From Parietichytrium sp. I65-24A (lineage: Eukaryota > Sar > Bigyra > Thraustochytrida > Thraustochytriidae): a stretch of DNA of 61,684 bases. The stretch's first letter is position 1. Each line of letters begins with the position of its first letter. Shown here piece by piece: positions 1-61,684 of this stretch. The notes beneath the pieces were generated by a model that was given only the letters and a program-made list of their open reading frames with translations, was not told the DNA's origin and made no database searches. The translations under genes and the position numbers were made by a program. The stretch covers positions 1 to 61,684 of the forward strand of contig BLSF01000038.1 in NCBI GenBank assembly GCA_012862575.1. Reading direction: 5' to 3'.

Positions 1-1181
1 GTTGAGAGTCTCTCTGATGTTGCAAAGCGACAAAATTGAGAGCCTCGTTCATAGTTTTGCCTGAGACACCAGATGTCCGTAGATTATTAAGAGTTGTAAC
101 GCACAATATTTTACCTTCGGCTTCGGTTGAGTTTGACAAAGGTGTTCAAGGGCTGCCGCGCACTGGTATCGGAGGAGTCGACTAGTAGGCTCTCCTTGTC
201 GTCTTCACCTTGTGTGGTGCGCCAAATCTATCTGGAAAGGTAAGAAAATGGGCATTCAGTGCCAATAACGGAAAAAGATTTGGAGGGCCACAAGCAGCCG
301 AGACGCAAGTCAACTCAGGTTTTTTTTTTTTCTGGAGCATGCGCCTCTACTGCGCCAAGTTGTGAGCGAATTCCCAATTCCCTAATTCCGCACTACGTGA
401 AGCAGCATTTCGTTGCAGCTGTACTGACTGTGAGTACAGAGTCTGCAACCATTCGCAAGCGCTTGAAGACTTCCCGAAAAGCTCAGCTTTACACAAATAC
501 TCAATTGCAACTCGCTGGGATTTCTTCTCTTCTATCTTCTAGGAAGCAATCTGTGTGTGCCACCGCAACTGCAATCCCAATACACGGTCACAGCCTGAGC
601 CTCTGAGAACTGAGCCGGCAACGGACACCACTGCCGCGATTCCTGTAGTTGAAAGAATGGTCTCGCGTTTATTCCCGTCGTACCCTACAGCCTGGATTGT
701 AATAGTTATGTTACTGGCTGCGTAATTTGCGAGTGTGGGTTTGGGGTATTTAGAACGATAAGTTGAAAAAGCCATTACCGTTTAACAGTGATGAACTACA
801 GCAGGAATCTCAAATTCCAAGTTCCGGCTCTCGCTCTCTTCTATTCCTCTTCCAGGAATCCTCGCTGCGTGTAACGGAACGGTAGAGTGTAACGAACAAG
901 TCAACTTCAAGAGCATCAGAACGATCGCGTCCAAGAAATGTTCTTGAGAGGAGACTTGAGAATTCAGAACTCAAAAGTCACATAGTGGAGTTGACTCCAA
1001 GGAAAAGGCGAAACTATTAGATGTATTGATAAGGCCATTCAGCTTTAAAAAGTTCGTCCAATCAACAACGCGGGATTTGTCGTGCTCATGGATATAGACG
1101 TTTTAGGCGAGATAATAGTGGATTGATTGGAAAGCTAATGTCAACACGGGCAGGTCACAGAAATGGATATAATTAACAGGG
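1..1181. other. non-coding or unassigned left edge
   Basis: No open frame here starts with ATG, has family features and is convincingly coding. The stretch includes a T run near 319 and a GTGAGTAC-containing motif at 421-437. The right end is probably the 3' untranslated region of the bromodomain gene that ends at 1182 on the minus strand. Confidence 0.5.
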
Positions 1182-2195
1182 TCATAAGGCGTCGTTATTC
1201 GCCTCCTGTTCTTCTGTGGTACCTTTGCTGCGTTTTGCGATGCCACCTGACTTAACGGACTCCTGATCGTCGGCTTCGCCAGACCCGGACACAAGCTTCC
1301 GTTTCTTCCCGGATGATGCCTTCTCTTCAGCAAGCATTTTCTTGACTACTCCCTCGACTTTGCGAAAACTCTGAAGGTCGATGGCATCTACGTTGATTTC
1401 AATGTTGTCCGAAGCATTTCGGATTAGAGCACTCTCGCAAATGTCGTCAAGGGTGGTGATTAAACGACCAAGAGAGATTTCGTTGAGCTCGTAAATGTTT
1501 CGACAGAACGAAGCCTTTTCTTCCGCAGTAGGTCCGCGAGACGAGGAAAAATTTCCTGTTTTCGACCCTGGACCACTCTTTCTCTCCGCGTTGTTGCCGA
1601 GAGAACCGTCCAATTTCTTGTTCAAACGCGACAGTTCGCGATCGCATTGCTTCTCAAACTTTTTGGCGAGCTTGAATAGCTCCGAACCATCTGCGTTGTA
1701 TGCCATACAATTGCTCCACACTAGCCGCAAGTCGTAGCAAAACGAATCAAAGTCTTTGTATTTGTTCGACTGCAGCTTTTTCTGTATTGTGCCAAGGTCC
1801 ATAGGCTCCTGAGCAAGTAAATCGTATGGTGCACCAAAGATGTGAGATCACGCTCCGCATTCTATCCTGTAATTCAAAGAACGTACCGTCACAATGTCTG
1901 GGTAATCGCTGAGACCCCATTCCTTCCACAACACTGGCGAGCTGTAAACACACAATTAAAAAGAGTTAGGTCTTCCCGCTCGGCCAACTACGAAAAGCTG
2001 CAAAGAGGCATACGAATTGCCAACCAACAAATATGATCATCGCTGTTGGCGAGGTATGACTTGGTGCCAAGCAAGCAAATTTTCAGCCGATCCGCTCAAG
2101 ACGTACCTAAATGGCTCCGACATGGAGTCTGCCAAGAGCTTCTCCACCAGCTTGGCGCCTTCAGCTAGAGCTGGAGATGCTTCCTTCTTCCCCAT
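1182..2195 (-). CDS. BET-like bromodomain and NET-domain protein
   Basis: Predicted acetyl-lysine reader of chromatin. Three exons join in frame: 2107-2195, 1887-1941 and 1182-1808. The introns are 1942-2106 and 1809-1886, both with GTACGT donors and CAG acceptors, and the product is 256 residues. Splicing rebuilds one bromodomain at about residues 15-110. It includes the PMDLGTI loop (residue 50 on) and the acetyl-lysine-binding Asn86 in the CMAYN motif. A NET (extra-terminal) domain follows at about 143-215, then a Lys/Ser-rich acidic tail. A single bromodomain plus NET is the arrangement of plant GTE-type BET proteins, not the double bromodomain of animal BRD4. The ATG at 2195 gives the shortest complete bromodomain. 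A GTGAGT donor at 2717-2722 suggests an additional 5' leader exon. The family assignment is secure; the exact 5' end is inferred. Confidence 0.88.
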
Positions 2196-3953
2196 GATCC
2201 CACTTTTAAATAAAGATACACACAATTTACACGCTTCGCAGCCGCCCCTGCCGTCCAGACCCACCCAACCAACGAGTGTTCACCCCAGAGCTCTCGCCTG
2301 TCTGCGTAGCACAGCTCCTTTTCCTTCCGGATGAATTCGTGCAAACAAAAGTCGCCAGGCTACCGATACCAACCACCTGATCACGCCCGCCCTGCTCCCT
2401 TCCTGCAGATCCGCAGTACAGTAGTACCGCAGCTCCAACGATCGCTTCGCACAATCACAGCCCGAGCGTAACCGACACGACGAGGATGGGACTCCAACAC
2501 GCTTGCCAGCCACTATCTTGTCTCGTCACCTGCGAATCACGTCGCGCACAGCCAAGTACACAGCAAAACCGCGTTCAAGCGTCTTTGGTGGGCACTTTCC
2601 TCCCTTCCTTGCTCTCCCACAGCCTTGAGAGATCGCTCACTAACAGCCCCTTTCGGATCGCAAGCTCACGCACAACGCTCTTCCAGCCACTCTAGTCCAA
2701 TCCTAGCGTACGCGGTACTCACTTTCCACGGGGTACTCGCTGAGGACTCCTTCTTCTGCGCTGACAGTGACTAGTGACTACGCGCCGCAGAGTGCCAACC
2801 ACTGGTGGTAGCTTTGCATTAGAGATAGGCGTAAGTGGGACTACCGCGTTTCGTTCCCACTCTGTGAAAACTGTCTCAGTGGAACAGAGTTTAGAAGAAT
2901 CACTGATCACTGATTTTGGGTGAGGTCGAGCCGGTGATTGGTCCTAGGTTTAACTCTCGTTCTGCTAACACCTGGAAGGTAGGGAATGTTGGGAGGGAAA
3001 GTGACGCTTCTACCCGCGTGCTAGCGACGGCGTGGCCAATAATTGTGGAAAGGGTAGCTGGGGCGCTAGATGACGGGTAAGAGATAATTATTGGCGTGCA
3101 GCGCGTAGGAGCGTAGCAAGGCTGGGAATCGATGTGAGGAGAAAGTTGGTTGGCGATGGAGATGGCGAGGAAACTCGATTTGAAAAAGATGAGGTGTTGC
3201 AACTTGTGGTTGAGTTCGTTCTCCCGATTTCACCGCGTACTCGAAGTGTGCTCCATCGCAGCGGGAGTAATACACTATCCGCGTGCGCTTCACATACTAA
3301 CATGTGCTGTCCTGAGCGAGCTTGAGTGCTAGTATGCATGTCAGGTCCCGCGAAAGCCAAAGTAAAAATTGACCACGCTTGACTCTTTGGTCAGCACTTG
3401 CTTTCGCGATGGGCCAAAGTGATGGCGTCAGAAATAGTAATGTTAATCCACGTAAACGTCAGCGGATCGGGTCTTCCAAGCCTTTTTTTCCCCTTCTCCT
3501 CTCACCGTTAACGCTGACCAATCTTACTGCTACTCTTGGGACTACTGGCCCCATCAAAATATCTTTGGAAGATTACTGAGAGTGATGCATAATCACGCTG
3601 AGCTATCACATAAACATGCGTGAACTTGTTCATTGAAGAATGGAAGTGAGGAAATTATTCAAGTGAAGCCACGAAGTGAGAGCGTAAACAAACCCTATCG
3701 GAAGGTGGGGTGGAAATTATTGGTTAGATCAAAGCAGAACGCTTTCTTTCATCTCAAATGCTCGGAGCTCCCGATTCTCCCGATCAAGAGATGTACACGT
3801 ACATCAAGATAGTAAGGCTAGAAATGAGCGGTTTCCATTGTCCCTTCCTTGGAGAAGTGAAACGATGAAAATTGCTGTGAATTCGAAATTGTAAAGTCTG
3901 GTGGAGGAGTGCTTCGATTGTATGACAAAAGCAAAGTATTGCATGAGTCCAGC
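2196..3953. other. intergenic region with probable 5' leader of the bromodomain gene
   Basis: No supported coding sequence. On the minus strand, a GTGAGT splice donor at 2717-2722 lies 0.5 kb upstream of the bromodomain ATG, which fits a 5' leader exon starting somewhere near 2740-2900. The rest is the spacer leading to the 3' end of the diflavin reductase gene. Confidence 0.4.
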
Positions 3954-5765
3954 TCATGACCATGACTCAATCTTGAATCTCCCGAGCTGCTGCATCCTTG
4001 TGACAAGCATTTCTGCATGTTTGGGTGATGGTGTGTCTGGGTGCGCGGCGATCGCTTCAATGATGGCTTGGCGAACCTCGCTGGGCATCCGTTTGGCTGA
4101 GCCAGATATGTAACAGATGCCCTCCTGCTCAGCGAGCACTTGGTATATCAATTCCGCATCTTCCTTGATGAGATTTTGGACGTACACCTTCTTTTTCTGA
4201 TCGCGAGAGAAAGCAGCTCGAATTGACCCCAGCTTGCCGGTGGCCGCGAGCTTCTCCCATTCGTCTCTGTAATAATAGTCCTTGCCGCTTCGGCGGCAGC
4301 CAAAATACAAATGTGTGGACGAGTTGCCTCGCTCGTAGATGATGGAGCGCATTGGTGCAACTCCGGTCCCTGGCCCAATGAGGATCATTGGAGTGCTAGG
4401 GTTTTCAGGGACTTTTAAAACACCGCGCTTGATGAAGAGCGTAACCTCTCGAGGCGTCTCTGACTCCTTCTGAGCCTGGATCCACGTCGATGAGACCCCA
4501 GTCTTGCTTCTGCCCCACGGCGTTCGGTACGAGAGAATCGCAATTGTTAGATGAATCACATTGTCCCCGTGTGCTTGCCGAGAAGAAGCTATGCTATACT
4601 CTCGAGGCTCCAATCGAGGTATCATTTCCACAAGGTATTCCAAAGGTGGTGCGACGGTTCGAAAGTCATCAAAGACTTCCATGTATGTTTTCCTCTCCTT
4701 TTTGCAATATGTGTGGAACAAGTCGTTGCCTTCAGAAGAGCTGAGCTCAACAAGCTTTTCCTTCTCTTCTTCGTCTGTTGTGAAGAAGGAGAGCGCTTCG
4801 AAAAACCTCCGTCGAGGCGTACCGAGGAGGTCGAGGTACTTTGTAAATAGCGTGCGGACTGAAATCACGTCGGGCACGTTCTCGAGCGACAGTCCGTGGA
4901 GCTCGCCGTCGGGATCTACCCCAATCTTTGCACAGAACGCCTTCAGGCTCTCTTCATGAAGCACGTTTTCGGGGAAAACAACTGCAATGTCCCCCGCACA
5001 GTATTTTGGTAGCGCACCTTCCGCAACGGTGATCTCCACATGCCTGACATCTTGGTCCCAATCATCTGCCGTGATTCTGCGATTCACCGACATCTGGCCC
5101 CGAATTGGCGCAGTCTCGTAACAACCGACGGGGCGCCTCGCGGCCACACACTTTTCGAATTCAGTAAGGCTGCCTCCATTTGAAGAGCATTTCACTACTT
5201 TGATGGAACTATTTCTTGGACTGAAGAGCCTTGGCGAGTCGTCCACGACAAATCCTGGCGGGAGCGGGTGCAGTTCGAGAACCGCCGGCCAAAGAGACTT
5301 TGCGAGCCACTTGTCCAAATCGCCCTCCATGCCGTACTCGCTCTGATCATCGCCTAAACCAAGAGGCGCAATCTCTACTGCTCCAAGCTGTAGGAGTCTA
5401 TTTCTGAGCTTCTTCCCCACGTAGTTGTACTTTGTGTAGCTCGAGTCTCCAAGCCCAAACACTGCAAAGCGCACATCACACAAAGCGTCTGCTGGCAGGC
5501 CCTTGCGCAGGAGAAATCTCCAGAACTGTCGCATATTGTCCGGCTCGTCCCCATCCCCAGTGGTGGACGCCACGAACACAACTAGAGGTTCTTCGGCAAG
5601 CTTGACTTTGTCATAGCCATCCATGCTAGTCGCTTCGCAATTTCCCAGTCCTCGCCGACTCAGCCCTCTCGCAACTAACTCTGCGACTTCTTCCGCTCCG
5701 CCAGTTTGCGAGCCATACAAAACCAAGGCCCGCTTCTCTGCGGCAGCACTGTCGGCCTCCGACAT
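3954..5765 (-). CDS. NDOR1: NADPH-dependent diflavin oxidoreductase 1 (NDOR1/Tah18)
   Basis: Cytosolic NADPH-FAD-FMN reductase. In known eukaryotes it passes electrons to the Fe-S protein CIAPIN1/Dre2 at the start of cytosolic iron-sulfur assembly. The single exon gives 603 residues, normal for the family. An N-terminal flavodoxin domain carries the FMN loop YGSQTGGAEE at about residues 17-26. A linker and FAD-binding domain carry REYSIASS near residue 390. An NADPH-binding domain carries GPGTGVAPMRS near 463 and a YISGSAKRMP segment near the end. A penultimate tryptophan closes the chain, as usual for this reductase fold. There is no N-terminal membrane anchor, which argues against cytochrome P450 reductase. 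The ATG at 5765 directly precedes the flavodoxin strand. The next gene upstream on this strand is the SNARE, about 950 bp away. Confidence 0.95.
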   Translation of the reverse strand: MSEADSAAAEKRALVLYGSQTGGAEEVAELVARGLSRRGLGNCEATSMDGYDKVKLAEEPLVVFVASTTGDGDEPDNMRQFWRFLLRKGLPADALCDVRFAVFGLGDSSYTKYNYVGKKLRNRLLQLGAVEIAPLGLGDDQSEYGMEGDLDKWLAKSLWPAVLELHPLPPGFVVDDSPRLFSPRNSSIKVVKCSSNGGSLTEFEKCVAARRPVGCYETAPIRGQMSVNRRITADDWDQDVRHVEITVAEGALPKYCAGDIAVVFPENVLHEESLKAFCAKIGVDPDGELHGLSLENVPDVISVRTLFTKYLDLLGTPRRRFFEALSFFTTDEEEKEKLVELSSSEGNDLFHTYCKKERKTYMEVFDDFRTVAPPLEYLVEMIPRLEPREYSIASSRQAHGDNVIHLTIAILSYRTPWGRSKTGVSSTWIQAQKESETPREVTLFIKRGVLKVPENPSTPMILIGPGTGVAPMRSIIYERGNSSTHLYFGCRRSGKDYYYRDEWEKLAATGKLGSIRAAFSRDQKKKVYVQNLIKEDAELIYQVLAEQEGICYISGSAKRMPSEVRQAIIEAIAAHPDTPSPKHAEMLVTRMQQLGRFKIESWS

Positions 5766-6713
5766 GGCGCCCCTGCCGACGTGACCGGCCCGACCAAATC
5801 ACAAAGTCCGCTTATCTATACAGTTTTGCCGAGTATGCCCGGAAAGGCAAGTGGAACTTGCCGTAGTGCGTGAACTTGCAGCCAAGAGCAGAATCGCCCC
5901 TGTCCACCCTAGCACAGGATGCACTGTGGGCTATGACGCGACTATTCCCAGCACAGAGAACACAGCAGCCCTCACCGTTGACTTTTGGCCAAGCTTTGCG
6001 CCAAACTTTGGTGGACTTTGTCTGTGGTTGCTTTTCTTTCTGGTGGATGCAATTTCACAAATGACGACTTACAAACCAAGTAAAAACCAAGCAATAGCTC
6101 TTTTTTGTCTATCTACTCACGAATACAGACAGCTGATGATACGTGATACTTACTCACTTACACTTAAGACCGTGAGTACCTCCGGTGTTGCGACTCGGAG
6201 TCGGAACGATGGCGACCAGCGGTACCCTGCCAGGGCATAGTGCGGTGCGCGAATTAGGTGAGTGAAAAATGTCTCTTCTTTCTGGGTTCTGTTCGCTTTA
6301 CTTTGATTTTACAGTTAATCACTGAGTTTCGTGATTTATTAAAAAAAATCGATGTGCGATACTTGCCAGACTTGCGAAGTTTGTGTGATTTAGGTCGTCG
6401 CTGGAATGGCCGTCTTGAAAAAGACAAACGCGATAGTGTGGCGGTCGCTTGCTAAAGGTTACAATTCAGAATATAGTATTCAGAAAAGCGGGCCAGGTTG
6501 CGTTCATCGAGCACGGCAAGAGACTTGGACAGTCATGGGAAGGGGCACGGGCAGATGAACGTGCAACACATTCCGTGTCGGAGTTGGCTTTGTTTTTTGT
6601 TTTCGCAGAGATGCCTGTTTCGCGGGCCATGACAGAGTTATAGCCGCCATAAAAGGGAATGCACGAGATTCGTTACTTGCCACTTCCCACATATGCATTC
6701 AAGACGCGAAGGT
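5766..6713. other. spacer with possible small spliced reading frame
   Basis: No confident gene. An ATG at about 6210 opens a short plus-strand frame ending at a GTGAGT donor near 6255. A TTTTACAG acceptor near 6315 precedes a charged frame (LITEFRDLLKKIDVRYLPDL and on) that stops near 6455. The phases of these two pieces do not match by the obvious donor and acceptor, so I do not call a CDS. The rest is presumably promoter of the diflavin reductase and 3' UTR of the SNARE gene. Confidence 0.3.
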
Positions 6714-7307
6714 TTATATGGCAATCAGAACGATGAGAACAATGATCAGAACGATAATTGTCATCCAAAGTTTGCAAGTGCCGCTCACCTCGGTCACTTG
6801 CATGGCTTGCCGCTGAGCACCAGAAATTCGCTCATTGCCAGTCGCAACACCGGACTCTAAATTATCAAGAAGGCCAAGATGGAGATCCACCTCGTCGTGA
6901 ATGTTATTGCTAATATTTGCAACGCGCCTGAGCTGCTCGCTAATGGCGTCCAGCGCTTCGTCTTGCTGAGCGAAGATTGTGTTTTGAATCTCCAGAATTC
7001 GCCTCTTGTCCATTGCAGTGGCGTCCTCTTTCATGACGTTACCCACCTCGCTGAGCAGCGACCGCAGACTATCGAGCTCGCTTTGACATGCCTTAATGTC
7101 CTCCGCGGTTTCGACCCCGCGCACGTTGCCCTGCGCCAGCGCCTTTTGCAGCGCGTTCACTTCCGAGGACACCGAGTCCAGCACGTTCACGTTACTGGCC
7201 TGGCTGCCTGTCATCAGCACTGCTTTATCGCGCACTTCTTGCAGCCGCTTCCTGGCCCTCCCTGCTCGGCTCTGCCAGTGCGTTCTCTCCATCTTTGCCG
7301 CCTCCAT
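6714..7307 (-). CDS. Qc-SNARE-like, tail-anchored (syntaxin-8/SYP7 type)
   Basis: Probable SNARE for membrane fusion in the endomembrane system. The 197 residues comprise an N-terminal basic helical region, a coiled-coil SNARE motif at about 110-170, and a C-terminal membrane anchor at about 180-197 with almost no lumenal tail. The motif aligns without gaps to the syntaxin-8 type from its QD start through the E-x-D-x-x/LLD core, which places it in the Qc class. The zero-layer position, normally glutamine, is His143 (codon CAT). The ATG at 7307 gives a plausible length; MERTH a few codons later is an alternative. Syntaxin-8 itself is about 235 residues. The class is likely; the exact orthologue is not certain. 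Confidence 0.75.
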   Translation of the reverse strand: MEAAKMERTHWQSRAGRARKRLQEVRDKAVLMTGSQASNVNVLDSVSSEVNALQKALAQGNVRGVETAEDIKACQSELDSLRSLLSEVGNVMKEDATAMDKRRILEIQNTIFAQQDEALDAISEQLRRVANISNNIHDEVDLHLGLLDNLESGVATGNERISGAQRQAMQVTEVSGTCKLWMTIIVLIIVLIVLIAI

Positions 7308-7364
7308 CTCGCGCGTCGGCGCTCTCCGTCCTGCTTCTTCGCCCTCTCAACTCGTTCGAGATCC

Positions 7365-7445
7365 TCCCATCATGATCATCTTGGCCATCTTGACAATCTT
7401 GACCATCTTGACCATCATGATTATCATGATTATCATGATCTCAAC
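7365..7445. repeat. imperfect CATCTTGAC/ATCATGATT repeats
   Basis: Runs of ATCTTGACC and ATCATGATT units, 9-10 bp each, sit just upstream of the SNARE start codon. The region is low complexity and probably untranslated. Confidence 0.6.
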
Positions 7446-8655
7446 TATCTCAACAGTGAGATAATGTACCGGTAGCACTAAGCGCGCAAAAAGACACTTC
7501 CTGGGTCGCCCCGGATGTGGACTTGCGGACTACCAAGCGATTGATTTGGGGTCTGCTTTGCTTGGAATGGGACGGAGGTGTCGCGAGTGCACTTTCATGT
7601 CTTGAAAGAAGAGTTGAATTTCTTTGAAGACGTTTGAAGACGCAAGATCATGATGAACATCATCTTCAAGATTGTCATGATCATGATCGTGATGCATGCC
7701 AAGTTGAAATATTTACAAGTATTGTGATATATTTTGCGATACGATAAATAGTTTTAAATAGTCTTCTCCGTTGGCGGCCCGGGCTCGCCCCCCTGTGTAT
7801 AGAAAGTATAGAAGTCATTGGCACGATTTTGCTCACAAATCACAAATTAGCGAAGTAATTGCAGCCGAAGAATCCGAAAAGAAGAAAAAAGAGAAGAGAA
7901 ATGAGCAATGAGGAAGAGAGCCAAGTGGAGAATCGCAGAATTCTTCTCAAAATCCCACGTGGCAAAAAGAGCCAAAAAAGGCAAAAGAGGATACACAGCG
8001 TACACATTTTCGAAGAGATCCGCCCTTGTGACGCGAAAAGTACTAGCGTTACGTGCCACCTGTCACTCCGCAGCATGACTTTCCCATCCGCTATATCACA
8101 GAGACGTCTTAGTGACGTGTGGAATGTAAAAAGTTGCCAGCTGGCAACGTATGGTATTGCACTCAATGCATTGCTTTACCTCCGCGACGCAGTGTATCTC
8201 CTGGGAGTATCAATATACACTACTTGAATACAGTATTTGAAGCTCGAAACTCCCACATGACGTCCCACTACGTCCCCGCGTCCGGTATCCGTTTTTCTTC
8301 GCTGATAGTCTTCACCATTTACTATAAAACCAAGGCGCAGATACACAACCGGGGGAGTTGGTACGGATGGCCGTCCCAGTATACCCATGGGGGGAGTGCC
8401 ACACCTTGTTGCCGGTGTATCTTTTTGAATCCGGCGGCGCAGTATACGGCTGCATAGGCAATCCATAAGCCCCGTGTCTCCCATTCTTCACAGGGAGTGT
8501 GAGCGGCAGAAGGGCGTTGGGTAAGAGTATATATCGGAGGGAGTAGGATCGGGAGGATCCAGAGCGTTGGATTCGTGTTTATCACTGCCAAATCACTTTG
8601 GTCTTTAGATTGCACTGCGCGTTTCGTCATGAATAGTTTGTCATTGATCTTGAAA

Positions 8656-8678
8656 TCAATCAATCAATCAATCAATCA
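8656..8678. repeat. (AATC)n microsatellite
   Basis: About six tandem AATC units. The complementary unit GATT recurs, more scattered, at about 33700-33830. Confidence 0.85.
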
Positions 8679-9189
8679 AACATTCGAAAGATAGGCAATG
8701 CTCTCACTTCAAAGCGGATAGAAGTTAGAATCTAGATGGCTGTTAAAATTCATGCTCTCTGAGCTCGAGAGAGTTGTTGCTATTGTTGATGATGATGATG
8801 ATCTGGTTGCTTCATGACTTTCATGACTTTCATGGCTGAGAGGGATGAGTTCGATCTCTTCTATGTCTTCTCTCCTCTGGAGTCTCAGCTCTGACTTTCC
8901 GATATGACATGGTCCGAGTTTTGTCTAAGCAGCTCCTAGGAAGCTGAGGGTCGGCTAGGTCTGCTAGCGCCACACAGTAGTGTCTGGCTATGCGCGGCAG
9001 TAGGAGTCGTTGGTGATGAGGTGGAGGGGTATAGTGTGACTAAGCAATAGCGTAGGAGTGGGGAGGAAGATCACGAGTGGCGCAGTTGGAAGGAGCAGAC
9101 CCCGAATTGGAGCGAGCGGTTGGAGCAGAGGTTGGAATCTGCGGCAGGTGGAAGTAGGATCAAAGGGAAAGGACAAGAAGAATCGCAAG

Positions 9190-10590
9190 ATGAAGGTGTG
9201 GATCGCGAGCGTATTGGCCGGCCTGGTGGCCGTGGTGAGCGGAGAGCACGTCGTTCCTTTGGGAGACAAGGACTTTGACGAGCACTTGGGCAAGAACAAG
9301 TATGTTCTGGCAGAATTCTACGCGCCATGGTGCGGACACTGCAAGGCCCTCGCACCAGAGTACGAGAAGGCAGCAGAGCACTTTAGCACCGTTGAGGTAG
9401 AGGGAGGACTCTCCATTGTGTCTGTAGATGCTACCGAGCACAAGGAGCTGGCTTCCCGCTTTGAGGTTCAGGGATTCCCAACCCTCAAGTGGTTCGTGAA
9501 CGGAGAGGCTAGCGAGTACGGTGGCGGCCGCACCAAGGACGAGATCGTTGCATGGGTCAACAAGAAGACCGGCCCACCAGCTGAGAAGATCGAGGACGAA
9601 GAGGCCCTGACCAAGTTCAAGGAGTCTGCTGATGTTACCGTCTTTGGATACTTCTCCGCAGAGGACTCCGAGGCCGCCAAGAACTACCTTGCAGTCGCTG
9701 AGACCATGGACGATGCTGCTTTTGCTATCTCTACCGCCGTCAGCGCTGGACTCGATGCTGACTCCGTCGTCGTCTTCCGCAACTTCGAGGGCGAGGATAA
9801 GGAGGTCAAGTGCGAGAGCACCGACAAGGATGCCATCAAGAAGTGCGTGTCTGGAAACCTCCTCCCAATCCTTGTGCCATTCTCCCAGGCTAACGCTCCA
9901 AAGATCTTTGGCGGAGCTATCAAGCAGCATGCACTTGTGTTCTTCGACGAGAAGCACGAGAGCAAGGACACCGTTCTCAACCACCTCCGCCCTGTTGCAA
10001 AGGAGAGCAAGGGAGATTACCTCTTCGTGACTGTCGATAGTAACACCAACGAGCGCATCCTTGACTTCTTCGGCATCACCACCGAGATGCTCCCAACTGC
10101 TCGCATCGTGGAGATGCTCGACTCTGGCATGAAGAAGTTTGCTCTCGAGGAGGAGCTCAGCGAGGACTCCATCCGCAGCTTCGTGAAGGCTCATTCCTCT
10201 GGAGAGCTCAAGCAGGCTCTCAAGTCTGAGGATGATATCCCAGATGCTGAGCAGCCAAAGGATGGCAACGTCTGGGTCCTTGTTGGCAAGAACCACGACC
10301 GTGTCGCACTCGATAAGTCCAAGAACGTTTTGGTTGAGTACTACGCTCCATGGTGCGGACACTGCAAGAAGCTCGCTCCAGAGTACGAGAAGCTCGGAGA
10401 TGCTTTCAAGGACGACGAGAACGTCATTATCGCCAAGATGGACAGCACTGCTAACGAGGTAGAGAGCGTTCAGATCCAGGGATTCCCAACCCTCAAGTTC
10501 TACCCTGCTGGTGCTGATGAGCCAGTCGACTTTTCTGGCAGCCGCGATCTTGACGGCATGAAGTCTTTCATCGACGAGAACCGCAAGTGA
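9190..10590 (+). CDS. protein disulfide isomerase (two CGHC thioredoxin domains)
   Basis: ER-lumen oxidoreductase for oxidative protein folding. The 466 residues begin with a hydrophobic signal peptide (MKVWIASVLAGLVAVVSG). A catalytic thioredoxin domain has CGHC at 48-51, two non-catalytic thioredoxin-like domains follow, and a second catalytic domain has CGHC at 389-392. This is the a-b-b'-a' order of classical PDI. The ATG at 9190 is chosen because it begins the signal peptide; the longer upstream frame has no ATG. The chain ends ...DENRK with no KDEL/HDEL-type retrieval signal and no acidic tail, and I find no downstream exon encoding one. Codon use is strongly biased (CCA for Pro, AAG, GAG, CTC), as expected for an abundant protein. 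Confidence 0.95.
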   Translation: MKVWIASVLAGLVAVVSGEHVVPLGDKDFDEHLGKNKYVLAEFYAPWCGHCKALAPEYEKAAEHFSTVEVEGGLSIVSVDATEHKELASRFEVQGFPTLKWFVNGEASEYGGGRTKDEIVAWVNKKTGPPAEKIEDEEALTKFKESADVTVFGYFSAEDSEAAKNYLAVAETMDDAAFAISTAVSAGLDADSVVVFRNFEGEDKEVKCESTDKDAIKKCVSGNLLPILVPFSQANAPKIFGGAIKQHALVFFDEKHESKDTVLNHLRPVAKESKGDYLFVTVDSNTNERILDFFGITTEMLPTARIVEMLDSGMKKFALEEELSEDSIRSFVKAHSSGELKQALKSEDDIPDAEQPKDGNVWVLVGKNHDRVALDKSKNVLVEYYAPWCGHCKKLAPEYEKLGDAFKDDENVIIAKMDSTANEVESVQIQGFPTLKFYPAGADEPVDFSGSRDLDGMKSFIDENRK

Positions 10591-11213
10591 AGTAGTCTCA
10601 TATTTTAAAATATTATATTCGTTCCGTGAATGAAACTATAGATTCCATGTCCACAAACTTCCACAACAACAAGAGCACCCTAACCTTCGACATGTTATCA
10701 GACAAGTGAGTATCGACGATCACGGACTCTCAAGTTCCACACGCCAATCTTTTCTTCTATTCCTCACTCAACTCTTGCAGCCCTGATGCACAGAACTTGG
10801 ATTCACATTCGAATGGGGGAAGGACTGAATGTCGCTAACGCTTCAAACGCATCAACATGAAAAGCTTCATGTATCCTCATGCTCTTCTGCGACGCGCGAC
10901 TGTCCCTGATTATTCCTTTGTCGAGAACAGAAAATCTAATTTCAAGAGCTTCAACATGTAAATCTACGAACGATCCAGCCTTCTCTAGACTCTGTAAGGC
11001 GATCCAGTACACTGGCATTGATTGTGAGTACCGGTACTCGAGGAATGACCTGAACTGAAATAAAAGACTCGTGTCCACACTTCGCAGACCAATCGCTCGC
11101 GCGGTTCATTCAAATTCACTGCCAACCCCTCTTTCCGTCAGTTGAAAGTGCTCGCAGAGAGCTGGTGGGCGCCGAGAGCTGCGCAAGCTACGTGGGACTT
11201 ACCAGCTGGCGAG
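10591..11213. other. 3' UTR and spacer
   Basis: Holds the presumed PDI 3' UTR (A/T-rich just after the stop) and the promoter side of the small membrane protein gene. A donor-like AAG/TGAGT near 10708 and a pyrimidine-rich CTTGCAG near 10780 could bound an untranslated intron. There is no supported coding sequence. Confidence 0.4.
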
Positions 11214-11519
11214 ATGGGAGACTCGAGTAAGGAACACGAGGGGCCGAAACGGGCTCAAACGTTCAGAGAGTGGGCGAGAGAAGGAAAGGAGATTCCTAAA
11301 GGCGCGAGCATGTCGGACCCGATTCAGTCTCTAAAGAACTACGCGAGCCATTCTGATGGGAAAGAGCTCAGAGCCTGGCACAGACAAGCCGCGAGGCAGT
11401 ACCAGAAAGTCTATGGCTACACGATCGCGAGCTTTTTGTTCGCTGGAGTCGTGGCATACTCACTTGGCGCATTCACGCACTCGGACGAAAAGCCGGCGAA
11501 GCGCAAGAGCGGCGAATGA
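11214..11519 (+). CDS. small single-pass membrane protein, unrecognised
   Basis: Not recognised. From the ATG at 11214 it encodes 101 residues. The N-terminal half is hydrophilic and charged (FREWAREGKEIPKG). One hydrophobic segment follows at about residues 64-82 (YTIASFLFAGVVAYSLGAF), then a short basic tail (KPAKRKSGE). Length and layout resemble accessory subunits of organelle or ER membrane complexes, but I see no family motif. A longer start at 11142, whose codon is not ATG, was not used. It lies in the same direction between PDI and TFIIH p62, with spacers of 0.6 and 0.9 kb. Coding status rests on the coherent amphipathic pattern only. Confidence 0.5.
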   Translation: MGDSSKEHEGPKRAQTFREWAREGKEIPKGASMSDPIQSLKNYASHSDGKELRAWHRQAARQYQKVYGYTIASFLFAGVVAYSLGAFTHSDEKPAKRKSGE

Positions 11520-11570
11520 CCTGGAGACCCCGGGTAGTGAGTAGAATGTCCATGGGGGACGTGTTATAAT

Positions 11571-11867
11571 ATGCAGCATTTTGATCTTTTACGTATGTTC
11601 TTTCTGCTGCTGGTCGCGCTCATCTGCTTCCTGCTCGCAGAAGAATTGCATCTGGCAGACGAGCTCGCCCACTTGCAATTCCGCGCTTTCTCCAAACCTT
11701 CTCCTCCCGGCCAGCTTCACGGGACCCGGTCTTCGGCAAGCCATGATCGCCTGACCCCGGCTCTATGGACCTGTCCAAGAGTCACAGAGATCCTTCCAAC
11801 GCTAGCTAGATCAAACAACAAAAGACGTGAACGGCAGAACCAGCCGCTTGCGAAGGTCTTGAACTAG
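11571..11867 (+). CDS. doubtful small reading frame with signal-like N terminus
   Basis: Starts with ATG and encodes 98 residues. The N terminus is hydrophobic (FFLLLVALICFLLAEE) and could be a signal peptide. The rest is Ser/Pro/Arg-rich with no recognisable motif. It starts about 50 bp after the stop of the previous small gene, so it may be untranslated 3' UTR. I include it only because it has an ATG and a clear hydrophobic start. Confidence 0.22.
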   Translation: MQHFDLLRMFFLLLVALICFLLAEELHLADELAHLQFRAFSKPSPPGQLHGTRSSASHDRLTPALWTCPRVTEILPTLARSNNKRRERQNQPLAKVLN

Positions 11868-12191
11868 CTCTGCGTTCATCCCAACCAATACTGACGAAAC
11901 ATTTTGTTCGCCATTTCATTCCCACGAATTTTTGCCACGATCATCCACGATCTCACATCATCTCACGTTTCCTATCGTTTCTTCTATTTCTTCTCTCACT
12001 ACTCCTACATGCGAATGCGTTCCGCAAAACCCCACTAGCCTCTCACCTACCGGCGCGCGTAATATGATCGCTGTCCTCGCAGAATAGAAACCTACCTGTG
12101 GGGGACGCCGCGGGGACGCGAAGGGGACGCAAAGGCGACGCGAAGTACGAAGCTAGGATCGATTCGCAGAGCACAACGCGCCTGCGGTGGG

Positions 12192-12401
12192 GTGCTCTGT
12201 GCTCTGTGCTCTGTGTTCTGTGCTCTGTGTTCGAAGCTTGTGGGTGGGCCTGCCTGCACAAGGAGAGGCAAATTGGAAGAAGGTGTTTGGCGTTTGGTGC
12301 TTGATATTTGGTGTTTGGTGTTTGGCATTTGGTGTTTGGTGTTTGGTGTTTGGTGTTTGGCGGTGCCATTGCTGCTGGGTGCTGGGTGCTGGGTGCTGTT
12401 G
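12192..12401. repeat. three adjacent 7-bp-period arrays
   Basis: 12192-12233 is about six GTGCTCT-type units. 12283-12359 is eleven GTGTTTG-type units with some variants. 12374-12401 is four GCTGGGT-type units. All three have a period of seven although their sequences differ. Seven-bp units contain no stop in the p62 direction here, so the reading frame stays open upstream of the true start. Confidence 0.9.
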
Positions 12402-12431
12402 CGAAAGGAGACGGAAAAGTTGACGAGGAGG

Positions 12432-14402
12432 ATGGAGCTGCTGGATAGGTACGAGTTCGCGAACGTAGGGTTGTACAGGTCGAAGAGATGGGTGCAAGGC
12501 ACGGTGAGCCTGTGGCGCCCGGGAAATGGAGAACCGTACATGTTCAGGTTCATGCCAGCCGAAAACATTGACGCTCGGTACGCCATCGAGACGAGCGTGC
12601 CGGGGATGGACAAGGCGTGGAAAGCCAGTGCTGATGGCAAGCATTTGTTCAAGTTTGAGGCTATCTCCGGGCCAAAGAAGAAGGTGCGTAGCTTCGTCTT
12701 TGACTTTGGAAATCGCGAGAGCGCTGTGGAGACTCTTCTTCAGGCCGTGTCTCCCTGGGTCACCACTGGTTCGCAGGCGACTGCGGCCGCTCCTCCGTCT
12801 CCGTCCCTAGGGCCTGGCGGGGCGGCGAGTAGCAGCAGCAATGCGGTAGATAACTCGCAGTACTTTGAAAAGTACGGGCGGCCAAATGCAGTGCTTGAAA
12901 CGTTTGAGCCGGGCGGCGCCACGGAGGCCATTCGAAGAGCTCGCAAGTCTATGCTAGAGGTAGATGACGATCTGCGAGAGCTTTACATCTCAGTGGTACT
13001 TGGCAATGTGATCTCAGAAGAAGAGTTCTGGGAGGCTAGGCAGCTCGAGGTGGAGGAGGAAGCGACATCCATCTCCCAGCAACGCGGCTTATCGAGCGGT
13101 CTCACTGCAGATGTGCATGCCATGCGGACGGACCAAAACACTGTCCGATACGAGCTTACGAGAGAGCAAGTGCAGCGCATCTTGTTGGACCAACCCCGAG
13201 TAAATGAAATATACAAGGTCAAGGTTCCCCAGGAATTGACAGAGTTGGAGTTTTGGAAGCTCTATCTTTCGAGCAAATACTTTTACCCGAATAGAAACCT
13301 CGGTGCCGAGTTTCGTGTGAGTGAGCCAGCACGCGCTGCGGCCCGCATTTTTGGCACTTTCGACGACGAGGACGACGAGGAGCTCATCTCTCAGGGGAAG
13401 AAGGTGCAAACGCTTGAAAACAAGGGAACACGTCCTAGTAACGTACACGTTGATCCAAATGTTGACTTGCTTCGCACGCTGAACGACGATCCTCACGGGA
13501 ATGCAAACGTTCTTGCTGGCGTTGGTATGGCAGCACGCGCTGGTTACGGGATCGTTCAAAGAGATGTTGCCGAAGAAAAGAAGGAGCACGCAAATAGAGA
13601 GAAACTCAGACACTTGGGCCGCCGTGCCACCGTGGACACTGTTAAAAAATTGGAGTCCAAAACGTTGGATTCAGACCCGCTTATTGCTAGCTACAATCGC
13701 CACGGTGCCCTTGCACTTCCAGATGAGGAGCATGACGCCGCGCGCACCGCGCGCCGAATTCAGAGGGTCATCGAAATGGAGAACGAGGCCGAGGTTTTCA
13801 AGGATCTGCAAATAGCAGGAGGAGAAGACGGGTCCCTGGCAGCAGTCCCTTTGGATCTGCGTGGGTCAACGTCGTACATGGCTATCGGCGGCAAGCGGGC
13901 GGCGAATGGAAACGGAGTTACGCAGGTTCCATTGGCCAGTAGACCAACACACGGGAGCTTAAAGTCTTGGGCTCCTGACAGATTGAGCAGTGTTTTACCG
14001 ACATCGAGCACTGCCAAGAATGTTATTGAACTGGCTTGCAAAGATACCTTTGGCAGCGGCATGACCCACTTGGAGGTCCTGGAGAGCATACCGGACCATC
14101 AAGAGCTTTTGCGAATATTCCGCATTTCAAACGAGCTTCGGAGACACTTTTGGACTTCTTTTCCACCGCCCTTAAAGCCTAAGCAACCGCTTGAGTCGCA
14201 GCAGGCGTTCGTGAAATTGCAGCAGACGGTTGCTCGTTTGGAAGCCTGCAAAACACGTGTGCGTGAATTCAGAGAGTATGCTCGCAATGACGGCAATACG
14301 TTGCTTACCTCGCTGCTCTGGGACCTCGCCGAGCAGCTCGAGAAGGCAATCGCGGACTTCGAAAAGTTCAAGTCCTTGCAAATTCGAAAGAGACAGCCAT
14401 AA
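12432..14402 (+). CDS. TFB1: TFIIH core subunit p62/Tfb1
   Basis: Structural subunit of the general transcription and nucleotide-excision-repair factor TFIIH in the nucleus. The 656 residues begin with a PH-like domain at about 1-108. Its RYAIETSVP and VRSFVFDFGN segments correspond to the strand region that binds TFIIE-alpha and XPC-type partners in known p62. Two BSD domains follow. The first has EEFWEARQ near residue 200, and the second has VPQELTELEFWKLYLSSKYF near 265-284. The C-terminal half is helical and ends in a basic tail. Yeast Tfb1 is 642 residues, so the length fits. I chose the ATG at 12432 because the PH domain begins directly there and the upstream open frame is only heptamer repeats. 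It runs tail-to-tail with the MscS-like gene. Confidence 0.93.
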   Translation: MELLDRYEFANVGLYRSKRWVQGTVSLWRPGNGEPYMFRFMPAENIDARYAIETSVPGMDKAWKASADGKHLFKFEAISGPKKKVRSFVFDFGNRESAVETLLQAVSPWVTTGSQATAAAPPSPSLGPGGAASSSSNAVDNSQYFEKYGRPNAVLETFEPGGATEAIRRARKSMLEVDDDLRELYISVVLGNVISEEEFWEARQLEVEEEATSISQQRGLSSGLTADVHAMRTDQNTVRYELTREQVQRILLDQPRVNEIYKVKVPQELTELEFWKLYLSSKYFYPNRNLGAEFRVSEPARAAARIFGTFDDEDDEELISQGKKVQTLENKGTRPSNVHVDPNVDLLRTLNDDPHGNANVLAGVGMAARAGYGIVQRDVAEEKKEHANREKLRHLGRRATVDTVKKLESKTLDSDPLIASYNRHGALALPDEEHDAARTARRIQRVIEMENEAEVFKDLQIAGGEDGSLAAVPLDLRGSTSYMAIGGKRAANGNGVTQVPLASRPTHGSLKSWAPDRLSSVLPTSSTAKNVIELACKDTFGSGMTHLEVLESIPDHQELLRIFRISNELRRHFWTSFPPPLKPKQPLESQQAFVKLQQTVARLEACKTRVREFREYARNDGNTLLTSLLWDLAEQLEKAIADFEKFKSLQIRKRQP

Positions 14403-14876
14403 TTGACAATGAGTCATGTTATATTAGCCTTACCTCGATAATTTTTTGATTCGTTTCTTTCGAGCTCTCTCTTCTTCACTGTGATCTTGAAAGTAAGCGG
14501 AAAAGAGCGCGAGAATTTTTTCCTCCAGGTTTTCCAGAGATCCAATCGCATTTGCTCTCCTTGGAGGAATGAATAGTCTGACTACCAGGGTTTGTTTGCG
14601 CTGCACTTCGTGGCTCCACTTCAAGGTATAGGCACTCGAAAATCCGGGGGAAACAGAAAAGAATTAGAGGAAATGTTAAAAAATTGTTGAATTTTGAAAG
14701 ATAGTTTAGGTAAGGTAGAATAAAAACCTGAAATAGAAAAAGAAACCGTGTATGTCATATGTTCTGCTGGTATACATTGTGTAGGCGACACGCGGTGGCC
14801 TCCCCTTTGCTCGGTGTGGGGTCGGGCAAATTGCCAACTTGGCGATACCCCATGTTTTTGCCACCCAAATCAAGAT
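14403..14876. other. tail-to-tail spacer with an orphan reading frame
   Basis: Lies between the p62 stop and the last exon of the MscS-like gene. On the minus strand, 14430-14640 is open and reads like protein (TLVVRLFIPPRRANAIGSLE near the start, a basic KKRIKKLSR end), but it has no ATG. It could be an alternative last exon of the MscS-like gene or a relic. Nothing else is supported. Confidence 0.3.
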
Positions 14877-17514
14877 TTAATCCTGCTTGGTGGGCTTGCC
14901 GGAAATACTCTCGCGTCTAATCTCATTCTCCAACTTGTGAGGGTCCACACGCTGACCATGCTCATCTTGGACGAATGGCCTACAGATTCCGTATTTTGTC
15001 AATACCTGGCACACTTCCACAAGCACTTCACTCTGCTCCTTAAATGTATTCCCGAGCAAAGTGTCTGAGAGACCGCGAAAGAACAAACGAAATTAAAAGA
15101 ACGAGTCAGCAGGGCATCGTGAGTACAGTACGAGCGAGGGCGCCAAGAAACTTACTGGGAAAAGCAAAGGAAAGCCACAAGAAGAATCGTGTGTGAGTGG
15201 CGTACAGAGTGCTGGCCAAGGAAATATCCACGCCCTTCTCCATTGGATGTATGAGCTCCCGAGCGGTGAAACCGCAGCCTTCGAACGTGGTAGGCCTTTT
15301 TCCCACAATCTTTTCGAATTCTTCGCGGAGGGCCTTGACCAGCTGCGGTGTAACCTCTGCGGACGGGATATAGATATTAAAGCCGTTTCCATGGTTCTGT
15401 GAGGTGGAGTAGTTGTAAAGCGTTCCCATTGTCGGAATTCTAGAGTTTTCCAGTCGGAGGAAAGAACCATCGGCGCGCAGCAGATCAGTGGTGAGGAGCC
15501 GAATCCTCAGCACCTCGAAGCGATCGGTCCCGAGCATGATTTTGTCACCCACATCGTAGGGGTGAACACCGAAGAGGAAAATGATGTTTTCAAACGACGA
15601 GGCCACAGAGCCACCAAAAACAAAAGACCAGGCAAGCACCGCCGTTGCCAAGGAGGCAAGAATTTGTAGCGAACTGCTCGAAAACAACCCAACACCAATT
15701 AGTGCGACAAGGATGATGAAAATGCTCATGAGAGCAGCGTCCATAGACTTAATCACCGTCTGCGAGTCCTGTAGGGTCAATGAGAGTTTGTACCTGTCGC
15801 GAAACATGGTTTCAAACAGCTTGCGGAATCTTGTCGAAGACACGTATCCAGTACGGCGGGGGTCGAGGTATTCGTCCCATAGCTTGAACGGGTCAATTCG
15901 GCGCCCGTAAAGTTGATCGAGTACTTCAATCATTTCATCTTTAAATATTTTGCGCCTGTCCTTGTACTGCGATGAGTTCAGAGAAGCCTGAGAGGCTTCC
16001 TTGACAAGGGATGTTTTGCTTCCAAAGAAAGAGTCCCTCGGGTCATCGGTTTTCCCAGAATTTTTCTTTCCGCGAAATCTGAGATCCAGTCTAGGCCGAT
16101 TAGATTGAGGTGGACCTGTGCTCCGAGAAACAACTGCGGCATCGACATCTGCCTTCAGGCGACTGATAAGCAGCTTATCATTCGCTTCCTTCTGTTCTGC
16201 GGCCTTGATATCGGCGTCGTCCTTCTTTTCATCAAGTGCGGTGGCTCGCAGAAGATCGGTGTCGGAGCCACGGCGCTTCAGCCCGTTCAGAGTAAGCCCT
16301 TCTTCGGTAAGCTCTTTGCGAGCATCTGTTTCGGCACGTTGCAATGCTCGCCGAGCGAGTACAAGCCCATAGTACCTTCTGTACAAGCGGCTTGAAATTG
16401 GGCGTGAGATTAGTGGGATGTTATCATCCGCGCCAGGTTTGGTGGCAAAATGTTTGTCGCCTTTCGGTTGATAGCCGTTCACGTGGTGCATGTTAATGTA
16501 ACGGATCATACGCTGCCAGTCCTCTGGGTGAAGTTGACTGGACAAGAGTTTGCTTTGCTCGTACAGTGCGAAGAAGACAGGGTCGACAGAGTTGGTCAGC
16601 ACACTGATAATCCGCTGGTTGTTCATGGTCGTTTGCACGCGCTCTTGGTATGAACGGGTTCCAAAATCTTGAGCAAGGTAAGTACGGCACATGGTGGTTG
16701 CTGCGCGCGAGATCCACAACAGACCGATGATGCCAAAAATGCGGATCAAGTAGAAGAAGGCTGTGTCCCAGGTCGAGTTTTTACCAGCGATGGGGCTCAC
16801 GATACCAAGCCCGACCATGCAGAAGATAGACCACCAAACACGTGCAAGTGCCGAGGAGACCCCGCCGATGTAGAACGCAAAGACGGTAAGTCCATAGCGG
16901 GTTTCCTCTGCCTTGACCACCCGCAGAGACAGTCCGATGATTCCCATGGCCCCCAGCATTACAAGTTCTCCCAAAAAGCCACTGATGAAGACGATGCCGA
17001 TGAACATGACCCCTCTAGCAACAGCCGCGGTAACGTCGTCAATGACAACAAACATCACAATCCCTACAGCAAGCAGTGCAAGCCCTGTCACGAAAAGCCA
17101 AAGCAGAAACCAACGCGCCTGGCAATACTGGTACACTGCGCCGTGTTTCTTATGCTGACCATCATCCAAGCTCTCGTCGTCAGAGTCACTTTCATCCACT
17201 TCCACAGGAGGGTTCTCAACAGTAACTTCTGGCAGAGCCTGCTCCTTTTTTGTATCTGCCGGAGACCTGGGGCCCAGCAATCCGAATCTCTTGCTGACCT
17301 GCGACTTTAGCAGATTGCTCCGAATTCGCGGGCTCTTCGACGAATGCCGCTCTTCCGTCTCTACATGGGCGGCGTGCTCTACATAATTATTCGGCTTGAT
17401 CCTGCTCGTCTGCAACGCAACCTCCTCCATTGAGATCGGGCTCTTCGCCAATTCTCTGTGCTCTGACATGGATCGCTCCAATCTCCCCGGCGCTTCTGTC
17501 GAAATACCGGCCAT
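14877..17514 (-). CDS. MscS-like mechanosensitive ion channel
   Basis: Predicted tension-gated channel of the MscS/MSL family. Exons 15156-17514 and 14877-15064 are joined across a 91-bp intron (GTAAGT donor, CTCAG acceptor), giving 848 residues. A charged cytosolic N terminus is followed by about four to six hydrophobic helices at roughly 145-290 and a long charged loop. The MscS pore/beta domain lies at about 590-760, with a Gly/Ala-rich pore helix (AALMSIFIILVALIGVGLFS) and the FGVHPYDVGDKI beta-domain signature. Splicing lets the chain continue FAFPNTLLGNTFKEQ instead of running into intron sequence. The layout matches plant MSL10-type plasma-membrane channels more than organellar MSL1-3, and I see no clear transit peptide. 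The start is the ATG at 17514. Confidence 0.9.
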
Positions 17515-17879
17515 CTTTCCCGTCGCCGATTCAAATGCTCCCCGCTCGCCTTCGACAATGCATCCAGTTTACCTGCAAGTGCCCAAGTGCCCACCCTTTC
17601 GCTGCTAAGAGCGCAGCAACGACGCCTTGCTCCAAATTCCGACTCGAAATCTGAATCTGCTCCCCACCTCTCCCTCTCTCTCCCTCTCTCTCTCTCTCTC
17701 TTTCTCTCTCTTTTCTGCCGTCGCCACTAGCTCGCGAGACAAGACACCTGCGCGCGCGCGCTTCCTATTTTACCGCAGAGATGTCTCGCCGTTTTCTCTG
17801 TCCCTCACACACTCTCACTCACACTTCGCAACGTCCTGGTTTTCGTTCTGCCGCACTCTTTCTCGTCTCCACGGCGGCT
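17515..17879. other. 5' flank of the MscS-like gene
   Basis: The presumed promoter/leader of the minus-strand channel gene. It contains a CT-rich tract at about 17664-17710 and a short GC alternation (GCGCGCGC) near 17753. No coding sequence is supported. Confidence 0.4.
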
Positions 17880-19525
17880 ACAAATCGCGCCGCCAGGCGG
17901 GCGTGTTGTTGTCCTTGCGGCCATAGTACAAGGCTCACAGCCCACCCCCTGCCAAAGGTATTTCGTGGCTAGTGCATTGGATAGTAGGTAGTAACACTGG
18001 GGATTATGGACAGAGGTATGAGGGGCGGTAGGACCTGAGAGACGGCGGCGAGGGAAGAGGAAGGAGCGCAGATGGAAAGAGGAAGAAGAGGGTTCCGGAT
18101 GCTGTCCATGATTTCGAAATAATTAATACGGTTAGAAGTTTTCTTCTCACTACTTTGAAGGGATCGAAGACTTGAGGAAGGAAGCTCGCTAATTCATAAA
18201 AAATTGATTAAACAATAAGAATTCGGTGATTAAAATTAAAAATTCAAATGAGCAAATTACTTGCGAGCTGAATTCTGAATGATTTGCCAGCTCACAGACC
18301 TGGTACTAGAACTCGTACACATATCCATACGAGTGGTCTAGTGAGGCCGTCACGGTACAACGTCCCCCAACCCCTCTTTCATAGTACCGATAGAAGTGCG
18401 GTCTAGTGTTTGTACACCAGAATGCATTCAAAGGGTCTTTCTTCCTTCTTCCCCCTCACTCGGGATGGCTTGATCATTGGCCGTGGTCGCTAGTCCTACG
18501 CGATGCATAAATAAAACTATAGAGGTTCGGTTCCCGACGGGTTCTCTGATCTATTGTAACCCATAGGAGCTCGTACCTGGGACCGCTGAAACACAGAGCG
18601 AAGCAGGTCATAACAGCTCGCTAAGAGACACTTGCAAGGTGGACTATTGTTGTGCCTGAAACCTATTAAGTACTTGTGTGACTTGGAACGCTGCGTGAGT
18701 GACGTCATGCACGAAATCGTGGACTGAAGAATCACTAATGTTTGTGGTGAGGATCTCGTTAAGGCTGTCCTGTGCCACAGCCACCAATGCACAGAATACA
18801 GGCTTCTAATCGACTGCAACCATAGTCCTATGGCCACTACCTCTTCAGCTAGCAAAAACCTCTATCTTTTCGTGGTTACGTCACTGAAAGGCCAGGATGG
18901 CGCAGTGATGGGAACTCCCGCTACTGCGCTGGTAGATACTTCTTAAGAAAAGCCAACATTTGAAAAAGGCTACTGTATCGTTTAAGTGTTTGACACACCA
19001 CATGTACCCGTGCATGGGTAACGTCTGTGCAGTACTAGCGGTAGTATTCCTCCTCAAAAATGGATTGGATTGTGGATTTGATTTGGTTGGATTTTGGTTC
19101 GAAACTTATGTTCCAAATTATTCCGAATTACCAAAATTCAAAAAATTCAATCGTTCTCACTCGTTCAAAAGTCATAAACCGAAAGCAAGGAAAGCTTTTC
19201 CTCTTCAAACGGCTGTTTTAATCTGATCTGGAATCCATTTAGAACTCACTGTCAAGACGGTAGCTGACGAGAACGGAAGGACTCTCGCTCACAGCTCACA
19301 GTGTCAACTCATAGGTACCGGTACGGCAAATTTGCGCATTTAGACTCGGGCATCCAGCATCCAGATGAGCAAAGTTCTCATTTGTCCACGGCATCGAACG
19401 TGAGGGCGGTGCGCGGTGCTCACTGACGCGTCCGCACGTCATAAAGTCAGCGCATTCACGCCACGGGAGGTCCCAGCAGACAGGATCATTCATTCTTTTC
19501 AATTGTAGATTGTAGATTGTAAATT
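17880..19525. repeat. long direct repeat, copy A, ending at an N
   Basis: Begins acaaatcgcgccgccagg and ends at a short TTGTAGA/TTGTAAA heptamer run immediately before the single N at 19526. Nearly the whole 1.65 kb recurs after the N. It carries a minus-strand frame at 18517-18855 (112 codons, no known motif). No transposase, reverse transcriptase or terminal inverted repeats are visible. Confidence 0.9.
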
Positions 19526-19526
19526 N
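19526..19526. other. single ambiguous base joining two repeat copies
   Basis: Sequence left of it is the end of copy A. Sequence right of it restarts the same segment from its first bases. This is the pattern expected when two contigs with overlapping ends are joined without merging. Confidence 0.85.
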
Positions 19527-21264
19527 ACAAATCGCGCCGCCAGGCGGGCGTGTTGTTGTCCTTTCGGCCATAGTACAAGGCTCACAGCCCACCCCCTGCC
19601 AAAGGTATTTCGTGGCTATTGCATTGGCTAGTAGGTAGTAACACTGGGGATTATGGACAGAGGTATGAGGGGCGGTAGGACATGAGAGACGGCGGCAAGG
19701 GAAGAGGAAGGAGCGCAGATGGAAAGAGGAAGAAGAGGGTTCCGGATGCTGTCCATGATTTCGAAATAATTAATTCGGTTAGAAGTTTTCTTCCCACTAC
19801 TTTGAAGGGATCGAAGACTTGAAGAAGAAAGCTCGCTAATTCATAAAAAATTTTAATTGAACAATAAGAATTCGGTGATCAAAATTAAAAAATTCAAATG
19901 AGCAATTACTTGCGAGCTGAATTCTGAATGATTTGCCAGCTCGCCTTTGCGCGCACAGACCTGGTACTAGAACTCGTACACATATCCTTACGAGTGGTCT
20001 AGTGAGGCCGTACAACGTCCCCCAACCCCTCTTCATAGTACCGATAGAAATGCGGTCTAGTGTTTGTACACCAGAATGCATTCAGAGGGTCTTTCTTCCT
20101 TCTTCCCCCTCACTCGGGATGGCTTGATCATTGGCCGTGGTCGCTAGTCCTAATCGATGCATAAATAAAACTATAGAGGTCCGGTTCCCGACGGGTTCTC
20201 TGATCTATTGTAATCCATAGGAGCTCGTACCTGGGACCGCTGAAACACAGAGCGAAGCAGGTCATAACAACTCGCTAAGAGACACTTGCAACGTGGACTA
20301 TTATCATAACAACTCGCTAAGAGACACTTGCAACGTGGACTATTATTGTGCCTAAAACCTATCAAGTACTTGTGTGACTTTGAACGCTGCGTGAGTGACG
20401 TCATGCACGAAATCGTGGACTGAAGAATCACTAATGTTTGCGGTGAGGATCTCGTTAAGGCTGTCCTGTGCCACAGCCACCAATGCACAGAATACAGGCT
20501 TCTAATCGACTCCAACCATAGTCCTATGGCCACTACCTCTTCAGCTAGCAAAAACCTCTATCTTTTTCGTGGTTACGTCACTGAAAGGCCAGGATGGCGC
20601 AGTGATGGGAACTCCCGCTACTGCGCTGGTAGATACTTCTTAAGAAAAGCCAACATTTGAAAAAGGCTACTGTATCATTTACGTGTTTGACACACCACAT
20701 GTACCCGATGTACCCGTGCATGGGTAAGGTCTGTGCAGTACTAGCGGTAGTATTCCTCCTCAAAAATGGATTGGATTGGATTGGATTGGATTGGTACCTT
20801 GACATAAGCATATTTTCCTTCAGGATTTTGGTTCGAAACTTATGTTCCAAATTATTCCGAATTACCAAAATTCAAAAAATTCAATCGTTCTCACTCGTTC
20901 AAAAGTCATAAACCGAAAGCAAGGAAAGCTTTTCCTCTTCAAACGGCTGTTTTAATCTGATCTGGAATCCATTTAGAACTCACTGTCAAGACGGTAGCTG
21001 ACGAGAACGGAAGGACTCTCGCTCACAGCTCACATTGTCAACTCATAGGTACCGGTACGGCAAATTTGCGCATTTAGACTCGGGCATCCAGCATCCAGAT
21101 GAGCAAAGTTCTCATTTGTCCACGGCATCGAACGTGAGGGCGGTGCGCGGTGCTCACTGACGCGTCCGCACGTCATAAAGTCAGCGCATCCACGCCACGG
21201 GAGGTCCCAGCAGACTGGATCATTCATTCTTTTCAATTGTAGATTGTAGATTGTAAATTGTAAA
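19527..21264. repeat. long direct repeat, copy B
   Basis: Matches copy A over its whole length with scattered substitutions and indels. Visible differences are an internal 42-bp tandem duplication at about 20265-20345, extra GGATT units plus an insertion near 20775-20825, and a small insertion near 19944. It runs on through more TTGTAAA units into unique sequence at 21265. The minus-strand frame at 20171-20551 (126 codons) is the counterpart of the one in copy A. The 42-bp duplication adds 14 codons in frame. Confidence 0.9.
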
Positions 21265-24200
21265 TTGTAAATTGGCTTCTGCCAGTCGCGAAAGAAGGGT
21301 GGAAAGGTAAAGGCCCCGCACCAGCTGTGCATCATCGGGCAAGCTGAGGGCGATTTGCTCGCGATGGGGAAACGTGCACCAAAATGTCCGAGGACCGCTC
21401 GCAGTCATAGGCCTGCTTCCGTCTCTTTATTAACAGCGAAATCGCTGCAATAGCAGAGGGAGGAAGTGCGCTTCTTGTGGGTGGCAAGCAAATGGCCGCA
21501 AAGCTTCCTTTTCGAACCCATTCGAACTGCTTGGAGCTGAACTGAAGTGCTCATCGTGGCGACGAGCGGTTGGAGAAGCTTTAATGCGGGCACACCGCTC
21601 CCATTCTCCAGTAAATGTAATTCGCTCAACCCCGCGCTGTACCCCGGCCTGACTGCAATGCAACACCCGCCTGTCCAAAGCGATGCGCAGCCTGCAATCC
21701 TTTTCGCCCAATGCTTCATCACATGGCTGGAAGGGCTACTCCGACCTGAACTTCTTCAGACTCTTCAGACGTGAAGTTCTGAAAGAAAAGTCAGAGTTCG
21801 CACTTGATCAATCAGGACATACCTGGCACAACGTGCCTCTCCGAAATGCTCCAGCCGCAACGAGCTGCAGATCTGTCGTCTCCCAGTCAAACCGTGTCTA
21901 CGAATTAAAAGAATCAACAAGAAATTCGCTGTTTTGACTGTTTTGACAAACAAAACGACAAGGCTTCGCCATGCATTCAACGCCAGTAACATGGAAGAAC
22001 AACCAGCGGTTCCTTTCTTCTCCGTCCGCGGAACGCTTTTCTGCCTACTCGGCCACCAGAAATAATAGTATTATACTATTCTGCAGGTCCTTGAGAGCTA
22101 TCTACCCGGCGGTAAGGGTGGGGGAGTGTGCGAGACGCTATGGGATGGAGAATGTTTGCGATGGCAGTAGTATCGAAAGCCAGCATCAAGGTGAACGATG
22201 GTGAACGTCGAAGAACGACTGTGAGTACTGTGAGTGGGGAGAAAGTCGCAGAATGGCGAGAAGAGAAGATGGAGAAGAAAGCAACGAAAGAAAGCTCGCA
22301 GCAATCCGGCAGCGATAGGAACGGAAGAGGCGTCGAGCTCGTCGAGCAATCCGATGGAACTTTCGTCACTGCCGAAAATCATGGTGCATGGATCGTGGCA
22401 TGGATAGCATGGATGTTGGATGGACAGAGACATGATTGTCAAGCATGGTCCACGTCCGGACAGAGACGAGAGTACCGAGCACTGTGAGTACTGTGAGTAC
22501 TGTGAGTACCGAAGGGGCCAGAGGCGGATCTGAATAAGAAGCATGNGAAGGGGTCAGAGGCGGATCTGAATAAGAAGCATGAGTAGAAGTCACTCAAGTC
22601 GACGCAGCAGGCCGGGTATGACAAAGATCAGCCGCTGGAACGTAGATCTTTCCTCATGCATTTGCCATTATGCCACAGTGTGCGACGAGTTGGAAAGGTA
22701 ATTTCACTGCGAAGCCGTGGTAGCGGAAAGCCATGAGTTGCATGTGTGCTCTGATTGCTCTGTCGGAAGCCCGCTGGACTTCTTCGAGTTGTGGTGAGCG
22801 AAGCCCATGTTATCGCGACGTCTTGCGCTCACGCATGCATGCATGTATGCTGGCCATTATCCGCCTTGACTTGTGCGACTCTACGAAGCCCAGGGCCTAG
22901 TCGCAAAAAGTCGCGCAACGACAGCGACCATCAGCTCACTACTCTCTCGCAGACAGGACAGTTGTGCCAACATCTCGTTCCATTCACAGGCACTCCCCAC
23001 ATCCACATCCGTTCTGGGGCGTTGCAAGACGGCTTAGCGTGTTTATAACTTGCGTCAATCAAAGATAATCAAAGATCCCGGTGTCGGGGACTCGGGACTC
23101 TCTCAAGTCCGAGTCACACGAGCTACACGAGTATCAGTATCGGCTAGCTTCCAAAAGAAAAAAAATATTAATTCACAGTCAGAATAGGAGGTTCGGTGGT
23201 TTTGGATTCTGAGAGAGCAAGAGCAAGCAACGCAACGCAAGGCGAGAGATGGCAAGCTCTGAGAGAGAGTCAAACGTAGTATCGTTGGATGAGAATGGAT
23301 GAGGCATCAAGATCGCGGCAGGAGTGTGCGTGTCAGGTAAAGCTGATTAGTATTGCGGTATTGCCACGCGCAAGTAAGCCCAGGATTACTGAGCTTGTGC
23401 GACGATAACAGCTCTGCATATCACAGACGGTACGAGTCATGACGGTGAAGATCACCAATCTGAAGGACCGTAGTCCTCAGGCCCAACTTGGAGCCCTCGT
23501 ACTGTGAGTACTGTCCATTTGCACTACATTGCACTGCTTGCGATGTGTGAAGAGCGTTGAAGCCGTGGACCACTGGCACTGCAGCGTGTTTCGAGCCTTC
23601 TGAGCAATGATGCTACGACATGGTACACTTTCTTTGGTTTTAACTGCTAAAAAGTGTTAGAAGCAACACAAAGGATTCAGGACTCACAGTCAGAAACAAA
23701 CGTCCACAAGATGGCGAAGCAAAGTGTGTCTAATTTGACTTTCTCTTATCTTCAAAGTCCTATACATTCATTGCACTGCTCTGTGACTAAGGGACAGGTG
23801 TGCGTTTTCATCAGCGCCAACTCATTGTGGAAGGTCGCATTTGACAAGAAACCAGCAAATGTTGGAGGCAATTAGCGGAATAAGTCAGCGAAACCAATTG
23901 CAGGAATAGGAATCCATTGCCCCAGAGCACCCGAGCATTTGAGCGGGAATTCAACCCCACCTTTTAGCGATAGGAGCGAGTGGGTTAGTAATATTGACAA
24001 TCACAAGTCCCGACTGCGATGAGTTTCTTGGGAGCCAGCGTGGAAAGGTCCTCGAACGCAGATATGAATCACGGCTAGTTAGCCTGAGGAGAGCCACGCG
24101 TTCCACCAAAAGTGCATCTTTGCAATAGTAAAACTGAGCGCAAGAGGTGTGACCTTGAAAGCGATGTTGTCTTGACAGTTTAGGCATCTGGAGGAAAGGA

Positions 24201-24772
24201 GGGATGCTTGTTTGGACTCCTCTTCGCTTCGAATTCTTGCCTTCACTGTTCTGTTAGCTAAGCCAGCATGGGTAGACAGGTCAATCATCCTATCCTTGGC
24301 TGTTGGAAAACACAAGATACACTCGCCAAGGGAAGAAAAGCTCGAATATGTCTCCAACGTTGACCTTTCAAGATGGACTGATATTATAGAGAATCGACCA
24401 AACCTGTCAAATGCTAGAATTGTCTCACAATTCAGGAACATGGATCTTCCAATCACTACCACCATGAGAGTTCGGAAGGCGTTTCAAACTGGTTTGTGTT
24501 GGCGACTTCAGACCGCAAGCAAACTGGAACTCTGCAAAAGTCTCGGCGCTGCGCCACTTGTGCGAAACCCATATGCATCTCATACGAGTGCGTGAATCCT
24601 TCACTGTTGAGCAACACATGAGGCTCCAACAAGCCAAACGAAAACGAAGATCGTCGAGATCAAATGCAGGCATAACCCAAACTCGAAAGCTCCAAGAGAA
24701 CGCGCAAGACGCCAGCAATTCAGAGCTACTTACAAGCATTTATTCGCTGACAGAAGAAAAGAACAAAGCACC
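21265..24772. other. gene-poor stretch
   Basis: No reading frame here has a recognisable motif together with a proper ATG. I see GTACTGTGAGTAC-type motifs (22219-22236, 22481-22510, 23499-23511), a 35-bp direct repeat around the N at 22546, and short open frames on both strands at 24079-24595 that overlap and cannot both be real. On the minus strand, 21265-21408 reads like protein for about 45 codons (ALSLPDDAQLVRGLYLSTLL) but has no start or continuation that I can establish. The last few hundred bases must include the desaturase promoter. Confidence 0.4.
22513..22580. repeat. 35-bp direct repeat around a single N
   Basis: GAAGGGGYCAGAGGCGGATC-type sequence of 35 bp is present immediately before and after the N at 22546, with one C/T mismatch. 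This looks like an unmerged contig overlap. Confidence 0.85.
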
Positions 24773-26490
24773 ATGGGTCGCAGGACCTCGTCGCGTGCAT
24801 CCAGCAGCATCGACGTCCTCTCCAAGCCAGGCCTAAACTATGGCAATCCCAACAGGAAGCTCTACGTTGCGGCCCGCAAAGAAGTCCTCAAACACCTCGA
24901 TGAAACACAGGGCCAGCTCGAGGAGATCCCCAAGGCGAACCGCCGCTTCCACTTTCTGCATGGGCGTGCATACGACCTTCGTGATTTTGCTAAAAATCAC
25001 CCCGGTGGCATTGATATCATCCAAATGACCGCGGGCGTGGTGGACGCTACCCCAATTTTCGAGTCCTATCACGCTTTCGCAGACCGCGACGGCATTCTCG
25101 AAAAGCTTGCAAAGTATGAGGTGCCCGAGGAGGACGTCAAGGGCGGCATCCCTGATCCGTTGTACACCTTTCATGAGGGAGGGTTTTACGACACCGTCAC
25201 CAAGCGCGTCCGAAAATACTTTGGCGCAACGAGTGACAAGCTCGACGAGTCTGTAACGAGGAGTATCAAGGCTAATACCGAGTGGGCTGTCATCGTTGCT
25301 GTACAATTTCTCCTCAACATGGTGTTTTACGCTTTGGCCTTCGTTCTGCGGCTCCCGATGCCTGTCGCCATGGTGTGTGCGTTCCTTGCTGGAATGTTTC
25401 AAATCCAATGGGGATTCACTGCGTAAGTTTCTTCTTGCCTTGCTTTTCATTTTCTCGGTCCGGAAACGGCAATTCTAACACGGCCCAATCACGTTTGGTT
25501 CATTGTCAATCGAATTTTAGTATGCACGATGCTTCTCATTTCGGCCTTGGCGCGCGCGGGTCCATGCTCAACGATGTCATCATGCGAGCATGGTGCAGCT
25601 GGTCACTCTGGAACGGCAAAGTATGGGCTCAACACCATGTTGTGCGCCACCACGGATTCACCGGAAGCCCAGAGCTCGACCCTGATATTGTACATGCCCT
25701 TCCGATGGTACGCAAGCACCCAGACACTGACCCAGCTCTCGAAAATGGATTCCTCCGCAAGCTTGGAGACAACTTTGGGATGCCGGGCTGGGCAGCGGCG
25801 GCTATCCTCTTTTACGTCTTTCTGCCAGGCATGTGGCTTGGGCAAGTGGAAAGATATTTCCAGTACATGTTTAGCTTGAACGGGGACGAAAACACCTACC
25901 TCTGGGGAATGCCTGCTTACAAGGATGTGAAAGGATTCACCACACGTCCTTGGGAAGTCGCAATCTATGCATTCCAGATTCTCATGCAGATTCAGCGCCT
26001 CAATCCGTTGGTCACCTTTAGTTACATCATTTCTCTGAACCTCTTTTACAGCATCTGCATTGTTGCAGACCACGACCTCGTGGAAAGTGCAATCCTCAAC
26101 CACGTGGACGTCGACATCACGCCTGGCAAGGAATCCAGCGAGCCAGAGGGCGAGCCGTCGGCAGAACACCCTGGCAAGGTAAAACGCCCGGATTGGGGCG
26201 AGGTGCAGGTTCGCAACACCACCAACTTTTGCAACGACAAGCTCCACATCTTTGCTGCCCTTCACGGGTCCATCAACTACCAGATCGAGCATCACCTCTT
26301 CCCTGGGGTCAATCACGTGTACTTGCCCAAGATCGCCCCGATCGTAAGGGAAACCTGTGCGGAATTCGGAGTGCCTTACGTGACATACTCGAGGCTGTGG
26401 GAGGCATGGTATTCCTTCACCATGGTGATGCGCGCGGTCATGACCGGGCAGGACTCCTTGGAGCAGGTCAGCAAGATGAAGAAGCTCTGA
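24773..26490 (+). CDS. cytochrome b5-fused front-end acyl desaturase, delta-5-like
   Basis: Membrane fatty-acid desaturase of the ER, introducing a double bond between an existing one and the carboxyl end during polyunsaturated fatty acid synthesis. Exons 24773-25422 and 25521-26490 flank a 98-bp intron (GTAAGT...TTTTAG), giving 539 residues. An N-terminal cytochrome b5 domain has haem-ligand motif HPGG at 76-79. The three histidine boxes are HDASH at 219-223 (created across the splice junction), HVVRHH at 256-261 and QIEHH at 471-475. The glutamine opening box three is diagnostic of front-end enzymes. HDASH followed by a hydrophobic run resembles delta-5 more than delta-6 or delta-4 enzymes, but regiospecificity cannot be settled from sequence. 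A downstream dehydratase fusion at 29.9 kb belongs to the related elongation pathway. Confidence 0.92.
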
Positions 26491-26668
26491 GCATTTCCAT
26501 CCCCGCCCAAGCACTACCTGCCTGCCTTTTTCTATTGATCAGTACCGAATCCGTCCTAGTCTCGCGTTTTGGCTGGGTTTTTAAAAAATCATCCGAGTAA
26601 ACATTCAAGTCTTGTAGATCTCCTATCAATTGAACCTTCCCCCCCTTTGGCCAAGCTTTCCATGCACT

Positions 26669-27028
26669 TCAAGCGCTTCGGTGGAGCTCTATTCTGATCG
26701 TTGAAAGAACCCTTTCTTTCACTTGAAGTATGCCAGACCCGTCTGGCCTTTCCTCATCGAGTACCACAATCGAGTCAGACGAAACCACTTTTCTCACTTC
26801 GAACGGCACCTGAGCCTCCACGTGGAGAGCCACGAGCGTGGCGCTCACTATCGCAGCGCCAGCCGCTGACACCACGACTGGGTCGTCACCGACCTTCTTG
26901 TCAAGCATCTTTGCCACCGCGAGGTGTTCGCAAGCTTTGCGCCGCGCCCTTCGAACCCAGAGCACATTCTTGTCCTTGGTTTCGTGGTCCAGCCTCAATC
27001 TGGGTCTACTGATAGCTTCTTGCTCCAT
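26669..27028 (-). CDS. Alba-like small nucleic-acid-binding protein (tentative)
   Basis: The ATG at 27028 gives 119 residues. The pattern of a basic helix, then VVVSAAGAAIVSATLVALHV, then a strand rich in valine (EVRKVVSSDSIVVLDEE) follows the alpha/beta order of Alba domains. In those, an SA-x-G-x-AI helix start is common. Alba proteins bind RNA or DNA in archaea and eukaryotes. The match is by eye and weak at the ends. The gene faces the desaturase tail-to-tail with a 178-bp gap. If it is not Alba, it remains an uncharacterised alpha/beta protein. Confidence 0.5.
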   Translation of the reverse strand: MEQEAISRPRLRLDHETKDKNVLWVRRARRKACEHLAVAKMLDKKVGDDPVVVSAAGAAIVSATLVALHVEAQVPFEVRKVVSSDSIVVLDEERPDGSGILQVKERVLSTIRIELHRSA

Positions 27029-27630
27029 ACTGCAGAGTACCCTCCGAGAGACTCACTGTCCTATCGCCGTGCTCCCGCAAGCGGGTGCTTACATCGATTC
27101 GGGTTTGTGGTTTCCAGTCACGTCTTCTAGTTCTTGGATAAAGAGCATTAGCCCTTTCGGCTCTTTTCTCTGGGCTGGACATGTGTGATCGCGCCAATCA
27201 TGCGGCCACTAATCCTCCTGTAAGCGTTGGTACCGGACGGGTAAGGGAAAGATCTCCATCTCTTTGTACTCTTTGTGCTCAATGCACGAGTCTGCGTTCG
27301 ACTAGCTGAATGCCACTTACCAGTCACACTTCCAGTGTCAAGTTCCAGTTTGACCATGCTTGTTTGACTTTCCAAAGATTGCAATTTGCAACATGACCTC
27401 TTTCCGATCCTTTCTTTCTCTGTTTGGAAATGTCATGAGCCTAAGCTTATATAGGGATGGCTTAGGAGGAGTTAGAGACGTGAGGTACAGCAAAAGAAAT
27501 GAAAGTGTGCACAGGCAAAGGTGAAATTAGCCTCGAGGATTCAAATCTTGAGAAAGGAAACTAACGTGATGAGGCCAACGTAGTTGAGCTGGGTTCTGAG
27601 TGCGGCCTCTTTCTCTCAAGTGCTTCCAAG
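27029..27630. other. spacer
   Basis: Lies between the Alba-like start and the stop of the next minus-strand gene. It should contain the Alba-like gene's promoter. Nothing specific is seen. Confidence 0.4.
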
Positions 27631-28351
27631 CTATAAAAAGGTGTCGCTCCACGACGTATATTGCTTGTGTTTGGCGTCTTGCTGGACCTGAGAGAAACTT
27701 TGCTGCTGCTGTTGCTGTTGCAGTTGCAGTTGCAGAGGCATTCGTTTGGCCGAGGAACCAAATAATTTTGTGATTTCCATAAGAGAGCAAACATGCTCAA
27801 CCACTGACGGCAGAGCAGGGTCCAAGAGTGCTGCTGCGATTTCATGCCGCGTGAAAGGGACCAGCAGTGCGTCCTCTTCGCCGTCGTCGCTGGCCACATC
27901 TTTCTGCGCATCCTCTCTTGACACTGCGCCGAGCGCTGCTTGTAGTGCTCCGCTGGCTTGAGCTGCATGATCTGTCTTTTTAAACCGAAGAGCAAAGACA
28001 ACTTCCGAGCAATCAAAAGTAAATCTGATCGACACTCGCACCACGTTCTCCTCCCGCAGAACCGTGCAAGCTGCAACGTCCTTGGCTTGAACCGTCCCTT
28101 GCCCAGACAGGCTCATAGAGTCCGTTCCCACCATCAAATTCACTTTCTACGTCCGCGAACACCGTGCCGGCGATCCGCCAAACGCACAATTCAGCATCAG
28201 CGCTATCCTCAATTTTCTTTGCCGTCCATCCAGCGACACTCACCTTATCCAGTTCCTGCCAAACCGCCGGCTCCGAATCCCCGCACCGCTCTGGCCCCGC
28301 ATGGCATCGACAACCCGAGCCGGTTAGTTTCAACGAGCTCCAATCAGTCAT
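27631..28351 (-). CDS. uncharacterised protein with polyglutamine tail, apparent frameshift
   Basis: Not recognised. The frame from the ATG at 28351 (MTDWSSLKLTG...) reads as coding for about 69 codons, up to GTVFADVE. After that, protein-like sequence continues in another frame from 28143 (VNLMVGTDSMSLSGQG...) to the stop at 27631. The second frame has no ATG at its beginning. Removing one base of the TTT run at 28144-28146 (AAA on the coding strand) would join the two into about 239 residues. The middle alternates strand-like segments (VVRVSIRFTFD, VVFALRFKK) followed by a helix, suggestive of a PH-like fold. The C terminus has a Gln-rich run (QLQLQQQQQQQ) encoded by CAG/CAA repeats. An unrecognised intron is an alternative to a sequence error. 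Confidence 0.5.
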
Positions 28352-29888
28352 GTCAGATCTGTCCTGCTCTGCCTTGCAAGCAACTCACTTGATATCCTCA
28401 GTCCCCGAAACTCCATCGCGCTTTGCGTAGGGTATCTGCTCTGTTGACCTTTCCGCGTAGTCAAACCGTTTTGGTTTTGCATTAGACCAGGTGCGCCGTC
28501 TGTTGCTTTGATGATTCCAGCGCTCTCGCGTGCAGAACCGAAGAACCAAAGAACCGAAGAACCTGCTGCACAAATTCCTGCCACTTCATCCTCTTCATCC
28601 TGAATTTTTCTAATCACTGATCCGGTTCTTCAAGCGTTCTCCTTCTTGGTTCTTCTCGTTACCGGGATAGTAATAATGCCACTAAGAGAACAAAATGTAT
28701 TCGCGATCACTCGCGAAGCATTCATATATTTAAGGTAGCGATGCTTAGGGATGCGAACCATGTAAAGCAGGGAACGTGAAATCGAGAGAGGGCAAGGTGA
28801 AGCATCGCGTCACAGGACTTCGTCACTTGCCCACACGGAGCACTTTACTCAGGACAAAGTAAGCTTTTTAAGTTATTGATTCCCGTCAGCCCAGCCAACT
28901 GCTTTCGTGTTTGCACTGTGTCCTCACATCCTCACGACGATTTGGCTGGTTTTGTAGTTTAGGACTTTGCAATCAAGACTCCAGAACAAGGCCAAAGCAC
29001 TCTGTTGTTGGTTTCGTAGCTATAACTGAGTTCTGACAGTGAATTCTGAATTTCCTGAACTCTGCAATCTTTATCACAGCCAAGTGTTCGCTCGAAGAAC
29101 CACCGATTGACATCGATTGACTGTGAAATCAATCAGTCATTCATTCACTTCAATGTGAACGAATGAATGAATGAAAACATTTGCGCAAAATATATCTAAA
29201 CAGTTGACTAAGCACTACTATGCTGGGTATCCCAAAGTGGCTTGCCCCAACACCAGTAGACTCCACTACCGCCACCGTAATCCCCCTACCCCAGCGACAT
29301 ACATCAGTGGCGGTAGGGCTTCCGCTACCATGAAGCGTATCGATGGCGAGTGAGATCACTACGTCGCACAAGTCGAAATGGTTTGCAAGCCATGGGCAAT
29401 TACTGTATCCGTTAGCGAACGCTCCAACAGTGTAAGTCCCACTCAACTCACTCACTCACTGTCACTCACTGTGACTCACGAGAGAGATCCATCCTTCCAC
29501 ATATTCCCACATGACACTAGCTACTCAGTACCAACTATTCAGTCGATTGAGTAGCGGGAAATGGAAATACTAGGTACTAATCAGTGGCACTATCCCCTTT
29601 CTAACCAGAGTGCTACGCATAGTGTGTCGAAGCAAGATAAAAAGAAACAAGATAACTTATGATAGATAAGTTAGATGATGATAGATGGGAAAGGGGAAAA
29701 GATTGAGGGCGAGATGGAAGGAGAGAGAGAAAGACAAAGAGAGAAAGAGAGATAGAGAGATAAAGAGAGAGAGATAGAGAAAGAGAGGAAGGAAGGAGGC
29801 AGACGCTGAAGGCAGATTGGGTGGGAGCGCGAGGAGCAAGTAGTGAAGGAGGAGAGCAAGTAAGCAAGTAAGGAAGGAAGAAGGGAAG
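28352..29888. other. divergent intergenic region
   Basis: Lies upstream of both the frameshifted minus-strand gene and the plus-strand dehydratase fusion. It contains 8-bp GGTTCTTC-type units (as AAGAACCG on the plus strand) at about 28530-28563, a perfect 10-bp inverted repeat (29266-29275 and 29307-29316), and a GA-rich tract at about 29700-29790 ending about 100 bp before the dehydratase ATG. No coding sequence is supported. Confidence 0.5.
29700..29790. repeat. GA-rich low-complexity tract
   Basis: Runs of GAGA and AGAGATAGAGA sit upstream of the dehydratase fusion gene. Similar CT/GA tracts lie upstream of several other genes in the window. Confidence 0.8.
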
Positions 29889-32099
29889 ATGGGGCCGGTG
29901 ACAGGGTATTTGGTGCTGTACAATTTGGTGAGCTGCGCGGGATGGGCGTACGTGTGGTGGCAGGTGGCGCAGACGCTGCTGAACGGGGAGTCCGCGAAGA
30001 GCCTATGGGACCGCATGCATGTTGAGCTCGCGGTGGTGCAGACGCTGGCTGCGCTGGAGATTCTACATGCGGTGCTCAGGTTTGTCAAATCGCCAGTGAT
30101 GACCGTGTTTCTCCAAGTGAACAGTCGCCTGATTGTCCTCTGGGTGTTCACCTGGTGGGCCAAGGCATGCCACGAGCACTGGAGTTTGATCCTTATGGTG
30201 GGAAGCTGGGCAAGCGTGGAGGTCCCTCGATACCTCTTCTACGCGCTCAACTTGTTTCCGCAATTCGCTGGCGCCAAGATGCCTTATCCGCTCTTTTGGC
30301 TGCGGTATTCGCTCTTCATGATTCTTTACCCAACCGGTATCTCGGGAGAGCTGTTGCAATGCTACGTTGCGCTCACCACCTTTTACACCTACAACTCGAT
30401 GTGGGAGCGATTCCTCTTTGTGTTCCCGTTCTTGGCGTACATTCCATTTGGCCCTTTCATGATCTGGAACATGTACATGAATCGCAAGAGCCAATTCAAG
30501 AAGCGCGCTCAGGAACTCGCTGGCCCACAAAAGCCAAAGCCAGTGGATGGCCTCGTGTGGCCTATCACCGACGACAAGACCGGCGACCGCAGCACGAGCC
30601 AGACAAATCAGATGATCTGGGCAGAGGCAGTCGCCAATGTGGACACCAAGGCTGCTCAGGCAGTCCGCACTGCCCGCGGCTGGCGCTTCAGCTACGCCAA
30701 ACACATTGAAACACAGGTCCGTCTTGCTTTGCAGAGCAAGGAGAACGCTGTCAAGATCGCCAAAGACGGGTTGGAGGGCTCACACAAGATGTTTGAATTT
30801 GTTCGTGACGGCAAAGCAATGCCGTTTGATGAGGCCATGAAACACTACAAAGGCTCGTTTGAAACCGGCTTTATCAAAGGCGAAGGCGCACGCAAGACGA
30901 CGGAATGTGTGGTCAACTACAAGGGCAAGACTCTCAAGGGAGAAGAGCTTAAAGCGCAGTTGAACAAGTGGGTTGCCGCCGGTACCATCGAGCCATCTGC
31001 CGCGGAGTCGATCAAGAAGGTCATTGACAACCCATCCTGGGTGGATCTTTCTGATAGATATTTTGTTCTTCTCGGTGCTACCAGCGCCATGGGACCTCTC
31101 GATCTTCTGCTAGCTTGTGGCGCAAACATCATTGGAATTGACCTTGATCGTCCGTTCATTTGGGAAAAGCTCATCAAGAAGACCCGTGAAAGCTCCGGCA
31201 CCCTGACTTTCCCAATGTCAAAGCCTCAGGCCCAAGTCAAGGGAGATGAGGAGTTGTTTGCCGTGTCAGGTGCCAACCTCTTGGGCCGCACTCCTGAAAT
31301 CGCAAACTGGCTCGCTTCTGCCTGCAAAGGCAAGGACTTTACCATCGGAAACTACACCTATCTCGACGGCGCGCTTCACGTACAGCTCTCGCTTGCCTGC
31401 GATGCAATCATTGATCGCCTATGCAAGGAGCACAAGGGCGCCTCGCTTGCATTTCTCTGCACCCCGACCGACTGCCACAATATTCCAAAGGACGCCTACG
31501 AGGCAGCAGTGTCAAACTACAAGAAAGCTCCAATGTGGCAGAAGCTTGCCGAGAAGATGTTTGGAAAGAACGACATGCAAAAGAACGTGAGCAAGCCGGT
31601 TCAGGAGTCCGGGCTGTACCTTTCCGACGGTATCGCCGTGCGCCAGGGCCCAAACTATGCCCTCGCAAAGCGCATGCAACACTGGCGCTGTGTACTCGCT
31701 CGCGAGGCCGGGCACGTGGTGTCTTCGAACGTCGCCCCATCCACGAGCACCGTGTCCGTCACCTCTAACCCGCTCTTCGCTGCGGCCTACGAAGGCTTTG
31801 TGCTATTCAGTGCTCTGGAGGTCATGCATCCTGAAACTTCCAGCTCTGCCATGTTGGCCCTGCTTATCAATGATATTCGCAATTCCGAGAGCGTTGCAAA
31901 CCCAAAAGTGTACCTTGCAAATCCGATGGAAATGTTTGCTTACAACGCGTTCCACGGTGGCTCGTTCCGCTCGCCTTACAAGATCGGAACCATCGGCACC
32001 GTATGCGTGCTCTACTTTTATGGCAAAAACTACGGTCTCGCCATGGTCCCAGTGCTGGGATCTCTTGGCTATGCTTGCAAGTTCGTTCTCATGGGATAG
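29889..32099 (+). CDS. 3-hydroxyacyl-CoA dehydratase (HACD/PHS1) fused to a large uncharacterised domain
   Basis: The N-terminal ~215 residues are a PTPLA/HACD domain, the ER enzyme that dehydrates 3-hydroxyacyl-CoA in very-long-chain fatty acid elongation. Several membrane helices surround the signature VPRYLFYALN...PYPLFWLRY...LYPTGISGE. Tyr147 and Glu154 have the seven-residue spacing of the catalytic Tyr/Glu pair. The remaining ~500 residues are not part of HACD. They include a Rossmann-like start (YFVLLGATSAMGPLDLLLA) near residue 390, an acidic strand end (IIGIDLDRP), and a hydrophobic C terminus (GLAMVPVLGSLGYACKFVLM). The function of this part is unknown to me; a nucleotide-cofactor domain acting on acyl-CoA is a guess. 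The frame is uninterrupted, with strong codon bias like PDI, so the fusion looks real and well expressed. The ATG is at 29889. Confidence 0.9.
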   Translation: MGPVTGYLVLYNLVSCAGWAYVWWQVAQTLLNGESAKSLWDRMHVELAVVQTLAALEILHAVLRFVKSPVMTVFLQVNSRLIVLWVFTWWAKACHEHWSLILMVGSWASVEVPRYLFYALNLFPQFAGAKMPYPLFWLRYSLFMILYPTGISGELLQCYVALTTFYTYNSMWERFLFVFPFLAYIPFGPFMIWNMYMNRKSQFKKRAQELAGPQKPKPVDGLVWPITDDKTGDRSTSQTNQMIWAEAVANVDTKAAQAVRTARGWRFSYAKHIETQVRLALQSKENAVKIAKDGLEGSHKMFEFVRDGKAMPFDEAMKHYKGSFETGFIKGEGARKTTECVVNYKGKTLKGEELKAQLNKWVAAGTIEPSAAESIKKVIDNPSWVDLSDRYFVLLGATSAMGPLDLLLACGANIIGIDLDRPFIWEKLIKKTRESSGTLTFPMSKPQAQVKGDEELFAVSGANLLGRTPEIANWLASACKGKDFTIGNYTYLDGALHVQLSLACDAIIDRLCKEHKGASLAFLCTPTDCHNIPKDAYEAAVSNYKKAPMWQKLAEKMFGKNDMQKNVSKPVQESGLYLSDGIAVRQGPNYALAKRMQHWRCVLAREAGHVVSSNVAPSTSTVSVTSNPLFAAAYEGFVLFSALEVMHPETSSSAMLALLINDIRNSESVANPKVYLANPMEMFAYNAFHGGSFRSPYKIGTIGTVCVLYFYGKNYGLAMVPVLGSLGYACKFVLMG

Positions 32100-32601
32100 A
32101 TCCCCCCTATCGTGCCTGAATTCACAATTTCCAAACCTAATTAAAAGAAACTTTTATTCAACAGCCGCCTCGTTTTGTACTCTCTTGAACGTTGACTACC
32201 CTTTCGAAACTCTTATTTCTCGACAACCGGGTGCACTCTGTGGCACTATCACGAAGTTGAAACCAATTGTCTGACCGGCGATTTGGCTAGTCAACAAGGC
32301 GACGACCAAGTTGCTTGGCTGTAAAAGTAAAATTTTCCTGAAAAGCTAGCTTCACATGGAAGACGAATACTTTATAGTTAAAAGAAAAAAAATGATTAAA
32401 GCTCTCCTTGGGGTCTCTCTCTATCACGGCACCCGAGAGCTCTTCATCAAGCACAGTTCGAAGATAAATTGGATCTCGTGCATCTTTGCACATCTTCCAG
32501 CACTCCGGGCTTCGATGGAAGGCGCGTAATGGCAATGGCTCAAAGACGGAACCGCGCGCGCCGATCCAAAGCAGAGCATAATTGTTTCACCCAGGCCCGC
32601 A
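32100..32601. other. tail-to-tail spacer
   Basis: Contains the 3' ends of the dehydratase fusion and the small coiled-coil gene. An A-rich run (AAAGAAAAAAAATG) lies near 32380. No coding sequence is supported. Confidence 0.4.
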
Positions 32602-33124
32602 CTACGAGCGGGCGCTCTCCAGCAGCGTCTCCAGCTCCTCCAAATTGAACGTCTGCATCTTCTCCTCGTAGGTCTAACCCAACATATGAGTTCCAAAGCA
32701 AAAGAGTATCGCAAGAAAACAACTCGTCGTCAGTATCCCGCCAGCTCCGAAATCAAAACCCAGCCCAAACGAAACGAATCAAATCAAATGAAACCGCGTC
32801 AAGCAAATGAAGCCGGCAACGTACCCCCATAAATTCACTGACCACCTCATCCACATTCGCATAGCCCTGCGCCGCCAGCTCCTGCTTCAGCGCCGCCCAA
32901 AAGGCATGCTCCTGACCTTGCTGCTGCTGCCCGTCCTTCCTGCGCCGTTGGGCCTGCCGCTTCAGCAGCGCCTCCTCTTCTCGGGCGGCCGACTGCGCCT
33001 TTCGCGCACGAAACTCGCGCGCATCTTCCTGGCTTGCCACTGCCGCGCTGCTCGGCCCAACGTAGTCCCGAGCCCGCACCTGCGGGTACTTTGACAGCGC
33101 CGCCTCGAACGCCGCGCGCTCCAT
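32602..33124 (-). CDS. small charged helical protein, unrecognised
   Basis: Exons 32825-33124 and 32602-32673 are joined in phase 0 across a 151-bp intron (GTACGT donor, TTAG acceptor), giving 123 residues. Without splicing the frame runs into intron sequence. It opens MERAAFEALSKYP-like with a conserved-looking RARDYVGPS, then a long Arg/Glu/Gln-rich helix. After a short break it ends FWAALKQELAAQGYANVDEV and FNLEELETLLESA, both typical of conserved helical segments. No enzymatic motif is visible. The clean splice and order suggest a genuine small eukaryotic protein of unknown role. It is preceded upstream by G/T-rich GGGTGTGGGTGTG sequence that should be 5' UTR. Confidence 0.68.
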
Positions 33125-33593
33125 CTGCGGCTGCGTGTGCTTTGCCGATGCACGTGCGATGGTCACCCGCAGTGGGCTTCTTGCTGTGGGCTGCGGGCGT
33201 TGGGTGTGGGTGTGGGTGTGTGGGTTTGTGTGTGGGTTTGGCGTCGTGAACTGACAGCGAGGTTGAGTGTAGCTATGTGTTGAATGTGTTGTTGCTATGT
33301 GTTGCTCCAGAGTCTTCAGAGCTACATACTCTACTGACTCAATGTGCCACAGTGCCGCGTCACGAAGACGGTGTTGGTGACGTGGGGGCGAACGGACTAA
33401 ACTGTGCGAGGGTATGCGAGGGTTGCGAGATTTGCGAGATGATATGATATCAGATGTTGCGAGGAGCGAAGAGAGCATAACAGTATCATATTGTGATGTA
33501 TTGTGCGATGATGAGAGCTCATACTGTCAGTACACAAGATCGAACAGGAACGACTGCGAGACAGCAACTCAGCTCATCGTCAACCAAGTTGCA

Positions 33594-33628
33594 CAGTTTG
33601 CACAGTTTGCACAGTTTGCATAGTTTGC
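33594..33628. repeat. 9-bp TTTGCACAG tandem array
   Basis: Four to five units of a TTTGCACAG repeat, the last ones slightly diverged (TTTGCATAG). Confidence 0.85.
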
Positions 33629-34282
33629 ACGTTTTTCGTAACTGCTTTCAAGATAGTTGGAATGATGGTTGAAATATGTTGAAATTTGATGCCGCTTCAT
33701 GCCTGATTGATTGATTGCATGATTGATTGATTCCGGGATTGTTTGATCAAGATGAAGACAATTGATAAGTGACTTCAAGATCGATCGATAGATTAACTGA
33801 TGGATTGATTGACGAATGGACTGACTGTGAAGTGCTTGCGTTTGATTTCGCACCAAGCACTCGTTCATTTCTTCCCACTTTTCTTTGTTCCACTCTACCG
33901 CACAGCCTCTCTCCAAACACATAATACCAGATACTCTCTCGTTAGTCCTGAGCGGCAATACCGTGCGGCCCCTCACAGGAGGTTCGCCCCCTCATGTAAA
34001 AATCTCCTCACGACGTGCATCGCAGAATGCCCCGCCCTCTCTATAGCCTCTGAGATCGCAACTCGTTCCTCTCTGAGCCTCTCAGGAGACCGCTCGCTGC
34101 GATTCACAGCGTACGCACGCTGCGATTCACAGGCGCGCCTGCTCGAGTGCGCGCACACAAGGGAACGCCGAGAGGAAGCGCCGCGTTCGACAACGCACAA
34201 GGCACTGGACCAGACGCAACAATAAATAATAGACAATTTTGGGAACGCTGTTGACACGGTCACTTGCGAACGGGGACAACGA

Positions 34283-34437
34283 GGAACAACAACAGCAACT
34301 TGGGGGACAAAGAGGAACAACAACAGCAACTTGGGGGACAAAGAGGAACAACAACAGCAACTTGGGGGACAAAGAGGAACAACAACAGCAACTTGGGGGA
34401 CAAAGAGGAACAACAACAGCAACTTGGGGGACAAAGA
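34283..34437. repeat. 31-bp minisatellite, five copies
   Basis: Five essentially identical 31-bp units beginning GGAACAACAACAGCAACTTG. The last ends ten bases before the ATG of the flavoprotein gene. Because 31 is not a multiple of three, the three frames succeed one another along the array. None contains a stop on the plus strand. Confidence 0.95.
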
Positions 34438-34447
34438 GAAGCAGGAG

Positions 34448-36124
34448 ATGCTGGGCAAGGTGAGCGAGCGAGCGCACGGCGTGGAGCGCAGAGGCAAGCT
34501 GCTGGTGCTCGGCGGCGTTCGCACGTGCGTTCGCGGCTGCGGCGCCGCCTGCTCATGGGTGATCCAGCCGATGTTGCAGCCGCTGGCGTGGGCGGCTGAC
34601 ATCCGCGCGAGACTGGCGCTGCGCAAGGAATACGAAATCAACGCCAGAGCGGCCCGGGCCGCAGGTCTCTCTGTGTCACTTGCGGACGACGACTCTGCTG
34701 CTGCTGGCCTTGCGGAGACGCAGAAGTCCGGGTTTGACTGCGCCATCGACGGGAGGGCAGTGGTGGTCGTGCTCGGCGCGGGGTTCGCGGGACTGAACGT
34801 GCGCGCGGAACTTGGCGGCGCGGCCAAGATGGACTGGAGAGTGATTCTGGTGGACGACAAAGGCTTTTTCGAGTACACGCCGGCGGTGCTGCGCGTGCTG
34901 GTCAAAGGCAGCGGCGAAGAGATACTCAGAGGTATCGTAAACGCAGAAGATTGCCCCGAGGATAGATGCGCAGACCGCATTCGCGGAAAGGTAGTCGAGG
35001 TCCGCGAAGATCGCGTCGTCATCGACCAGAATCCTGGCGGCAGAATTGAAATTATGTACGATTACTTGGTAGTCGCGACAGGGGCAAGATACGCCAAGGG
35101 GCTCGCAGCCAACTCGTTCTCGGAAATTATCAAAGCTTCCTGTGCATCCGTGCACCACACAGCGAATTCAGCCAATACCAATGCAAGTTTTAATACGGAG
35201 CAGCACGACACAACGTCAGAGTCGATCCGGGCGAGGTGTCAGGAGCTGCAAAAGGCTCGCGATGTCATCGAGAGCGCTGGAACTATCCTTATTACTGGCG
35301 GCGGCCTCGTGGGCGTTGAGCTCGCCGCGGAACTGGCCGAAAAGTACGCCGGATCACCCAAAAAGCTTGTCCTCATTCATCGTGGGAAAGAGCTATGCGG
35401 GAAATTGCCCCCTGCAGCGAGGGCATATATTAAACGTTTCCTCGAGAAGAAGGGCGTGCGCCTTATTCTCGGTGCGGACGTTGAGCGAATACAAGAGAGC
35501 AGGTGCGAGTACCGTGTGGAAGCCGCCCCTTCTGTTAATTATGCTGGAAGGCTGGAAAGCGTTCAATTCGACTTGTGCTTCGAGTGCAACGGAATGGTGC
35601 CAAATTCCGAAAGTATGCAAAAGCACTTTCTCGGTTGCCTCACGGCCGACGGCCACGTTCGAGTAAATGACCACTTGCAAGTGCAGGGCTTGGACGGCAA
35701 TACATTAAGTAACGTATTCGCTGTCGGGGATGTTTGCCTGCACGAGCCATCTTCGAAGTTTGGAGGAAATGCATTGTACGCTGAGCTGCAAGCAAAGGTA
35801 GCAGCATTTAACGTGATTGCGCAGATCCAGGGCCGCGAGGCCATGAAACAATTTCCATTTGATTTGACTGGCAGCGCCTACGCATGCCCGACAACAACTG
35901 TTGCAAGTTTGGGCGAGCTAGACGGATCCTTGCACGTGGAGCACATTGTAATTAATGGATTCTTTGCCGCTATTTTCAAAGTCGTCATCGAAGAATCTAA
36001 ACTGCTGCAGCTCACTGGGAACCTCTTCGGCAGGCTCTTGTGGCGCATCGGTGACGGCGTCCTCTTGTATCTCTTTCGCGACTGGTTCCGCGCACCATCG
36101 CGGTTTATCCCGGCCATTGGTTAG
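34448..36124 (+). CDS. FSP1/AIFM2-like NAD(P)H-quinone flavoprotein
   Basis: Two-dinucleotide-binding-domain flavoprotein of the AIFM2/FSP1 and type II NADH dehydrogenase superfamily. Relatives reduce ubiquinone-type quinones at membranes and protect lipids. 558 residues from the ATG at 34448. The first dinucleotide fold (FAD) has VVVLGAGFAG near residue 107-116, followed by the FFEYTPAVLR segment typical of this group. The second fold (NAD(P)H) has ILITGGGLVGVELAAEL near 280-296. The FAD-contact motif NVFAVGDV lies near 420-427. A hydrophobic C-terminal segment (VINGFFAAIFKVVI) could contact the membrane. The N-terminal ~100 residues are Arg/Ala-rich with a hydrophobic patch and are family-atypical; they may target an organelle. 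Quinone specificity is inferred only from the family. Confidence 0.85.
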   Translation: MLGKVSERAHGVERRGKLLVLGGVRTCVRGCGAACSWVIQPMLQPLAWAADIRARLALRKEYEINARAARAAGLSVSLADDDSAAAGLAETQKSGFDCAIDGRAVVVVLGAGFAGLNVRAELGGAAKMDWRVILVDDKGFFEYTPAVLRVLVKGSGEEILRGIVNAEDCPEDRCADRIRGKVVEVREDRVVIDQNPGGRIEIMYDYLVVATGARYAKGLAANSFSEIIKASCASVHHTANSANTNASFNTEQHDTTSESIRARCQELQKARDVIESAGTILITGGGLVGVELAAELAEKYAGSPKKLVLIHRGKELCGKLPPAARAYIKRFLEKKGVRLILGADVERIQESRCEYRVEAAPSVNYAGRLESVQFDLCFECNGMVPNSESMQKHFLGCLTADGHVRVNDHLQVQGLDGNTLSNVFAVGDVCLHEPSSKFGGNALYAELQAKVAAFNVIAQIQGREAMKQFPFDLTGSAYACPTTTVASLGELDGSLHVEHIVINGFFAAIFKVVIEESKLLQLTGNLFGRLLWRIGDGVLLYLFRDWFRAPSRFIPAIG

Positions 36125-36604
36125 AACCTGAAAACTTTAGTTTAGTTTGTAGACAACTTCATCACCACCAACTCCTCCTCACAACCATAATTCGAAGTTA
36201 TCATCATATTTTCTTCACACTTTGCGTGAAGCAAGAGCACACAGAGATTCCCTGCCAAATGCCGCCATCTTTTCATGTCTCACTATGGACCTCACGTCTT
36301 GCAAGTACCTGCCATCTACGCACTCCTACATCCCCATTTTCCCCACAGGAGATTGACTGTGAATGAAGACCATCCCACTCTCTGCTTGTTCGGCAAAAAT
36401 ACCGTCCTCGCCGCGTACCGTTGGGCGCGAAAGCAGCCGTGCCCGGCACAGCAAGGGTTCGCGCCCTACTTCCGGGCCTACGCGAGAAGAAGCAGAAAAC
36501 GGACGAGGCCAACAGAGTCGTGAAAGGTGAAATTTTGACTCGCCCCAGTGACGCACACGTACACGTTACGCGTCAAGTGTACGCAGTCGGCGGCGTTGGC
36601 GAGA
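36125..36604. other. spacer
   Basis: Contains the 3' UTR of the flavoprotein gene and the promoter of the glycosyltransferase gene. No coding sequence is supported. Confidence 0.4.
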
Positions 36605-38408
36605 ATGGCAAAGCTGCTGACGAGATGGACGGTGGCTCTGGTGGCCATTGCGGTGGTAGTGTGCAGTGCGCAGAGTCGGAAAGCAAGAGCTGACGGGGAT
36701 GTTCTTATTGTGTCTGTGCCCGTGTTCAGGCACGCGGACCCGTTGTTGTAAGTGCGAGCATGGTTTGTGGGCGATGGTATCTAATACGTGGTGGGGTTCT
36801 CGAGATGCAAGGATTTGGCGGCTGACTCAGGGGTTCGTGCTTGCACCTGAAAGCGAATTGGGCGAAGAGCTGATAAGGGAAAGGAGATGGGAGAATGTAT
36901 ATATGGCCTTACCGGCCTGCTTTCACAAGGAGCTGACTCATGGACGGTGGAATAGGGCGCAAGACGCCGCGAGCCCGCTCAAGCTTGTTCCCGCAGGGAC
37001 TTTGTGTCAAAATGGGTCCGAAAATATGACGCTCATTGAGCTGTCCAAGAATTATGAAAAGGAGATGACATCTTCGCTAATTAGAGCCTTCCCTCGGGGC
37101 ATAGGGCCGCGAGGCACCAAGTTTGACTTGGTCGTAGTTGACAGGTATACGCTGGCTGGTTACACCTTTGCACAAAGGTTCCGCATCCCCCTCGTGGTAC
37201 ACAACCCTTGGACCATGCTTGAGATAGATGATCCACCGAGGTATGTGGACAGCCCGGTTCGAAACTCATATACACATGACTGGAACCTGTCCAGCATAAT
37301 TCCGCAAGTTCTAAGTAATGCGAAGAATATTTGGGACCGCTTGCAGTTCCACTTGGAGGCTCGAGCCCAAAGTCAGGAGACGTATCCTCTCGCGCGGAAA
37401 GACTTCCAGATGGATTCAATCAGATTGTACCCTGGCCGATGCTCGGCAAGACTAGTAATCAGTGACAGCCTTTTGGGCTGGTTCGACGACTCCAGACCGT
37501 TGCTGCCCATGCAGCAGGTGGTGGGCGGAATATTTCCCCCGTCATTTGATTCTTTACCTGATGTTCGCCCGGAGTCTGGCGAAGCAGCTCTGCTCAAAGC
37601 TCCAAGTACGATGATATTGGTCGGTAATTTTACCTCAAGAGAGTCCACACGCTTCCGCAAGGCGTGTGTCGATCAGGGTTTGGGCTGCCGTTTTCTAGGG
37701 CCGAGATGTCTCAGCTCAAGTTTTGCGGAGGTCTGCTCAACTTCCTCCTTCGCCGGCAAGGAAGAGAAGAGCTTCGTGCTGGTCTCGAACGGTGACCTCG
37801 CGTGTGTTCAAATTGCTGCGCATTGCAACAACATTGCCGGAATGATCGTTAGACCGCTTCTTACGGAGCAAAATGAAGTAGCTAGAAGAGTTGAGGAATA
37901 TGGTTTGGGTGTTGTGTTACGCGGCATTGAAATTTCGAAGGCGGATGTTTTCTCCGCCGTTTCGTCATGTATTAGCGTGCGGAATCAAATTGCCAAGAAT
38001 TTAGCCGGCCTTCGGAGTTGGCTTCGGATGGCGGGCGGGCGCGTACGTGCTGCGCAGTGGGTGACCTCGATTTCGGAGCTTGGCGTGTCGCGATTCTTGC
38101 CTATTGAGTGCCAACTGCCATGGTACCAGCGCCTGCACCTGGACGTCTATTTGTTCTATTTTTGTGTGCTCATATCCTTGGCTTCTATTTTGCGCTCAAC
38201 TGTGTCCGGTCTTCTCTTGCAGATGGACCTGGCTGATGGCCAGGGCCAGGAGGACCACCATGTGTATCTGGACGCCACCGAGATCCCAATGGAGGAGTGC
38301 ATGACGTATGAAGGACGGCAAAAAAGCCAGGAGTTGGTAACGAAAAACTCTAGCGCTACTTCCAGGAGGCGGCAAAATGCTGGCAGGCGGCGTGGGAGCT
38401 CCCGGTGA
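36605..38408 (+). CDS. UDP-glycosyltransferase-like type I membrane protein (GT1/UGT)
   Basis: Exons 36605-36747 and 36812-38408 are joined across a 64-bp intron (GTAAGT donor, GCAAG acceptor), giving 579 residues. An N-terminal signal peptide (LLTRWTVALVAIAVVVCSA) is followed by LIVSVPVFRHADPL, the first strand and His-containing loop of GT1 enzymes. The C-terminal domain keeps the end of the UGT signature, TEQNEVARRVEEYGLGVVL. Its beginning reads SNGDLACVQIA, without the usual HGG/HCG. A single hydrophobic segment near residues 510-530 and a basic cytosolic tail make it a type I ER/Golgi-lumen protein like animal UGTs. The substrate is unknown. It ends about 270 bp from the urease stop, tail-to-tail. 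Confidence 0.75.
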
Positions 38409-38679
38409 TCGATCGGTTCTTGCACAGGGGTAGAGTGTTTAATTGTGTACTTTTGTGGATTGACTAATCAAAATGTGCACGTAAACAACTTCATTTTCTC
38501 TTTGTTTAAAAGTTCTACCTCCTGAATGCCACATTCACCCGTCTTGCCTCTATCACCGAGCTGAGGCGTACCACAACTAGCGAACAGCATGATAGCCGGT
38601 GGGAAAGATGTTCATGTGATGCAAATCGATGACGAAAAAGGCCCTTTTCATTCATGCTGAAAAGTAAAGTAGAATTGAG

Positions 38680-41300
38680 TTAGAAAAGAGAGAAGCGCTG
38701 GGCAAGAGGAGCCGTTTCCAAAGGCTCGCAGCTCAGTATTTGACCGTCGGCGGTCACTTTGTAGGTCTCCGGATCGACAGTGATCTTGGGCATAGCGCAG
38801 TTGAGCTTCATATCGGATTTGGTGATTCCGCGGCACTTTTTGACAGCTTCGACGCGCTTGCTGAGCCCATAGAGAGTTCGGACATCTTTGTCCACAGCGC
38901 TCTGACTCACAAAAGCAATGGAGTGGGGTCCAACAGCTTTGCCGGCAGCGGCGAACATCGGCTGCATCACAACGGGCTCGCAAGTAGGCACGGATGCATT
39001 GGCATCTCCCATTTGTGCATATGCGATTGCTCCGCCTTTCACGACAATCTCTGGCTTTGCTCCGAAGAAGGCAGGCTTCCAAAGAACAAAGTCTGCGACC
39101 TTGCCAACCTCAATCGAGCCGATCAGGTGAGACATTCCATGGGCGATTGCAGGGTTGATGGTGTACTTGGCCACGTAACGTTTGGCTCGAAAATTGTCGG
39201 CTTTGATCTCGGCGTCCTCTGGGAGAAGACCGCGCTGGATCTTCATTTTGTGAGCAGTTTGCCAGGTCCTGGTCACAACTTCTCCGATCCTGCCCATTGC
39301 TGCAGATTTTTGGAAGAAAATACATGAAGAGGGTTAGAGATGACTAAAAAAAACAATCGCAAAGACGGCGTCAGCTTACCTTGAGAATCAGAAGAAATGA
39401 TACTTAGCGCGCCCATGTCGTGAAGAATATCCTCTGCCTGAATGGTCTCCGCGCGGATGCGGGACTCGGCAAACGCAAGATCTTCCTTAATGTCTTTGTG
39501 CAAGTGATGGCAGACCAAAAGCATGTCAAGATGCTCGTCGATTGTGTTGCGGGTGTATGGGCGGGTTGGGTTGGTAGAAGATGGCAGAACGCTTGCCTCC
39601 CCGCAGACGCGGATGATGTCAGGAGCATGCCCACCGCCTGCTCCCTCGCTGTGATAAGTGTGGATCGTTCGGCCCTTGAAAGCCTCTATGGAGTCCTCAC
39701 AGCAAGCCGATTCGTTCAATGTATCGGTGTGAATTGTGATCTGGACGTCCATCTCCTCTGCAATGGTCAGTGCAGTGTCAATCGAAGCCGGGGTCGTCCC
39801 CCAGTCTTCGTGAAGCTTGAGGCCGACAGCACCTGCAGAGATGACCTCACGCAAACCCTCCGGCTTGGACGCATTTCCCTTGCCGGTAAAGCCAAAGTTC
39901 ATGGGGAACTCTTCCGTGGCCTGGAGCATCATTTTGACATGCTGAGGGGCCGGCGTGCAGGTGGTTGCGTTCGTGCCGGTTGCAGGACCGGTACCGCCGC
40001 CCAAAAGAGTGGTAATGCCACTTGCGAGAGCCTCGGGAATTAGTTGAGGGCAGATGTAGTGGACATGCGCGTCAAAGGCGCCAGCAGTGAGAATCATACG
40101 CTCGCCAGCGATGACTTCGGTGTGAACGCCAACGGTCATGCCAGGGGTGACGCCATCCATGGTGTCTGGGTTGCCAGCTTTGCCAATCGCACAAATCATG
40201 CCGTTACGCACTCCGACGTCAGCTTTGTAGATTCCTGTGTAATCGATCACGAGGGCATTGGTGACAAGAAGCTCCAGCACCTCGTCATTATTCTCCACCC
40301 CAACGGCCATGCCCATTCCTTCGCGCAACACCTTGCCTCCTCCAAAGACGCACTCGTCTCCGTAGCTGGTCTTGTCGCTCTCGACCTTGACCCACAGTTC
40401 GGTGTCTCCCAAACGGACCATGTCGCCCGTTGTTGGGCCGTACATTTCTGCATAGTGCTCGCGGGTGACCATGGTTTTCTCGGCATCCTCGCTTTTCTTA
40501 GCGCGCTTTGCAGCTGGTTCCGAAGAGTCTTCTTCGACGTGCGCAAACTTTTGCTCTTTAACGCGCTCCGCAACGTTCTTCCTCGTAGCCTCAATGTTGG
40601 CGTCATCGGTGGGGCCATCCACGAGATTGTTGCCGCCAAAAACACGCTGACGTCCAGCGATCCTCACGAGGCGGACAGTCTTCGCATCGCCCGGTTCGAA
40701 ACGGACTGCAGTTCCAGAAAGAATGTCAAGGCGGAAACCGCAAGCCTTGACGCGATCAAACTCCAGAAGCTTGTTGGTCTCCGTAAAGTGGTAGTGGCTG
40801 CCCACCTGTATCGGGCGGTCCCCAAGATTCTTCACGCTGAGCTCAAGCTTCTCCCGGCCCGCGTTGATCTCGAGTGAGCCCTCCTCTGCCTTCACCTCAC
40901 CTGGGTAAGGCATGTCGTCGGCCATGTCTCCGAAAGCGGACAAATCTGGCGCAGGGTAAGGCGATCCATGAAAAGCCAAGCTCATATCTCCATCCGACTT
41001 GCACACTGGCTTGTCCACGGTCACTAGTTTGGTTCCGTCTGGGAATGTCCCTTCAACCTGCACCATGTCAATGAGGCTCGGCACACCAGGCATGACTTGC
41101 CGCGATCCGAGGATCTGGCGTCCCAAGTCCATCAGCTCCGCAACGCTCTTTCCATCGCGCGTAAACTCCAGAACCTGCGTGGCGATCAGCGCCACCGCCT
41201 CCGGGTGGTTCAGCCGCAGTCCTCTTGACAGCCTGCTCTGGGCCAGCATACCTGCCGACCTCAGCTTGAGTTTCCCATCTTCCCTCGGGTTCAACTTCAT
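38680..41300 (-). CDS. URE: urease, single-chain (gamma-beta-alpha fused)
   Basis: Nickel enzyme hydrolysing urea to ammonia and carbamate. Exons 39380-41300 and 38680-39299 flank an 80-bp intron (GTAAGC donor, CTGCAG acceptor). Splicing restores [14 protein letters not shown], a signature of urease. The chain is 846 residues, close to plant urease. A gamma part ([13 protein letters not shown]...) is followed by a beta part ([17 protein letters not shown]) and an acidic linker. The alpha part then begins near residue 285 ([14 protein letters not shown]). Metal-site HVH lies near residue 411, the carbamylated-lysine segment GLKLHEDWG near 494, and the mobile-flap cysteine in VCHHLHK near 594. 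ATG 41300 is chosen; codons upstream in frame lack another ATG. No accessory UreD/F/G gene is in the window. Confidence 0.97.
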
Positions 41301-42385
41301 TCTCTTCTTCACACTCCGCTCAAAGAACCTTTGCTCGCGAACACGCTCTGCGCCGACACTCGCAACTCCACCAATACTAAACCGTTCCGCAAGCCGCTGA
41401 CCTTTTTGGAAAGCCCTCGTCCGTCCCCGCAGTTGCTGTTACAGGATCGGCTGCTCGTTGGGTCCTCTCCGCGTACCACTGCGTCAACTTACGCCCAGTC
41501 CTTAGCACCGATTAGGACCTTTTGGATCTCTTTCCCTCTTCACACTCTTCACCGCCAGCTGAGTGCTACTAGATTCGCCTAACTAACCTCAGTACCAGCT
41601 CCGCATAATTGCCGACACTATCGATTTGTCTAGGTGGTCGTCTACAGTGTGTCTGTTCGTCCTAAACCGGGGAGAAAAAAGAAGAATGGCCTTAGATCCA
41701 ACTATTATCGAGTCCTACCGCGAAGTCAGATTCACTTGTTTTCCTTATTCGCGGTATAAGTGGTCCTACAAGCCGCAGGTTTTGACTTTTATAGAAACTG
41801 GTGATGAGGGAAATAAGGGTCAACATGCACCCATTCTTCATATGCATCTGAATCCTGGGGGATCTTGTTAAGAACGATTTAATTTTTCTCACTAATAGCT
41901 GCCCCCCAACGTTTGAAACAATCGTCAGCTAGCTACTTTAGCTCTCTCTCTCTCTCTCTCTCTAATAGTAAATAGAGTAGTAGTAGAGATATAGAGATAG
42001 AATACAAAGACTACTAGTTGATAGAGTAGCTCTAAGAAACGGGTATAGACCACATCTGTAAGCAATCTTTACCAGCGGAAATATGCCAAAAGCTAGGCAA
42101 AGTTGTACCGACTTCGCTTAAAAGCACCTAACGTAAGCTTAGTATTACACTCTCGCGTAGGTCACCGACTAATGAGTTGTCAAAAAGTGAAAGAAGACGT
42201 TTCCAAAGAGAAGTGTCCTCGGGGACAGGTCTGTCTTTGTGTTCAGTTATCCGTTGGAGAGAGCAAATCGACCAACTGCACGGGAGGGACACCTCACGTC
42301 ACGTCAACCGTTCCGTTGTCACTCTTCAAGTTCAGCGAGTTAATTGACTGTAAACCCCACACGTTGCACGTGCGGGGCCGTTACC
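41301..42385. other. divergent promoter region of urease and selenoprotein S
   Basis: No supported gene. It contains a pure CT microsatellite at about 41941-41963 and an imperfect inverted repeat enclosing CACGTG at 42355-42377, just before the selenoprotein S ATG. Confidence 0.45.
42355..42377 (+). promoter_or_regulatory. inverted repeat with central CACGTG
   Basis: CCCCACACGT and ACGTGCGGGG form 10-bp arms (one mismatch) around TGC, and CACGTG lies at 42367-42372. It ends 9 bp before the selenoprotein S ATG, so it is either a promoter-proximal bZIP/bHLH-type site or a hairpin in the leader. The function is inferred. Confidence 0.4.
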
Positions 42386-42850
42386 ATGGCGGACCCGCCA
42401 GACGCGCCAGACGCTGAACCCGTTGTAACGGACGTCTCGGCACACTCAGAATCATTCCCATTCTCACTCTCACTCTACTCGTTGGCGCCGTTTCTGGCGC
42501 TGTGCGCGGTCCTGGTGGTGGCGTACGTGCGTGTCCGCGGGATTTCGGACGTTGGGGGCAAGCAGCTGCAGAGGACTGTAACGGAAAGCGACGATGATCG
42601 CAGACGCGCGATGCTGGAGGTGCGTGCGGCGCAGCAGGAACGCATGGCGGCGGCGGCGGCAGAGCGGGAGGAGCGGGAGCGTTTGCAGAAGAAGCATCGT
42701 AAGGAGGAGAAGTTGGGGCTAAGGACGGAGTCCAGGGCGGAGTCCAGGGCGGACGCGTTCGGCCACCTCATGGGACAGGCGGGGGCAGGAGCCGTGCAAA
42801 GGCGTGCCTGGGGGGCAGAGCGGAGGAGGCCACGAGGCGGCTGAGGCTAA
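42386..42850 (+). CDS. SELENOS: selenoprotein S (VIMP/SelS) with C-terminal selenocysteine
   Basis: ER membrane selenoprotein; relatives recruit p97/VCP to Derlin complexes in ER-associated degradation. The ATG at 42386 (context ACCATGG) gives 154 residues if the UGA at 42842-42844 is read as selenocysteine; the true stop is then TAA at 42848-42850. A short lumenal N terminus precedes one membrane helix (SLAPFLALCAVLVVAYVRV, about 32-50). A long charged helix rich in Arg/Glu/Ala follows, then a basic, glycine-containing tail. The chain ends Gly-Gly-Sec-Gly, the same end as vertebrate SelS, with Sec as the penultimate residue. A SECIS-like hairpin lies about 150 bp downstream. Read as an ordinary stop, the gene would encode a 152-residue protein lacking its redox residue. 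Confidence 0.85.
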
Positions 42851-42993
42851 TGGCCGCGTCTGATACGAGAGGCTTGTCGTCCCCCGCCCCAATGCACGCG
42901 CATGCCAGGTGGGTTTCAGTCTCGAATCGAACGTGGCCCTTGGGCTAAAACTGGGAACTCAGTTTCGTCGCGGAAACACTATTTGCTACGAAG

Positions 42994-43070
42994 GATCTGC
43001 AATGGAATGATTCGGAAGGGCCGAACCAGTCGCAATATGCTGTGGTTTTCCGAGGACAAGAAAATTGATC
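42994..43070 (+). promoter_or_regulatory. SECIS-like element in selenoprotein S 3' UTR
   Basis: ATGA at 43007-43010 starts the 5' side of the quartet (TGAT 43008-43011). It is followed after exactly 12 nt by AA at 43024-43025, and GGAC at 43054-43057 forms the 3' side, allowing tandem G.A pairs. The stem TCGGAAGG/TTTTCCGA (43012-43019 with 43046-43053) is continuous, two of its pairs being G.U, and CCAG/CTGTGG can form a small apical helix (form 2). Below the quartet, CAAT pairs with ATTG (43000-43003 with 43064-43067) and GAT with ATC. Spacing and order match eukaryotic SECIS rules. The fold was done by hand. Confidence 0.75.
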
Positions 43071-43334
43071 GAGTAGCACTGTTTTTTGACGGTGTCTTGC
43101 TTGGTTGTATTTGGAGATTCGCAAATGGTGGATCCGTGGCCGCATGTTTTCCCCCACCTTCATGATAGAGTCATCGGTGTCATTCTCCCTCTGGCGTAGA
43201 TGTCGTGCTCCTGAGCCGACATTGGAGGGAGGTATGACAACTTGTCGTAGAAGGTCGTCCTAATGCTTGTCAGTTGCTATCTTGCGCTCAAGCAGCCTGT
43301 AAGTAAAAATAAATTGAGAAATCCAATTCAATAT
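43071..43334. other. 3' flank
   Basis: Rest of the selenoprotein S 3' region and the 3' end of the next minus-strand gene. Nothing else is supported. Confidence 0.4.
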
Positions 43335-44213
43335 TCATTCGTTACAAGTCGCTGCTATATCGAGGTGCCGCAGCAGATGCTGCAAATAGAGGGATGGAAG
43401 CACGTGGAGCACGTTTCCGGGTTCAAGTACCCCTGCGATTGCCCTTAGGGCTCGGTGAACAGAGATCCCATCCGCCGACTTCTCGCTTCGAGTTGTTTGA
43501 TTTGGGAATCGTAGAAACAACTGCTCCACGGCTTTCAGGACGTGAAAAGAGGTCAGTAAATCTCGCACAGCAGCATCTTCAAAGTGCAAGTCTTTGCCAC
43601 GGTTTTTGCCCAGCGAAATTCGATTAGCAAGCGTGTCACAGAACGCGGTGGCCCAAAGTCCAGGCCTAATTTCACCAAGGCGCGTCACCACAGTACTCCC
43701 CCGTCTTCCCGCATCTTCACTGGTGAGCATGGCTTCGCCTAAAGCCGCTGCGAAACCGTACAATCGCGCTGCGTCAAGTATTGCGAACCTCTCCAGCACT
43801 TCTCTGGCATCGCCAACCACCTCAAGAACTCCTCCCCCTCGAACCGCGCCTCTCATACAGCTCCCGCCAAGGCGCACGAACAATATCACCCGAGCGAGTT
43901 CAGGCTCCACAAGGCATCCCATCACGCGAACCAGAGCGACACTGTCATTTGTGCAAACAAGCTCGTCGCTGGAACTTCGCACAGGGCATTCGTCCGTGAG
44001 CAACGCTAGCGCCGTGGCCACCAGACATTTGAGCCTTCGGCCCGGATGTAAAATCTGAGACATGAAGGTTTCTCCTTCCCTGTTGCTCCCTCCTGATCTT
44101 GCCGCTGTTTCCTCCGCTGACTCGAGCTTCGGTTCCTCTTTGGGTTCTGCAGCCGCGCTTCTTTTGGTTCTTTCCTTTGCTTTTTCTCTCTCAAAGTTCG
44201 CATATTCATTCAT
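43335..44213 (-). CDS. uncharacterised protein, possible OB-fold segment
   Basis: Not recognised. The frame from ATG 44213 gives 292 residues; an internal ATG at 44063 gives 242. I favour 44063, because the first 50 residues are a charged stretch whose start lies inside a 117-bp tandem duplication. From the internal ATG it begins MSQILHPGRRLKCLVATALALL. A strand-rich segment follows (VALVRVMGCLV, ARVILFVRLGG, GGGVLEVVGD) and then helices (REVLERFAILDAARLYGFAAALGEA). A C-terminal helical region ends ...LLRHLDIAATCNE. The strand pattern is compatible with an OB fold as in small single-stranded-DNA-binding factors, but this is only a visual impression. Confidence 0.5.
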   Translation of the reverse strand: MNEYANFEREKAKERTKRSAAAEPKEEPKLESAEETAARSGGSNREGETFMSQILHPGRRLKCLVATALALLTDECPVRSSSDELVCTNDSVALVRVMGCLVEPELARVILFVRLGGSCMRGAVRGGGVLEVVGDAREVLERFAILDAARLYGFAAALGEAMLTSEDAGRRGSTVVTRLGEIRPGLWATAFCDTLANRISLGKNRGKDLHFEDAAVRDLLTSFHVLKAVEQLFLRFPNQTTRSEKSADGISVHRALRAIAGVLEPGNVLHVLPSLYLQHLLRHLDIAATCNE

Positions 44214-44388
44214 TGATTTGGAGAATCAGATATGTTTTCCGTCTGTCCAACTCGGTTCTTCGGTGCATTTTGCGCTTCTTTTGGTTCTTTCTTTTGCTTT
44301 TTCTCTCTCAAAGTTCGCATATTCATTCATTGATTTGGAGAATCAGATATGTTTCTGTCTGTCCAATTCGGTTCTTCGGTGCATTTTG
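44155..44388. repeat. 117-bp tandem duplication
   Basis: Two head-to-tail copies (44155-44271 and 44272-44388) differ at about five positions. The left copy contains the possible ATG at 44213 of the minus-strand gene. The right copy holds the corresponding ATG, but its frame stops soon after. GGTTCTT units border both copies, followed by three GGGTTCTT units at about 44390-44412. Confidence 0.9.
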
Positions 44389-44778
44389 GGGTTCTTGGGT
44401 TCTTGGGTTCTTCGTACAGACGGTTTTCCGGCAGTGTCTGCCGCAGCTACTTATTACGAAGATAGCGTGGAAGCTAAACCAGTGCAAGAAATGACTTGGG
44501 TTCTCCGCAATGCTTTGAAACAATAGAAAGCTAATTTGAAGCGGCCGAAATGCATGCGGTGGAACCAGAGACGAAAGGGGCGCTGCAGACTCTCCGCTTG
44601 CGAGTGCTTACGGTGAACTTCAGCTGCCGCAATCCCTGTTTTAATTGGATGAATGTTGTCAAATCTTTGCTGGATTGCATCGAATGCGATATGGATACAA
44701 CTACGCAGAGAAAATTAGGTATATGTGTGTATAGAAAGGGGTGCGTCGGAAGGGAGAGAAGACTTTTACATTTCCGCT
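44389..44778. other. spacer
   Basis: Upstream of the uncharacterised minus-strand gene and downstream of the RCC1-SPRY gene. It includes the GGGTTCTT units. No coding sequence is supported. Confidence 0.4.
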
Positions 44779-47172
44779 TCAAACCTTTTCTTTGCGAGAT
44801 TGACAGGTGACAGGGTTGCATTGGCAGTGATCTTTTGCGGAGTTGTGATTGATGGAGATCTGGCAATTGTGTTTGTTGTGTTTGCAGTTTCGAGCGCATG
44901 CACGGCAGATGAACAGCTTGCACGGACCGCATTCATAAAAAACTTCAAGACCCGACGTCTTTTCCAGTCCTTCATAGTTGTAGCAAACTTGCAGCCCGGG
45001 ATCTACCAAAGCTTGTATCTCTCCCTCCTCGTCCGGAGGCAATATGGTGACTTGGTCGTCGTCCGAAGGAAGTGAAATACAGAGGTACAACGGCGACGCC
45101 GAAGCGAGATAATAGCACAACCCGAGGTTCCTGTCCCTTCGGGAAAAACTCAACGTGCCTAGGTCCATGTCTAAGTGAACACCAATCACATCTTTTTCAA
45201 AATACTGCGCCCTGTAAGACTCGATGTCTCCGAGGTAGTGCTTCTCGCCAGAGCTCAAGAACAACCAGGCGGATCCCTGGTCCAATGCGTCAAACATAAA
45301 TGGATCCATCTCCACAGCCGGAGCGACGCCTATCCCTATACTAAAGTCCTCGGAAGTGATTTTGTCAACTCGAACCCTCCAGTCAAATTTGCCTTTGACA
45401 ACCCCTGGCCCCGCAAGGGCAATATAAGCATAGCCATCACACTCGGCATCACGACATACAGTTGTAGGCGGGCCATTTGGTTCCTCCCGATTGGACAAAC
45501 GGCACTGCCTCTGTCGCAAATGTTCAATAAAGCAGAGTTGCTCATTTTTGGCAACAACTTTGTTCCAAAGCATCGTATATGCTGCGCCGCATGCTAGCCC
45601 AGAAGGCCTCACCCCTTCCTTGCTCAAAGAGTGAAGCGCCTCTGGAGTCAGCCTGATGCACTCGTTACCAAGACCAAGCTCGCCGTAATGATTAAAACCG
45701 CAACTGTAGACGATCCCGTTTGCAGTTAAAAAGCAAGAGTGTAATGATCCAGCGGCGATGCAGGAAACATTCGATAGATTGTCTATTATGACCGGTGCGT
45801 TCTCGGAATATTGATGTCCCAAGCCAAGCTGTCCATATGCGTTATCGCCCCATGAGTAGACTCGGCCAGCCTCAGTCAAACACAAGCAGTGACGGTCCCC
45901 GAATGCTATTCGGCTAACGGGCTTGTCACTTTTGCAAAGTTCCGGGACATAACACGGCAAGCTGCACGATCTCACTGAGGACCCATCGACTTTGGTCGTG
46001 CTATCGAAAATTGGCGCGCCTTTGAGGGATGGGAGGTTTTCCATGAAGATCTTATCTCCATCAAACCTCCCGTGGCCGAGAACACCGTAGTCCCTGCAGC
46101 CCCAAGTGAAAGTGGCTCTTTGAGGGTTTTTCAGATTGACTTTCTTGTCGAAGTGGTGTCCAAGCTTGGAGTCTCCACAAGCAGCGCTCTGATTTGCTCC
46201 AGCACATACGTACGTGAGCTTACACCCATGAAGCGCGTCCACTGGTACTGGAAACTCCCTGTCTTGGAGATCTCCCAATCCCAATTGGCCAAACTGGTTT
46301 CGGCCCCAAGCATAGAGGCTTCCAGCTGAAAGGAGAGCAAGCACGTGGTGCGAGCCAGTGCAGACTTGATTCACACGATGTTTTGCAAGCGCCTCGACAA
46401 GTCCCACACTAATAGGAATTGAATCTTGGCCCTTCGCTTTCGGTTTGCCCCGTTGCCTGCGTCTGTGCTGGAGTTCTGGCTTCTTTCCGGACGTGCCTTC
46501 ATCCACAGCGGTTTGCGCCCTCCCCAGTTCGCCAAATTTGTTGGTGCCCCAAGAATACACCTGCTTTTTACCCGAGATATAAAAATGTGTGCTTCCGTTC
46601 GTCTCAACGTCAAAAACAAATGTTTGTTTCGTGTCTAATTTCGTGGTGGTCCCAAAAGTTCGCTCGGAAATCTCGAAAAGCTCTCCGGTGGTCTGGTTTG
46701 TTAATAGTGTGCACGAGCGACTGCAGCTGACATTGCCAACCCGAAAGCTCTTCTCAAGTCCGGCAACCGGAACTGGTGTGGAATTTATGAGAGGGGCAGT
46801 GCGCTTCACTCCGAGCTGCAGCCGGTTGTTGCCTCCACAGCATAAAAGAGGGCAGTCTCGGAGCTTGACATCGATGGCGCCGCCTTCGCTCTCATCTTCG
46901 CTTTCCTCCTCGTCCCCACTAGAGTTTTCGGCATCCTCTTCACGTGCCTTCTTGTTCGAGTTGAGCGAGGCCATCAACTTTGTTGAAAAGCCTCTCTCGG
47001 CAAATGACTGCAAGCCTCCGCCATCAGGCAGGGCAGCAAGTTTGGCAGAAGCAGCACTGAGGGGCTCGAGTTTATGTGACGCCAAGAGCGCTCGGTTGCT
47101 CGCGTTGAAGACACCGCTATTGTCTAAGCCAGCATCGTGCGACTTGACGCTTTGCCCGCCTCGGCGGCGCAT
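44779..47172 (-). CDS. RCC1-repeat, SPRY and UBR-type zinc-finger protein
   Basis: The single exon gives 797 residues. The N-terminal ~100 residues are acidic and disordered. At least six RCC1 propeller blades follow at about 110-540, recognisable by WG-x-N-x-x-GQLG-type motifs (WGTNKFGELG, WGRNQFGQLG, WGDNAYGQLG, CGFNHYGELG). A SPRY-type domain at about 590-715 contains FSIGIGVAP and LDMDLGTLSF. The C terminus is a cysteine/histidine cluster of the UBR-box type (FYECGPCKLFICRACARNC...HNKHNCQIS...DHCQC). RCC1 with SPRY occurs in HERC1, and RCC1 with other modules in MYCBP2, both ubiquitin ligases. No HECT or RING is present here, so a substrate-recognition or scaffold role is only an inference. 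It is divergent from the coiled-coil gene at 49.0 kb. Confidence 0.85.
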   Translation of the reverse strand: MRRRGGQSVKSHDAGLDNSGVFNASNRALLASHKLEPLSAASAKLAALPDGGGLQSFAERGFSTKLMASLNSNKKAREEDAENSSGDEEESEDESEGGAIDVKLRDCPLLCCGGNNRLQLGVKRTAPLINSTPVPVAGLEKSFRVGNVSCSRSCTLLTNQTTGELFEISERTFGTTTKLDTKQTFVFDVETNGSTHFYISGKKQVYSWGTNKFGELGRAQTAVDEGTSGKKPELQHRRRQRGKPKAKGQDSIPISVGLVEALAKHRVNQVCTGSHHVLALLSAGSLYAWGRNQFGQLGLGDLQDREFPVPVDALHGCKLTYVCAGANQSAACGDSKLGHHFDKKVNLKNPQRATFTWGCRDYGVLGHGRFDGDKIFMENLPSLKGAPIFDSTTKVDGSSVRSCSLPCYVPELCKSDKPVSRIAFGDRHCLCLTEAGRVYSWGDNAYGQLGLGHQYSENAPVIIDNLSNVSCIAAGSLHSCFLTANGIVYSCGFNHYGELGLGNECIRLTPEALHSLSKEGVRPSGLACGAAYTMLWNKVVAKNEQLCFIEHLRQRQCRLSNREEPNGPPTTVCRDAECDGYAYIALAGPGVVKGKFDWRVRVDKITSEDFSIGIGVAPAVEMDPFMFDALDQGSAWLFLSSGEKHYLGDIESYRAQYFEKDVIGVHLDMDLGTLSFSRRDRNLGLCYYLASASPLYLCISLPSDDDQVTILPPDEEGEIQALVDPGLQVCYNYEGLEKTSGLEVFYECGPCKLFICRACARNCKHNKHNCQISINHNSAKDHCQCNPVTCQSRKEKV

Positions 47173-48578
47173 CGTCTCGCCTTGGGCGCGGAAGAAGAGT
47201 GCCCCGCTTTTGAGGCACCTTTACGCGAACATATCTTCGCACTGTCACGGCGATCCCAATCAGCCGGCCATCGATAGGTATCACAGGGGCTCGTCGATTC
47301 ATGGTCACAGTCACGGACGGCGTAACGGTCATTAACTTGACTAACACTTTTGATTGACAGCGAGTCAAAATTCAATGTCAAAACAAAATCTTACTCTACT
47401 GGCAGCGTCCCCACCGTGGATCGCGAAGGAGCTGCGCAATCGTGGCACAATAGCAACGATGGTGCCGCCGTCAATTTCTGACCAGCTCTGATATACGGAC
47501 GTTTCTTCAGGAATTCTAAGGTTAATGAGATTCCACGTTTTCCTCTTCAGGCGCAAGCAAGTGACTTCCGAAACCAGACTTGACTCTCAAGACCACAATC
47601 AGACGATACACGATACTCTGTTTCGGGGTCCAGAAATGATCGAGTCGGCTAAACCATGTTGAATTGACTGCACCTCTAGCTAGATGCTTCAACTTTGCTC
47701 CACGTCGTGCAGTTGATCATGAACTCGGCAACCTAAATCACTCCCATTCCAGATTCCTAATCGACTGTGAACCAGCGAAGAGAGGCAACTCCCGGGGAGA
47801 AGAAAGACAGAGCTAGTTGTCGAGCCAAACGAATCAAATGCAAAGTTCACACGCTTCCGAGTCGAAACTTTTGACATCATTATTACTCTTAGAAACTTGG
47901 CTCATTCAATGACTCGGAACTTGAACTTTGAAAATGAATGCAAAAACGCCTCTTTGCGGGGCATCGCAAATCACGGGTTAACAATACGGTACAGTACTAT
48001 CTGGAGCCGTAAAAGGAGGGTACTCGAGTACTACCGAACTGGCCAAATGTGCGGCTCATGTAGACTGCCATAACTACCAGTATTTTGATCGGCAGAGTGC
48101 CGGCACTCTACGTGACGGATAATGGCTTCTAAGCTATTTGTGTACTTTCTTCTCTTTCTCCACACAAATTCATGAATCATAATTCCCGCACGATCCTCGC
48201 ACTTGGCTGCTCGTCGTCGGGGCTCAGAGCAAAGAGAGCAAAGGCTCTATCGAGACCGCACGAACAGCAGGCTGACTGCGAATGTAAACAAGATCGTGTA
48301 AATCCTCGCCACGGACACTCTCTTTGCTTCAAACTTTTTAAAGACATTTTCAAGAAAGACCACTCTCAACGCCACACACTTCCAATCGCATCGAACACAG
48401 CGTGTTCACTACTACTAGTAGATGACTAGCAGCCTCCTAGCTTCCCCACCGCCCCACCTTCCCCAGACGTGGAGCTATTATTGGCGCGCGAATGCGACGG
48501 GCTGGCTGGTGGCGGGGCAATAATTGACACTTTTGCCACACTGGCCCCTTCTCTCGCATTCCATCTTCCTCCACGCGC

Positions 48579-48612
<34 letters not shown>

Positions 48613-48694
48613 TCTTCTTCTTCTTCTTCTTCTTCTTCTTCNACACTTTTGCCACACTGGCCCCTTCTCTCGCATTCCATCTTCCTCCACGCGC

Positions 48695-48741
<47 letters not shown>

Positions 48742-49017
48742 CTCTTTGTCTCTCTCTGTACTGACTGTACCACGCTGGAAGCGTCCTTTGGAAGGAAGCT
48801 GGAAGCAACTGCCAAGCTAAGTTTTTAACGCAAACTTCGGAGAGCAGTTCGCTCGAACGTCAGATTGAGAGCGTGCCGGTCTGGTCGAGGGACGGTCGTT
48901 CGAGGCTCGTGGTTGAGCCAGTGTTGAGCCGGAAGATATCGAGGCTGGGTCTGATCGGGGCCGAGGTGAAGCTGCCCATAGATTGACTTGCTGCAGCGGA
49001 GGAGGGACCGCGAGGAA
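47173..49017. other. divergent intergenic region
   Basis: No supported coding sequence. It carries CT and CTT microsatellites with a single N at 48642, and a repeat of about 114 bp flanking that N. Promoters of the RCC1-SPRY gene and the coiled-coil gene should be here. Confidence 0.45.
48528..48750. repeat. duplicated CT/CTT-rich segment around a single N
   Basis: ACACTTTTGCCACACTGGCC and the following CT-rich sequence occur at 48528 and again at 48643, directly after the N at 48642. A (CTT)n run ends the first copy. The layout is that of an unmerged contig overlap in a microsatellite. Confidence 0.88.
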
Positions 49018-50886
49018 ATGTCCGCGGCAGCGATCGAGATGGAGACGCCGCAACAACAGCAGCAGCATGCCAAGAGGTTCAAGGATAACAAGTTGCACGA
49101 TGGGGCCGCTCCTCATCAAGTTGTAGTGGACGAGAGGGTCACCATTGGCGTTCAAAGACAACCGGGGGAAAGTTGTTCCAGGATTGCATATGTGGACGGC
49201 CACAGTTCCAGCGGACTCTTGCGCCAAGGTCAGTATCTTCTCGGAGCAACCCTCGGAGGGGCCAAGGTATCTTTCAACAAGCTCGCGAATCATCTCATTG
49301 AAGGGGAGCTGAAGCGCTTAAAGTCGATTCGAAAGCCATACACTCTTGTCGTGGCAGACGAGTTGCCACCGGCATTTGGCCAGGCATCGTTGGCTCGTGA
49401 GACTCCAGAGAAATCTTCGCGCAAGAACCCTCAGGAGCGCACTCCATTTCCGGCGAAAATTGACTTTGACAACGAGGCTGAAACTCCTATGCAACAGCGA
49501 TCTCCTGCTCCAACTCCAATGCGGACACCTCAGCAGCGCCGTGTTTCAGCAACCCCAAAGCCAATGCCGCTCTCGGCCAGCGTCGAGGATCGCATTGTCC
49601 CAGTGGATCAGCAGCCTGGCTTCGCCCTAGATGCCGGAGTCACCCCTGGACGGCATCCGCATCCGCATCCGATGGAAGACGGTTTTTCTACAATCATGCA
49701 GTGGAACGACATTGGCAAAATCCAACAGTCTCTTGAGAAGCTCCGCTGCCAACGGTTCGCCATGGAGCGCTTGAAGGGCGAGATGGTCAAGAAGGATACA
49801 CGGATCAAAACCTTATTACAGCAACATGAGGACATGCGTACACAGCTGGAATCGGCTCGTGAGACCATAAACGCCCAAGACCGGATTTATACAGAATTGC
49901 AGATTGCGAACGATCGCATCAAAGCATTGGAGCAAACACTTTTTTCCCGAGAAGAGGAGCTGGAGTCGGTTAAAGATGGTGCCAGAGCAACGGAAGACTT
50001 TCTGCGCACTGCCATAGACCACGAAAAATCTGAGCGCGAGAGCGAGCGCGCAGATTACAAAATTTCTGAAGAGATGCTGAAAGAAGAGATTCAGCAACTA
50101 CAAGCAAGGATTTCGAGTGAGGAACAGAAAAACAAGCTCCTCGCGAACGAGCTGAACACGGCTCAAAGGAAAGCAGAAGAAGACAGAAATTTGCTGGAAG
50201 ACATTCGTAGCAAACATCTCGTCAAGGTCTCGGGGCTGCAGCGCAAAGTAGAGGCAGTGGAAACCGACAGAGATGAAGCCAACGAAAAACTCCGCAAGTT
50301 GGAGGCGCAGGCTCAGATACAAGCAGCTGCATTGAAGTCCACACGGGAGGCGCTTTCTGCTGCGGAGCAGAGAGCAAACATGCTGGGCGGAACCGTCGAG
50401 GAACTTGAGGAGAACACTGTTGTGCTCCGAAAGCAGGTCCTGGAGCTGGAAAGAAAGCACTCTCTTTGCGTCAACGAGCTCACTGACCGCGCCAAAGCTG
50501 CGGACAAGAGTCTTTCTTATAAATCGCACGAGCTTGCTGAGGCTCTTCAGAAGCTGGAGAAGCTTCAGGACGCTGCACACCAGGATGCGAGCGGACTCAA
50601 GTCCGTGAAAGCTGCTCTCTTGCGGAAGGAGAAGGAGGCGGAAAACCTTGCCCAGCAGCTGAAGAGAGTTAGCATGCAGTATTCAACCCTCGAGGCACGT
50701 TGCTCGAACACTAACGCCAAAATGGACGCCTTACACGAGCAGCTCATGCAAGAGCGTAGCCAGACCGCTCTTTTGGAGCAAAAGCTAGAAGCGGAGCGCC
50801 GAATTTGCAGAGAATTCGTGTCAACTCGCTTTGAACTCTTGGACCAGTTTTGTGATGAGGAGCAAAGAATCAGTGGTTTGTTCTGA
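49018..50886 (+). CDS. long coiled-coil protein with N-terminal PDZ-like segment
   Basis: 622 residues from the ATG at 49018. After a Gln-rich start (TPQQQQQH), residues about 35-110 resemble a PDZ-type fold (RIAYVDGHSSSGLLRQGQYL, then KLANHLIE and YTLVVAD). A disordered Pro/Thr/Arg-rich stretch with repeated TP motifs (TPMQQRSPAPTPMRTPQQRR) follows at about 120-200. From about 225 to the end there is an almost unbroken coiled coil with heptads rich in Leu, Glu and Arg. Such a layout fits a scaffold or cytoskeletal/centrosomal protein, and the TP/SP sites suggest kinase regulation, but I recognise no family. Golgin or centrosomal homology would need a profile search. Confidence 0.75.
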   Translation: MSAAAIEMETPQQQQQHAKRFKDNKLHDGAAPHQVVVDERVTIGVQRQPGESCSRIAYVDGHSSSGLLRQGQYLLGATLGGAKVSFNKLANHLIEGELKRLKSIRKPYTLVVADELPPAFGQASLARETPEKSSRKNPQERTPFPAKIDFDNEAETPMQQRSPAPTPMRTPQQRRVSATPKPMPLSASVEDRIVPVDQQPGFALDAGVTPGRHPHPHPMEDGFSTIMQWNDIGKIQQSLEKLRCQRFAMERLKGEMVKKDTRIKTLLQQHEDMRTQLESARETINAQDRIYTELQIANDRIKALEQTLFSREEELESVKDGARATEDFLRTAIDHEKSERESERADYKISEEMLKEEIQQLQARISSEEQKNKLLANELNTAQRKAEEDRNLLEDIRSKHLVKVSGLQRKVEAVETDRDEANEKLRKLEAQAQIQAAALKSTREALSAAEQRANMLGGTVEELEENTVVLRKQVLELERKHSLCVNELTDRAKAADKSLSYKSHELAEALQKLEKLQDAAHQDASGLKSVKAALLRKEKEAENLAQQLKRVSMQYSTLEARCSNTNAKMDALHEQLMQERSQTALLEQKLEAERRICREFVSTRFELLDQFCDEEQRISGLF

Positions 50887-51392
50887 CCAGAATGTGCCGC
50901 TCTTTGCCCTGTAGAGTTTCCTGTTCATCTTTCTTTTACAATAATATACATAGCGCCCTTTAACGCCCAACTGCCTTCCCTTGTACCTCCAATCGCTCGT
51001 GTCCAACGTGTGCTTAAACCACCTCAAGCATTTTGGAACTCAAAAAACAAAAGCCCCAAGACTTGTCGTTCGCTTCCCTCATTCTTTCCCCAGAGACCAA
51101 ATCCCTCAAGCCGACGCTACCCAGAGACGAAAACACGCAGTTTTCCACAACTGCTACAAGCAAGTCCTCGAGGACACTTGTGAACCGTTGCCCTCCAGCC
51201 TAGCTCGAGAGCTAGAGGGCCCTAGCAAGCCGCGCAGTGCGAGGACTGCCTATCAGAGCCAGGTGGTTGTGAAGTTTTTGGATCGAGGTTGCAGGATTGT
51301 GAAATATTGTGAAAGTGCAAATCTGTGGTGGACGGTGTTGACGGAGCGAAGGAGACCGCAGACCGGAGCCAGAACCCATGCAACTGAGATAG
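50887..51392. other. spacer
   Basis: Contains the 3' UTR of the coiled-coil gene and the promoter of the REV1-like gene. No supported coding sequence. Confidence 0.4.
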
Positions 51393-53840
51393 ATGGAAGT
51401 GCGCAAGCGCAAGTCGTTTGGCTCAGACGGTCACAAGAAGGGCGAAGCTTTTTCCAGAAGCCCGTCGCCAGAGGAGGCTAAAAGTGCTAAAAGATTACAA
51501 GGAGTCGTCTCGGACGTTTCAAGGGAACGCGGCGGTTGGGAGAATGGCTGCCAGGGAGAATTGGCCTCGGTAGAAGGAAGTGAAGATGGCACACGTCAGG
51601 ATCGTGACGACAACAACGATGATCTCGCGGCTCTGCTACTGCAGCAGAAAGGACAGAATCGGTTTGCAACTGCAGTGGAAACGGTTTCATCGATGACGTC
51701 AAAGTCTGGAGGGGAGCTTTTGTGGGAGAAGGCGAGGATGGGAAGGCAGCAAGCGCGACTAGGGAAAGTGCTTGCGGCGCTCCCCACTGGAGAGCATCAT
51801 GGAGGCGACTTCCACAGGTACATCGATGATAAGCGACGAAAACTTGCGCAACAAAGAATGGAAATGAAATCAAACTCTCAGCCGCAAATATTCAATGCCG
51901 ATATTGTGTGGATTAATGGCGAGACGTCGTTAGAGCCTCCTTTTTGGTCCGTGGATAAGTCAGTGTCGGAGCTGCTGCGCCACGGGGGCGCGTTCCGCGA
52001 CACCCTCTCCAAAGATGTTGGCATCGTTGTCTGTCGAAATTTGAATCACGAAAAAATCCACAAGGAGCTCACTACCAAGCGACGAAAGCAACGCTGGTTT
52101 GTCAAGCCCACCTGGCTCTCAGATTCCATAGCTGCAGGTGAACGTCTTCCCCCTGATCAGTACGTAATCGACGAGCTCAAGAAGGAGACCAATGCTCTTG
52201 GAGCTTTTCTTGTAAAAAATATTGCACAAACTTCAACTGGCCATGAACAAAAGAACGGCACCGTATCCCAAACTATGCTTTCAGTGCGGGTTCGTTGGTG
52301 TGATATGTATGCTCACGCAGTAGGAGCAGATCCCGAGGAGGCCAAGAAAATCGCGGTGTCGTTTCAAAACTCCATATTGTGGGCAGGCTCTGACTGGGAA
52401 GGTGTGGACCCCGTGGGGCTCGGGATTGCAAGTCTTCCGGAAAGTTTAAGAGCCAAGGTAAGGAGTTGCACCACTGAGCAGCGAGACAAGATACAGGCAG
52501 AGTTTCTCGAAGCTGCGTCAAAGGTCCTGAGCAACCCGTGTTTACTCAGCACTGACGAGCTCATGGGGCTTTATGCATCCAGCTCAGTAGAACTTGATAG
52601 CGATTGGGTGCATCTGCAATTTTGCGCAGAATTGCCCTCATCGGCTAGCATTTCCGTCGAGTCCTTGAGCAACGACGCTTCACTTGAGCTTTCCTTGACG
52701 GAAGAGCTACCCAAAGGGCACAAACCAGCGCACACAATGGCGGAGTGGGGCTTGGAACGAAGGTTTGGATGTACAAGTCCAGAGAAAGGGAACAGTGAGA
52801 TGATTGTTATCGAGATGATAGAAACACTGGTTGAAAAAATACTTCTTTGCGATGGCGGCGCCCTTGCGTGCGAGAATCCATCTTGGACTCTGGAGTGGTA
52901 CCATCAAAGGAGTTCCGAAGATCAGAGCCTTGGCCACCGATCGACTGGGCCGGTGTTCGGACATCCTTTCCAAGTTTCCCCGAATGCCATAGCAAGGAAT
53001 TTATTGCTTGGAGTCGCATTTACGAACGTGACCGGCCTGTATCTAGAATTAAGCCTTGGCACTATGGTGCGAGGCGCAAATGCAGCCAAAAGAAAAATGC
53101 CGCCACCTATCGTTGTCCACGACATCGTGTCCTCCTCTTCTGACGATGAAGCAGTTGTGGTGAACAAACGCGTTGGCGACGCCGTCAACCAAGCAGAAGC
53201 TCAATCTACTCCCAAAGGGTTCGATATGGAAGTCTGGAAAAGTCTGCCACCGCACATTCGTGAAGAACTTATGGTCGATATGACTCGTCAATCGCAAATG
53301 ACCGTTGATGAAGACCACGTCGCCGACAAAAAGGATGGCCAGGGAACGCTGGACTATTTCAGAAAACGGAAACACCCACCAGCCAGCGTACACTCGTACC
53401 GCAAGCAGTTGAGTGCTGCACGCCATCGGCTGTTGCCTCCAGAAGTTCTGAAAAAGCAAAAAATCGAGTCGCGAGACTATAAAGCGAGCGGGGCAAGTGC
53501 ATTGCAATCCGTTACTATTGAGTGTGAAGCGGAGGACCCCGAAGTGCCTGGTGTTTGCGAGGACGTTTCTGAGATCAGAGACGCACTGGTGGAGTATTTA
53601 GAAAACGAAAGTGTCTGGGAAGATGCTGACGACATTGTGCAATGCATGACAGCCTTTGTCGGGAACCTGATTCACGCAGGGAAACTCGTCAAGGTACAGT
53701 ACGTCATGAAGCTACTGAAATTTGAGTTGGGGTACAGAGCGCCAAAGTTGGGCGGGGCACTATGGGACCAAGTTGCTTGCAGAGTTCAGGAGCTATTTCA
53801 AGCAGAGTTTGGAAACCATCGAAGATTGGTGTTATTGTAG
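51393..53840 (+). CDS. REV1: REV1-like protein lacking the polymerase catalytic core
   Basis: REV1 normally inserts dCMP and acts as the scaffold of translesion synthesis. This 815-residue protein keeps the scaffold parts. There is a BRCT domain at about 165-257 (DIVWINGETS...LLRHGGAF...VGIVVCRNLNHEKI...WLSDSIAAGERLPPDQYVI). A segment at about 468-561 is like the polymerase little-finger domain (TLEWYH..., TGLYLELSLGTMV). A ubiquitin-binding motif lies at about 612-631 (SLPPHIREELMVDM). A C-terminal helical REV1-CTD lies at about 724-807. Between BRCT and little finger only ~210 residues exist. They contain neither the DxDCFF-type metal motif nor the SxDE motif of Y-family polymerases. The frame is intact, so this is not a broken gene. 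The family call rests on order and motifs. Confidence 0.75.
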   Translation: MEVRKRKSFGSDGHKKGEAFSRSPSPEEAKSAKRLQGVVSDVSRERGGWENGCQGELASVEGSEDGTRQDRDDNNDDLAALLLQQKGQNRFATAVETVSSMTSKSGGELLWEKARMGRQQARLGKVLAALPTGEHHGGDFHRYIDDKRRKLAQQRMEMKSNSQPQIFNADIVWINGETSLEPPFWSVDKSVSELLRHGGAFRDTLSKDVGIVVCRNLNHEKIHKELTTKRRKQRWFVKPTWLSDSIAAGERLPPDQYVIDELKKETNALGAFLVKNIAQTSTGHEQKNGTVSQTMLSVRVRWCDMYAHAVGADPEEAKKIAVSFQNSILWAGSDWEGVDPVGLGIASLPESLRAKVRSCTTEQRDKIQAEFLEAASKVLSNPCLLSTDELMGLYASSSVELDSDWVHLQFCAELPSSASISVESLSNDASLELSLTEELPKGHKPAHTMAEWGLERRFGCTSPEKGNSEMIVIEMIETLVEKILLCDGGALACENPSWTLEWYHQRSSEDQSLGHRSTGPVFGHPFQVSPNAIARNLLLGVAFTNVTGLYLELSLGTMVRGANAAKRKMPPPIVVHDIVSSSSDDEAVVVNKRVGDAVNQAEAQSTPKGFDMEVWKSLPPHIREELMVDMTRQSQMTVDEDHVADKKDGQGTLDYFRKRKHPPASVHSYRKQLSAARHRLLPPEVLKKQKIESRDYKASGASALQSVTIECEAEDPEVPGVCEDVSEIRDALVEYLENESVWEDADDIVQCMTAFVGNLIHAGKLVKVQYVMKLLKFELGYRAPKLGGALWDQVACRVQELFQAEFGNHRRLVLL

Positions 53841-54273
53841 TTTGGTCGTCAGAAGTCGCATTTGATCACCATTCGGGGACGAAATTGCAAAGACAACGAG
53901 ACGCCTGACCCAATTATTCCCAAGATGGAAACTATTATTTACGTTCAACTCCAAATTCAAAAGTTTAAAAAACAATTTGCCAATACTTTTGAAATCTGGC
54001 GCCGTGGGAAAGAGAGGGCTCTGGCTGGAAAATCCAACTGTTCGACGCACTTATTTTAACTGTAACATAACTGAAAATGACGTTTTGCATAGGCATGGCA
54101 CCTGTTAGGTGCGGATATTTTTGTTGCAATGATTTTCTGGCCTCTCCGTCGAAATCCGGTCGACGAGCCGCGGTATCCAACTGATTGTAGGTGTGTTACC
54201 ATGAGCATTTGATTGATGTCTGTCGGATTATAAATGCTAGCAAGTTTTTGTGATTTAATAATTGCAAATGGTT
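53841..54273. other. tail-to-tail spacer
   Basis: Contains the 3' UTRs of the REV1-like and RBBP4-like genes. Nothing else is seen. Confidence 0.4.
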
Positions 54274-55905
54274 CTATTGTTTTCCGACTATAGTGTCCAG
54301 GCGCTTGAGATAGTTTGCGTCTTGGGCCTTCGTCAAAAGTTCGGAGATCCGCCAGGCTTGCATAGTACCTCCGGGCCCGGTCTGCCCATCATCAGAGACT
54401 GTGAGGAACATCCATGGCTCAAGATGATCCCAATCAAAGTCTGTGAGCATGGACTTGTGCCCAGCATGGGCGAAGTACAAATCCGAAGGAGATCCAAGCT
54501 CTTCGAACTTCCAAATTTTTAAGAGAGGCTCATCTCCGGAGCTAGCCAAGAAATGTTTTGAGTGTGGGGACCAACGGAGATTCACAACCTCGGTGTCATG
54601 GGCTTTCCACTTATGCACAATCGCCGGATGCAATTCACTACCACTCGATGCCGAGCTTCCGCCCAGCTTTCGGCAGTCAAGTATGGACTCAAACCCGCCT
54701 TCCCCACCTATCGCTGCGTAGTTTACATCGTGAGGATTCCACGCGCAGCTATGAAGAGCTCCTCCTTGGGCGTTGGAAACACTGTGCACCGGGTCAGAAC
54801 CTTGACGAGTGTCCCACAGCAGCACGAGGCCGTCATAACCGACGGACATACATTCGTTTCCTTGCACAGCTGGATTGAACGCACAAGCTCCCACGGCTTT
54901 GGTGTGGCCTTTAAGTTGTGCAGAGGGTTGTAATCGGTCAGCATTTTGCAAGTCCGGAGACAACTCCACGGAACTTCCTGCGGATCCGCGCGAGAGAGTG
55001 TCGGCAATGTTCCATATACAAATTTGGCCGTCTTCGCACCCGCTGACGATGTGGTCGCTGGTTGCCGAAAATTCAAGAGCCCGGTTCCCTTTGCTTTCAT
55101 GCCCCGTTAGCACTAAATCAGGCATGCTCGCGTTTGCTTCCTTTAAGCCCGTCAGCTTAGATGCGGTCGTAGCCGGCGTCGTCGGCGGAAGATTTTCACC
55201 GGCACTTGCACTCTCCAAACTGGTAGTTTGTAGAGAAAGCTGTCGCGATGAACGATCAGGCTGTTTCTCGGTATCCCAGAGGAAGACCATCGGGGTATCA
55301 TTCTGCGTCGCCACCAAATGAGCGCTCCGGTGGGAGCACCGAAGTCGGCGCACCTCTCCTGGGTGGACCAGTTTTTTTGTGATGGTTACGCGCGAAGACT
55401 TGTTCGTGTCTGCGAAACGATTTATATACTTTCTATTGGATGTGTTGGGCTCGTGCATATCGAGCGTCCCCACGAAGAGCCTACAGCTATGCCCCTTTCC
55501 CCACTTGTTTGTCGCTGCGTCGTATTGGGTGTCAGACCGACTTGAAAAGTATACCGTCCTGACTTTACTGTATTCTGCTTGCGCTGCCGGGGCAGCGCTG
55601 AAGGCGCAGCTTAGCGACGCCCACGACAGGCTATGGTACACGACGGCATCATAGAGCATGGCGATGTTCTTTTTCCAGCCCACAAACGCCTCGTCAGGGT
55701 CGTCGCCGGCCGTGCCTTTCCCCCCTTTCTGCCCCTGTCGGCCACCACTCGCTCCGCCGCGGCTCGGCGTGCCATTCCCGTGCGCGCGCGAGGACTTTTG
55801 CGACACAGCATTGATGAACGCCGTCTCCGCTGTACTCGTGCGCACTCTCTTCCCCGTAAGGATATTTGAGAACGACAGGTCGCTCAGCTCCCTCTGCGCC
55901 GACAT
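54274..55905 (-). CDS. RBBP4/MSI1-like WD40 histone-binding protein
   Basis: 543 residues in one exon. The N-terminal ~75 residues are Ser/Gly-rich. The histone-binding entry helix then follows (DEAFVGWKKNIAMLYDAVVYHSLSWASL), corresponding to the EEYKIWKKNTPFLYDLVM-type helix of RBBP4/MSI1. A WD40 propeller follows, with blades such as LVATQNDTPMVFLWD, HIVSGCEDGQICIWNI, CMSVGYDGLVLLWDT and FLASSGDEPLLKIWKF. The last blade has DHLEPWMFLTVSDDG. Relatives are subunits of CAF-1, PRC2, NuRD and HAT1 complexes and bind histones H3-H4. This copy is longer (RBBP4 is ~425 residues), with an N-terminal extension and a ~60-residue insert between blades. It could be a divergent paralogue. Confidence 0.82.
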   Translation of the reverse strand: MSAQRELSDLSFSNILTGKRVRTSTAETAFINAVSQKSSRAHGNGTPSRGGASGGRQGQKGGKGTAGDDPDEAFVGWKKNIAMLYDAVVYHSLSWASLSCAFSAAPAAQAEYSKVRTVYFSSRSDTQYDAATNKWGKGHSCRLFVGTLDMHEPNTSNRKYINRFADTNKSSRVTITKKLVHPGEVRRLRCSHRSAHLVATQNDTPMVFLWDTEKQPDRSSRQLSLQTTSLESASAGENLPPTTPATTASKLTGLKEANASMPDLVLTGHESKGNRALEFSATSDHIVSGCEDGQICIWNIADTLSRGSAGSSVELSPDLQNADRLQPSAQLKGHTKAVGACAFNPAVQGNECMSVGYDGLVLLWDTRQGSDPVHSVSNAQGGALHSCAWNPHDVNYAAIGGEGGFESILDCRKLGGSSASSGSELHPAIVHKWKAHDTEVVNLRWSPHSKHFLASSGDEPLLKIWKFEELGSPSDLYFAHAGHKSMLTDFDWDHLEPWMFLTVSDDGQTGPGGTMQAWRISELLTKAQDANYLKRLDTIVGKQ

Positions 55906-55916
55906 CTCTCCGTGCT

Positions 55917-55969
<53 letters not shown>

Positions 55970-56612
55970 CGTTCACAAGCGCTCAGCGCAGAGTGTGGGC
56001 AGGAGAGAGCAGGACAGGAGACTTGCGAGAGTGCGAGCACGGAGAGCAATTTCCTCTCGCGAGACTCTCTCCCATGCGTGGCCTGTGCTGCCACCGAATT
56101 AGCGCGAGACGTCCGCCCGTGGGTCGCGCTCAGCCTGCGCTATCCGGTCTTGCGGTTTTGTGGCTCTGTGGTTTTGTGGTGCGGGCTCAGATATGCGCAA
56201 GCGTGCGAACGAACGTGTACTGTCAGTACTCACTTGTCAATTGTCAAAGTCACTAAGTGTATCAGCGGTGTCTGTGGATGTCTGTGGTGGACGATGGTGG
56301 ATGGGTGGGATGCGTAGATTTTGGCATAGAAACCATAGGCGGCGCATGGGCCAAAAGCTGCTCGGATATAATGGACTTTCTCGCATGGCCTGGTTGTCGC
56401 AGATTTCGTGCCATGCAACGCTTTGATGTCTTTGATGGCTTGAGCGCGGAGAGCATCGACCAAGTGACATTGCGGTGAACCGAGTCGAGCGTTTCCGAAG
56501 TGCACAAAGCGGGGCCGTGAGTCGGCCAGGAAAGCATTTCATGCAAAGCTGGTGCGGGAACAGCCAGCCGTTTGGGCCAAGCCGGCATGGAGCGCGAGGC
56601 TCTGGGACAAGT
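55906..56612. other. spacer with CAA repeat
   Basis: Upstream of the RBBP4-like gene and downstream of the methyltransferase gene. It contains a (CAA)n array at 55931-55970 preceded by CAC units, and one GTACTGTCAGTAC motif at 56217-56229. The short reading frames here have no protein-family signature. Confidence 0.45.
55922..55970. repeat. (CAC)n(CAA)n microsatellite
   Basis: Three CAC units are followed by about thirteen CAA units, immediately upstream of the RBBP4-like start codon on the other strand. Confidence 0.95.
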
Positions 56613-57305
56613 TCAAGGCGAGAGTAAGCGCATTTCGAGTATTCGAATGGCATCAAAGTCTGGTTCGGAGTATGGACTAGAGAGTAGAACGCTGTCTGGG
56701 GATGGCGTGTTTAACGCGGTGATCTGCATACCCCAGCGCATCGCGTGCTCCTCGAACTGCGAAGATTGATGGTCGTCACGGTCATGAATGGCACACAAAA
56801 AGCGAGCCTGAGCCTTGCCCTGGCGTTGCGAGTCTCCGAGAATGAAGTATACCGTGGAGAGTAAGTCGTTCACGTGCTCCTCAAAGTCGGTCTCTTGGCC
56901 TGGCGCTTTCCGTTCGCAATACACGAGGTCCGCGCCCAAAACTAGGTCAACGCCGCCAAGTGAAGTGACTTTGTTTTTCACATCTGTGGAAAATTCGCCC
57001 CACGGCAAGGCAAATTTTGCGTCAAGCTGAAATTCCCACGCCTCCACCACTTGCTCTACATCCGTCGCAGCTACAAAGCTCCGCGCGCTTGCATGGACGA
57101 CCCGCGCCGGGATTGCTGACCTTCCTGCGCCAATCTCCAGAACCACGCCGCCTTTCAACGCCTCTCTGCTCTGCCACAGCAAGCTGCCCAGCGCCAAACT
57201 CGCTGGCCAGGCAATCACATTCTCAACAGGACCGTCTGGCAGTGATCCGGTTCCACACTGCACTTGGCATCTCTCGCCGCGGTCGTCCTCGAAAGTCGCG
57301 AGCAT
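56613..57305 (-). CDS. METTL21/FAM86-type class I methyltransferase
   Basis: Predicted SAM-dependent protein lysine methyltransferase of the Methyltransf_16 family. 230 residues from the ATG at 57305. The N terminus has VENVIAWPASLALGSLLWQ, matching the WPAS/LA helix that precedes the SAM fold in this family. The SAM-binding motif I is VLEIGAGRSAIPARV near 54-68, an acidic strand end (ATDVEQ) near 78-83, and DLVLGADLVYCE near 117-128 is motif post-I/II. The length is typical for METTL21/METTL23-like enzymes. The substrate cannot be told. The spacer to the J1-crystallin-like gene is about 350 bp. Confidence 0.82.
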   Translation of the reverse strand: MLATFEDDRGERCQVQCGTGSLPDGPVENVIAWPASLALGSLLWQSREALKGGVVLEIGAGRSAIPARVVHASARSFVAATDVEQVVEAWEFQLDAKFALPWGEFSTDVKNKVTSLGGVDLVLGADLVYCERKAPGQETDFEEHVNDLLSTVYFILGDSQRQGKAQARFLCAIHDRDDHQSSQFEEHAMRWGMQITALNTPSPDSVLLSSPYSEPDFDAIRILEMRLLSP

Positions 57306-57652
57306 CGATTCTACTCTACTTTGATGCTTGCGTCTGCACCTGCTTTTCCCTTTTCACTTCTCCCTTCTCCTCCCACCATTTCCTCAGTTTCGAGGTTTAC
57401 TTTAGCATACTTTCGCACCTTCTCAAAGTCTGTATTTGTAATTGCTTATACTTCTAAGGAGTAATTACCGTTCATGTAATGTGCGACTCGGATTGCTTGC
57501 TGTCAACGCTGTCAAGCGAAATGAGAGTGAATGTCGTGTGAGCAGAATTGATCAGTCTGGCAGAGAAGAGAAAAAGGGGTTGCTCTAGTTAATTTAAAAA
57601 CATGTCTTGTTGAAGAGGTAAACCATTGGATACAGATTGAGAGAGGCTTGTT

Positions 57653-58855
57653 TCACTTGGAGAGCCACTGCAAGGACTGAACGAACGAGCGAACCTCATC
57701 CTGGAGCTGTTTGTTTTGCGACGGAGCTAGGTCCTGCACGAGGTCTTTTGGGAGATTGGAGAAGCCGATCTCAGCACCCCATAGAGCTCCCAAGAGAGCG
57801 CCGCTCGCTACATTTTCGCCGCCGCGATTGGCGTTTGCCAAGACCCCCGCTCGGAAACCTTCGCCGACATCCTGTAGTCCGCCACCCTCAGCGTATTTGT
57901 ACGCCATATTGAGCATAGCTGGGAACGCAGAGTTCAAATAGCAGGCTGTGAGGGTGTCTGCTTCTTCCGCGGTTCGCGAATCAATTTTGTGCCGCATCTT
58001 GGATCCAGCTTGAACTACAGCGTCTCTCAAATTCGACCTCTCAGTCACTACATCCAACAACATCTCCGCGAACACTTGAACGTAACGCTCGGCCTCTGGG
58101 CTATCTCTTGTCAGCCTCAGCATTTGACGGCCATTTCGAATAGCATTTTCACGGTTGCCAGTTGCAAGAAGAACTGGTATCACCGTGACCAGGGCATCGA
58201 TCGTGTCCACGTTGTGGTGATCGTTGTCAGGGCAGTCCTCCAGCTTTTGGCCGGATGCATAGTTGGCGAAGAACATGCGGTGGCAAGTCCCACAATACGT
58301 GTCGTTGTGCGAATCCGGTGTGGTCATGAACGCGACATAGTCTTGCAAAATGGGTTCCGGCTTGAATTCCCCGCCGCAGTCTGTCATAACAACCATCGCG
58401 CGTCTGGCCAGCAGCCCTTCGAGAGTATTGTCGCCGGCATTCAGCAAGTTGTGGTAATGAGTGTCCGCACCTGGGGCCCAAAAGTGCTTCTTACCATGGA
58501 AAATCACGTTGCCAATGACATCGCCCTTAAAGCTTCCCCTCCCGCCGCCCCCGGTGTTGCTCTTGGACATGATCGACCCAGGCAGCCTCTGCACCGGTTT
58601 CGTATACCCTGTAATTCGTTCACCGTAGAGCTGCACAACTTGCCTTGCTCCGCCGTAGAACCAATGCGTGGGCGCCGCCATGGCATCTCCCACCAGCATG
58701 CCCACCAGCGCGCCGAGGACTCTATCCTCCACACCTGCGGGCATCCCGCCCGCGCACGTGCGCACCTCTTCGCCGCTGCTCATCGCACGATGCCCAAATC
58801 CTGCGTTGCAAGCCAACACAACGCTTGCCAACCACGCCCGCGCTCTCCTCAACAT
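57653..58855 (-). CDS. ADP-ribosylglycohydrolase-fold protein, J1-crystallin/SelJ-like
   Basis: 400 residues from the ATG at 58855; the upstream open frame is only repeat-derived. The ADP-ribosylglycohydrolase fold is indicated by ALVGMLVGDAMAAPTHW near residue 50 and the closing GALLGALWGAEIG near 355-367. The intermediate HNDTYCGTCHRMFFANYASG and DNDHHNVDTIDALVTVIPVL segments resemble J1 crystallin and selenoprotein J rather than ARH1/ARH3. The usual TDDT and GxDTDT metal motifs are not present: the corresponding places read HNDT and RGGENVA. Hydrolase activity is therefore doubtful. A leading segment (MLRRARAWLASVVLACNAGFGHRAMSS) could be a targeting peptide. It is divergent from ADAT1. 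Confidence 0.75.
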   Translation of the reverse strand: MLRRARAWLASVVLACNAGFGHRAMSSGEEVRTCAGGMPAGVEDRVLGALVGMLVGDAMAAPTHWFYGGARQVVQLYGERITGYTKPVQRLPGSIMSKSNTGGGGRGSFKGDVIGNVIFHGKKHFWAPGADTHYHNLLNAGDNTLEGLLARRAMVVMTDCGGEFKPEPILQDYVAFMTTPDSHNDTYCGTCHRMFFANYASGQKLEDCPDNDHHNVDTIDALVTVIPVLLATGNRENAIRNGRQMLRLTRDSPEAERYVQVFAEMLLDVVTERSNLRDAVVQAGSKMRHKIDSRTAEEADTLTACYLNSAFPAMLNMAYKYAEGGGLQDVGEGFRAGVLANANRGGENVASGALLGALWGAEIGFSNLPKDLVQDLAPSQNKQLQDEVRSFVQSLQWLSK

Positions 58856-59679
58856 ACGCAGAACCCAGATTTCAGAACCAAGAATCAGTATCAAGAACCA
58901 AGAACCAAACACCAAGAACCAAGACGACGTTCGGAAATGGGGTACTCGAGTACACGACGATGAATCTTTCTTCTTTATGCCTTTCCTATTCGCCGATTGC
59001 AAAATTTGCAACAAGTGCACCAGCTTCCTCACACCTTACGCAATAGCATATGCACAGTCGCTAGGACCTCCTCCCTCAAGTGGGATCGTGGCAGAAAAAT
59101 CACTGCATTCCGGTAGTCTAAAGGAATAAGATAGTGAATAGTAGCGTCAGGAGATGATAGGAGTCTCGATCTAGTAGCCTCTCCATTAAAATTAAAATTA
59201 AATATCTATTAATAGTGACTCTAACTCTAGCTAGTCTAGCTACACTCCCCACGACTCTGAACAAAGAATGAAGAACTCGACGAGCCTTCATTTGTTCTCC
59301 GAAGAAGGAAGAACTCGACGAGCCTTCCTTTATTCTCTAAAGCCTCCCAATGGGCGCGGTAAGTGATCCTACTACCTACCTACCTCCTAGCTAGCGAGCT
59401 AAAGTGGAAGCGTCCGCGGGTACACACCCGCAGTAAAACTTTCTGAGGAGCCAGCCAGTACTGTTTGTCCAATGAAGGAAACGGTCCGCAAGTCGGCTGA
59501 GAGAGACTTACAGTTAATCTAATTTAACCTTGGTTGTAGGAGCGTTTGAGTGAGCAAGAGTGAGCAAGAGTGACAGAAAAGACCAGAACCGCCTTTCGTC
59601 ATCGGAATTCAGCTTGCCTTGACCGCAAAAACAGTGCTTTTGGTCAGAGAAAAGCAGCGCCCAAAATATCTGAGCCACA
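58856..59679. other. divergent spacer with heptamer repeats
   Basis: Promoter region between the J1-crystallin-like gene and ADAT1. It carries the AGAACCA heptamer array at about 58870-58925. No coding sequence is supported. Confidence 0.45.
58870..58925. repeat. 7-bp AAGAACC-type degenerate array
   Basis: On the minus strand the units read TTGGTTC, with variants TTGGTGT and TTGATAC. About eight units are present, ending 15 bp before the J1-crystallin-like ATG. Confidence 0.88.
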
Positions 59680-61029
59680 ATGCGGAGCGCAGAAAAGTCC
59701 CGCGAGAGTACGTGCGCATGGGCCGACACGGTAGCTAACGCGGTTCTCTCAGTTGCTCGTTCTCTGCGCGAGGAGACTTCACAGGGCAATGGCGCAGACG
59801 AGGAGCGATGCGAAGAACAGACAGTGATTGCCGGCGTGGTGCTGGCACATCATGGTGAAGACGGAAACGTGAGTTCGATTAGAGTCGCCACGGTCGGCAT
59901 TGGGACCAAGTTCATGGGAATGCCGGAGGTGGCAAAGGACAGGGAGCTGGGGCAGCGAATTCACGACTCGCATGCAGAGATCCTCGCGCGAAGAGGTCTT
60001 TTGCGGGCGATGCTTGAGGACGCTGCCTGTCTAGAGGAGGCAAAGTCGCAGAAGGGCGAGCTTCTTGAGAGGTTACCAGATCGCGATGATTCGATGTGCA
60101 GTGTGTCGCACTTGCCTCGCTACAGAATTCGTAGAGACCTGAGCGTCCATTTCTATACAAGCACAACACCATGCGGGAATTCAACTGTGAGGCGCTGGGG
60201 AACCGGGAAGCGCGAAAAAAGACTGGAAGCGTACGACGACAAGCCTCTTGTATGGCCTGAACTTTCTCACGAAAAGATAGACTTGAATCCGCGCAAAGAG
60301 GGCCAAATTGCCATGTGCTGCAAACGATGCCCGACGGTGTTAGAGTCAAGCGATGTGAATGTCGGAGCCGACCGGCCCCCGGAGAAACAAACTTTTGCTC
60401 CTGGCACTGTTGATCCAGCAAGTGGAGAGGGGTGCATCTTGTCATGCAGCGATAAAATGGCCATATGGAACGCATGCGGCTTGCAAGGAGCGATCTTAAG
60501 CTCTATTCTGGAGCCGGTCTATCTGTCCACAATCGTAGTTGGCCGCAAATTTAGCCGCAAGCATTTAAGCAGGGCTGTCTGTTGCAGGTTGCAAGAGATT
60601 CCCAGAGTTGGAGCGTACGAGCTGCACCACCCGACATTGTTGGGCACTAGTGTAAAGGTAAACGAAGGCGCCATCACACAAACCTCCAAAGCAAGCTTCA
60701 CAAACACAAGAGCGGACTGCTGGTTCCAGATGAACGAAGGAAAACAAGTTCACTTGATTATTAATGCGTTGGAAGGGACATCATCCGCAGATGGTAGTAT
60801 TTTGGAAATCTCTCGGTATTCCTTGAGCGAGAGAGTGGCTCAGGTATTCCCGCAATTGCGCAACCGCGAACTCAAGTCATGCACGCCAGAGTCTCTGCAA
60901 TATCGGGAGATGAAAGCTTTCGCAAAGGAGATCATGTCTAGCCGCGACACTCCAGCCTTTGCCCTTCGTCCAAAGAAGCGTCAACGAAATCGTCGCAAAG
61001 AAACAAGTGACATTCAGAGCAACACATGA
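59680..61029 (+). CDS. ADAT1: tRNA-specific adenosine deaminase 1 (ADAT1/Tad1)
   Basis: Deaminates adenosine 37 of tRNA-Ala to inosine. The single exon from ATG 59680 gives 449 residues. The zinc deaminase domain is of the ADAR type. His98 and the proton-shuttle Glu100 lie in DSHAEILARR, Cys165 in TTPCGNS and Cys256 in LSCSDKMA. GTKFMG upstream is typical of the ADAR/ADAT1 fold. No double-stranded RNA-binding domain is present, which separates it from ADARs. The C-terminal tail is basic (RPKKRQRNRRKET) and may bind RNA or direct nuclear import. Yeast Tad1 is 400 residues and human ADAT1 502, so the length fits. Confidence 0.93.
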   Translation: MRSAEKSRESTCAWADTVANAVLSVARSLREETSQGNGADEERCEEQTVIAGVVLAHHGEDGNVSSIRVATVGIGTKFMGMPEVAKDRELGQRIHDSHAEILARRGLLRAMLEDAACLEEAKSQKGELLERLPDRDDSMCSVSHLPRYRIRRDLSVHFYTSTTPCGNSTVRRWGTGKREKRLEAYDDKPLVWPELSHEKIDLNPRKEGQIAMCCKRCPTVLESSDVNVGADRPPEKQTFAPGTVDPASGEGCILSCSDKMAIWNACGLQGAILSSILEPVYLSTIVVGRKFSRKHLSRAVCCRLQEIPRVGAYELHHPTLLGTSVKVNEGAITQTSKASFTNTRADCWFQMNEGKQVHLIINALEGTSSADGSILEISRYSLSERVAQVFPQLRNRELKSCTPESLQYREMKAFAKEIMSSRDTPAFALRPKKRQRNRRKETSDIQSNT

Positions 61030-61162
61030 CAGTCCAATACTGGTTCGCATATTATATGGATGAATGCGATGTGGTTGCCCTTGTGTTGTCGCGATCAGTC
61101 AGGAGGGAGGGCTTGCAGAGTCGATGCGCAAGACTGCACACGAACGACGACTTCTCGTCACT

Positions 61163-61684
61163 CTAGCGGCCTTGACTCTGAAAAAGCTTGGCGTACGCAC
61201 CATTCTTCGCCAAGAGCTCCGAGTGCGTTCCTTGTTCGATGAGGCAGCCGTGGTCCACCACTGCAATGAGATCTGCTCCTTGAATCGTGCTCAATCTGTG
61301 AGCGATCACGATCGTCGTGCGCTTCTTGTCGGCCATCAGTTGGTCAAGAGTCTCCTGCACAATGCGCTCGCTCTCGTTGTCCAGAGCCGAGGTGGCTTCG
61401 TCCAAAAGGAGAACTTTCGGGTTGCGAATGATGGCACGAGCCAAGCAGATGCGTTGCTTTTGACCTCCAGACAGCTGCGAGCCCTTCTCTCCGACCATAG
61501 TCTGGTATCCGTCCGGAAAGGACATGATGAAGTCATGCGCATTCGCCGACTTGGCAGCCGCGATGACCTGCTCCTCGGTCACAAGCTGGTCGTCTTTGGT
61601 GGAATCCGGGTCAGGTGCCACACCGTAGGCGATGTTCTCGAAGATAGTGGTTCCGAAGAGCTGTGGCTCCTGTTGCACAAATCC
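61163..61684 (-). CDS. ABCB/P-glycoprotein-type ABC transporter, C-terminal nucleotide-binding domain (partial)
   Basis: Cut by the right window edge, so only the last ~173 residues are seen. The fragment runs from the Q-loop ([20 protein letters not shown]) through the ABC signature LSGGQKQR, Walker [13 protein letters not shown], and the H-loop switch IVIAHRLST. It then ends in the ABCB-like tail [20 protein letters not shown]. This order is typical of the second nucleotide-binding domain of full-size P-glycoproteins or of half-transporters. Walker A and all membrane helices lie beyond the window. The substrate cannot be inferred. Confidence 0.93.

Follow-up and report, generated by a model that had tools for sequence, protein, structure and literature searches.

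Introduction

Selenoproteins of the SelK/SelS group are defined by three features: one membrane helix, located N-terminally; a tail in which Gly, Pro and basic residues abound; and a selenocysteine (Sec) that is the second or third residue from the end. SelK and SelS share this architecture with no significant sequence similarity (PMC10650576). In human SelS, Cys174 pairs with Sec188, and this stretch has been described as the most conserved part of SelS (PMC3628699). In unicellular eukaryotes, SelS is listed for Ostreococcus (PMC2375036), and in a study of 137 algae SELENOS is one of 42 families, nearly always has Sec and belongs to the families with the narrowest distribution (PMC7539508).

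We analyzed a 61,684-nt stretch of DNA from the thraustochytrid Parietichytrium sp. I65-24A (contig BLSF01000038.1), here called the window, and searched the genome from which it comes (42,540,916 bases, 172 contigs). In the window lies a gene for a small membrane protein; what looks like its stop codon, UGA 42842, is almost certainly read as selenocysteine, as in human selenoprotein S.

Results

Coding frame and protein

The features of the locus are as follows.

42386–42841, plus strand: SelS-like coding frame, 152 aa before Sec, with N-terminal membrane helix, long charged helix and Arg/Gly tail
42467–42523, plus strand: predicted single transmembrane segment, residues 28–46 (hydropathy)
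42842–42844, plus strand: UGA, proposed selenocysteine codon, residue 153 (frame reading and Sec machinery in the genome)
42845–42850, plus strand: Gly codon, then TAA as the proposed true stop (frame reading and word control)
42984–43078, plus strand: SECIS-like element with outer helix I, the latter in 42984–42997 and 43067–43078 (fold)
43007–43057, plus strand: SECIS core, with AUGA 43007–43010, helix II, AA 43024–43025, short helix III and GGAC 43054–43057 (fold and scan)
43308–43313, plus strand: AATAAA, possibly a poly(A) signal, some 250 nt downstream of the SECIS core (read by eye)

The frame opens at ATG 42386, in the context ACCATGG, and runs through 152 codons to TGA (42842–42844), GGC (42845–42847) and TAA (42848–42850), with no intron needed between 42386 and 42850. 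An earlier note on this DNA had described the frame as ending Arg-Gly-Gly-UGA-Gly-TAA, and our reading confirmed it: the C-terminal codons are GGC GGC TGA GGC TAA, at 42836–42850, an in-frame UGA followed by Gly and the proposed true stop. If the UGA is read as Sec, the protein has 154 residues, with Sec as the penultimate residue, 153. A short N-terminal part is followed by one hydrophobic segment, a long charged stretch, and an Arg/Gly tail ending AWGAERRRPRGG-Sec-G. Residues 28–46 (LSLYSLAPFLALCAVLVVA; mean hydropathy 2.28) form the sole predicted transmembrane segment, and the 29 tail residues, 126–154, include 8 Gly, 6 Arg and 1 Pro by count. The protein's only Cys, Cys40, lies inside the membrane helix; the tail has none. 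An AlphaFold2 single-sequence model predicted one long helix, residues 30–145 (mean pLDDT 76.2, pTM 0.36). The coding score was the best among the six frames yet weak, at 0.177 bits per codon vs. 0.13 for the next frame. A PDB sequence search with the window protein gave four matches, none of them significant (best E 1.6), a PDB structure search with the predicted model gave no structural match, and no relative was found in the viral contigs searched.

Upstream of the SelS-like gene, a single minus-strand frame (window 39276–41438) joins what Pfam identified as the gamma, beta and alpha regions of urease, and a CT-repeat run (window 41942–41963) lies between that frame and the gene. On the other side, the 3′ region of the SelS-like gene, 42851–43334, is bounded by a convergent minus-strand open frame of 292 aa that ends at 43335 and gave no match in a Pfam search.

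SECIS-like element in the 3′ region

A SECIS-like hairpin with an AUGA/GA quartet, helix II and AA is present in the 3′ UTR at 43007–43057, with its AUGA 156 nt past the TAA. The earlier note had proposed an ATGA, AA and GGAC layout, and these elements are indeed found, at 43007, 43024 and 43054; its spacing of 12 nt from AUGA to AA had to be corrected to 13 nt. The minimum-energy fold of 42980–43085 is this hairpin: helix II has 12 bp, AAC is unpaired, helix III is short, and helix I closes the element on the outside. The succession of AUGA, helix II, unpaired AAC and short helix III is the form II SECIS layout. Against shuffles the fold energy is ordinary (z = -1.08; 29 of 200 were at least as stable), and in a 135-nt context, made up of the 35 nt before the AUGA and 100 nt from the AUGA on, the minimum-energy structure is a different one. 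Mean pair probabilities for helix II were 0.81, 0.55 and 0.79 with flanks of 25, 50 and 100 nt, respectively. Because the fold energy was ordinary and the longer context had another minimum, the layout was tested instead.

The SECIS-like scanner required (A/G)TGA, an arm of 9–14 nt, an unpaired AA, a closed helix and GA, with a threshold of -8 kcal/mol. On both strands of the window it found four matches, three plus and one minus, of which that at 43007 was the strongest (-13.9 kcal/mol, 11 arm pairs). Local dinucleotide shuffling of the window (722 shuffles, 44.5 Mb, one strand) gave a chance rate of 0.0042 matches per kb with the threshold at -13.9 kcal/mol, and of 0.026 with the threshold at -8; given these low rates, only about 0.002 or 0.013 chance matches, respectively, are expected in the 480 nt behind the gene. 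Since the scanner was written after the candidate hairpin had been seen, other selenoprotein genes provide fairer tests of it. An Rfam search reported no SECIS at the window locus; this silence is uninformative, because the same search reported none at the SelT and two GPx loci described below.

Selenocysteine machinery and other selenoprotein genes

The earlier note had also held that the organism has selenocysteine machinery, and the genome bears this out: tRNA-Sec, SBP2, eEFSec, SecS and a SelD-type synthetase are all present in it. The tRNA-Sec gene (contig C42) scored 74.3 bits against a cut-off of 47, a cut-off that 5 of 14 prokaryote controls also passed. SecS (C5) scored 414.7 bits, and the SelD-type synthetase (C58) scored 279.4 bits against a cut-off of 125. 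For eEFSec (locus L005, on C4), which fell below the cut-off of the bacterial family TIGR00475, the best PDB matches were the Sec-specific elongation factor 5izk (1.5e-131) and the eEFSec of 7zjw. The best TIGR00475 match in the genome (L003, on C94) was rejected as an eEFSec candidate; by eye it looks like a mitochondrial EF-Tu. SBP2 (C8) was one of seven PF01248 matches, and its only PDB match at E 0.001 was the SBP2 of 7zjw (5.4e-20). We take the PDB chains 5izk and 7zjw to be human.

The SelD-type synthetase (L006; G000:C58:270167-274108, minus strand) is fused behind an oxidoreductase-like region in one long frame, and it has Cys rather than Sec in its CGGCGAK motif, as read by eye. Fusions of NADH-dehydrogenase-like and SPS regions have been described in protists, and horizontal transfer is the explanation given there for those that bacteria also have (PMC4561486).

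Four other genes with in-frame UGA codons, each at the expected Sec position, were found. SelT (L009), with ICTG-UGA-GY, is one of two Rdx matches, the other of which (L008) has no internal stop. Two of the four GPx matches have NVAS(K/T)-UGA-G (L012 and L015), and the other two have Cys at that position (L013 and L014). SelK (L016) was found through its first exon, which with its neighbors scored 24.1 bits (cut-off 23.3), and it ends PMAGGG-UGA-SR-TAA. The SelK gene (G000:C40; UGA at locus position 2141) apparently has two exons and carries a long poly-Gly run. The GPx gene L015 (G000:C15) apparently contains an intron; none of the SECIS-like hairpins seen was more stable than its own, at -26.6 kcal/mol.

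Each of these four Sec loci had exactly one scanner match, either strand counted, and in each it lay past the stop. The distances from stop to AUGA were 192 nt (SelT), 136 nt (SelK), 99 nt (L012) and 86 nt (L015), compared with the 156 nt of the window gene; the element of L012 (G000:C40) is weak (-9.4) and may be wrong. Over 29 loci (178,890 nt, both strands) the scanner gave ten matches: one in each of the four Sec loci and in L010, the copy of the window locus, and five that came singly from L002, L006, L023, L024 and L026, which belong to the 24 loci without a known Sec gene. The L002 match is more stable than the window's, at -14.2 kcal/mol, but has 9 arm pairs vs. 11. Neither folding energies nor pair probabilities discriminate among such elements: those of SelT and of one GPx gene scored near 0 when long flanks were included. 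The four selenoprotein genes with UGA, each with a SECIS-like match past its stop, indicate that the Sec code is in use in this genome.

The C-terminal word of the gene was also examined across the genome. The pattern GGNGGNTGAGGNTAA (GG-UGA-G-TAA) occurs six times vs. three for a reversed control pattern, so that the word itself is near background. The other five words follow open frames of 7, 15, 19, 22 and 28 codons (introns not considered), vs. 166 codons at the window, and none of them has a same-strand scanner match in the following 1 kb, the single match at L026 being on the opposite strand. Among the six words, only the window's ends a long frame and has a same-strand match in the 1 kb that follows. 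An ordinary membrane protein that ends at UGA 42842, with the Gly-TAA and the hairpin there by chance, would agree with the near-background frequency of the word and with a hairpin energy that is unexceptional against shuffles. Such a reading must also accommodate a SECIS-like match where only about 0.002 to 0.013 are expected by chance, the short frames of the other five words, none of which has a same-strand match, and the recurrence of the same layout at a similar distance in the four other Sec genes found, and we regard it as highly improbable. That UGA 42842 is recoded as Sec is, in our judgment, close to certain.

Relationship to selenoprotein S

The earlier note had assigned the gene to selenoprotein S. 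The membrane helix, the charged body and the GGUG tail on which this was based were all found; sequence homology is weak. The Pfam family PF06936 did not match the window protein even at E 10, and a PF06936 search of the genome did not match the SelS-like locus. Alignment to human SelS gave a score of 64, which was reached by none of 500 full shuffles and by 87 of 1000 shuffles that kept local composition; the similarity is thus not significant against the latter. BLASTP against human SelS alone gave E 9e-05 without composition adjustment and 0.084 with it. In the alignment, the tail W.AERRRP.RGGUG is placed against the human W..GRRGP.SGGUG, and the residues R..A....R...QE match after the membrane helix. 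As for the architecture, two marks of the SelK/SelS group are present in the window protein, the N-terminal membrane helix (residues 28–46) and the Sec at position 153 of 154. It also has the extended helix after the membrane segment (residues 30–145, AlphaFold2), presumably on the cytosolic side, that marks SelS; a Cys partner for Sec in the tail, which human SelS has, is absent. Support for the name SelS comes from this architecture, part of it predicted, and from the Trp/Arg/Pro...GGUG tail, and not from a significant similarity in sequence.

Two other sets of candidates were rejected. A PF06936 match at C3:415146-415229 (E 1.28, 28 positions, one TGA) was taken as chance, being antisense to another frame that is presumably SGF29-like. 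Two weak matches to the window protein (E 0.0086 and 0.042), with TAG/TGA inside, were taken as low-complexity similarity and not as paralogues. The PF06936 and window-protein searches gave no other credible SelS candidate in the genome.

The gene might instead encode a true selenoprotein of the SelK/SelS group that is not a SelS orthologue, that is, an independent or lineage-specific membrane protein with a C-terminal Sec. The silence of PF06936, the human SelS similarity that local shuffles can equal and the lack of a resolving Cys in the tail all fit such a protein, as does the precedent of SelK and SelS, which are alike in architecture with no significant similarity in sequence (PMC10650576). 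It accounts less well for the matches to human SelS in the penultimate Sec of GGUG, in R..A....R...QE after the membrane helix and in the W/RR/P tail; further, the genome's SelK is a different gene, and a credible second SelS candidate is lacking. We therefore consider a non-orthologous protein unlikely. Given recoding, orthology to SelS is very probable, and the combined reading, a divergent selenoprotein S of the SelK/SelS group with its UGA read as Sec, is only slightly less so.

Discussion

If the gene is expressed as a divergent SelS, the SECIS in the 3′ UTR of its mRNA would recruit SBP2 and eEFSec/tRNA-Sec, UGA 42842 would be translated as selenocysteine, and translation would stop two codons on, at the TAA. 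As judged from the sequence, the product would have 154 residues and end GG-Sec-G. Human SelS acts with the p97/Derlin quality-control system. By analogy with human SelS, the window protein presumably lies in the ER membrane and extends its long helix and its flexible tail, which bears the Sec, into the cytosol; it may have a role with that system. Because the tail has no Cys for a selenenylsulfide, any redox chemistry would need another thiol. A tentative suggestion, and one we hold to be rather doubtful, is that this is a SelS-type selenoprotein that lost or never had the Sec-pairing tail Cys, and whose Sec reacts with a thiol of another protein or acts as a one-residue sensor. The missing Cys offers a natural test of the need for the SelS selenenylsulfide; if the reading as a Cys-less SelS is true, the selenenylsulfide would not be essential to the function of the SelS family. 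Our literature searches, none of them aimed at that point, found no paper on a SelS without the tail Cys.

The present results add to a protist genome a divergent, profile-invisible SelS, together with Sec machinery and at least five predicted selenoprotein genes. Such genes are easily missed by gene finders, and an annotation that ends at the UGA loses them.

Human SELENOS/VIMP and the window protein have in common an N-terminal membrane helix, a long charged helix, an Arg/Gly tail, GG-Sec-G and a SECIS in the 3′ UTR. They differ in length (189 residues in human vs. 154 in the window protein, which is below PF06936 detection), in the tail, where human SELENOS has Cys174 and the window protein has no Cys, and in having little alignable sequence outside the tail. 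Algal SELENOS, from Ostreococcus and the algal selenoproteomes, is likewise a Sec-containing SelS of unicellular eukaryotes, a comparison made by report of presence only. SELENOK shares with the window protein the layout of a membrane helix and a C-terminal Sec; it is encoded in this genome by a separate gene, L016, its Sec is third from the end whereas that of the window protein is penultimate, and the long charged helix is a feature of the window protein. In sum, the SelS family is already known from animals and algae, and the window gene is a new, divergent member of it.
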